Assembly (NCBI GenBank): GCA_029932675.1
Contig: JAOZPP010000029.1
Span: 1 to 36,356 of the forward strand
Direction of reading: 5' to 3'
Length of the DNA stretch: 36,356 nucleotides
Origin: a bacterium
GTDB taxonomy: Bacteria; SM23-81; DAOVCL01
The notes below the pieces were generated by a model. It was not told the origin of the DNA. It saw only the letters and a program-made list of their open reading frames with translations, and did not search any database. Positions 1 through 36,356 of this stretch are shown here, piece by piece. The position numbers were made by a program, and so were the translations under genes. Each line of letters begins with the position of its first letter. The stretch's first letter is position 1.

Positions 1-440
1 GGCACAGAAGGGCGGACGATTTTGGCGGAGGAATTTCCCCACCCCCTCCCCCCTTTCTTGGACCCCCAGTCCCCCCACCCTGGTTACCATCTGCCTTCCC
101 AGTACCAATAATTCACACCAAACGTTCAAGTGCCCTGCCACAACAACAATTTGGTACTTGTCTAAACGCCTATAGTATAGATATTTACATCCTCTTGGCT
201 AACACGAATTTCATCGGGATCTTCAAAAGCCTTCTTAACTCCATCCCCTCAATTTCCAGATGTTTGAAGGAAATGATGAAAGACCAGTAGGATTTTGTAA
301 CCCGAATCTTCTTTCCCAATCGAGAAAAAACTTCAAAATAGATTCATCCATCAGTCTTCAAAATAACCCATTAGAGTATAGGAGTCAAGGAAATCGAAGA
401 TGTGCAAACACCCTCTCAAGTTAAGATGTTGTTATGGCAT
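1..440. other. Gene-free left edge
   Basis: Apart from the decayed minus-strand gene described separately, I see no intact coding frame here. The first 80 bases are C-rich on the given strand with long C runs. Nothing continues in from outside the window that I can identify. Confidence 0.5.
124..334 (-). pseudogene. Decayed small toxin/nuclease-like gene
   Basis: Reading the minus strand in three successive frames gives pieces of one recognisable small protein. Frame one (334 to 236) gives GKKIRVTKSYWSFI followed by FKHLEIEGME. Frame two (239 to 174) gives VKKAFEDPDEIRVSQED. Frame three (174 to 124) gives YRRLDKYQIVVVAGHLN. The order and the hallmarks (RVT-x-W, an H-x-E segment, DPDEIR-x-S, YRR, VVV, HLN) match a family of short RelE/colicin-fold-like proteins of about 80-100 residues that often sit next to DUF2283 genes. 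At least two frameshifts break it, and no convincing end follows HLN. The family placement is from memory. That it is a broken gene is seen directly. Confidence 0.55.
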
Positions 441-471
441 AAAAAAAGGGCGATGCCCATGGGCATCGCCC
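441..471 (-). terminator. Rho-independent terminator of the oxidoreductase operon
   Basis: A perfect 24-base palindrome at 448-471 (stem GGGCGATGCC, short CATG centre) is followed on the minus strand by seven T residues (the A run at 441-447). It begins 9 bases beyond the stop codon of the beta-gamma gene, so it ends the minus-strand operon. Confidence 0.9.
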
Positions 472-479
472 CTGCAGGT

Positions 480-1907
480 TTAACCCTCCACCCAATCTAT
501 CCCTTTTTGCACCGCCTCCTCATTTAAAGGGATGAGATCCCTCCTCTTGATGAAGATGGGGAATGTAGATATCACCGCTTCCTTAGTGAGGATCCCAGTC
601 TTGGCGATATAGCTTCCCAGGACCACCATGTTGGCTACTCTGGTGTTTCCCAAGTTATCGGCTATCTCTGTAGCTGGTATGGCGATCACCTCCACATCTG
701 CTCTCTGGGGTCTGCGGTCAATAAGGGAGCTGTTGAAGATTATCAGCCCCCCCTTTTTCACATCTGGCTCAAACCTATCCAGGGAGGGCCTATTCATCGC
801 GATCAAGACATCTGGGGCCGAGACAAGAGGTGAGCCTATGGGGTCATCGCTGATAATCACCTGACAGTTCGCCGTTCCCCCCCTCATCTCCGGCCCATAG
901 GAGGGTAGCCAGGTTACATGATAGCCAGCCCTCATCCCCCCTTCCGCCAGGGCCTCACCCAAAAGCAAGACCCCCTGTCCTCCAAAGCCAGCTATCTTAA
1001 TTGCTGGGTTACGATACCTTGCCGCTGGTGGTTCAATCCTTACCTCTTCCTTTCCCTTGGTGGCAGCTATTCCGATTATCTTCTCTATCTCACTTGTGGT
1101 AAACTCTTCTTTAGGGGGGATATATGGTTCCTTCCCCTTGGTGTTATCCTTATAGACGCCAAGCTTAAAATAGGGCATCATCTTTTCCTCTATCCATTTC
1201 CGTGCCTCTACTGGGGTAGCCCTCCAACCGCTGGGGCAAGGGGAGAGGGCTTCCACCATTGAGAAGCCTTTATTTTCGATCTGGCACTTAATGGCCTTGC
1301 GCACCGCCTTTCTCGCCTTGAGCACATTCTTGGCATCGGTGAGGGCCACTCTCTCGATGTAAACAGGTGATTCCAAGGTGGAGAGAAGCTCAGAAAGCCT
1401 AAGAGGATAACCTTCATTGTGGGGGTTACGACCTCTGGGGGTGGTCATCGTTTTCTGTCCTAACAAGGTGGTGGGGGCCATCTGACCGCCGGTCATCCCA
1501 TAGATGGCATTGTTCACAAAGATGACGGTTATATTCTCCCCGCGGTTGGCCGCTTGGAGGATGTTATTCCCTCCAATGGCCGCTATGTCCCCATCTCCTT
1601 GGTAGCTGATTACGATGCTCTCTGGATTGGCCCTCTTCAGACCAGTAGCCACCGCCGGTGCCCTTCCATGGGCCGACTGTACATTTCCGCAGTCAAAGTA
1701 GTAGTAAGCAAAGACACTACAACCAACTGGGCTGATGATAATGGTCCTGTCCTTGATGCCGAAGTCATCTATTGCCTCAGCGATGATTTTGTGTAAGGTG
1801 CCGTGGCCGCAACCAGGACAATAGTGGGTGGTCAATTTGTCAGCCCCGGGTTTTCTCTCATAAACATCATAGAATGCATCTGCTTTCTTTAATATCTTCC
1901 CACTCAT
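480..1907 (-). CDS. 2-oxoacid:ferredoxin oxidoreductase, fused beta-gamma subunit
   Basis: This gene encodes the thiamine-diphosphate-binding beta subunit and the gamma subunit of a 2-oxoacid:ferredoxin oxidoreductase in one 475-residue chain. The cytoplasmic complex oxidatively decarboxylates a 2-oxoacid to the acyl-CoA and reduces ferredoxin. The beta part (about 1-290) has YCPGCGHG at 29-36, the TPP/Mg motif GDGD at 104-107 and a following VNN. The gamma part starts near 303 with the GFGGQGV motif and continues with SYGPEMRGG. Beta and gamma are usually separate genes in this family, so this is a fusion. ATG at 1907 follows AGAGGA. It is the last gene of a delta-alpha-betagamma operon and is closed by a terminator. 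The alpha subunit resembles VorB, which suggests branched-chain 2-oxoacids, but 2-oxoglutarate or pyruvate cannot be excluded from sequence. Confidence 0.9.
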   Translation of the reverse strand: MSGKILKKADAFYDVYERKPGADKLTTHYCPGCGHGTLHKIIAEAIDDFGIKDRTIIISPVGCSVFAYYYFDCGNVQSAHGRAPAVATGLKRANPESIVISYQGDGDIAAIGGNNILQAANRGENITVIFVNNAIYGMTGGQMAPTTLLGQKTMTTPRGRNPHNEGYPLRLSELLSTLESPVYIERVALTDAKNVLKARKAVRKAIKCQIENKGFSMVEALSPCPSGWRATPVEARKWIEEKMMPYFKLGVYKDNTKGKEPYIPPKEEFTTSEIEKIIGIAATKGKEEVRIEPPAARYRNPAIKIAGFGGQGVLLLGEALAEGGMRAGYHVTWLPSYGPEMRGGTANCQVIISDDPIGSPLVSAPDVLIAMNRPSLDRFEPDVKKGGLIIFNSSLIDRRPQRADVEVIAIPATEIADNLGNTRVANMVVLGSYIAKTGILTKEAVISTFPIFIKRRDLIPLNEEAVQKGIDWVEG

Positions 1908-2028
1908 CTTAGTTCCTCTTATCTCTTTTATGAGCTCGCTATGGCCAGATAAAAACTGAAATTATACACCAGAAATTTGCTGGGTTGACTCTAATCTTAC
2001 CTGATGATCTATCTGAGGATCTCCGCGG

Positions 2029-3075
2029 TTACCCTATAATCGCTTTGACCTTCTCCCAGATCTCATCTACGGAAGGAACCATTCCTCCAGTCCTTCCATA
2101 GAAATGTACTGGTTTTCTCTCTTTGACCGCCAATTTCACATCATCAACCATCTGGCCGGTACTCATCTCCACCACTAAGAAGGCTCTCACCTGCTTAGTC
2201 AACTCCTCTATCTTCTTTTTGGGGAAAGGCCAGAGGGTAATGGGCCTCAGCAGCCCTATCTTTATCCCCTCCTTCCTCGCCCTATCCACAACAGTGTGGA
2301 GGATGCGGGAGACGATGCCGTAGCCAATGGTGACAACCTCTGCCCCATCGGTTCGATAGGCTTCGTATCTCTGTTCATTTCTTTCCACCTCTGCGTATTT
2401 GCGGGCCAACTTCCTCACGTGTTCTTCCAGCTCCTCTGGGGAGAGGTAGATAGAGGTGATCAGGTTCTTCCTGGTTTCCCTTGTTCCCTTCACTGCCCAA
2501 GGTTTGTCCACTTCGACTGTTCTTGCCTGGGGGAACTCCACTGGCTCCATCATCTGTCCTATGAACCCATCGGCTAAGACAATAACTGGGTTGCGATATT
2601 TATCAGCAAGATCGAAGGCCAACATAGTGAGGTCACACATCTCTTGCGCAGAATTCGGGGCCAATACCATCGTCTTGTAATTTCCATGGCCGCCCCCTTT
2701 CACTACCTGGTGGTAGTCCCCTTGTTCAGGGGCGATGTTTCCTAACCCAGGCCCCCCCCTCATTATATCGATGATCACACAGGGAAGTTCTGAACCCGCT
2801 AAATAAGAGATTCCTTCTTGCTTCAGGCTGATCCCTGGGCCTGAGGACGCCGTCATTGCTCTTAGACCTGCGGAAGCTGCTCCATAGACCATCTGGATTG
2901 ACGCTACCTCGCTCTCTCCTTGAATAAATGTTCCCCCGACAAGAGGGAGATATTGGGCCGCGGCATGAGCGATCTCACTGGCTGGAGTGATTGGATAGCC
3001 GAAGTAAGCCCGACAACCAGCCAGAATAGCCCCTTTAATTACCGCCTCATTCCCCTTGATCAGTTCCCTGGCCAT
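2029..3075 (-). CDS. vorB: 2-oxoacid:ferredoxin oxidoreductase alpha subunit (VorB-like)
   Basis: This 348-residue protein is the alpha subunit (pyrimidine-binding domain plus transketolase C-terminal domain) of the ferredoxin oxidoreductase encoded by the neighbouring genes. The N-terminus has KGNEA and [11 protein letters not shown], then [15 protein letters not shown] and RGGPGLG, which are hallmarks of the VorB/KorA group. The closest remembered pattern is the VorB of Geobacter-type bacteria (3-methyl-2-oxobutanoate oxidoreductase). The start ATG lies one base beyond the stop of the ferredoxin gene, with a GAGG-type ribosome site inside that gene, so translation is coupled. A 121-base gap separates it from the beta-gamma gene. 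The substrate is inferred from resemblance only, and the symbol is used in that sense. Confidence 0.88.
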
Positions 3076-3076
3076 T

Positions 3077-3328
3077 TCACCTCTTCTCTCCCTTTGATGG
3101 TTTCATATAAACGGTTATCGCCCCTGGTTCGGGGCAGATATAGAAACAGATTCCACAGCCAATGCACCCCTCCCCCTTGTAATGGGCTGGATGATACCCA
3201 TGGCTGTTCAGGGAAGGGGATGCTTCAATAACCTTTGGGGGACAGTAATGGATACACAATCCACAGCCCTTGCACTCTTCCTCGCAGATCTCTATGCGCG
3301 GAAGAACTTCTTCCAAAACGTGTTCCAC
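3077..3328 (-). CDS. Ferredoxin-type delta subunit (two 4Fe-4S clusters) of the oxidoreductase
   Basis: This small polyferredoxin is the delta subunit that passes electrons from the TPP centre of the oxidoreductase to free ferredoxin. Two complete cluster motifs are visible: [12 protein letters not shown] and [16 protein letters not shown]. An open frame extends to a TTG at 3358, but that start has no ribosome site. GTG at 3328 is preceded by AAAGGAG at good spacing and gives an 83-residue protein, so I prefer it. It is the first gene of the operon, and its stop is one base from the ATG of the alpha gene. A hairpin with a T run lies about 75 bases upstream. Confidence 0.87.
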
Positions 3329-3394
3329 TATAGGTGCTCCTTTCCGCTTCTTTATCAATCTAAAGAAAATTTCGGTTTTGGCAAGTTATTTTTT

Positions 3395-3424
3395 TCACAA
3401 AAAGACCAAGGCTATCGCCTTGGT
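3395..3424 (-). terminator. Hairpin plus T run upstream of the oxidoreductase operon
   Basis: ACCAAGGC and GCCTTGGT (3405-3424, 4-base loop) form an 8-pair stem, followed on the minus strand by TCTTTTT. It could end transcription coming from the zinc-ribbon gene upstream, or act as an attenuator if the operon promoter lies further upstream. No pair of -35/-10 boxes stood out between it and the first gene. Confidence 0.6.
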
Positions 3425-3477
3425 TAAATGCAAATCAATGGGAGGAATCTTAGAATTTGGGCAGGGTTTTCGCCCCC

Positions 3478-3630
3478 TCAAGGTAGATGAGGTGATGCTA
3501 CTTTAGCAGAGGATTTAGCTGCCTTCGGCGGACTTTTTTGACAAGGTTCAGGTAATTCTTTTATATCTAAACTATCCTCCCATGAGAGAAATAAGCCAAA
3601 GTTGAGGTTTACTGGCATCGCCCAATTCAT
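3478..3630 (-). CDS. Possible 50-residue protein, unrecognised
   Basis: An open frame of 50 residues starts at ATG 3630 and ends at TGA 3478. The N-terminal half is mixed and hydrophobic (MNWAMPVNLNFGLFL). The C-terminal half is rich in Lys, Pro, Ala and Ser. The frame stays open upstream to the zinc-ribbon gene without a clear start, and AAGGG is 15 bases from the ATG, which is too far to be convincing. Codon use gives no strong support. It may be chance. Confidence 0.25.
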   Translation of the reverse strand: MNWAMPVNLNFGLFLSWEDSLDIKELPEPCQKSPPKAAKSSAKVASPHLP

Positions 3631-3671
3631 CTGAACCCAACAATTTCCCTTATTCTTTAATTCTCCAATTT

Positions 3672-3872
3672 CTATCCGTAGATTTCCTTATGGTTGCATT
3701 TACAAACTTTTACCATATTCTTCTTGAACCTCCAATTACCGGTTAAGGGCGATCTCTCTGATTTGATATAGACTACTGGCTGTATTGCCCCCCCACATAT
3801 AGGACATATCTCCCCCTTAACTGCTGTGCTCTTCGCCACTTTAGCCGCAAAGCTCCTCTCTTTTTTGGCCAT
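3672..3872 (-). CDS. Small zinc-ribbon protein, function unknown
   Basis: This 66-residue basic protein has two cysteine pairs, CPIC near residue 18 and CKC near residue 58, separated by a stretch of beta-type residues (IQPVVYIKSERS). This looks like a zinc-ribbon knuckle pair. The first 18 residues are Lys- and Ala-rich. I recognise the general fold but no named family. ATG 3872 is preceded by GGGGGAAAG, a strong ribosome site. Upstream on the minus strand there is a perfect TTGACA at 3997-3992, but the matching -10 is weak. It has the same orientation as the oxidoreductase operon, but a hairpin lies between them. Confidence 0.65.
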   Translation of the reverse strand: MAKKERSFAAKVAKSTAVKGEICPICGGAIQPVVYIKSERSPLTGNWRFKKNMVKVCKCNHKEIYG

Positions 3873-3968
3873 CTTTCCCCCTTTGACTTAGAAATCTCCC
3901 AAAATATTCGGATTATTTATATATCATCCTGCATGGACCATCATTAGGTCTGTTCGCTCTCCATTGGA

Positions 3969-3997
3969 AACTTAACTAAATCACCCTTACCTGTCAA
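3969..3997 (-). promoter_or_regulatory. Weak candidate promoter for the zinc-ribbon gene
   Basis: On the minus strand TTGACA (3997-3992) is followed after 17 bases by TAAGTT (3974-3969), about 97 bases before the ATG at 3872. The -35 is perfect but the -10 matches at only three positions. An alternative -10 (TATAAAT) lies nearer the gene without a -35. Confidence 0.3.
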
Positions 3998-4093
3998 GGA
4001 GAAAAACCGCCCCGTAAGGAGAAACCCTAAATGGCCATAATCTGGGTAATTTGCGGGAATCGGGAAGGGCCATCTACTTGGGAACCAAAATAG

Positions 4094-4297
4094 TTGCAGT
4101 TACAGTTTGACCTAACCATCTCTACCAAGGTCATGGCCAGGATAATCAGGCAGGCGGGGTTAACCAAGGGAAGGAGGAAGAGAAGAGGTTTATTTAAAGG
4201 AACAGAAAAAGGGGCTGGGGGCTATGGACCTTCTATTATTCACGAAGGTTCACCTGGCGCGTATATCGCCGATACGTCTCCCCAATGGCAAGCCTGA
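4094..4297 (+). pseudogene. Possible transposase fragment
   Basis: The first 30 codons read LTISTKVMARIIRQAGLTKGRRKRR. This resembles the helix-turn-helix end of IS481/IS3-type transposases, where a STVARILR-like helix is followed by a GLT/GLS turn and a basic run. The rest of the frame (to 4297) matches nothing I know, and no DDE catalytic domain follows. A stop lies immediately before the TTG. Resemblance over so short a stretch is suggestive only. Confidence 0.3.
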
Positions 4298-4625
4298 GAC
4301 CCCCTTTTTCTGAGAGCAGAGCAATGAGATGAAGATAATTGGGCATCAGGCAATATGTCCAGATGTGTCAACACTATACACCCTCCACCAGTGTGCCATT
4401 AGATCGATGTAAGCTGGTAGTCTTCATAAAAGAAGAAGGTTTACAGGCTTCTGTTGCTTCGTAGGGTAATATGGTGAGGTAGGGTTGGTGCCATAACCTT
4501 GTAATTCCTCCTCCACGACCATCACCTCCTTCCTTTTTATCTCATTGCGGGTCCTACAACACCGCAAATACCTTCCGTTGGTTTGCTGTTCTCCCTTCTC
4601 TCAAGGAGAAAAGACCATTCTGAGC
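4298..4625. other. Intergenic stretch without recognised genes
   Basis: No intact coding frame is convincing on either strand. A 35-codon minus-strand frame follows AAGGAGGTG near 4517-4525, but the spacing is too tight and the product is unrecognised. The stretch may contain more insertion-sequence debris. Confidence 0.4.
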
Positions 4626-4654
4626 TTGACAGGGGGAGATAAGTTTGTTATTTT
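4626..4654 (+). promoter_or_regulatory. Sigma70-type promoter of the EF-G paralogue gene
   Basis: A perfect TTGACA (4626-4631) is followed after 17 bases by TATTTT (4649-4654, five of six). The start codon of the EF-G-like gene is about 65 bases downstream, with no other gene between. Confidence 0.7.
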
Positions 4655-4719
4655 ACTCCACGCATTCAGTAATTAAAGAATTATAACATTTTGGCTAACC
4701 CTCAACTAAGGAGGAGTGG

Positions 4720-6783
4720 GTGAAGGAATATAAGGTTAAAGAGATTCGCAATTTGAGTTTGGTCGGACACGGAGGGGTGGGAAAGACCTCCCTGGCCGAG
4801 GCTATGCTCTTCTCTGCTGGTCGGATAACCAGAATGGGAAAGATAGAGGAGGGATCCACCCAATCGGACTTCAGTCAGGATGAGATAGAGAGGCAGATCT
4901 CCATATCTACCTCTCTCCTCCATTTGGATTGGAAGTCACACAAGTTGAACATCCTGGATACTCCAGGATATGCCGATTTTGTCGGGGAGGTTATCAGTGC
5001 CTTAAGGGTTTCTGATGGGGTAGTAGTGCTCCTGGGCTCCACTTCCGGGGTAGAAGTGGGGACAGAGGTGGTATGGGAGTATGCGAAAAGGTATGGAATA
5101 CCCTGTCTTTTTTTCATCAACCAGATGGAGAAAGAACACGCTGATTTTTACAAGGTGCTCAGTGGGGCAGTGGAGAACTTCGGCTCAGAAGTCGTCCCTC
5201 TACAGCTTCCCCTTGGGCAAGGTCCTAATTTCAAAGGGATAGTTGATCTGGTAAACGGTAAGGTTTACAATCTGCCCTCTGGGGAAGAGAGCAAAATTCC
5301 TGCAGATATGGAGGGAAAGGTCAAGGAGTTTAGAGAAAAGCTAATGGAGGCTGTGGCCGAATCGGATGATGAGCTCTTGGAGAAATACCTGGATAAGGGA
5401 GAGTTCTCCGCAGAGGAGCTACGGGAGGGGTTAAGGAAAGGGGTAAGGGAAAGGCTTATTTTTCCCCTCCTCTGTGGATCAGGGACCAGCAACTTAGGAA
5501 CTCACCAACTCTTGGATGGTATTGTCAACTACCTTCCCTCACCGGCAGATCTCCCCTCACCGGAGGGACCCCTCCCAGGTAGTGAGAAAGTGGAGAAGAG
5601 GGAGGCTAAGTCAGACGCCCCGTTAAGCTCCCTGGTTTTCAAGATCGTCTCTGAACCCCACGTAGGGGAACTGGTCCTCTTCCGGGTCTATTCCGGGGTG
5701 CTTAAATCTGGGGATGAGGTGTTAAATTCTACACGGGGACATACGGAAAAAGTAGGGCAGATATATTTAATTAATGGCAAGGAAAGAAATGAGGTGGGAA
5801 CTGTCTCTGCTGGAGATATGGGGGCTCTGGTCAAGCTTAAGGATACCCACACCGGAGATACCCTCTGTGACAGATCTTCCCCTATAGTCCTGCCCGGGAT
5901 AGATTTTCCCAAACCGGTGATCAGAATTGCCGTGGAGCCGAAGACAAAAGGTGATGAGGAAAGGATCAGCAATGGCCTGAATAAGCTGAGGAGTGAAGAC
6001 CCCACATTTTTCACTGAGGTGGATAACGAGATAAAACAGACTATAATCTCCGGTCTGGGGGAACTCCACTTAGAGGTCATCGTGGGAAAGTTGAAGAGGA
6101 AGTTTGGAGTGGATGTGGACTTGGTCAAGCCCAAAATCCCTTATAAGGAGACGATTCAAGGGAAAGCGGAGGCCCAGGGAAAGTATAAGAAACAGACCGG
6201 AGGAAGGGGACAATATGGCGATGCCTGGCTGCGGATAGAGCCGCTTCCCAGAGGGGGAGGCTTTGAGTTCGTGGATGCCATTGTCGGTGGGGTAATCCCC
6301 TCCAAGTATATCCCGGCGGTGGAGAAGGGGGTGAGGGAAGCGATGAATGAGGGTATCTTAGCCGGCTATCCACTGGTTGATCTTAAGGTTACCCTCTATG
6401 ATGGCAGTTTCCATTCGGTCGACTCCTCTGACCTGGCCTTCAAGATCGCTGGCTCACTGGCCCTAAAGAAGGCCTTTACAGAGGCAAGGCCCGTTCTCCT
6501 TGAACCAATCTATAACCTCGAGGTTACTGTACCAGAGGAGTTCTTAGGGGAAGTGATGGGAGACCTCTCCAGTCGGAGGGGAAAGATACAGGGAGTCGTC
6601 CCCTCTGGACAGTTCAAGAAGATAAAGGCTCAAGTTCCTTTAGCTGAGCTATACAAGTATTCCACATCCCTTCGTTCCCTTACCCAGGGTAGAGGAATGC
6701 ATAGCATGGACTTCTCCCACTACGAGGTGGTCCCCAAGGAGATAGAGAACAAGATCGTTGCCGAGGCAAAAGAATCGAAGTAA
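4720..6783 (+). CDS. Elongation factor G-like translational GTPase (EF-G paralogue)
   Basis: This 687-residue protein has the full five-domain length of EF-G, the GTPase that drives translocation or ribosome recycling. G1 is GHGGVGKT (16-23) instead of the AHIDAGKT of canonical EF-G, which marks the paralogue group often called EF-G-like or EF-G2. G3 is DTPGYADF. G4 is N134-Q-M-E, where almost all family members have NKMD. Domain IV is intact, with GGRGQYGD and YDGSFHSVDSS, and the C-terminal domain reads through GRG(M). GTG 4720 is chosen because AAGGAGG lies six bases before it. It has its own promoter and stands alone upstream of the envelope gene. Whether it promotes translocation, recycling or something else cannot be told from sequence. 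Confidence 0.9.
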   Translation: MKEYKVKEIRNLSLVGHGGVGKTSLAEAMLFSAGRITRMGKIEEGSTQSDFSQDEIERQISISTSLLHLDWKSHKLNILDTPGYADFVGEVISALRVSDGVVVLLGSTSGVEVGTEVVWEYAKRYGIPCLFFINQMEKEHADFYKVLSGAVENFGSEVVPLQLPLGQGPNFKGIVDLVNGKVYNLPSGEESKIPADMEGKVKEFREKLMEAVAESDDELLEKYLDKGEFSAEELREGLRKGVRERLIFPLLCGSGTSNLGTHQLLDGIVNYLPSPADLPSPEGPLPGSEKVEKREAKSDAPLSSLVFKIVSEPHVGELVLFRVYSGVLKSGDEVLNSTRGHTEKVGQIYLINGKERNEVGTVSAGDMGALVKLKDTHTGDTLCDRSSPIVLPGIDFPKPVIRIAVEPKTKGDEERISNGLNKLRSEDPTFFTEVDNEIKQTIISGLGELHLEVIVGKLKRKFGVDVDLVKPKIPYKETIQGKAEAQGKYKKQTGGRGQYGDAWLRIEPLPRGGGFEFVDAIVGGVIPSKYIPAVEKGVREAMNEGILAGYPLVDLKVTLYDGSFHSVDSSDLAFKIAGSLALKKAFTEARPVLLEPIYNLEVTVPEEFLGEVMGDLSSRRGKIQGVVPSGQFKKIKAQVPLAELYKYSTSLRSLTQGRGMHSMDFSHYEVVPKEIENKIVAEAKESK

Positions 6784-6849
6784 GGCGAAGAAGATCGCAA
6801 AGGGGAATGTCCCTAAGGCTCTCTTTCATTTCAACGGTCCAACAAGTTC

Positions 6850-8391
6850 TTGGCCAGATGGATGGGGAGGATTATCCCTCGGGAAAGTCCCTTTTTGTTC
6901 ATCACTTACCTTCAATTGAGACCTTTAACGAGGCTAATCCCATTTCTTCTCCTCTTCCTTTGGGGAAAAGCGATCTCTGGGGGGTTGGGAGGGAGGTCTA
7001 TCCCCTGGGGGGATCCCACCTATGGGTTGCTCGTTCAACTCAAGCTCCAGGGTCTCTTTCCTGATCTTTCCCCTTCATCCCTTCCTTATACCGAGGAGGA
7101 GATAGCGCAAGGGGTAGAGGATGCCCTCTGGGAGCTACGGATGGGAAAGGTCAAACTTTCCCCTTATTCCCGCAACCTCTTAAGGAAGCTGGAAGAGGAG
7201 TGGGGAATTGAGGAGGAAGGGTGTTCATTCTCCTTCTCTCCTCAGCTCAAATTGGAATCGGGGAGAAAGCGGAAGTCAGAAAACAACTTTTCTTTTACCG
7301 GTGATTTCTCCTTTTCACCTCTGCCTTCTCTTCTCCTCAGCCAAGGGATTAGAGTGGAGGGGGGGAACTGGTACCCCTCCTGGCTCTTAGTTCGCCCCTG
7401 GAGGAAAAACCTTTGGGGATCAACCCCTTATACCTATATCAAATGGGGGTTCAAGGGGGGGTGGCTACTTATGGGCAGGTATCCCCTAAAATGGGGTCCA
7501 TCTCCTGATGTCTCCCTTCTTTTGGGGGATAACTCTCCCTCCTTTGATCAGCTCCAGGTGGGAGTGCAGGTTGGTCGGCTAAGGTTTATCTGCCTTTCCA
7601 CTAAGCTGGATACCTTAGAAGGGGCAAACCGCTATCTCTCCGCTCACCGGATAGAGTTGAGGGCAAGACAGGGATTGTACGTAGGCCTATCTGAGGTGGT
7701 CCTTTATGGGGGGGAGAAAAGGGGGCCTGAGCTCTATTACCTCAATCCCTTGACCATATATTATGGGGAGCAGTTCAACCATAAGGTAGATGATAACATC
7801 CTTCTTGGTGGTGACTTCTCCTGGTATACACCTTGGGGAAGGCTCTATGGAGAGCTTATGGTAGACGACTTCCAATATGACCTGCACAGTGAGCCCCAGC
7901 AAATTGGGCTCAATGGGGGTATAGACTTGGTGACCTCAAGGGGGGTGTGGCTGAACATAGAATATACGAGGGTAAACAATTGGGTATATGGCCAAAATAA
8001 GCCCTGGAATAGATATACCTACTGGGGGAAGGTAATTGGCTGGGAGATGGGCCCAGATGCCGATCAGCTATCCTCAGCATTCCTTTACCCATTGAGCAAA
8101 TCCTTATGGATGAAGGTTTCTATTAGGTTGAGAAGAAAGGGAGAGGGCAGGGTGGAAACCTCCCAAAGCTCCGCCGTGCCCTGGCCGAAAAGTTTCCCCT
8201 CGGGAGTGGTGGAAAGAAATCTCAAGTTGGGTGCGGAGGTTGGTTGCTTGTCTTTGCCCTTTCTCTGGTTCAGGTTTGGGCTTCAGGTCGAAAGGGAGTG
8301 GAACAGAGGGAACATAAAGGGGAAAGGATTTACCTCCCCTGGATTCGAACTTGAACTATCCTATCGGTGGAAGAAGCCAACTACTCTCTAA
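6850..8391 (+). CDS. Outer-membrane beta-barrel protein, capsule assembly Wzi-like
   Basis: This 513-residue protein has a basic start and a hydrophobic segment (about residues 25-43) that fits a signal sequence. A short helical region follows (about 78-120), with an alternating PYT-EEE and LSPYSRNLL-KLEEE pattern. After it comes a long stretch of alternating aromatic and polar residues ending in LELSYRW, typical of outer-membrane barrels. The helical region before the barrel resembles the Wzi-like family, whose members act in capsule or surface polysaccharide attachment. Start choice is uncertain: TTG 6850 or ATG 6862, both without a strong ribosome site. The last 25 bases overlap ispE. No capsule genes are nearby, so the function is inferred from resemblance only. 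Confidence 0.7.
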   Translation: MARWMGRIIPRESPFLFITYLQLRPLTRLIPFLLLFLWGKAISGGLGGRSIPWGDPTYGLLVQLKLQGLFPDLSPSSLPYTEEEIAQGVEDALWELRMGKVKLSPYSRNLLRKLEEEWGIEEEGCSFSFSPQLKLESGRKRKSENNFSFTGDFSFSPLPSLLLSQGIRVEGGNWYPSWLLVRPWRKNLWGSTPYTYIKWGFKGGWLLMGRYPLKWGPSPDVSLLLGDNSPSFDQLQVGVQVGRLRFICLSTKLDTLEGANRYLSAHRIELRARQGLYVGLSEVVLYGGEKRGPELYYLNPLTIYYGEQFNHKVDDNILLGGDFSWYTPWGRLYGELMVDDFQYDLHSEPQQIGLNGGIDLVTSRGVWLNIEYTRVNNWVYGQNKPWNRYTYWGKVIGWEMGPDADQLSSAFLYPLSKSLWMKVSIRLRRKGEGRVETSQSSAVPWPKSFPSGVVERNLKLGAEVGCLSLPFLWFRFGLQVEREWNRGNIKGKGFTSPGFELELSYRWKKPTTL

Positions 8392-9251
8392 ACCTAAACT
8401 CCTGGGCCAAGATTAACCTTGGGCTAAAGATCTTAGGAAAGGTAGGGGCATACCACCGGGTAGAGACCATACTCCAATCCATCGATCTGAAAGATAGGTT
8501 GAGTTTTTCTCCTCAAGGTGAGGAAATGGTTATCCTCTCCTCCCACCCAGGGCTTCCCCAGGGGAAAGAAAACCTCTGTTATCGGGCTTGGAGGGCCCTC
8601 TGTCCAGGGAGGGGGGTAAGGTTAACCATTGAGAAGAGGATCCCAGTGGGGGGTGGGTTAGGAGGAGGAAGCAGCAATGCGGCGACTACCCTTTGGGCCC
8701 TAAATAAGCTCTTTGGCCTTGGCCAGACCAGGGAGGAACTTCTGCATATTGGCTCCCAGATCGGTTCCGACGTCCCCTTTTTTCTTATCGGAGGAACCGT
8801 CCTCTGTTCAGGAAGGGGGGAAATCCTTAAACCTCTCCCTCCCTTACGGGGGGTATATTTCCTCTTGGTTAACCCGGGTTTTGAGGTCTCCACAAGGTGG
8901 GCCTATAGTAGGTGGAGTTTTAGCTTGACAGATATGGACAAATTTATTAGAGTTAAAGACTCTCTGGTTCAGACCGAATCCCAAGAGTTCCCCAGAGAGT
9001 TCCCTAATGACTTGGAGGAGGTGGTAGCCCAAAGATATCCCATTATAAAGCTTGTCAAGGAAAAGCTATACGGCTGCGGGGCCCTGGCAGCCTCCCTAAG
9101 CGGCAGTGGCCCCACGGTTTGGGGTCTCTTTAAGGAGAGAGGGGAGGCAGATGCAGCAGCCGAGGTTCTGTGCAGGGAAGATGGTTGGTGGACAAAGGTC
9201 ACCCACCCCATAAGCTCTGCCCTTCCTGAGGAGGATGAAAATTGGAGATAA
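8367..9251 (+). CDS. ispE: 4-diphosphocytidyl-2-C-methyl-D-erythritol kinase
   Basis: IspE phosphorylates CDP-methylerythritol at the 2-hydroxyl with ATP, in the non-mevalonate isoprenoid pathway. GHMP-kinase hallmarks are present: WAKINLGLKILG near residue 13, the glycine-rich PVGGGLGGGSSNAA loop near 90, SQIGSDVPFF near 130, and a C-terminal SLSGSGPTVW. The length of 294 residues is normal. GTG 8367 lies inside the end of the outer-membrane protein gene, so the two are translationally overlapped. The 3' end overlaps spoVG by 10 bases. Its isoprenoid products are the precursors needed by the prenyl-glyceryl phosphate synthase homologue encoded further downstream. Confidence 0.95.
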   Translation: MEEANYSLNLNSWAKINLGLKILGKVGAYHRVETILQSIDLKDRLSFSPQGEEMVILSSHPGLPQGKENLCYRAWRALCPGRGVRLTIEKRIPVGGGLGGGSSNAATTLWALNKLFGLGQTREELLHIGSQIGSDVPFFLIGGTVLCSGRGEILKPLPPLRGVYFLLVNPGFEVSTRWAYSRWSFSLTDMDKFIRVKDSLVQTESQEFPREFPNDLEEVVAQRYPIIKLVKEKLYGCGALAASLSGSGPTVWGLFKERGEADAAAEVLCREDGWWTKVTHPISSALPEEDENWR

Positions 9252-9508
9252 CGGACATTAGGATCAGCTTGCGGGATGAGGAGAAGTTGAAGGCATTTGC
9301 GGATGTAACCTTCGACGATTGCTTTGTGGTGAAGGGGATGAGGGTGATAAATGGAACGAAGGGTTATTTCGTCTCTATGCCCTCAAGGCGCCGCAAGGAC
9401 GGAACCTTCCAGGATATCGCCCATCCGGTGAACGCCGAGACAAGGAGGTTAATCGAAGAGAAGGTCATAGCCGCCTATCAAAAGGAAAGAGAGAAACTGA
9501 GTAGCTGA
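9242..9508 (+). CDS. spoVG: SpoVG family regulator
   Basis: This 88-residue protein belongs to the SpoVG family, small nucleic-acid-binding regulators first known from sporulating Firmicutes but common in non-sporulating bacteria. Seen in the sequence: the MEITDIRI start, KAFADVTFDDCFVVKG, and the signature MPSRRRKDGTFQDIAHPVN. TTG 9242 is chosen because it gives the conserved N-terminus and follows GAGGAGG at good spacing. A nearby ATG at 9235 is in another frame and dead-ends after eight codons. It overlaps ispE by 10 bases, and a tRNA gene follows 8 bases after the stop. The ispE-spoVG-tRNA-Gln-prs order is one I associate with Deltaproteobacteria. Confidence 0.95.
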   Translation: MEITDIRISLRDEEKLKAFADVTFDDCFVVKGMRVINGTKGYFVSMPSRRRKDGTFQDIAHPVNAETRRLIEEKVIAAYQKEREKLSS

Positions 9509-9516
9509 AACCCCGC

Positions 9517-9587
9517 TCGAGGGTCGTCTAAGGGCAGGACAGTGGCCTTTGGAGCCACTAATGATGGTTCGAATCCATCCCCTCGAG
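9517..9587 (+). tRNA. tRNA-Gln (anticodon TTG)
   Basis: All four stems fold. The acceptor TCGAGGG (9517-9523) pairs with CCCTCGA (9580-9586). The D arm is GTC...GAC (9526-9540). The anticodon stem GTGGC/GCCAC (9542-9558) carries loop CTTTGGA with anticodon TTG at 9549-9551. The T arm is GATGG-TTCGAAT-CCATC. The first pair U-A and discriminator G fit tRNA-Gln. CCA is not encoded (CCT follows). Confidence 0.96.
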
Positions 9588-9648
9588 CCTGGTTGAGATC
9601 TTCTGGGAAGTTTTGACCATTAAGCCTTTATTGCCCTAAGGGGGAAAG

Positions 9649-10584
9649 ATGCCTTTTGAGTTAAAGCTCCTATCTGGGAATTCCAACTATCCTCTGGCCG
9701 AGAAGATCAGCCGCTATTTAGGAGTTCCCTTGACCAATGCAGATGTCTCCCGATTCCAAGACGGGGAGGTGTCCATCAAAATAAATGAGAACATTAGGGG
9801 GACAGATCTCTTCATCATTCAATCCACCCAGGCCCCGGCTGAGAACCTGGTTGAGTTGCTGGTAATGTTGGACGCTGCCCGGAGGGCCTCTGCTCGCAGG
9901 ATTACCGCTGTTATCCCTTACTTTGGATATGCCCGGCAGGATAGGAAAGATCAACCAAGGGTTCCCATCTCAGCTAAGCTCATGGCCAACTTGATCACCA
10001 CGGCGGGGGCTAATAGGGTACTAACCATGGACCTTCATGCCTCTCAGATTCAGGGTTTCTTCGATATCCCCTTGGATCATCTCTATTCAGCCCCCATCTT
10101 CTTGAAATGTTTCGCCCAGATGGAACTTTCTGACCTCGTGGTAGTCGCCCCTGACCCAGGAGGGGTTCATATGGCTCGTGCTTATGCGAAAAGGTTAGGG
10201 GCTTCCTTAGCCTTCATCGATAAAAGGAGGCCAGACAAGGACAGGGCTGAGGTTATGCATATAGTGGGGAAAGTAAAGGGGAAGACAGTGATAATTCAGG
10301 ATGATATAATCAACACCGGAGAGACTTTGACTAAGGGCGCTGCCGCCATCAAGGATAGGGGGGCTAAGGAAGTGTATGCCTGTTGTACCCATCCCGTGCT
10401 CTCGCGGGGTGCTGTGGAAAGGGTGGAAGAGTCTCCGATTTCCCGGCTATTGGTCACCGACACCATCCCCTTGAGGAAGGGGATCAACTCCAAGAAGATC
10501 GAGGTAGCAAGCATCTCCGATCTTTTAGGTGAGGCCATCAAACGAATCCACCAAGAGGAATCGGTGAGTTCCCTCTTCTATTAG
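9649..10584 (+). CDS. prs: Ribose-phosphate pyrophosphokinase (PRPP synthetase)
   Basis: This enzyme makes phosphoribosyl pyrophosphate from ribose 5-phosphate and ATP for nucleotide, histidine and tryptophan synthesis. The 311-residue length is normal for class I enzymes. Visible motifs are the flexible-loop region YFGYARQDRKDQPR near residue 95, TMDLHASQIQGFFDIPLDHL near 128, the VVAPDPGGVHMARAYA segment near 168, and the PRPP-binding loop IIQDDIINTGET near 215. The ATG is preceded by AAGGGGGAAAG. It follows the tRNA gene by about 60 bases. Confidence 0.97.
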   Translation: MPFELKLLSGNSNYPLAEKISRYLGVPLTNADVSRFQDGEVSIKINENIRGTDLFIIQSTQAPAENLVELLVMLDAARRASARRITAVIPYFGYARQDRKDQPRVPISAKLMANLITTAGANRVLTMDLHASQIQGFFDIPLDHLYSAPIFLKCFAQMELSDLVVVAPDPGGVHMARAYAKRLGASLAFIDKRRPDKDRAEVMHIVGKVKGKTVIIQDDIINTGETLTKGAAAIKDRGAKEVYACCTHPVLSRGAVERVEESPISRLLVTDTIPLRKGINSKKIEVASISDLLGEAIKRIHQEESVSSLFY

Positions 10585-10682
10585 AAAGGCCACTAGCGTT
10601 CAGGGAACAACAGAAGGCGAAAGCCCCTATGGATAACTTGGCAAGCGTGACGAGCTAAGTTCTTTTAAAAAGGAGAGAGTGG

Positions 10683-11333
10683 ATGAAGGAAATAAGTTTA
10701 GAGGTGGAGAGAAGGAAGGGGGCAGGTAAGGGTATTTGTCGAAAGCTGAGGAGGGAAGGAAAGATACCAGCTATCCTCTACGGCCCAGGGGAGGAGCCCA
10801 CCCCCTTAATGGTTGATTCAACTGCCTTTACCCACATCTACCGTGATTTGAAAGGGGAGAATGCAATATTTACACTTAAGTTTAAGGGAAGTAAGGGGAA
10901 GAAGACGATTCTCAAAGAATTGCAGAGGAATCCCATAAATATGGAGATCATCCACATAGACTTTGAGCACATCTCCCCTCGGAAGAAGATAACGGTTGAG
11001 GTCCCCATCCATCTGGTAGGTGTCCCAAAGGGGGTTAAGGAGGGAGGTGGGGTGCTTGAGCATTTGCTGAGAGAAGTGGAGATAGAATGCTTACCCACAG
11101 ACATTCCGGAACACATAGAGGTTGATGTATCTGGGCTAAATATTGGGGATTCAATTCATGTAGGGGATTTGGAGGTTCCCAATGTCCAGCTCCTGGTCAG
11201 TGCTGAGAGATCAGTGGCTACCGTTCTCCCGCCCACAGTGTATAGGGAGGTCAAAGTGGTGGAAGAGGAGTTAGAGGCCCCCGAGGAGAAGCCAGCAGAG
11301 GAGACCATAGAGGAGGAAAAGGAGGAGAAGTAA
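10683..11333 (+). CDS. rplY: 50S ribosomal protein L25 (CTC/TL5 form)
   Basis: Ribosomal protein L25 binds 5S rRNA. This is the long, two-domain CTC/TL5 form of 216 residues. The N-terminal L25 domain (about 1-90) contains GAGKGICRKLRREGKIPAILYG. The beta-rich C-terminal domain follows (KKITVEVPIHLVG). A highly acidic tail of Glu, Pro and Ala closes the protein, as is usual in this form. AAAGGAGAG precedes ATG 10683. The stop is four bases from the start of pth, the usual partner gene. Confidence 0.95.
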   Translation: MKEISLEVERRKGAGKGICRKLRREGKIPAILYGPGEEPTPLMVDSTAFTHIYRDLKGENAIFTLKFKGSKGKKTILKELQRNPINMEIIHIDFEHISPRKKITVEVPIHLVGVPKGVKEGGGVLEHLLREVEIECLPTDIPEHIEVDVSGLNIGDSIHVGDLEVPNVQLLVSAERSVATVLPPTVYREVKVVEEELEAPEEKPAEETIEEEKEEK

Positions 11334-11336
11334 GGC

Positions 11337-11909
11337 TTGTTCGCCTTGATTGGCTTGGGGAACCCAGGTAGAGAATATCTAAGGACGAGGCATAACATTG
11401 GCTTTATGGTCATTGATAGCCTGAGCAGAAGCTTGCAGGTTGAGTTTAAACCAGGGGAGGATGAATATCTTATTGCCCAGGGTGAATATGGGGGGGAACG
11501 GCTTCTTCTGGTTAAACCCACAACCTATGTGAATCGAAGTGGAATAGCTATTACCCAACTACTTTCCGTCTTCCCCTTGCTACCCTCCCGGATTCTGGTT
11601 GTCTGTGACGATGTCAACCTTCCCTTAGGCAGAATCCGTATTCGACGCAGCGGTTCGGATGGAGGCCATAAGGGTCTGGCCTCAATCATCTACCATCTGG
11701 GGGAGGAGGGATTCCCCAGGTTACGCATAGGCATAGGGGGAGGGGAAAGGGATAATTTAGTCGATTTCGTCTTAGGGGACTTCACTCCGGAAGAAGAGGA
11801 GGTTATTGGAAAGGTAATTGAACGGGCTGCAGAGGCCTGCCTCGTTGTTGTTCAGGAGGGGTTGGAAGAGGCGATGAACAGGTATAACCGCAATTTAGAT
11901 GTCCCTTAG
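11337..11909 (+). CDS. pth: Peptidyl-tRNA hydrolase
   Basis: Pth frees tRNA from peptidyl-tRNA that drops off stalled ribosomes. The 190-residue protein has the family hallmarks: GLGNPGREYLRTRHNIGF at the N-terminus, including the conserved Asn and catalytic His, then KPTTYVNRSG, VCDDVNLPLGRIRIR and SDGGHKGL. TTG 11337 directly follows the stop of rplY with GGAGGAG upstream, and the protein begins right at the first conserved strand, so this start is well supported. Confidence 0.96.
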   Translation: MFALIGLGNPGREYLRTRHNIGFMVIDSLSRSLQVEFKPGEDEYLIAQGEYGGERLLLVKPTTYVNRSGIAITQLLSVFPLLPSRILVVCDDVNLPLGRIRIRRSGSDGGHKGLASIIYHLGEEGFPRLRIGIGGGERDNLVDFVLGDFTPEEEEVIGKVIERAAEACLVVVQEGLEEAMNRYNRNLDVP

Positions 11910-12007
11910 ACTGGGGGTTATTAGAATCTATTTGTTAAAGAAGGTTATCTTCTTTGATGTGGCGGAAATTGACTTACACCTAAGAAAACTTGCCTATGGG
12001 AGGTGAG

Positions 12008-14044
12008 ATGAGCGGTATCATCTATCCGATTTTGGCCAGTTTAGTAGCCTTACTCTTTGTGTTCTACTTGGCCTGGTCTGTGCTGAGGAGGGATGCTGGT
12101 TCCCAAAGGATGAGGGAGATCTCCTTAGCTATCCAGGACGGAGCACGCACATTTTTATTACGGGAATACAGGTATGTAACCTTAGTGGTTATCTTGGTGG
12201 CTATCTTCTTAACCCTGGGGCCATTGTTCGGCCAGAGGGTGAAGGTGAACTGGGAGACGGCTTTGGCCTTCGTAATTGGGGCAATTGCCTCTGGTATAGC
12301 TGGCTGGACAGCTATGTGGGTAGGAACAAGGGCCAATTCCCGCACAGCCCAAGCGGCCCGCTCAGGGCTCAAACCTGCCCTCTCTGTCTCCTTCTCTGGA
12401 GGGGCAACGACAGGGCTCTCCATCGTTGGAGTGGCTCTCTTGGGCCTCTGCGTTGTCTACCTCCTTTTCGGTGGTAAGCCAGTGATCATTAATGGATATG
12501 CTATGGGCGCCTCCCTGATGGCCCTCTTTGCCCGTGCTGGTGGGGGGATCTATACCAAAGGGGCCGATATGGGAGCCGATTTGGTGGGAAAGGTGGAAGA
12601 AGGTATTCCAGAGGATGACCCCAGAAATGCTGCGGTAATTGCTGATAATGTGGGGGATAATGTGGGGGATACCGCTGGCTTGGGGGCAGATCTCTTGGAG
12701 TCCTACGTGGAGTCGATTATCGCCACCATTGCCATTGGGGTGAGTCTCACCATGATCGGCTCAGAGCTCGTCCTCCTTCCCCTCTGGTTGGCCTCCTGGG
12801 GGATAATCTCCTCGATCTTAGGGGTGGTCTGCGTGAAAGCGGTCAGGGGATTAGAGCCCCAAAAGGCCTTGAATATGGGCGTATATATAGCCGCTTTCCT
12901 GATGGCCGTAGGGGGGTTCTTCATTATTAAGGGGATGGGGATAAGCTATGCTGTTAATGCCAGCTCTTATGGGGGGTTGGGCCTCTTCTGGGCCCTTATG
13001 GGTGGTTTAGCCTCGGGCCTGATAATTGGGATGGTGAGTGAGTTCTATACCTCCTCCAAGTATAAACCGGTAAGGAACTTAGCCGGTTCCGCCCGCACAG
13101 GGCCGGCTGTGGTGGTGGTAAATGGATTAGCCTTGGGGATGGGAAGTACCCTCATCCCGGTGGTAGTTATTGCTGGGGCTACCCTCTTGGGGTATAGTTC
13201 CGCTGGGATGTATGGGGTCTCCTTGGCTGCCTTAGGTATGCTCTCCATTTTGGGAATAACCTTGGCCGTTGATTCCTACGGACCGGTAGCCGACAATGCG
13301 GGAGGGATTGCGGAAATGGCTGGTCTTGATCCCCAAGTGAGGAAGATCACCGACAAGCTGGATGCTGTGGGCAATACTACCGCGGCCATTGGCAAGGGGT
13401 TCGCCATCGGCTCTGCTGCCTTTGCTGCCCTGGGGCTGATCACCGCCTACATTGCCACGGCAAATTCAGTCAGCTTAGAGAAGATCTCCTTGCAGCTTAC
13501 CGATCCCACCCTCATTGCAGGGCTTTTGGTGGGCGGGATGATCCCTTATCTTTTCTCCTCCCTTCTGGCTGGGGGAGTGGGAAAAGTGGCCTTCAAAATA
13601 ATAGAGGAGGTGAGGAGGCAATTTAAGGAGATAGAGGGTTTAAGGGAGGGGAAGGCAAAAGCCGATTCCTCCAAGTGCGTTGATATCGCTGCCCGGGGGG
13701 CGATACACAGTATGATGTTTCCGGGAGTTTTGGCCATTCTCATCCCCATTGCCGTGGGCTTCTTATTGGGCCCTGTAGCCTTGGGAGGTCTCTTAGTGGG
13801 GGCTTTGGTCACCGGCCTTGCCCTGGGCATCCAGACGGCCAACACGGGGGCAGCTTTGGACAATGCCAAGAAGTACATCGAGGAGGGGAACTTTGGGGGG
13901 AAGGGAACTGAAGCCCACAAGGCGGCTGTTGTGGGAGATACAGTGGGCGATCCCTTGAAGGATACCCTGGGGCCATCGATCAACATCCTCATCAAGCTGA
14001 TGTCGGTGATCTCCTTGGTCTTGGCCCCGTTGTTTGTCAGGTAA
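12008..14044 (+). CDS. hppA: Membrane-bound ion-pumping pyrophosphatase (K+-dependent type)
   Basis: This integral membrane enzyme couples hydrolysis of pyrophosphate to export of H+ or Na+. It is a 678-residue polytopic protein with many hydrophobic segments. Catalytic motifs are ADMGADLVGKVE, IPEDDPRN, ADNVGDNVGD, the later VDSYGPVADNAGGIAEM, and the C-terminal DTVGDPLKDT. GNTTAAIGKG carries Ala where K+-independent enzymes carry Lys, so it should be K+-dependent. The helix after GLGADLL reads ES-Y-V-ES, with Glu both at the position typical of Na+ pumps and one turn on, at the position typical of plant-type H+ pumps. ATG 12008 follows GGGAGGTGAG. A TTG start six codons upstream lacks a ribosome site. 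Confidence 0.95.
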   Translation: MSGIIYPILASLVALLFVFYLAWSVLRRDAGSQRMREISLAIQDGARTFLLREYRYVTLVVILVAIFLTLGPLFGQRVKVNWETALAFVIGAIASGIAGWTAMWVGTRANSRTAQAARSGLKPALSVSFSGGATTGLSIVGVALLGLCVVYLLFGGKPVIINGYAMGASLMALFARAGGGIYTKGADMGADLVGKVEEGIPEDDPRNAAVIADNVGDNVGDTAGLGADLLESYVESIIATIAIGVSLTMIGSELVLLPLWLASWGIISSILGVVCVKAVRGLEPQKALNMGVYIAAFLMAVGGFFIIKGMGISYAVNASSYGGLGLFWALMGGLASGLIIGMVSEFYTSSKYKPVRNLAGSARTGPAVVVVNGLALGMGSTLIPVVVIAGATLLGYSSAGMYGVSLAALGMLSILGITLAVDSYGPVADNAGGIAEMAGLDPQVRKITDKLDAVGNTTAAIGKGFAIGSAAFAALGLITAYIATANSVSLEKISLQLTDPTLIAGLLVGGMIPYLFSSLLAGGVGKVAFKIIEEVRRQFKEIEGLREGKAKADSSKCVDIAARGAIHSMMFPGVLAILIPIAVGFLLGPVALGGLLVGALVTGLALGIQTANTGAALDNAKKYIEEGNFGGKGTEAHKAAVVGDTVGDPLKDTLGPSINILIKLMSVISLVLAPLFVR

Positions 14045-14066
14045 GGTAAAACGAGAAGGGCAGAGA

Positions 14067-15548
14067 ATGAGTAGAGAGGGAGTTATCCTGGTAGCTTCCT
14101 GGTTGCTTGCTTTGGCAATATTTTCTCCAGGCTTGGCCACCAGTACACGGATTGCCGGTATGGGTGGGGTATCCATTGCCGTTGACGACTTGGAGTCAGA
14201 TCCATTTGTCAACCCGGCCAAGGCGGTGAGGATTAGCAAACCTTTGGTTTTAGGGGATTTCTCCCATCAGGGATATTCCTATAGGCACACCTATGAGTGG
14301 AGTAATGTATTCCGCAGTGGAAATTATGCTTGGCATCATTCGGGAAATAGCCAAGATAGGTCTTCTCCCTATACCTCTATTTATAGAGGGACCTGTCTCT
14401 ACCCCTTTGGCGCTGGGATAGTTCTGGGTGGCAGGTACCATTTTTCCTATTCCCGGCATCTCACTGAATACAAGGGTTACGGCACCGAATGGACGACTTT
14501 GGGGGATTCCATCACCTCGACCTCCTGGAATAATGGTCACAATTCGTGGAAGGATAAGGCCCCGGAAAATGAAATCTCCCTTTTGGGGGAAGTAAGGATT
14601 ACCCCCCAGATTGCCCTTGGTTTTAGCACAGAGTTGATTTTGGAGAGCACGGAAAAGAGGACTTACAAGGACGAAAGCAGCTATTGGAGTTCTGGTATGT
14701 CAGACACATCCCACTACTTACGGGAGTGGGCATACAAGACTACCTACGCCCAAAAGGAGTTCACCGGTGGGATATTGGTTAACTTGAATCAAAACCTGGA
14801 AATGGGGGGTACCTTTTCCTACAGCAAATATAATGAGGATCATTGGCAGACAAAGAATGTTTGGGATACAACAGTGGTCGACCCCGACTCCCTCTCCAAA
14901 CACAGGAACCTGGCAAAAGAGGATTTTTATTCCCTTTCTCTCGCTCCTAAGTATAGGTTCAATGACTTGGTTAGGATCGGATCAGTAATTTCCTACTCCT
15001 GGAGCAGAAGGACAAATAGTGACAGGGATTTTGGGGTGAAGACGGATACTGGAAAAGAGAAGTTCTCCTCTTTTAACATTGGCTTCGGCCTTTCCCTCAC
15101 CCCAGATGCCAAGACTTTAATAGCCCTTGACTTGATTCTTGCCCCCGAGAAAAGCACTTGGGATTATTTCTACACGGAGACCGAGACAACTTACACAGGA
15201 GAGATACACCGGAAGGGCGATGTCCGGCGGACTGAGGAAAGCGATTATCTAAACAAGACTGTCCGTATCGGAATGGAAAGGGCCTTATCCGAGAATTTCT
15301 ACCTCAGAATAGGGTCCAATTTCGTGATAACCAAGTATGATTTAAAAACTGAAGATAAGGAAAACGAAAGCCGAGAGCGTTCGTCTCCTTGGGCGGATCG
15401 GGAAACCTCTACACTTACTGCTGGATTTGGTTATCTCTGGAGGGGTAGGCTGAAGGTAGAGTATGCCCTACAGGCTCGTCCGAGCAGTTTTATGGGGTAT
15501 GGCCCTTTAGAATTCCATCATCAATTAAGCCTAACTTGCCACTTGTAG
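14067..15548 (+). CDS. Outer-membrane beta-barrel protein, FadL/PorV-like start, function unknown
   Basis: This 493-residue protein has a signal peptide (MSREGVILVASWLLALAIF, cleaved near LATS). The mature start, TRIAGMGGVSIAVDDLESDPFVNPA, follows the GMGG...A...D...NPA pattern seen at the N-terminus of OmpP1/FadL and PorV-like barrels. The remainder alternates polar and aromatic residues with many Tyr, Trp, Ser and Thr and no cytoplasmic enzyme motif. A longer frame starts at 14034 inside hppA, but ATG 14067 puts the signal peptide at the very N-terminus and is preferred. The stop is three bases from ychF. Ligand and role are unknown. Confidence 0.75.
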   Translation: MSREGVILVASWLLALAIFSPGLATSTRIAGMGGVSIAVDDLESDPFVNPAKAVRISKPLVLGDFSHQGYSYRHTYEWSNVFRSGNYAWHHSGNSQDRSSPYTSIYRGTCLYPFGAGIVLGGRYHFSYSRHLTEYKGYGTEWTTLGDSITSTSWNNGHNSWKDKAPENEISLLGEVRITPQIALGFSTELILESTEKRTYKDESSYWSSGMSDTSHYLREWAYKTTYAQKEFTGGILVNLNQNLEMGGTFSYSKYNEDHWQTKNVWDTTVVDPDSLSKHRNLAKEDFYSLSLAPKYRFNDLVRIGSVISYSWSRRTNSDRDFGVKTDTGKEKFSSFNIGFGLSLTPDAKTLIALDLILAPEKSTWDYFYTETETTYTGEIHRKGDVRRTEESDYLNKTVRIGMERALSENFYLRIGSNFVITKYDLKTEDKENESRERSSPWADRETSTLTAGFGYLWRGRLKVEYALQARPSSFMGYGPLEFHHQLSLTCHL

Positions 15549-15551
15549 CCT

Positions 15552-16649
15552 ATGAAACTTGGCATTATCGGCCTTCCCAATGTGGGGAAGTCAACCCTCT
15601 TCAATGCCCTCACCAGGGCGGGGGCTGAAGCTTCAAATTACCCCTTCTGCACCATAAACCCTAACATCGGGATGGCCTCGGTCCCTGATGCCCGGCTGGA
15701 GGAGCTGGGCAGGATGCTCAACCCTCCTAAGCTCACCCCGGTGCATATAGAGTTTGTGGATATTGCTGGTTTGGTAAAAGGGGCACACGAAGGGGAGGGA
15801 TTGGGAAACCAGTTCCTCTCCCATATCAGGGGAACCGATGCCATAGTGCACATTGTGAGGTGTTTCCAGGCTAAGGATGTTGCCCATATTGAAGGGAGTA
15901 TTGATCCACTAAGGGACATTGCCGTGGTGGAGACGGAGCTCATCCTCTCCGATTTAGAAGTAGTAGAGAAAAGGTTGGGAAAGGCTAAGAGGATGCTGAA
16001 GACCGGCCAGGCCAAGATCAGGGAGGAGGTGGAATTCTTAGAGAAGCTCCAGGAAAGCCTAAACAGGGAGGAGGTCCCTCAACTTGACCATCCCAACGAA
16101 CAACAGGAGGCCCTCCTCAAGGAGATGGGCCTTCTCTCCATCAAACCGGTCCTCTTTGTGGCCAACATCGATGAGGATCAGGCGATGGATCCCGAACAGG
16201 CTGGACTACAGGGGATCAGAGAGCATGCCAAAAGAAGGGGGAGTCAAGCCATCCCCATTTGCTCAAAGTTAGAGAGCGAATTAGGGGAAGTCACTCCGGA
16301 GGAGGCCAAGGAATTTCTCCAAGAGTTGGGATTAGAGGAGACGAGTTTAGAAAGGGTGGTGAAAGGGTCTTACAAACTTTTGGATCTGGTCACCTTTTAT
16401 ACCACAGTTGGGGGAAAGGAAGTGAGGGCCTGGCCTCTGAAAAGAGGAGGGACAGCGGCAGAAGCTGCCGGTCTTGTGCACTCTGATATGGAGAAGGGTT
16501 TCATTAAGGCAGAGGTGATCGGTTTTGATGACCTAAGGAAGTGTGGCTCTGAATCGGCAGCCCGGGAAAAGGGGTTGATTATGGTTGAGGGAAGAGACTA
16601 TATTGTAAAGGACGGGGATATCCTAACCATTAAATTTAGGGCGACTTGA
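15552..16649 (+). CDS. ychF: Redox-regulated ATPase YchF (Obg-like)
   Basis: YchF is an Obg-family P-loop protein that binds ribosomes and hydrolyses ATP. The 365-residue length is standard. Motifs: GLPNVGKSTLFNALT at residue 5, switch region NYPFCTINPN, G3 DIAGLVKGAHEGEGLGNQFL near 70, and NIDED at the noncanonical G4 near 205 that gives ATP preference. It ends with a TGS domain (about 280-365) containing TVGGKEVRAWPLKRG and the conserved GRDYIVKDGDI. It starts three bases after the outer-membrane protein gene. Confidence 0.97.
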   Translation: MKLGIIGLPNVGKSTLFNALTRAGAEASNYPFCTINPNIGMASVPDARLEELGRMLNPPKLTPVHIEFVDIAGLVKGAHEGEGLGNQFLSHIRGTDAIVHIVRCFQAKDVAHIEGSIDPLRDIAVVETELILSDLEVVEKRLGKAKRMLKTGQAKIREEVEFLEKLQESLNREEVPQLDHPNEQQEALLKEMGLLSIKPVLFVANIDEDQAMDPEQAGLQGIREHAKRRGSQAIPICSKLESELGEVTPEEAKEFLQELGLEETSLERVVKGSYKLLDLVTFYTTVGGKEVRAWPLKRGGTAAEAAGLVHSDMEKGFIKAEVIGFDDLRKCGSESAAREKGLIMVEGRDYIVKDGDILTIKFRAT

Positions 16650-16691
16650 TGCTACTCCGAGCACATTGTTGTTGGTAAGTCAGTATTTTAA

Positions 16692-16785
16692 CTGTCATTG
16701 CGAGAAGTGTAGCGACGAGGCAATCCCATAGTCTAAACCACTATTCAAAGATTTAGGTTGCTTCGCTGCACTCGCATGTAACGTA
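16692..16785. repeat. Imperfect inverted repeat of the TCATTGCGAG type
   Basis: GTCATTGCGAGAAGTG at 16694, running to about 16726 (GCGACGAGGCAATCCC), is mirrored by GGTTGCTTCGCTGCACTCGC at 16756-16775. The spacer between the arms is about 30 bases. Sequences of this type recur as dispersed repeats in many bacterial genomes. It lies between ychF and rpsF and could fold in RNA. Confidence 0.55.
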
Positions 16786-16929
16786 ACCTGTTTAGTGAAG
16801 TGATCCAAGTAGTAACTTCTACCGCACTGAAGGTCCGACTGAAGTCGGGTAGAAATTGGAGATAAAATCCTGTTATGCCGTCCAAAAACCCTAATACCAA
16901 AAGTTTAACCGACACTGAGGAGAGGAAGG

Positions 16930-17268
16930 ATGAAAAAGTATGAGACCATCTTTATTTTAGATCCACTCTTAGAAGAGGATAAAATCGAGCAGGAGGTGGA
17001 AAAGGTTAAGAAGGTGATAACCGCTAAAGGAGGGGAGATCCTCTACGAGGAAAGGTGGGGGTTGAGAAAATTAGCCTACCAGATAAAGAGGAAAGAGCAG
17101 GGTTACTATATATTACTGGTGTATCAGGGGGGGGCTGAAATCCCAGCGGAATTGGAGGCCAGCTTCAAACTGAACGAGAATTGTCTTCGTTATTTTACCA
17201 CCGTTGCCACCAAAGCTACCCGGAAAAAGATAAAGGAGGAGGCAGCAAAGTCTAAGGAGGATAAATGA
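16930..17268 (+). CDS. rpsF: 30S ribosomal protein S6
   Basis: S6 binds the central domain of 16S rRNA together with S18. The 112-residue protein starts [17 protein letters not shown] and has the [18 protein letters not shown] segment typical of the family, then a Lys/Glu-rich tail. GAGGAGAGGAAGG precedes the ATG. It overlaps rpsR by four bases. A weak TAAAAT box at 16863-16868 lies upstream without a good -35. Confidence 0.97.
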
Positions 17269-17528
17269 GGAGAGTAAGCAAAAAAACGGGAAACGACCCC
17301 ACAAAATCGGTGAGGAAGCTGAGGAGTTGTCCGTTTTGCCATGGTGATACTGAGGAAATTGACTACAAGGACGAGCGGGTCTTGCGGAGATACATCTCCG
17401 AACGGGGGAAGATACTCCCTCGGCGGGCCACTCATCTATGTGCCAAACATCAGCGCCAGGTAAGCAAAGCCATTAAGAGGGCACGCCATTTAGCCCTTAT
17501 CCCCTTCACTGCTGAGATCTATCACTAA
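17265..17528 (+). CDS. rpsR: 30S ribosomal protein S18 (zinc-binding form)
   Basis: S18 is the partner of S6 in the small subunit. The 87-residue protein has the family core ([20 protein letters not shown] and [20 protein letters not shown]). It keeps CPFC near residue 22 and a further Cys-x-x-His near residue 59, so it is the cysteine-containing, probably zinc-binding form. It overlaps the end of rpsF by four bases. Confidence 0.97.
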
Positions 17529-17539
17529 GGGGTGAGGAG

Positions 17540-17983
17540 ATGAAGGTAATATTAAAGGACGACATCACCGATCTGGGAGGGTGTGGAGATGTGGTTGAGG
17601 TTAAAGATGGTTACGCAAGAAACTACCTAATCCCCAGGAATTTGGCTATAAAGGCTACGAAATCTACCCTCAAGGCCATTGAGGAGATCAAGAAACAGAA
17701 GAGGATGCGGGACAACAAGAGGATGCGGACAATGGAGTTGCTGGCCCAAAAGATAGAGAAATCCTCTTGCACGGCAACGGTAGCTGTGGGCGAGGATGAT
17801 AAGGTCTTCGGTTCGGTAACCACTCAGACCATTTCAGAGCTCCTGAAGGAGAAGGGGTTGGAGATAGAGCGAAAGAAAATCCTTTTAGAGGAGCCAATTA
17901 GGGCATTAGGGGTCTACTCCATCCCTATCAAACTTGACTCAGAAGTCACCGCCCGACTTAAGCTCTGGGTGGTAAAGAAGTAG
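17540..17983 (+). CDS. rplI: 50S ribosomal protein L9
   Basis: L9 binds 23S rRNA and reaches across to neighbouring ribosomes. The 147-residue protein starts MKVILKDDITDLGGCGDVVEVKDGYARNYLIPR, the standard N-terminal domain. A long Lys/Arg/Glu-rich connecting helix (about 40-75) and the C-terminal domain containing VFGSVT follow. GGGGTGAGGAG precedes the ATG, and the gene follows rpsR by 11 bases. Confidence 0.97.
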   Translation: MKVILKDDITDLGGCGDVVEVKDGYARNYLIPRNLAIKATKSTLKAIEEIKKQKRMRDNKRMRTMELLAQKIEKSSCTATVAVGEDDKVFGSVTTQTISELLKEKGLEIERKKILLEEPIRALGVYSIPIKLDSEVTARLKLWVVKK

Positions 17984-17992
17984 GAAGCTGTA

Positions 17993-19096
17993 ATGGCCAG
18001 AGTGCGGCTTGAGGGAGTGGAGAAGGCCTTCGATAAAGGGGTAGTGGCCGTAAGGGACCTTACCCTTGAGGTTAAAGACAAGGAATTCATGGTGCTTGTT
18101 GGTCCCTCAGGTTGTGGAAAATCTACCACCCTAAGAATGATCGCCGGTCTGGAGGAGGTAACCAAGGGGAAGGTATACATCGGCGATAGGCTCTGTAATG
18201 ATGTTCCCCCTAAGGATAGAAACATAGCCATGGTCTTCCAGAACTACGCCCTTTACCCTCATATGACCGCTTACCAGAATATGTCCTTCGGCCTGAAGTT
18301 GAGGAAATTCCCCAAAGAGGAGGTGGAAAAAAGGGTAAGGGAAGCTGCTGCTATCTTGGGAATAGAAAAGCTTTTAAACAGAAAGCCTAAGGAGCTCTCT
18401 GGAGGGGAGAGACAACGGGTAGCAGTGGGGAGGGCTATCGTGAGGAAGCCAGATGTCTTCCTCTTCGATGAACCCCTTTCCAACCTGGACGCGAAGATGA
18501 GGGTTCAAATGAGGGCAGAATTGAGCAGGTTACACAAGAGGCTAGCCACCACGATTATCTATGTTACCCATGACCAGATGGAAGCGATGACCATGGGGGA
18601 GAGGATCGCAGTGATGAAAGCTGGAGTAATCCAACAGGTCGATACCCCCCTGACCCTCTATCACCGTCCTATTAACAGATTTGTGGCTGGATTTATCGGC
18701 AGCCCCTCTATGAACTTCGTTGAGGGAAAGCTAATCAGAGAGGAAGGCTTAACCTTTTGGGCCAAGGGCTTCAAGGCAAGGCTCCCCCAGTCTTTTGCCC
18801 CTAAGCTGGCTCCGTTTCTGGACAAAGAGGTCATCTTTGGCCTGAGGCCTGAGGACATACATCCTTCACCTCCACCTTACCCAATTGAGGAGGGAGCGCG
18901 GATCAAGGTTAGGGTAGATGTGGTGGAACCGATGGGTAATGAGATGTTCCTCTACATTCGCGCCGAAGAAAATCAGCTTATTGCCAGGATGGGTTCGGAT
19001 GTGAAAATGGAGGTTGGTGAGGAGGCAGAAGTTATTCTGGCCATGCAGAAGGCTCATTTCTTCGACCCTCAGACCGAAAACAATATCACCCTATAG
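17993..19096 (+). CDS. ABC transporter ATP-binding protein, MalK/UgpC type
   Basis: This 367-residue ATPase has the MalK/UgpC arrangement: an ABC domain (about 1-235) and a C-terminal OB-like regulatory domain (about 236-367) containing the FGLRPEDIH motif. Seen: Walker A GPSGCGKST, the Q-loop segment MVFQNYALYPHMT, signature LSGGERQRVAVGRA, Walker B VFLFDEPLSNLDAKMR, and the switch His in VTHDQMEA. Members power import of sugars, polyols or glycerol-3-phosphate. No permease or binding-protein gene lies next to it, so it may serve importers encoded elsewhere. It starts nine bases after rplI and probably shares its transcript. The substrate is unknown. Confidence 0.9.
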   Translation: MARVRLEGVEKAFDKGVVAVRDLTLEVKDKEFMVLVGPSGCGKSTTLRMIAGLEEVTKGKVYIGDRLCNDVPPKDRNIAMVFQNYALYPHMTAYQNMSFGLKLRKFPKEEVEKRVREAAAILGIEKLLNRKPKELSGGERQRVAVGRAIVRKPDVFLFDEPLSNLDAKMRVQMRAELSRLHKRLATTIIYVTHDQMEAMTMGERIAVMKAGVIQQVDTPLTLYHRPINRFVAGFIGSPSMNFVEGKLIREEGLTFWAKGFKARLPQSFAPKLAPFLDKEVIFGLRPEDIHPSPPPYPIEEGARIKVRVDVVEPMGNEMFLYIRAEENQLIARMGSDVKMEVGEEAEVILAMQKAHFFDPQTENNITL

Positions 19097-19251
19097 ATCT
19101 CCGATCTATTCCTCCCCCTACTGAACTGGATCAGAATCTCCTTCACATCTAAATATGGCCTTCTGGCTTTCTTGGCTGAGGGAGCTAAGGCCTAAAAAGG
19201 ATGAAATCCTCCCTATTACAAACGGACTTATGTAAGGATCATCAAAATGGT

Positions 19252-19280
19252 TTGACAGCTTACTCACAGAGCCATATATT
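19252..19280 (+). promoter_or_regulatory. Sigma70-type promoter upstream of cinA
   Basis: Perfect TTGACA (19252-19257), a 17-base spacer, and TATATT (19275-19280). It is about 100 bases upstream of the preferred start of cinA, in the 282-base gap after the ABC ATPase gene. Confidence 0.75.
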
Positions 19281-19378
19281 GGAATCAGGTCATCGCAGGC
19301 CCTGGGCAAGAGGGGCATAAAGGTTGGTATCGAAGCGCTGTGCATTTCTTTGCGCCTGGAAATGATAGAGGGGAAAGA

Positions 19379-20608
19379 TTGCAAGCTGAGATTATCGCCA
19401 TTGGGAATGAGCTCTTAAGAGGACAAGTTGCCGAGACTAATTCCAGTTTTTTGGCTCGTTTACTCTCGCAAGCAGGGGTAGAGGTGAACAGGGTGGTAAC
19501 CGTGGGGGATAGCTTAGAGGCGATTATAAGGGAGGTGAAAAGGGCCCTTTCCACCACAGACTTAGTGATTACCACCGGTGGCCTCGGACCGACCGCAGAT
19601 GATCGCACCAGGGAAGCCCTGGCCCAGGCACTAAAGAGGCCTCTGGTCTTTAAAGAGGGTCTTTGGAAAGAAATTAAAGATGGATTGAGGAGAAGGGGAA
19701 TAAACCATTCCCCAGTGAGCCGATCCCAAGCTTTCCTTCCCCAAGGGGCAGTGGGGCTCCCCAACCCCATAGGGATCGCTCCGGGTTTACATATTGAAAT
19801 TAATGGCAGCTATCTCTATGCCCTTCCGGGAGTGCCGGAGGAGATGGAGTCAATGGCGAAGAGGTATCTCCTCCCTAAGCTAAAAGGAAGTCCCCTTCCC
19901 TACCGCGTCTTGCGGACAACGGGAATTCCGGAGTCTGAGATCTACCAAAAGGTAAAGTCCTTAACGAAGTGGCCGAAGATAGAGATAGCCTTCCTCTCCT
20001 CTCCTCTTGGGGTAGACCTAAGGGTAGAGGCATCTCCCAAGGGTGCATCTGCAGATGTCTCTCAAGCAGTGGGGAAGATAGAGGAAATATTGGGGGAGGT
20101 AATCTATGGAGGGGAGGATGAGGGGTTAGAGGAGGTGGTGGGGAAGCTTTTGGTTCAAAGAGGAGAAACCCTTGCTGTGGCTGAATCCTGCACTGGTGGT
20201 CTTATCTGCAGCAGGCTCACCGATATCTCGGGAAGTTCTCGCTATTTTGAGCGGGGCGTGATTAGCTATAGCAACCGGGCGAAGATAGAACTCCTTGGGG
20301 TACCCTCTGAGGTGCTAAAGAAGTTCGGTGCGGTAAGCCCTCAAGTCGCTATAGCTATGGCTGAAGGGGTGAGGAGGGTAGCGGGCACCGATTACGGCCT
20401 TTCCGTTACCGGAATTGCTGGCCCCACTGGGGGGAGCAAGGATAAACCTGTGGGCCTTGTTTATATAGGCTTCGCTCACCGCAATGGATCTTTCTATCAG
20501 AGGTCTCTCTTCGTTGGTTCGCGCCAGTTAAACAAGGAGAGGGCCGCTCAAGCGGCCCTGAACATGGTGCGCCTATTCCTGCAAAAGGGAGATGGAAGAA
20601 ATGATTAG
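19379..20608 (+). CDS. cinA: CinA: nicotinamide-nucleotide amidohydrolase family
   Basis: CinA proteins combine an N-terminal MoCF-like domain (ADP-ribose/NAD-related pyrophosphatase, COG1058) with a C-terminal NMN amidase domain. Seen: AEIIAIGNELLRGQ at the start, ITTGGLGPTADDRTREALA near residue 65, PGVPEEM near 155. In the C-terminal domain are AESCTGGLICSRLT, with the conserved catalytic Ser, and GVISYSNRAK, SVTGIAGPTGG. TTG 19379 is chosen because it gives the conserved N-terminus and follows AGAGGGGAAAG. An open frame to GTG 19340 lacks a ribosome site. It is the first gene after a strong promoter. It overlaps the next gene and lies two genes from recA, the classic cinA-recA neighbourhood. 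Confidence 0.94.
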   Translation: MQAEIIAIGNELLRGQVAETNSSFLARLLSQAGVEVNRVVTVGDSLEAIIREVKRALSTTDLVITTGGLGPTADDRTREALAQALKRPLVFKEGLWKEIKDGLRRRGINHSPVSRSQAFLPQGAVGLPNPIGIAPGLHIEINGSYLYALPGVPEEMESMAKRYLLPKLKGSPLPYRVLRTTGIPESEIYQKVKSLTKWPKIEIAFLSSPLGVDLRVEASPKGASADVSQAVGKIEEILGEVIYGGEDEGLEEVVGKLLVQRGETLAVAESCTGGLICSRLTDISGSSRYFERGVISYSNRAKIELLGVPSEVLKKFGAVSPQVAIAMAEGVRRVAGTDYGLSVTGIAGPTGGSKDKPVGLVYIGFAHRNGSFYQRSLFVGSRQLNKERAAQAALNMVRLFLQKGDGRND

Positions 20609-21164
20609 AACCTTTGTTGCCCTCGATGTTCCCTCTCCAGTTAAGGAAGGGGTCCGAGGGATAATAGCAGAACTGAAGAGGTTAGGGGGAAATATTAAGT
20701 GGGTAAAACCAGAGAATCTCCACTTAACCATTAAGTTCTTAGGAGAGATAGAGGAGGAGACCTTGGAAAGGGTCTATCCAGTAGTGGAAAGATGTGCTGG
20801 GGAAACTCCAGTCTTTTCGTTTTCCCTCTCTGGGGCTGGTCTCTTCCCCGGGCCAAGGAGGCCCCGAGTATTCTGGATTGGGATTAAGGAAGGAGTTGAG
20901 GAACTAGAGTCGCTTTTTAGCTGCTTGGATAGAGGGTTGGAGGCTTTGGGCTTCCCCAGGGAGAGAAGGGGATTCTCCCCCCATCTCACCATAGGCAGGG
21001 CGCGCAGCCCTCAGGGTATGGAAAGGTTGGTTAAAGGGATAGAGGGGATTGAATACAACTCTGGGAAGATTGAGGCATCTTCCTTATTGGTGATGAAGAG
21101 CAGGCTAACCCCCCAGGGACCCATCTATACCCCGCTGAAGGAGTTTAAGTTCAGAGCATGGTAA
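20592..21164 (+). CDS. thpR: RNA 2',3'-cyclic phosphodiesterase (2'-5' RNA ligase family)
   Basis: This 190-residue protein belongs to the 2H phosphoesterase superfamily and is expected to open 2',3'-cyclic phosphates at RNA ends. Both catalytic H-x-T motifs are present: HLTIKFLG near residue 44 and HLTIGRAR near residue 130. RTFVALDVP at the N-terminus is typical. ATG 20592 overlaps cinA by 17 bases, and a second ATG at 20601 would also fit the conserved start. The cinA-thpR-recA order is common in bacteria. Confidence 0.93.
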   Translation: MEEMIRTFVALDVPSPVKEGVRGIIAELKRLGGNIKWVKPENLHLTIKFLGEIEEETLERVYPVVERCAGETPVFSFSLSGAGLFPGPRRPRVFWIGIKEGVEELESLFSCLDRGLEALGFPRERRGFSPHLTIGRARSPQGMERLVKGIEGIEYNSGKIEASSLLVMKSRLTPQGPIYTPLKEFKFRAW

Positions 21165-21176
21165 ATTCCATTTTTG

Positions 21177-21376
21177 GGACGCGGATAAACGCAGATTGTC
21201 AAGGTTTTAAATATTATTACGCGAGAAAACAGCGAATTTATAATCCTGATTTATGGGGACATTTTTTAATTGGAATTTTTTGGAGATTTTGTTATTTTAA
21301 TATTTTTCAGTGATTTTCGGTGTTTAATGGATAACCTGGGATTGTTCCCCGTGGTTATCGGCGGAAATCTGCGTCC
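21177..21376. repeat. AT-rich element with GGACGC/GCGTCC ends upstream of recA
   Basis: The element starts GGACGCGGATAAACGCAGATT and ends ATCTGCGTCC. The ends are imperfect inverted copies (GGACGC...GCAGAT against ATCTGCGTCC). The middle is strongly AT-rich and does not code. Sequences with GCGGATAAACGCAGAT-like ends are familiar dispersed repeats in several bacterial genomes. It fills nearly all the space between thpR and recA, so recA expression probably depends on it. Confidence 0.5.
21270..21298 (+). promoter_or_regulatory. Candidate recA promoter inside the repeat
   Basis: TTGGAA (21270-21275), 17 bases, TATTTT (21293-21298), about 104 bases upstream of recA. The region is so AT-rich that chance matches are likely. 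No LexA-type palindrome was seen nearby. Confidence 0.35.
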
Positions 21377-21401
21377 AACTTTAAGAAGGTAGGTGAGGAT
21401 A

Positions 21402-22424
21402 ATGGCTGAGAATTCGTCGCGAGAGAAAGCCCTAAACTTAGCTCTCGCTCAGATTGAGAGGCAATTTGGCCGCGGGGCCATAATGAGGTGGGGAGAGGGG
21501 ACTGGATTGAAGGTCCCGGTTATTCCCACTGGTTCCCTGGCCTTAGACTTCGCTTTAGGGGTGGGGGGAGTCCCCCGGGGGAGGGTGATAGAGATCTTTG
21601 GACCGGAGGCCTCCGGGAAGACTACTTTGGCCTATCACATCATCGCTGAAGCCCAGAAGAGGGGTGGGATAGCTGCCTTCATCGATGCTGAACATGCGGT
21701 GGATGCCAATTATGCTCGCAACTTAGGGGTAGATATAGATAACCTCCTCTTATCCCAACCCGATTTCGGGGAGCAGGCGCTGGAGATAGCCGACACTTTA
21801 GTAAGGAGTGGGGCAGTCGATGTTGTAGTAGTCGACTCGGTGGCCGCCCTCGTTCCCCGCGCGGAGCTGGAGGGAGAGATGGGGGATTCCCATATGGGGT
21901 TGCAGGCCAGACTTATGTCCCAAGCCCTGAGAAAACTTACTGGCACCATAAGCAAATCCCATACCTGCACCATATTCACCAACCAGATAAGGATGAAGAT
22001 AGGCACTATGTGGGGCAACCCGGAGACCACTACGGGTGGGAACGCCCTCAAGTTCTACTCCTCAGTGAGGTTAGACATCAGGAGGGTAGCCTCCATTAAG
22101 GAGAGGGATCAAGTTGTCGGTAATCGCACAAAGGTCAAGGTGGTGAAGAACAAACTTGCCCCTCCCTTCAAAGAGGCCATCTTTGATATAATGTATGGAG
22201 AGGGTATCTCTCGGGAAGGGGACCTCATCGACCTGGGAGTAGAATATGAGGTAATCGAGAAAAGCGGGACTTGGTTCTCCTATCAGGGGGAGAGGTTGGG
22301 GCAGGGAAGGGAAAACGCCAAGGCGTTTCTCAAGGGAAACAAAGAGATAGCCGAGCAGATAGAAAAGAGCCTAAGGGAAAAGCTAGGGCTGGCCGAGGTG
22401 GAGGATAAGCAGCCAGCTTCATAA
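21402..22424 (+). CDS. recA: Recombinase RecA
   Basis: RecA is the ATP-dependent strand-exchange protein of homologous recombination and of the SOS response. The protein has 340 residues. Walker [10 protein letters not shown] is near residue 65, followed by the conserved [11 protein letters not shown], Walker [16 protein letters not shown], loop L1 with [19 protein letters not shown], and [10 protein letters not shown]...ETTTGG of loop L2. ATG 21402 follows AAGGTAGGTGAGG. A GTG three codons earlier sits within the ribosome site itself. The C-terminus is short and charged. It is followed within six bases by recX. Confidence 0.98.
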
Positions 22425-22429
22425 CACAG

Positions 22430-23056
22430 TTGGGAAAGATCACCAAGATCGAGCCCCAGAGGAGAAATAAGACCCGCCGCTCGATTTGGCTCGATGGATG
22501 CTACTCCTTCTCCCTGAGTGAGAGGGTTTTGCTGCAAGCTGGCCTCAGGGTCGGTGATGAAGTCTCCCCGGAGAGGGTAGAGAACTTGATCTCCCTTGAT
22601 CAGAGGGAGAGGGCCAAGGAGATCGCCTTCCGGTATTTGACTTACCGCCCTCGGACGGTGAGGGAGGTGCTTGACAAGCTAAGGGGAAAGGATATACCAA
22701 CTGATATAGCCGAAACGGTGATAGAAGATCTGAAAAGGCTGAAGCTTCTGGATGACCGCCACTTCGCCCGTTCCTGGATAAGTGAAAGGTTGGCTAACCG
22801 ACCGAGCGGGAAGAGGCTCCTCCAGAGGGAATTGAGGCAGAAAGGGGTGGGTGAGGAGCTAATAGAGGAGGCCTTAGAGGAACTCTATCCCCAAGAGGTA
22901 GAGATAGCTAAGGGGCTTTTGCGGAAGAGGATGAGAAGGTTTAAAGGGCTGGAACCACATAAAATGAGGGCGAGGGCTTGGAATTTCTTACTGCGCAGGG
23001 GGTTCTCCCCTCAGACGGCCCAAGATTGTTTAGAGGAGCTCTCCGATGAGATCTGA
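22430..23056 (+). CDS. recX: RecX regulatory protein
   Basis: RecX binds the RecA filament and modulates its activity. The 208-residue protein has the three-helix tandem repeats of the family: RERAKEIAFRYLTYRPRTV, then LKLLDDRHFARSWISERL followed by KRLLQRELRQKGV, and a last repeat ending FSPQTAQDCLEEL. TTG 22430 lies five bases after the recA stop, and the N-terminus (ITKIEPQRRNKTRRSIWLDG) fits the family. The end overlaps alaS by 11 bases. Confidence 0.93.
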   Translation: MGKITKIEPQRRNKTRRSIWLDGCYSFSLSERVLLQAGLRVGDEVSPERVENLISLDQRERAKEIAFRYLTYRPRTVREVLDKLRGKDIPTDIAETVIEDLKRLKLLDDRHFARSWISERLANRPSGKRLLQRELRQKGVGEELIEEALEELYPQEVEIAKGLLRKRMRRFKGLEPHKMRARAWNFLLRRGFSPQTAQDCLEELSDEI

Positions 23057-25610
23057 AGAAATAAGAAAGGGTTTTTTGGAATATTTCCGGCAAAGGGAAC
23101 ATAAGGTGGTCCCCAGTTCTCCCCTCATCCCGCAAGACGATCCCACCCTCCTTTTTACTAATGCGGGAATGAATCAGTTCAAGGGGGTCCTCCTGGGGAA
23201 AGAGGAGAGGGGATTTAAGAGGGCAGCCTCCTGTCAGAAGTGCCTGCGAGCCAGCGGCAAACACAACGACTTGGAGGAAGTGGGGAAGGATGGTTTTCAC
23301 CACACCTTCTTCGAGATGTTGGGAAACTGGTCTTTTGGGGACTACTATAAGAGGGAGGCCATAATCTATGCCTGGGAATACATCACCAACGAACTGGCCC
23401 TCCCTCCTGATAGGCTTTGGATTTCGGTATATGAGGAGGATGATGAATCCTTCCAGATCTGGAGGAAAACCATTGGCATCCCCGAGGAGAGGATAGCTAA
23501 GTTAGGAAAGAGGGATAATTTCTGGATGATGGGTGAGGTTGGCCCCTGTGGCCCTTGTTCTGAGATCTACTATGACTTCCAGCCGGAAGAAGGTAAAGGG
23601 TTTAATCCCCATAGTGAACGCTTCAGTGAGATCTGGAATCTGGTTTTCATCCAGTTCAATCGGGAGGAGTCGGGGAAGCACTCTCCCCTGCCATTTAGAA
23701 GCGTGGATACCGGAATGGGGTTGGAGAGGGTAGCCGCAGTAACCCAAGGGGTGAGGTCGAACTATCAGACGGACCTCTTTCTCCCCTTGATGGATTGGTT
23801 AGAGGAGGCTTCCCCCAACGGTAACCTCTCTTCTAAAAGGGTGATCTCTGACCATATCAGAGCCCTCTCCTTTCCTATTGCTGAAGGGGTTATCCCCTCT
23901 AATGAGGGCCGGGGGTATGTGATCAGGAGGATACTCCGCAGGGCAGCAAGACATGGGAGACTTCTCGGCCTAAGGAAGCCATTCCTATATAAGCTCTCCA
24001 GCCTCCTGGTCGACCTCATGGGCGGAGTTTACCCTGAACTTATCGCCAAGAGGGAACACATAGCTCTGGTAATTAAAGCAGAGGAAGAGAGGTTTGGGGA
24101 AACCTTGGACCTGGGGATGGAGCTCTTCTCCCGGGTGGCCAGAAGGGTCAAAGGTGAGGGGGGAGACAGGATTAGCGGCCAGGATGCCTTTAAGCTCTAT
24201 GATACCTATGGGTTCCCCTTGGACCTCATTCAGGTTATGGCCGAGGAGGAGGGCCTGAAGGTGGATCTGGAGGGGTTCAATTCCCTGATGAAAGAGCAGA
24301 GAGAAAGGGCAAGGAAGGGAGCAAAATTTGGGCATGGGGTGCAGGTTTCCGTAGAGCCCATACCTCAAACCGAGTTTTTGGGTTACCAGACCTTACAAGT
24401 TGAAGGGAAGATAATCTGGCTAAAGGGAGAAGGGGAGGAAATCGAAGTGGCTTTGGATAAGACCCCCTTCTATGCAGAACAGGGTGGGCAGGTGGGGGAC
24501 CGGGGGAGAATCACGGCCGCTGGTCTGGAGATCTTGGTGGAGGATACCACAAAAAGAGATGGGGCCACTATTCACCGAGGTAAATTAGTTAAGGGCCGGC
24601 CCCAAGAGGGAATGGTCGTAACTGCTCGGGTTGATGAGGACTGGAGGAGGGGTGTAGAACGAAGTCACACGGCGACTCATCTTCTCCAGGCTGCTTTGAG
24701 AAGGACCTTGGGGGGGCACATCCACCAATCGGGCTCCTTGGTGGAGCCGGACAGGCTTAGGTTTGATTTCACCCATTTTAAAGGCTTGGACCAAGAACAG
24801 ATCCGAGTTGTTGAATCGCTGGTCAACGAAAAAATTAGGGAAGATATAAAAGTGGAGACTTACTTAACCTCGTTGGAGGAGGCCAAAGCCCAAGGGGCTA
24901 TTGCCCTCTTCGGGGAGAAGTATGGGGAGAAGGTGAGGGTGGTGCAGGTGGGCGATTTCAGTAGGGAGCTCTGTGGAGGAACCCACCTACAAAGCACTGG
25001 ACAGATCGGGTATTTTAGGCTGGAAAAGGAAGAGGGAATTGCTGCGGGGGTAAGGAGAATAGAAGCCTCGGTTGGGGAGAAGGCATGGAGGTTGGCTCGC
25101 CAGGAGAAAGAATTAGTGGGTAGACTCTCTGCAGTTCTCAAGGCCGATCCTGCCGAACTGGAGGAGAAGATAAGAAAACTTCTACAAGAAAGGACAACCC
25201 TCCAAAAGGAAGCCCAGAAGGTCCGTGGTGTTTCTTACCGTAAGCTTATGGAAGAGGTGGTAAAGAGGGCTGTGGTGGTCAATGGAGTAAAAGTTGCCCA
25301 GGGAAAGGTTGAGGCCAGGAACAGAGAGGAACTCCTCCAATTGGCCGATGCCCTGAGGGATGAATTGGGCTCAGGGGTAGGGCTATTGGGGACAACCCTG
25401 GAGGGTAAACCCACCCTTCTCCTTGTGGTAACCAAGGATTTGGTCGCCGCAAAAGGATTGAAGGCGGGGGAACTAATCAGCAAGGTTGCCTCCTTGATGG
25501 GTGGAAGGGGTGGGGGAAACCCATATCTTGCCCAGGCTGGGGGGGGTGATAGCTCTAAGCTCGATGGGATCATTAAGGGATTCCCCTCTATCTTAAAGGA
25601 AAGCCTCTGA
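23046..25610 (+). CDS. alaS: Alanine-tRNA ligase
   Basis: AlaRS attaches alanine to tRNA-Ala and edits mischarged Ser/Gly. The 854-residue length is near the usual 870-880. The aminoacylation core is at the N-terminus (FTNAGMNQFKGVLLG, HHTFFEMLGNWSFGDY). The editing domain has the zinc-binding HTATHLLQAALR near residue 542 and CGGTHLQSTGQIG near 640. The C-terminal dimerisation domain contains GGRGGGNPYLAQAGG. ATG 23046 lies inside recX. The stop overlaps the start of the next gene (TGATG), so the lipid gene is translationally coupled to it. No T-box or other leader is possible at this position. Confidence 0.98.
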   Translation: MRSEEIRKGFLEYFRQREHKVVPSSPLIPQDDPTLLFTNAGMNQFKGVLLGKEERGFKRAASCQKCLRASGKHNDLEEVGKDGFHHTFFEMLGNWSFGDYYKREAIIYAWEYITNELALPPDRLWISVYEEDDESFQIWRKTIGIPEERIAKLGKRDNFWMMGEVGPCGPCSEIYYDFQPEEGKGFNPHSERFSEIWNLVFIQFNREESGKHSPLPFRSVDTGMGLERVAAVTQGVRSNYQTDLFLPLMDWLEEASPNGNLSSKRVISDHIRALSFPIAEGVIPSNEGRGYVIRRILRRAARHGRLLGLRKPFLYKLSSLLVDLMGGVYPELIAKREHIALVIKAEEERFGETLDLGMELFSRVARRVKGEGGDRISGQDAFKLYDTYGFPLDLIQVMAEEEGLKVDLEGFNSLMKEQRERARKGAKFGHGVQVSVEPIPQTEFLGYQTLQVEGKIIWLKGEGEEIEVALDKTPFYAEQGGQVGDRGRITAAGLEILVEDTTKRDGATIHRGKLVKGRPQEGMVVTARVDEDWRRGVERSHTATHLLQAALRRTLGGHIHQSGSLVEPDRLRFDFTHFKGLDQEQIRVVESLVNEKIREDIKVETYLTSLEEAKAQGAIALFGEKYGEKVRVVQVGDFSRELCGGTHLQSTGQIGYFRLEKEEGIAAGVRRIEASVGEKAWRLARQEKELVGRLSAVLKADPAELEEKIRKLLQERTTLQKEAQKVRGVSYRKLMEEVVKRAVVVNGVKVAQGKVEARNREELLQLADALRDELGSGVGLLGTTLEGKPTLLLVVTKDLVAAKGLKAGELISKVASLMGGRGGGNPYLAQAGGGDSSKLDGIIKGFPSILKESL

Positions 25611-26377
25611 TGACTGTCTTCGCCAGGCTTCTTGATACAAGAAAGCGGAAGGGGGCAGGACTATGGGCGTTACTTGATCCGGACAGATCCTCAGGGAAGG
25701 GGATCGTTGAGCTTGCCCGTAGGTGCGAAAGGGCTGATGTGGACGCCCTCCTTGTGGGAAGTAGCCTCCTCCTCTCCTCAAAACTTGAGGAGGCGCTCAA
25801 GCTGATAAAGGGAGAGGTTTCCTTACCTGTGATCATCTTCCCGGGCAATGCCATTCAGATCTCCCGCTATGCCGATGCTATCCTCTATCTCAGCCTGATC
25901 AGTGGAAGGAACCCTGACCTCCTCATTGGGGAACAGGTGAAGGCCGCGCCTCTAATCAGGGAGTATGGGATAGAGCCCATATCCACCGGCTATATGATAA
26001 TTGATTCCGGAAGTCCCACAGCGGTCCAATTTATGTCCAACACCCAGCCCCTTCCCCAAACCAAACCCGATTTGGCTAAGGCCCATGCCTTAGCCGCTCA
26101 ATATTTGGGAATGAAGCTGCTCTACTTAGAGGCTGGAAGTGGAGCTAAGAATTCTGTTTCGGAGGGGATAATAGGGGAGGTAAAGGGCTATGTCGATCTG
26201 CCCCTCATTGTGGGAGGGGGGATAAAGACCCCTGAGGAGGCGGCTCGAAAGGTGGAGGCCGGTGCCGACTTTGTGGTTATAGGAAATGCCTTCGAGAAGA
26301 CTGGAAGCCCGGAGAGGATAGAGGCCTTCTCCCAGGCAGTCCATCGGGCTGGGGCAGATAAGATGTCAAAACCATAG
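25610..26377 (+). CDS. Geranylgeranylglyceryl phosphate synthase homologue (GGGPS/PcrB family)
   Basis: GGGPS joins glycerol-1-phosphate to an isoprenoid diphosphate through an ether bond, the first committed step of archaeal membrane lipid synthesis. The Firmicutes relative PcrB makes heptaprenylglyceryl phosphate. The 255-residue TIM barrel has LLDPDRS near residue 21, GRNPDLLIGEQVKAAP near 97, the STGYMIIDSGSPTAVQFMSNT segment near 122, LEAGSGA near 175, and the phosphate-binding IVGGGIKTPEEA near 202. The pattern is that of group II enzymes, closest in my memory to Bacteroidetes/FCB-type sequences rather than PcrB. ATG 25610 overlaps the alaS stop by one base. No UbiA prenyltransferase or glycerol-1-phosphate dehydrogenase is in the window, so full ether-lipid synthesis is inference. 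Confidence 0.92.
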   Translation: MTVFARLLDTRKRKGAGLWALLDPDRSSGKGIVELARRCERADVDALLVGSSLLLSSKLEEALKLIKGEVSLPVIIFPGNAIQISRYADAILYLSLISGRNPDLLIGEQVKAAPLIREYGIEPISTGYMIIDSGSPTAVQFMSNTQPLPQTKPDLAKAHALAAQYLGMKLLYLEAGSGAKNSVSEGIIGEVKGYVDLPLIVGGGIKTPEEAARKVEAGADFVVIGNAFEKTGSPERIEAFSQAVHRAGADKMSKP

Positions 26378-26421
26378 AGGGCTCTAATCGTCCCTTTCAT
26401 AAAGGGCGGCTTTGAGGCAAG

Positions 26422-26727
26422 ATGAAACCTGAATTCAAGCTTTGTAATTGTCCCCTTGAATCTTGGGAGGTAATTGTCGTAGATAGGGATGGGCAATGTG
26501 AGGACAGGAGCACAATTTACTACCACTGTGATGAATGCGGTGAAGATTATGCAATACTTGATTTTCACACAGGTGAAATTCTCTATCTCAACCCAAAGTT
26601 GAAAGGGACAAAAGAACACCTCAATATCGAGTACCTTAAAAATAAGGTCTTAGAAAAAACCAGGTTGGGAATTGGAATTAAATCTTCAATCCCAATTGAG
26701 AGTAACGGCGAGGATACCCCGATGTAG
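26422..26727 (+). CDS. Hypothetical protein with paired cysteines
   Basis: This 101-residue protein is not one I recognise. It has C-x-C near residue 8 and CDEC near residue 36, which together could bind zinc. A beta-rich middle (YYHCDECGEDYAILDFHTGEILYLNP) and a charged helix (KEHLNIEYLKNKVLEK) follow. It starts 44 bases after the GGGPS gene; a CCCTTT-CAT-AAAGGG hairpin lies in the gap. Its composition is more AT-rich than the preceding genes, which suggests it belongs to the accessory island. Confidence 0.5.
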   Translation: MKPEFKLCNCPLESWEVIVVDRDGQCEDRSTIYYHCDECGEDYAILDFHTGEILYLNPKLKGTKEHLNIEYLKNKVLEKTRLGIGIKSSIPIESNGEDTPM

Positions 26728-26848
26728 GATGTAGAGAGATGTAACCGGCACGCCCCTGGGTTGTAAGGAGCTCTCGTGAGAGTGCTAAATCAGTAATTAA
26801 AGGTTCGCCTCCTACTTCGCTTTTCCATGAACCAATGCGAGGTGATGA

Positions 26849-27262
26849 ATGAGATATATTCCCTATCCTAAGAGAAATTTTATAATTATCTCAATTCTTA
26901 TCATCGGTTCGGAGACAGCATTGTTCAAGCTACCTACCACCCTATTGGGTTGGATACTGCGCATACCTCTAATTATCACCATATTCTGGCTATATTCCGC
27001 ATTGAATCATCTAACTGTTCTTACTCTATATAACGTTGACTTTTTTCAAGCAATGTTGTGGATCAACGGTGTTTTTGCAGTAAATGCACTAAACATCATA
27101 TATGAGTTTCTTCCAGGAGTTGTAAATTATGTCCTTAGCTTTATTATGGTCTCGGTTTACTGGTACCTCCTGAGACAAGCAGGCAAGTATAACAAACTCG
27201 TTGAAGAAGGTTATGATCCAGAATTCGATGGAGAAGAATTCGCCAAAAAAATGAAAGAATAA
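26849..27262 (+). CDS. Hypothetical membrane protein, four predicted helices
   Basis: This 137-residue protein has four hydrophobic segments at about 9-27, 32-52, 66-88 and 91-109, then an acidic, Lys-rich tail (EEGYDPEFDGEEFAKKMKE) likely in the cytoplasm. I do not recognise a family. ATG 26849 is preceded by GAGGTG at normal spacing. The gene is AT-rich relative to the core genes and stands alone, with no clear promoter or terminator. Confidence 0.5.
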   Translation: MRYIPYPKRNFIIISILIIGSETALFKLPTTLLGWILRIPLIITIFWLYSALNHLTVLTLYNVDFFQAMLWINGVFAVNALNIIYEFLPGVVNYVLSFIMVSVYWYLLRQAGKYNKLVEEGYDPEFDGEEFAKKMKE

Positions 27263-27289
27263 AACAATCCTTTAAAATTCACAGAATTT

Positions 27290-27362
27290 AGGAATCACCG
27301 GGTCAAACCTCTAAATACTAAGTGAGAATGGCGAAGAGGACACTCTAATGGGTTTGACACGA
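27290..27362. repeat. Repeat copy 1 with inverted GTCAAACC/GGTTTGAC arms
   Basis: GTCAAACC (27302-27309) and GGTTTGAC (27351-27358) are perfect 8-base inverted arms, with a smaller AGTG/CACT pair (27321-27324, 27341-27344) inside. The left part (27290-27326) resembles 29365-29402 clearly: AGGAAT, CGGGT, AAACC and CTAAATACTAA are shared or nearly so. The nested arms look like a foldable recombination site or a small mobile element. Confidence 0.45.
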
Positions 27363-27471
27363 AAGGCTCACCGTTCTAAGACACTGTAAGATCATAAATT
27401 GACAAGCAGAAAATCCCTTGTTTTCTTCATGCTATACAAAGAATGTAGTGACTGGAGGGATGTTTCCGGGG

Positions 27472-27597
27472 TGCTATTGAGCAGTAATGGAATTTGGCGT
27501 AAGTGCAACAGCACTTAAAGAGAAGCTGACGCTTTCCCAACCTGTGGTGACCACCTCTATGAAGGGGGGAGAAAATAGTGGAAGAAAGGGAATTTGA
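27472..27597 (+). pseudogene. C-terminal remnant of a Y1/REP-type transposase
   Basis: The frame reads CY-stop-AVMEFGVSATALKEKL followed by TLSQPVVTTSMKGGE. This matches the helix-turn-helix tail of IS200-like/REP-associated Y1 transposases, which typically read CYWAVRELG, an ALA-x-x-L-x-LSQPAV turn, and a VKRGE end. A TGG codon has become TGA at 27478-27480. No Y1 catalytic domain (HUH motif) was found upstream, so only the tail remains. The family resemblance is from memory. Confidence 0.5.
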
Positions 27598-27844
27598 AGT
27601 ATGGTAAAAAGAAGTTTTTTGAAATTTATGGATGCCTCCCTATCGTCCTAAACCCGAATTATTCATAAACTGTAGAGGGATTAATTATTGAGGGATTCTT
27701 TTATCACCCGTAGAGACAGACCTTCATATCTGTCGCCCCCTTTCGAACAGGGCTAAAGCCCTGTCATTACTGGTAGATAGTTACAGTGTTAAGGATGAAT
27801 AGCGGTAATTTGTGAACAGTTTGGGTAAAAGAGGAGGTGTATAA
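27598..27844. other. Non-coding part of the accessory island
   Basis: Apart from the tandem palindromes I see no coding frame with a ribosome site or family resemblance on either strand here. The sequence is AT-rich and probably decayed. Confidence 0.4.
27715..27764. repeat. Two tandem palindromes (REP-like)
   Basis: GACAGA-(8 bases)-TCTGTC at 27715-27734 is followed by ACAGGGCT-AA-AGCCCTGT at 27747-27764, an 8-pair perfect stem. The wider context (GTAGAGACAGACCTTCA...) resembles decayed copies of dispersed palindromic repeats common in bacterial genomes. They lie 118 bases after the Y1-transposase remnant. Confidence 0.55.
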
Positions 27845-28005
27845 ACGCATAAGATAACTGCATATATTGAAAAGGTTCCAGAAACAGGGTTATATGTAGC
27901 AGTCATCCCAGGATTCCTAGTGCCTATACTTAAGCAGAGACTTTGGATGGACTGCAAAAGAATCTTAAAGAAGGAGTTGAATTATGTCTAGAAAATAGGC
28001 AATAG
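27845..28005 (+). pseudogene. Decayed hicB antitoxin gene
   Basis: A strong ribosome site GAGGAGG (27831-27837) is followed at seven bases by ACG where ATG is expected. From there the frame reads HKITAYIEKVPETGLYVAVIPG, which is the start of HicB antitoxins. After one missing base near 27915 the sequence continues in the next frame as AYT-stop-AETLDGLQKNLKE, then GVELCLENR, the rest of the HicB core, with CAA turned into TAA at 27931. Three independent lesions (start codon, frameshift, stop) make it a pseudogene. No hicA was found on either side. Confidence 0.75.
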
Positions 28006-28313
28006 GGACACTTCTTTTTTGAACATCTTCTTAACCTTGAGGAGAGGAGGTAGTGGGGAAAGGACTTTAGTTTGTCCATTTATTTGGTCAATGAGGTCGG
28101 GCTGAAAAATAGAATTCAGGGCCACAGTCAGAAAAAGCGTGAAAAGGGGGTGTATCTTTAATCTTTATTTCTTGCAATGAAAGGCTGGTTGATACTCAGA
28201 TTATGGCTGAAGATTAGAGAAGTTAAGAGTAAGAACGTGATCTCATTTCGGCTTTGCTTCTCCCCCTTTCGTCTCGAAGCGTATTAGTCAAGGTAGCAGC
28301 TCTGGAGGTCAAA

Positions 28314-28601
28314 TTGGAAGATTCTGAAAACCCCTCAATCATTTGGACTGATTATATTAAATACAGGGCTGACTTGAGAGGGTTTGAACTTACAAAGATT
28401 GAAAACATATTGCGATATTCAGGAGAAAGATATTTTGATACTATAACACGGCGTCGGATCGCGGTTGGTATGCATAATGACCGTTTAGTTATGGTCCCAT
28501 ATGAGGAAACGGGAAATGCCATAACCCCTATCACCATTCACGCGACCACCCGTCAACAGATCAATTTCCGTCTCAAAACTGGGAGGTTTGTACATGAATA
28601 A
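28314..28601 (+). CDS. DUF4258-like protein, probable toxin of a toxin-antitoxin pair
   Basis: This 95-residue protein resembles the DUF4258 family, small RelE-fold-like proteins suspected of ribonuclease activity. Seen: WTDYIKYRADLRGFELTKIE near the start, then ERYFDTITRRRIAVG, VMVPYEE, and TTRQQINFRLKTGRF at the end, the usual closing motif. An open frame extends to a TTG at 28254, but TTG 28314 is preceded by GGAGGT at close spacing and fits the family start. It overlaps the DUF2283 gene by eight bases. Toxin function is inferred from the pairing. Confidence 0.7.
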   Translation: MEDSENPSIIWTDYIKYRADLRGFELTKIENILRYSGERYFDTITRRRIAVGMHNDRLVMVPYEETGNAITPITIHATTRQQINFRLKTGRFVHE

Positions 28602-28842
28602 AACTAAAATGACGTACTTCAAAAATGAAGATGTTCTGCATCTCGTTATTTCCGACGAAAATGAAGCAAGCAGTGTAGAACTGAGCCCAAATGTAACAGT
28701 CGAGCTAAATCAAGACGGCGAACTAATCGGAATAGAGATCCTGGAAGCGAGCTCTTATATTCGAGATTCTATCCTGGAAGCGGCACAGGCTAAAATGCTG
28801 AATCTACTTAAACCGCATAACAAATCACTGGAACGGACATGA
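28594..28842 (+). CDS. DUF2283 family protein, probable antitoxin partner
   Basis: This 82-residue protein matches DUF2283: YFKNEDVLHLVISD at the N-terminus, then ELSPNVTVELNQDGELIGIEILEAS, the hallmark. ATG 28594 follows GGGAGG at eight bases and overlaps the toxin-like gene, so the two are translationally coupled. The last residues, KPHNKSLERT, resemble a tail that recurs on unrelated small proteins in many genomes and may come from a shared downstream repeat rather than from the family itself. Confidence 0.75.
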   Translation: MNKTKMTYFKNEDVLHLVISDENEASSVELSPNVTVELNQDGELIGIEILEASSYIRDSILEAAQAKMLNLLKPHNKSLERT

Positions 28843-28872
28843 AGAGTGCTGGTGCGGAACGAAAAGGAGTCG

Positions 28873-28899
28873 CCCCTTGACATTGGGCGTCGTAAGGGG
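28873..28899. other. Hairpin after the DUF2283 gene
   Basis: CCCCTT and AAGGGG with inner GAC/GTC form a stem-loop 30 bases after the stop codon. There is no T run, so a terminator role is uncertain. Confidence 0.4.
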
Positions 28900-29364
28900 T
28901 AGCTGGGTTTATTTGGAGGAATTTCAAGGGTTAAATATTGTGAAAAAGTAGGTCTGTGTGAATTATTGGAGGACCCATCTTTATTCTTGATTTGCCGATT
29001 TCCGCTTTAAACCATGCTATGGGTTGACACGAGGGAATATCACCACAAACCATGCAAGCTCAGAGTATGTACTGTTATTAGGTGGTAGAGGGGACTCGAT
29101 GGGAGTGCGACAACATTTCCTGAGAAGTTGGGCCTTCTCCACCCAAAAGCCTCTCTGCAGGGATTTCAAGTATGGGGGAGGTAGTTTCTTGTGATCTTAT
29201 GGACGTCCCTCTTTTCCATTCTTTAGGCACTACCCCCCATTCTGTGGCCAGGTGTATTCAAAGATTTAGCTCATATTCGATTACAGGGAATTGCAAATAG
29301 CATCAAAGATTCTTCAGGGAAAACAAAATAATGCCAATTCAGGGTTTATTCTCTAATTGAGTGA
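28900..29364. other. Gene-free part of the accessory island
   Basis: I find no supported coding frame on either strand. A 14-base stretch ATGGGTTGACACGA at 29019-29032 repeats 27348-27362 with one base less. A GAGAAG/CTTCTC stem lies near 29120-29137. Confidence 0.4.
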
Positions 29365-29402
29365 GGAATTTTGCGGGGTTGAACCCTTAAATACTAATTA
29401 AG
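29365..29402. repeat. Repeat copy 2, related to 27290-27326
   Basis: AGGAATTTTGCGGGGTTGAACC followed by CTTAAATACTAATTAAG matches the left part of copy 1 with scattered differences. GGGTTTCAAAC near 29460-29470 may be its counterpart arm, degenerate here. It lies just upstream of tatD, about 2.1 kb from copy 1. Confidence 0.4.
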
Positions 29403-29479
29403 GCTCATACAGGGGTGGCAGAGGGGATTGCCTGCAGATAGGGGAAGCTGATAGCCTGAGGGTTTCAAACACCAACCAG

Positions 29480-30262
29480 ATGATTGGATTTATAGATACT
29501 CACGCTCATCTTAACCTGCCAGAATTCGATCCTGATAGAGAAGAAGTCATTAACAGGGCAAAGGATTCAGGGATAAACTACATTCTCGTCCCCGGTATAG
29601 ACCTCCCCTCCAGCAGGACGGCTGTGGAGCTTGCCGAAAGGTTCCCCATCCTCCATGCTGCTGTAGGCATTCACCCCCACGAGGCCAAAAGGTTTAGGGA
29701 GAGGGATCTACTCAAGCTAAAGGAGTTTGCCCAAAGACCTCAGGTAAAGGCCATCGGGGAGATAGGATTAGACTTCTACAGAAAGCTTTCCTCTCCCCAG
29801 GAGCAAGTTGTTGCATTTCGGGCGCAGATAAGATTGGCTAAGGAACTGGATCTCCCTATAGTGGTCCACTCAAGAGGGGCTGTTGAGGAAACTTTAAGGA
29901 TACTCAAGGATGAAAGCAGGGGGTTGAGGGGGGTCCTTCACTGTTTTGAAGGGACCAAAGAACAGGCAGAAAGGGTTCTTGCTCTGGGCTTATACATCTC
30001 CTTCACTGGACAGGTCACCTTTCCCCGATCCAAGGTCCTGGAGGTAGCCAAGTTAATCCCCTTGGGGAAGCTCCTCTTGGAGACAGACAGCCCCTATCTG
30101 GCCCCTCTCCCCCAGCGAGGGAAGAGGAACGAGCCGGCCTGGGTGAGGTTGGTGGCTCAAGGTGTTGCCTCAGCGAAGGGGATGGACCTGGAGGCTTTAG
30201 CCAACCTTACCTCTCAGGCGGCTGATAGGCTTTTTGGGTTCTCGGAGATGGAGACCCAATGA
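29480..30262 (+). CDS. tatD: TatD family metal-dependent hydrolase (deoxyribonuclease)
   Basis: TatD proteins are TIM-barrel metallo-hydrolases with 3'-5' exonuclease activity on DNA or RNA. The 260-residue protein has all metal ligands in place: FIDTHAHLNLPEF at the start, AVGIHPHEA near 62, AIGEIGLDFYR near 91, PIVVHSRGA near 127, LHCFEG near 153, and LLETDSPYLAPLP near 200. No clear ribosome site precedes ATG 29480, but the protein begins correctly. It overlaps rsmA by four bases (ATGA). Confidence 0.95.
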   Translation: MIGFIDTHAHLNLPEFDPDREEVINRAKDSGINYILVPGIDLPSSRTAVELAERFPILHAAVGIHPHEAKRFRERDLLKLKEFAQRPQVKAIGEIGLDFYRKLSSPQEQVVAFRAQIRLAKELDLPIVVHSRGAVEETLRILKDESRGLRGVLHCFEGTKEQAERVLALGLYISFTGQVTFPRSKVLEVAKLIPLGKLLLETDSPYLAPLPQRGKRNEPAWVRLVAQGVASAKGMDLEALANLTSQAADRLFGFSEMETQ

Positions 30263-31098
30263 GGAGAGGAATTCTGCTCCCTTCATTGGGTCTACGGTTT
30301 CTCCCTAAAAAGAGCTTGGGCCAAAATTTCCTTGTCAACCAGGTAGCCGCCCAAAAGATCGCCCAAAGCCTACAGCTTTCCCCTCAAGATGTAGTGGTGG
30401 AAATCGGATCGGGAAGCGGGGTCCTCACCAAGGAGCTCCTCGGGTATGGGGCTCAAGTGATTGGGGTGGAAATAGATCAACGTCTCTGCCAGATCCTGAG
30501 GGAGAACCTTAAGTCCGAAAGGCTCTTCATCTTTTGTGAGGACTTTCTCCGGTTTGACCTCACCCGATGGGGGGAAGATCTTAAGCTGGTAGGGAATATA
30601 CCCTATCATCTTACCTCCCCGATCATAGAAAAGTTGATCAATGAGAGGGAGAGGATCAAGCTGATCATCTTAACCCTGCAGAAGGAGGTGGCCAAAAGGG
30701 TCAACGCTCCTCCAGGGGGGAAGGATTATAGCTCCCTTTCGGTGATCTCCCAGCTTTACTTCTCCCCCTATAAACTTTTTGATCTCTCACCTTCCTCCTT
30801 TCGACCAAGGCCTAAAGTGGAAGCCACCGTCCTTGGGCTCAAGGTAAGGGAAAGCCCAGCCGTTTCGATACCTGATGAGGTTCTCTTCAGGAAAGTGGTG
30901 AAGAAGGCCTTTGGGAAAAGGAGGAAGACTATTAAAAACGCTCTAAAGGGGTTTCTCCCCCAAGGAAGTGAGGATGAAATCTTCTCTAGGGCTAGAGTTA
31001 ACCCCTCCCTGAGAGGTGAGGTCCTGGGTCTGGAGGATTTTTCTCGTTTAAGTATAGCCCTTTGGGAGCACTTCCGCAAAGCTCGCCCCAAATACTGA
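30259..31098 (+). CDS. rsmA: 16S rRNA (adenine1518/1519-N6)-dimethyltransferase
   Basis: RsmA (KsgA) dimethylates two adjacent adenines in helix 45 of 16S rRNA late in small-subunit assembly. The 279-residue protein has KKSLGQNFLVN near residue 15, the SAM-binding VEIGSGSGVLTKEL near 47, GVEIDQRL, and the catalytic NIPYHLTSPII near 112 (usually NLPY). A C-terminal helical domain with FGKRRKTIKNAL follows. Its start overlaps the tatD stop, and the tatD-rsmA pairing is common. Confidence 0.96.
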   Translation: MRRGILLPSLGLRFLPKKSLGQNFLVNQVAAQKIAQSLQLSPQDVVVEIGSGSGVLTKELLGYGAQVIGVEIDQRLCQILRENLKSERLFIFCEDFLRFDLTRWGEDLKLVGNIPYHLTSPIIEKLINERERIKLIILTLQKEVAKRVNAPPGGKDYSSLSVISQLYFSPYKLFDLSPSSFRPRPKVEATVLGLKVRESPAVSIPDEVLFRKVVKKAFGKRRKTIKNALKGFLPQGSEDEIFSRARVNPSLRGEVLGLEDFSRLSIALWEHFRKARPKY

Positions 31099-31167
31099 CC
31101 CCAGTGGAGGGGCTTAACAAACAATTCCAAAGCTGAGGGGAAAAGTGGGATAACTAATGGAGGATGT

Positions 31168-31190
31168 AAAACCTTGATTTCCAAGGTTTT
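31168..31190. terminator. A/T-flanked hairpin between rsmA and the barrel gene
   Basis: AAAACCTTG and CAAGGTTTT form a nine-pair stem with a five-base loop, starting 70 bases after rsmA and ending 13 bases before the next ATG. The terminal T run is part of the stem. It could end the tatD-rsmA transcript or control translation of the next gene. Confidence 0.45.
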
Positions 31191-31202
31191 GGAACTATTC
31201 CA

Positions 31203-32948
31203 ATGAAGGTTACCATTACAGCCATCCTCTTGCTTAGCTTGCCATCGACGGCATCTGCCATAGAGTATCGTTTCGATTATAACCTCAACGGCCGAACCAA
31301 AAGGTGGGAGAACACAGTCCTTTATGAAAAGAGCCTACCCGGGCTGAGGGTTAACCTAAAGGGGTTTACCTCCTCTTCCCTCTTCTCCTCTTTTGGCCTG
31401 GAGAGGAGGGAAGGTAACCGGTCTCTGAGCCTTAACCTCCTTGTGCCACTAAAGGAAAACCTCTCCTGGGTCCCTTTCTTCTCCGAAGCGGAGACGGAGA
31501 TAAAAGGTAAAAAGAGGAAGGAAACTAAGGCGGGAGTGGGAGTAGAGCTAAATTCGGGCTCTATTTTTACCCTTTTCCTCCAGGGAGGGGGAGCCTCCCT
31601 GAGGAGGGATATGGGTTCCCCCATTTCCGGGTTAATCTATGGATTGAAGGGAGAAGTCAAGCTCCCCGTAAAGAGGAAATTCTCGGCTAATCTAAGGTGG
31701 GAGAGAAAAGGGGAGGATCTAAAGTTGATCCCCCAGAGGAGGAATAGCCTCAGTTTTCAAATGGGAATGGAGAGGTGGGGGGTCAAGAGCGGAGCCACAT
31801 TTCTCGATTCCACCCAGGAGACGAACTACTTCTTAGGGAATAATCCAGACTCCACCGGAGGAAGGAAGCAATGGGTGAAGGAGACGAGGTTTAACTCTCG
31901 AATCTGGCTAAGTGGAGGTTTTCGGGGAGATGTCTCCCTCTTTCGTTCTCAAGGGATAACCCATCGCCGGGGGATGAAGGGAGGGTGGGCAAGGGTGGTG
32001 AAAGAGCTCAGGGATGGTTTTTATTTTAAGGTTGAACACCCCTGGGGCAGTCGGTATCTGTTTTCCTTATTCTATAGATACCTAAAGGGGGAGGATGACT
32101 ATGAGGGGGAACTGAGGGATGAAAGATCGGAAAGTGGGGAGTTGGGGGGAATGATGAGTTGGGTTCCTTCCCCTCTTGATTCCTTTGGGCTGGAGGGCTT
32201 CGCCAGGGTGAGGTCGGTTGAGCCCATCGCCCAGTCCAATTATGACGATCGGGATGAAGCCAACAGGTTCCTGCGGTCGTGGGTTATCCACCGAATAAAT
32301 CCTTATCTTTCCCTTAAGGTTAAAGGAAGGTTGGAAAAAGAGCAGCAGATCTACATTCGAGGGGAGAGATCAGCGAACAACAACTCCGTCAGGGTCTACT
32401 CCCTTGATCCAGAGACGATCTGGGGGATAGGCAAGGGCCTCTCTTTGGGGCAGGGGTTTAGGCTTAGGGCCAGGTATCAGACATACGATTGGGCCCAGAG
32501 CCAAGAGAGGGATAACCTCTTGCGGAGTTTGGAATCCATTACCGGGATTTATTTCAGGTTGAGCAGAAGGCTCAGAGGGAAGCTAAGTTATCTCCACAGA
32601 TGGGAGGACTATGGCAAATTGAGGTGGGAAGATGAATGGGTAGAAAGGTTAAGCTGGAAGAGGACTACTAACCAATTGAGCCTTTCCCTCGACTATCAGC
32701 CTAGCCAAGGGTTCCATTTGAAGCCTGGTCTTATCTATATGGTGGAACGGGAATGGATTCCGGAGATCTCCCCCCTGGGGGGAAACCGGTGGGAACTCTC
32801 GGCAAAGGAGAGTAGGTTACGGCTGAACTTGAGAGGGGGTATCTCCTTAGGCAGGGGGGGAATGCTTCTTCTCCAGGGAAGCCGCAGAGGTATTGTTGGC
32901 GGGGAAAGCTTCAACTATTTCAACTTGACCATAAGCCTATTTTACTAA
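31203..32948 (+). CDS. Predicted outer-membrane beta-barrel protein, unknown family
   Basis: This 581-residue protein has a signal peptide (MKVTITAILLLSLPSTASA, cleaved after A). The rest is a long run of alternating polar and hydrophobic stretches, rich in Arg, Ser, Gly, Trp and Tyr, ending in NYFNLTISLFY; a terminal aromatic residue is typical of barrels. I see no catalytic or cofactor motif and recognise no family. The final base of its stop codon is also the first base of the lipoprotein start (TAATG), so the two are co-translated and may form one envelope unit. Confidence 0.7.
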   Translation: MKVTITAILLLSLPSTASAIEYRFDYNLNGRTKRWENTVLYEKSLPGLRVNLKGFTSSSLFSSFGLERREGNRSLSLNLLVPLKENLSWVPFFSEAETEIKGKKRKETKAGVGVELNSGSIFTLFLQGGGASLRRDMGSPISGLIYGLKGEVKLPVKRKFSANLRWERKGEDLKLIPQRRNSLSFQMGMERWGVKSGATFLDSTQETNYFLGNNPDSTGGRKQWVKETRFNSRIWLSGGFRGDVSLFRSQGITHRRGMKGGWARVVKELRDGFYFKVEHPWGSRYLFSLFYRYLKGEDDYEGELRDERSESGELGGMMSWVPSPLDSFGLEGFARVRSVEPIAQSNYDDRDEANRFLRSWVIHRINPYLSLKVKGRLEKEQQIYIRGERSANNNSVRVYSLDPETIWGIGKGLSLGQGFRLRARYQTYDWAQSQERDNLLRSLESITGIYFRLSRRLRGKLSYLHRWEDYGKLRWEDEWVERLSWKRTTNQLSLSLDYQPSQGFHLKPGLIYMVEREWIPEISPLGGNRWELSAKESRLRLNLRGGISLGRGGMLLLQGSRRGIVGGESFNYFNLTISLFY

Positions 32949-33547
32949 TGAAAAAAAGGGGCAATTTCTTTATCATCACCATACTCTTTTTAACCTTCTT
33001 GGGAGTTGCTTGCAAAAACCCCTTCGCCCTGCGAAAGAGCGAGGAGCCAACGGGGAAAGTGGGGAGATGGGAGATCCCTACTTCTCCTCAAAAGGTGATA
33101 AATAACCTGGCCAGGGCCTACGGAGATGAGTCCTTAGTCAACTTCTCTCACTGTTTGGATGAATCATTTAGCTTCTCTGCTCCTGAGGAGTCCCTTCGCT
33201 CTCCTTCTCTTTTTCAGAACTGGGACAGAACCAGGGAGGTAGAGGTTACCCGAGGGATATTCTCCCAAGTGATGCCAGACTCCCTTTCCATCTTCCTCTT
33301 CTTTGAGGAGGATAGTCTAATCTCTGATGAGGTCTTCACTGAGAGGGCAACCCTTTATCGCCGTTACCATCTAATAGTCGAGGGATCCCTCAATGCCCCC
33401 TTATCCCATCCTGCCTATGGTCTGGCCTGTTTTAGGCTGATCTTAGGGGAGGATAACCTCTGGAGGTTGCGCTTCTGGCGGGATGAGCCGGTGGAAAGGG
33501 GAGGGGCGAACAGCTGGGCTGCCCTCAAGATGGAACTCGGCTGGTAG
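32948..33547 (+). CDS. Lipoprotein with NTF2-like look, function unknown
   Basis: This 199-residue protein has a type II signal peptide with lipobox LGVAC, the lipidated Cys being residue 22. The mature part opens with SPQKVINNLARAYGDES near residue 47 and a Cys-Leu-Asp-Glu-x-Phe-x-Phe segment, a pattern seen in SnoaL/NTF2-fold envelope proteins. It closes with W-R-L-R-F-W-R-D-E-P and a short tail. The residue after the lipid Cys is Lys, not Asp, which favours transfer to the outer membrane if the E. coli rule applies. Its start overlaps the barrel gene stop by one base. The fold is suggested, the function unknown. Confidence 0.65.
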   Translation: MKKRGNFFIITILFLTFLGVACKNPFALRKSEEPTGKVGRWEIPTSPQKVINNLARAYGDESLVNFSHCLDESFSFSAPEESLRSPSLFQNWDRTREVEVTRGIFSQVMPDSLSIFLFFEEDSLISDEVFTERATLYRRYHLIVEGSLNAPLSHPAYGLACFRLILGEDNLWRLRFWRDEPVERGGANSWAALKMELGW

Positions 33548-33864
33548 TCGGCGTCAGGCTCCCTCACCGGATATATGGGGCCTCCTACCCAACTTCGGTA
33601 TATGCCCTGACCACCAAATAGTTAAGCTGAAAGAAGTTTGTGCAGAGAGTCGTTCTCCCTCCAGCCCGCTCCATTAATGGTCTTCCAAAATCTCATCCTA
33701 CCCAATCCAATATCCCCTTGCCAGTTCGCGGATTTATCTATATATTCCCCTCGACAGCTCACTGAGGTCAGAGATCAGTTCCCCGGATTAAGAAGGTTCT
33801 TTAACCCCTGCCGACTGACACCTGATTCCTAAGGGCAGTGCGCTGTCATCTAAGGGAGAAATCT
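33548..33864. other. Intergenic gap upstream of the ABC exporter genes
   Basis: Open frames in this 317-base stretch have no ribosome sites and no recognisable products. It holds one good promoter, listed separately, and nothing else I can support. Confidence 0.5.
33718..33746 (+). promoter_or_regulatory. Sigma70-type promoter of the ABC exporter genes
   Basis: TTGCCA (33718-33723, five of six), a 17-base spacer, TATATT (33741-33746, five of six). It lies about 120 bases upstream of the first exporter gene. Confidence 0.6.
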
Positions 33865-35607
33865 ATGAGGAACCTCTTAACCTTAAAGGAATATTTCATT
33901 GAACATAGATGGAAGCTGGCCATCGGGGTCTTTAGCCTGGTGATGGTAGATGGTCTGCAGCTTATCATCCCGCGGGTGATCAAGTGGGCCATCGACGACC
34001 TCACCCAAGGGGGGATCTCCCGTAGCCATCTGCTTCGTTATTCTGCCTACATAATGGCCATTGCCATTGGGATTGGCATCTTCCGGTATTTTTGGAGGTT
34101 TTTTATTATGGGGACCTCACGGCGGATCGAGGAGGCCCTAAGAAACAGGCTCTTCCGTCACTACCAGTCCCTTCCCTTTAGCTTCTTCAACAACTATAAG
34201 ACAGGGGATCTGATGGCCCATGCCACTAATGATATCAAGGCGGTGCAAAGGGCTGTGGGGATGGGCTTTGTTATACTCACCGATGTTCTCGTCTTGGGGA
34301 CTGCCGCCATAGGTTTTATGCTCTACATTAGCCCCAAGTTAACCCTCTTTGCTTTAATGCCTGCGCCCCTGCTCATCTCTTTTGTTCTCAGGTTCGGCAG
34401 GATGCTTCACCGCCGATTCGAGAGGGTACAGGCCAGCTTCTCCAGCCTCACCGAAAGGGTGAGGGAGAACCTCTCTGGGATGAGGGTGGTGAAGGCCTAT
34501 GTGCAAGAAAGCAACGAGAGGGAGAGGTTCTCTCAGGCCAGCAGTGACTATGTGGAGAAGAATATGCAACTGGTGAGGATCTGGGGGGCTTTTTTCCCCC
34601 TCATTATGTTCTTTGCCAACTTAGGGGTGGCTATCGTGCTGCTTTTCGGGGGGAGGCAGGTAATCCTTAACTACATCAGTGTGGGCGATTTCGTTGCTTT
34701 CATCTACTACTTGGATATCCTAATCTGGCCTATGATGGGAATAGGGTGGGTGACCAACCTCTTGGAGAGGGGAAGCGCTTCAATGGGAAGGATAAACAGA
34801 ATCTTGCAGACGGCGCCGGAGATTGAGTATTCTCCAGGGGATGTGGAAATTAGGGGGAAGATAGAGTTCAAGGATCTGACCTTCTCCTATGATCAGGGGA
34901 CCCCCCCGGTCCTGCAAGGGATAAACCTCTCCATCCAACCGGGGGAATGTGTAGCCATAGTGGGTAGGACGGGGGCCGGTAAATCTACATTGGTCAGTCT
35001 CATCCCCTATCTCTTCGATCCTGGGGAGGGAAAGCTCTTCATCGATGGCCGGGAGATCCGCTCCATACCGGTGAAGGGGCTGAGAAGGGCCATCGGTTAT
35101 GTCCCTCAGGACACATTCCTCTTTTCCGATACCATCAGGGAGAACATAGCCTTTGGTAAGTTAAATGTGGAGGAAGGAAGGATTCATCAAGTTGCCCAGA
35201 TAGCTGGTATCCACCAGGAGATCCTTGAATTCCCCCAAGGTTATGACTCGGTTATCGGGGAAAGAGGGGTTACCCTCTCCGGGGGACAAAAGCAGAGGTT
35301 GGCCATTGCCCGTGCCCTGCTCATCGACCCCCAGATCCTCATCTTGGATGATGCCCTCTCTTCAGTGGACACGGATACCGAAGAGGAGATCTTGCAGAAC
35401 CTCCGGCAAGCGATAAAGGGGAAGACCACTATAGTCATCTCTCATCGGCTCTCTACAATTAAGGATGCGGACAGGATTTTTGTATTAGACGAGGGCAAAA
35501 TCGTTGAAGAAGGAACGCATCAAGAGCTTTTGGCCTCTGGTGGCCTTTACAGTCGTATCTATAAGAAGCAGCAAATCGAGGAGGAGTTCGAGAGCTATGA
35601 TTCATAG
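33865..35607 (+). CDS. ABC exporter half-transporter, subunit 1 (degenerate-site type)
   Basis: This 580-residue protein is a complete half-exporter: six transmembrane helices (about 1-310) and an ABC domain (about 330-570) with VGRTGAGKST, VPQDTFLFSDTIRENI, LSGGQKQRLAIARALL and the switch His in ISHRLST. Walker B is ILILDDALSSVD, with Asp in place of the catalytic Glu. This is the hallmark of the inactive-site half of heterodimeric exporters such as TM287/288 or LmrCD (knowledge of the family). ATG 33865 is chosen because AAGGGAGAA precedes it. An open frame to 33838 adds nine residues without a ribosome site. It overlaps subunit 2 by 11 bases. The substrate is unknown; drugs or lipids are typical. 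Confidence 0.92.
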   Translation: MRNLLTLKEYFIEHRWKLAIGVFSLVMVDGLQLIIPRVIKWAIDDLTQGGISRSHLLRYSAYIMAIAIGIGIFRYFWRFFIMGTSRRIEEALRNRLFRHYQSLPFSFFNNYKTGDLMAHATNDIKAVQRAVGMGFVILTDVLVLGTAAIGFMLYISPKLTLFALMPAPLLISFVLRFGRMLHRRFERVQASFSSLTERVRENLSGMRVVKAYVQESNERERFSQASSDYVEKNMQLVRIWGAFFPLIMFFANLGVAIVLLFGGRQVILNYISVGDFVAFIYYLDILIWPMMGIGWVTNLLERGSASMGRINRILQTAPEIEYSPGDVEIRGKIEFKDLTFSYDQGTPPVLQGINLSIQPGECVAIVGRTGAGKSTLVSLIPYLFDPGEGKLFIDGREIRSIPVKGLRRAIGYVPQDTFLFSDTIRENIAFGKLNVEEGRIHQVAQIAGIHQEILEFPQGYDSVIGERGVTLSGGQKQRLAIARALLIDPQILILDDALSSVDTDTEEEILQNLRQAIKGKTTIVISHRLSTIKDADRIFVLDEGKIVEEGTHQELLASGGLYSRIYKKQQIEEEFESYDS

Positions 35608-36356
35608 ATTTCATGAGGAAGAGGAGCTAAGCAAGCCTTATGATGCACGGCTGATGAAGAGACTATTGGGCTATGTTAAACCCTATAGAAAGGTGATATT
35701 ATTCTGTGTCTTTCTCCTCCTCTTTATCACCGGGTTTGATCTTTCCCTTCCTTATTTAACTAAGATGGCAATCGATAAACATATAGTTGTTTCCTCTCGA
35801 TTGATCACCTTTTCTGGGAAAGGGAGCCCCTTTGAACGAAGAATTAAGAAGCTATATGGTCAAAAGCTTATTCCCGTAGGAGGAGAAGCTTACCTCATAG
35901 ATTCCCGAGATCTGAGGGAAATGGATAAGAGGGATCATTTTAGGTTGGAGAAGATGGGTCTCCTCGGTGGCGAGAAGTTTTATTTCTTAAGGAAAGGGGC
36001 CTTGGAGGAGAGGAAAAGACAAGGACTTTGGGCTAAATATGGAACCCTCTTCAAGAAGGCGGGTAATGGATACTTTATCTCCTATCAGGATTTGGGGGAA
36101 ATCCAGAGGAAAGACCTAACCCTGTTGAGAAGCAGGGACATCTTCGGTTTAGAAAAGATCGCCCTATTATTTCTCTTCATCCTGATTTTAAACTTTGGCT
36201 TCAATTACGGCCAGGTTTACCTTATGCAGTATACAGGGCAAAAGTTGATGTATGATCTGAGGATGAAAGTCTTTTCCCACTTACAGAAGCTCCCCCTTTC
36301 CTTCTTTGATCAGAATCCGGTGGGGAGATTGGTCACCAGAGCCACCAATGATGTGG
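35597..36356 (+). CDS. ABC exporter half-transporter, subunit 2 (partial, cut by window end)
   Basis: The gene starts at ATG 35597 inside the end of subunit 1 and stays open to the last base, giving 253 residues. MIHRFHEEEELSKPYD leads into LLGYVKPYRKVILFC and TM1 (VFLLLFITGFDLSLPYLT). A second hydrophobic segment, IALLFLFILILNFGFNYG, follows only about 110 residues later. Then comes LRMKVFSHLQKLPLSFFDQNPVGRLVTRATND, a classic exporter segment. The insertion between TM1 and TM2 is charged and would face outward. The ABC domain lies beyond the window. It is the expected partner of subunit 1. Confidence 0.9.
   Translation, partial: MIHRFHEEEELSKPYDARLMKRLLGYVKPYRKVILFCVFLLLFITGFDLSLPYLTKMAIDKHIVVSSRLITFSGKGSPFERRIKKLYGQKLIPVGGEAYLIDSRDLREMDKRDHFRLEKMGLLGGEKFYFLRKGALEERKRQGLWAKYGTLFKKAGNGYFISYQDLGEIQRKDLTLLRSRDIFGLEKIALLFLFILILNFGFNYGQVYLMQYTGQKLMYDLRMKVFSHLQKLPLSFFDQNPVGRLVTRATNDV

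Follow-up and report, generated by a model that had tools for sequence, protein, structure and literature searches.

Prenylglyceryl-phosphate synthase (GGGPS) forms the first of the ether bonds in the membrane lipids of archaea. A gene for such an enzyme that overlaps alaS on the bacterial contig described here raises the question of whether it encodes a genuine group II enzyme and, if it does, whether its host could make an archaeal-type ether lipid. The window, by which we mean the whole stretch of 36,356 nucleotides that was analysed, belongs to a draft genome of 3.03 Mb in 116 contigs (97% complete, 0.24% contamination). The nearest named relative of the organism is a Candidatus Zixiibacteriota MAG (81% identity), and Candidatus Zixiibacteriota is assigned to the FCB group by the NCBI taxonomy. 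The first-pass annotation had placed GGGPS behind a bacterial recA-recX-alaS run, with its start codon fused to the alaS stop in TGATG, and had pointed to ispE in the same window; the coordinates and the overlap proved to be exact, and family scans recovered recA, recX and alaS as well as ispE, which scored above its cut-off (Table 1). The TGA of alaS and the ATG of GGGPS have one A in common (CCTCTGATGACT). Just 5' of this ATG, still within alaS, there is an AAAGGA-like ribosome site. A scan for promoters and terminators yielded counts no higher than those in shuffles and was not informative.

Table 1. Location of the features discussed, in window positions unless a contig of the same genome is given
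Feature	Location	Strand	Basis
ispE (MEP pathway kinase, isoprenoid precursors)	8367..9251	+	TIGR00154, 205 bits vs cut-off 138.7
cinA	19340-20608		part of same conserved run as thpR
thpR (RNA 2',3'-cyclic phosphodiesterase)	20592..21164	+	family scan; part of conserved run
recA	21393..22424	+	TIGR02012, 563 bits
recX	22430..23056	+	family scan; overlaps alaS
alaS (alanine--tRNA ligase)	23046..25610	+	TIGR00344, 954 bits; overlaps GGGPS
TGATG (alaS stop/GGGPS start overlap)	25608..25612	+	sequence
GGGPS (prenylglyceryl-phosphate synthase)	25610..26377	+	complete ORF, 255 aa, ATG start
UbiA1 (DGGGPS-type)	contig C8, L087 9106-9969		MjDGGGPS match and motifs
GGR (geranylgeranyl reductase)	contig C89, L090 1489-2667		TIGR02032 above cut-off
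G1PDH-like (EgsA-type)	contig C104, L086 9554-10609		NF002022 match

Profile and PDB scores, which stand in here for a broad tree, were used to place the protein relative to group I GGGPS and to PcrB, the heptaprenylglyceryl phosphate synthase of Bacillus and Geobacillus, with which it has superfamily, fold and glycerol-1-phosphate (G1P) pocket in common. The window GGGPS passed the curated threshold of NF003198 with 283 vs 247 bits and that of the GGGP profile TIGR01769 with 205 vs 161.6 bits, and it matched PF01884 with an E value of 2.4e-43 in a search of its genome, whereas it reached only 23.7 bits against the cut-off of 260 for the PcrB equivalog NF003197. Among solved structures, group II enzymes scored 149-187 bits overall (FjGGGPS of Flavobacterium johnsoniae 186, MtGGGPS of M. 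thermautotrophicus 183, Thermoplasma 149-151), compared with 31 bits for AfGGGPS, the group I enzyme of A. fulgidus, and 26-28 bits, at 16-24% identity, for PcrB structures. An AlphaFold model built with 21 homologues (mean pLDDT 89.5) showed the (beta/alpha)8 fold, with TM scores of 0.87-0.94 to the group II structures 4jej, 4mm1_A and 5nez_A, compared with about 0.7-0.83 for those of group I and PcrB. Identity with PcrB, which had been named beforehand as the outcome that would speak against the annotation, is thus ruled out by profile, structure and fold scores alike, and the group II-like character read from the sequence at first pass is borne out by the same three lines of evidence.

The active site leads to the same assignment. 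Using the residue list of a published review (PMC9385802), we found the Mg2+ residues D23 and S52, the G1P residues Y128, Y172 and E174 and the phosphate-binding residues S177, G202, G203, G225 and N226 in the window protein. D23, S52, Y128, Y172 and E174 correspond to D25, S54, Y134, Y178 and E180 of MtGGGPS, and D23, S52 and Y128 are invariant in 86 aligned rows; a loss of substrate-binding residues, the second outcome that had been held to count against the annotation, was not seen at any of the residues checked. The proposed chain-length limiter I84 corresponds to I90 of FjGGGPS. In group II, a conserved Thr is described in place of Asn216 of AfGGGPS (PMC9385802), and the Fj and Mt enzymes have it, but residue 226 of the window GGGPS is Asn, as it is in 76 of the 86 aligned rows. 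The conserved-Thr rule fails for most of the bacterial members found here, and we do not take Asn226 as excluding group II. On the strength of curated profiles, solved relatives, predicted fold and retained residues, we conclude that the window protein is a group II GGGPS and not PcrB. It has subfamily, fold and active site in common with the bacterial group IIb enzymes FjGGGPS (PDB 4jej) and the Ca. Cloacimonetes GGGPS, which also come from FCB bacteria; the latter is coupled to DGGGPS, however, and the window gene to alaS instead.

Among the loci examined, the TGATG overlap was present only in the window and in a congener (L006). In other Zixibacteria GGGPS also follows alaS, but about 80-220 nt separate the two genes; the order was found again in KSB1 and Chitinispirillales, the whole cinA-thpR-recA-recX-alaS run standing beside GGGPS in several of these loci. 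A functional tie between GGGPS and alaS is not favoured, since the overlap is a genus-level feature and GGGPS is placed elsewhere in other lineages; the gene is probably carried within the conserved run for its expression.

Intact GGGPS genes scoring above the cut-off were present in all four genomes examined of the window phylum, and we retained 80 related loci, mostly from FCB-related phyla. In a tree of 86 rows, in which deep branches were weak and some branches long, the labelled rows of Bacteroidota, Poribacteria and Cloacimonadota each fell on one side of a branch, Zixiibacteriota did so weakly (59/38), and the window GGGPS paired with its congener at 100/99. This topology fits a largely vertical inheritance of the gene.

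A search of the genome for DGGGP synthase and glycerol-1-phosphate dehydrogenase, suggested at first pass as a check, returned a DGGGPS-type UbiA protein and a G1PDH-like protein, and a GGR in addition; the pathway genes are dispersed over contigs C99, C8, C89, C104 and C109. The genome encodes three UbiA proteins. For UbiA1 the only strong solved relative is MjDGGGPS (PDB 6m31), matched over its full length at 125 bits, with the next PDB match at 29 bits. Its residues D70, D74, Y129, K134, D183, D186 and D190 align with D66, D70, Y125, K130, D180, D183 and D187 of MjDGGGPS, such that Asp-rich motifs 1 and 3 and the Y-x-K motif are retained, although MjDGGGPS has Asn62 where UbiA1 has Asp. We call the protein DGGGPS-type and not DGGGPS because it stays below the NCBI equivalog cut-off (NF009521, 176 vs 296 bits). 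The UbiA1 homologue that adjoins GGGPS in Cloacimonadota is also below this cut-off, at 180 bits, and the bit scores of the two are alike (186/176 for the window-genome protein, 182/180 for the Cloacimonadota one). All four genomes of the phylum have UbiA1, each time in the vicinity of dtd and maf. In the window genome it adjoins one gene each of the lipid A acyltransferase and heptosyltransferase families, neighbours that point to an ordinary Gram-negative envelope. The two other family members were set aside as DGGGPS candidates: UbiA2 lacks a strong solved relative, and we did not find the pattern of Asp-rich motifs in its sequence, while the UbiA half of an IspH-UbiA fusion has no PDB match and its first motif was not found.

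The GGR scored 207-208 bits against the TIGR02032 cut-off of 158.8 and 257 bits against the structure of a digeranylgeranylglycerophospholipid reductase (3oz2), and matches above the cut-off were likewise present in four of four genomes of the phylum. Profiles built from proteins of the window genome were used to scan other bacteria for linkage of these genes. In 38 of 44 Poribacteria loci, GGGPS has a UbiA1 homologue upstream of it on the same strand, most often at a distance of about 1.3 kb; five Poribacteria loci have a GGR homologue directly upstream of GGGPS, and in seven a UbiA2 homologue directly precedes UbiA1. Two Cloacimonadota have GGGPS behind a prenyl synthase gene and UbiA1. This linkage supports the assignment of both the putative DGGGPS and the GGR. 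Villanueva 2020 (PMC7852524) states that co-localisation of GGGPS and DGGGPS in bacteria seems restricted to Cloacimonetes, and its main text makes no mention of Poribacteria; our observations in Poribacteria widen that statement.

Taken as a set, these genes are best explained, in our judgement with fair confidence, by a working group II GGGPS followed by UbiA1 and GGR in a route to an archaeol-like diether lipid. In the proposed order of steps, GGGPS would join glycerol-1-phosphate, through its C3 hydroxyl, and a prenyl diphosphate, UbiA1 may add the second prenyl ether, and GGR would saturate the chains. The putative product, whose stereochemistry is likewise a prediction, is an archaeol-like diether phospholipid that would exist alongside the ordinary envelope lipids of a Gram-negative cell. 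The MEP pathway and a single IspA-type synthase (contig C109) would supply the precursors. Given that CarS (CDP-archaeol synthase) is absent, as judged by the lack of PF01864 matches in the window genome, the head group would probably be completed by bacterial CDP-alcohol enzymes; bacterial CdsA is able to replace CarS according to PMC7852524. The prenyl-ether lipid put forward at first pass is strengthened by the DGGGPS-type UbiA, the GGR and the G1PDH-like protein, but it stays a prediction, and its chain length and G1P source have turned out to be less simple than that proposal had them.

As to chain length, the only PF00348 trans-prenyl synthase of the window genome, encoded beside dxs, is above the FPPsyn cut-off (338/275) and below that of CrtE (321/460). 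Five positions ahead of its first Asp-rich motif stands a Tyr, in this protein as well as in its counterparts from the other three genomes. In bacterial IspA-type enzymes, a Tyr at this position points to FPP (C15). Type II GGPP synthases have small residues there (PMC9385802), and the Cloacimonadota prenyl synthase adjoining GGGPS has Ala. The sole trans-prenyl synthase of the window genome thus looks FPP-type, and the putative lipid could be C20 or C15.

As to the G1P source, the G1PDH-like protein matches NF002022 (EgsA) end to end, over residues 4-347, at 336 bits against a cut-off of 413, keeps the metal ligands D170, H249 and H265 and scores 174 bits against a glycerol-1-phosphate dehydrogenase structure (4rgq). 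Its gene follows directly on a nucleotidyltransferase gene inside a polysaccharide export/synthesis (exopolysaccharide) cluster, and no EgsA-type G1PDH was found in the three relatives of the phylum, all of which have GGGPS. Among 37 further GGGPS-carrying bacterial genomes, a single one had a full-length EgsA-type match, again within an exopolysaccharide cluster, and three Poribacteria had partial, weaker matches. Owing to the cluster setting and the absence in relatives, a role of this G1PDH in lipid synthesis is not established. All these observations on gene setting and distribution favour the possibility that the lipid is built on sn-glycerol-3-phosphate (G3P), or on G1P from another source, and that the EgsA-like enzyme serves the exopolysaccharide, where a G1P-derived substituent would be activated by the adjacent nucleotidyltransferase. 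The Cloacimonetes GGGPS takes G3P too (PMC7852524). On the other hand, G1P made in the same cytoplasm would be open to GGGPS. We rate this possibility as serious, somewhat short of an even chance; it is a variant of the diether-lipid explanation and does not exclude it, and the likelihoods of the two overlap.

A further possibility is that GGGPS is active but its mono-prenyl-glycerol product is dephosphorylated and serves as a minor carrier in place of a bulk lipid, with UbiA1 and GGR acting on other isoprenoids. There is precedent in B. subtilis, where the product of PcrB carries acetyl groups for the N-acetylation of lipoproteins (acetylated heptaprenylglycerol; PMC12345273), and proteins of the GGR and UbiA families have many substrates. 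However, the MjDGGGPS relationship and motifs of UbiA1 argue against this, and a mono-prenyl product would leave unexplained the clustering of GGGPS with homologues of UbiA1 and GGR in Poribacteria and of UbiA1 in Cloacimonadota. We regard a minor carrier as improbable. Operation of GGGPS in reverse or in salvage, to break down archaeal lipids from the surroundings, has been suggested for FCB members without G1PDH (PMC6431249), but the conservation of GGGPS together with a second-ether enzyme and a reductase, and a proposed chemistry of prenyl diphosphate ionisation and attack by G1P that favours synthesis, make it very unlikely here. Archaeal contamination or an assembly error, for which only the draft state of the genome could be cited, is ruled out by conserved synteny in independent genomes: the alaS that GGGPS overlaps is bacterial, the 36-kb contig around them carries ordinary bacterial genes, the gene order recurs in the congener and in other Zixibacteria, and the gene tree follows bacterial phyla.

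That FCB bacteria might have archaeal-type lipids is already known as a proposal from 2019 and 2020. GGGPS and DGGGPS were reported in all 12 FCB phyla surveyed, Zixibacteria included (Coleman 2019, PMC6431249), and archaeal-type lipids were proposed for Cloacimonetes and FCB bacteria by Villanueva 2020 (PMC7852524), which reports that a Cloacimonetes GGGPS makes GGGP in vitro and that GGGPS and DGGGPS from this source yield PG-archaeol in E. coli. The gene set described in these two papers is the one found here, with GGGPS, a DGGGPS-like UbiA, GGR and the MEP pathway present and CarS absent. It differs in that G1PDH was not found in Cloacimonetes MAGs, that Cloacimonetes have two prenyl synthases compared with a single IspA-type enzyme in the window genome, and that published linkage concerned Cloacimonetes and now extends to Poribacteria. 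Judged by its genes, the window organism may be a maker of archaeal-type lipids, and bacteria that naturally mix archaeal ether and bacterial ester lipids would bear on the origin of the lipid divide. A much more speculative idea, which we think unlikely, is that an archaeal-type pathway of ancient origin and vertical descent, made up of GGGPS, DGGGPS, GGR and the uncharacterised UbiA2, has been kept in FCB-related bacteria, with its genes grouped together in Poribacteria and scattered in the window phylum, where the chains might be C15 farnesyl because the only trans-prenyl synthase is FPP-type. If true, the membrane would be a farnesyl-ether or mixed one that resembles neither archaeol nor the heptaprenyl-glycerol of Bacillus. 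Gene co-occurrence and linkage in Poribacteria and Cloacimonadota make it possible to test the diether-lipid proposal, through co-expression and through lipid analysis of GGGPS-carrying cultured FCB members. Compared with the open-access literature, the Poribacteria clusters, the associated UbiA2, the cross-phylum linkage to alaS and the co-occurrence of an EgsA-like G1PDH appear to be new, and by virtue of the last of these the window genome is a case in which a single, nearly complete bacterial genome combines GGGPS with a DGGGPS-type UbiA, a reductase and an EgsA-like G1PDH.

In seven Poribacteria loci, a homologue of UbiA2, the second UbiA-family protein of the window's own genome, lies directly upstream of a DGGGPS homologue and GGGPS, and UbiA2 may belong to the same lipid pathway as these two. 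UbiA2 itself is without a strong solved relative. The same genome also encodes, on contig C75, a 575-aa protein in which IspH and a UbiA-type domain are fused, and homologues of this fusion were found in relatives within the window's phylum (L115 and L116). Desulfobacterales are already known to carry fusions of this kind (PMC4746011), and the window's phylum adds to that range; the first of the usual Asp motifs appears to be missing from the UbiA half. A further predicted protein, from congener G001, begins like a NUDIX protein and contains a region that weakly resembles polyprenyl synthases; no counterpart was found in the window genome.

Exopolysaccharide clusters of two distant GGGPS-carrying bacteria contain EgsA-like G1PDH genes, at one of the two loci directly behind a nucleotidyltransferase gene, a setting that hints at a G1P-derived surface polymer. 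In a Micrarchaeota MAG, an EgsA-type G1PDH directly adjoins a GGGPS that groups near bacterial GGGPS, which may reflect transfer or a binning error.

Within the window, a sodium-translocating membrane pyrophosphatase scored 859 bits against a curated cut-off of 546. Two small ORFs follow GGGPS; neither had a match in Pfam or NCBIfam, and the first is kept in the congener (L006) at 67% identity.

Coordinates of the accessory features
Feature	Locus	Position
Membrane pyrophosphatase	window	11990-14044
First small ORF	window	26422-26727
Second small ORF	window	26849-27262
UbiA2	L088	8691-9719
UbiA2-DGGGPS homologue-GGGPS, Poribacteria	L015, L020, L029, L036, L037, L050, L052	
IspH-UbiA fusion	L089	8179-9906
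NUDIX-like/polyprenyl-synthase-like protein	L134	1204-2625
EgsA-like G1PDH, exopolysaccharide locus	L086	8820-10609
EgsA-like G1PDH, exopolysaccharide locus	L126	1348-2415
G1PDH-GGGPS, Micrarchaeota	L060	6916-8705
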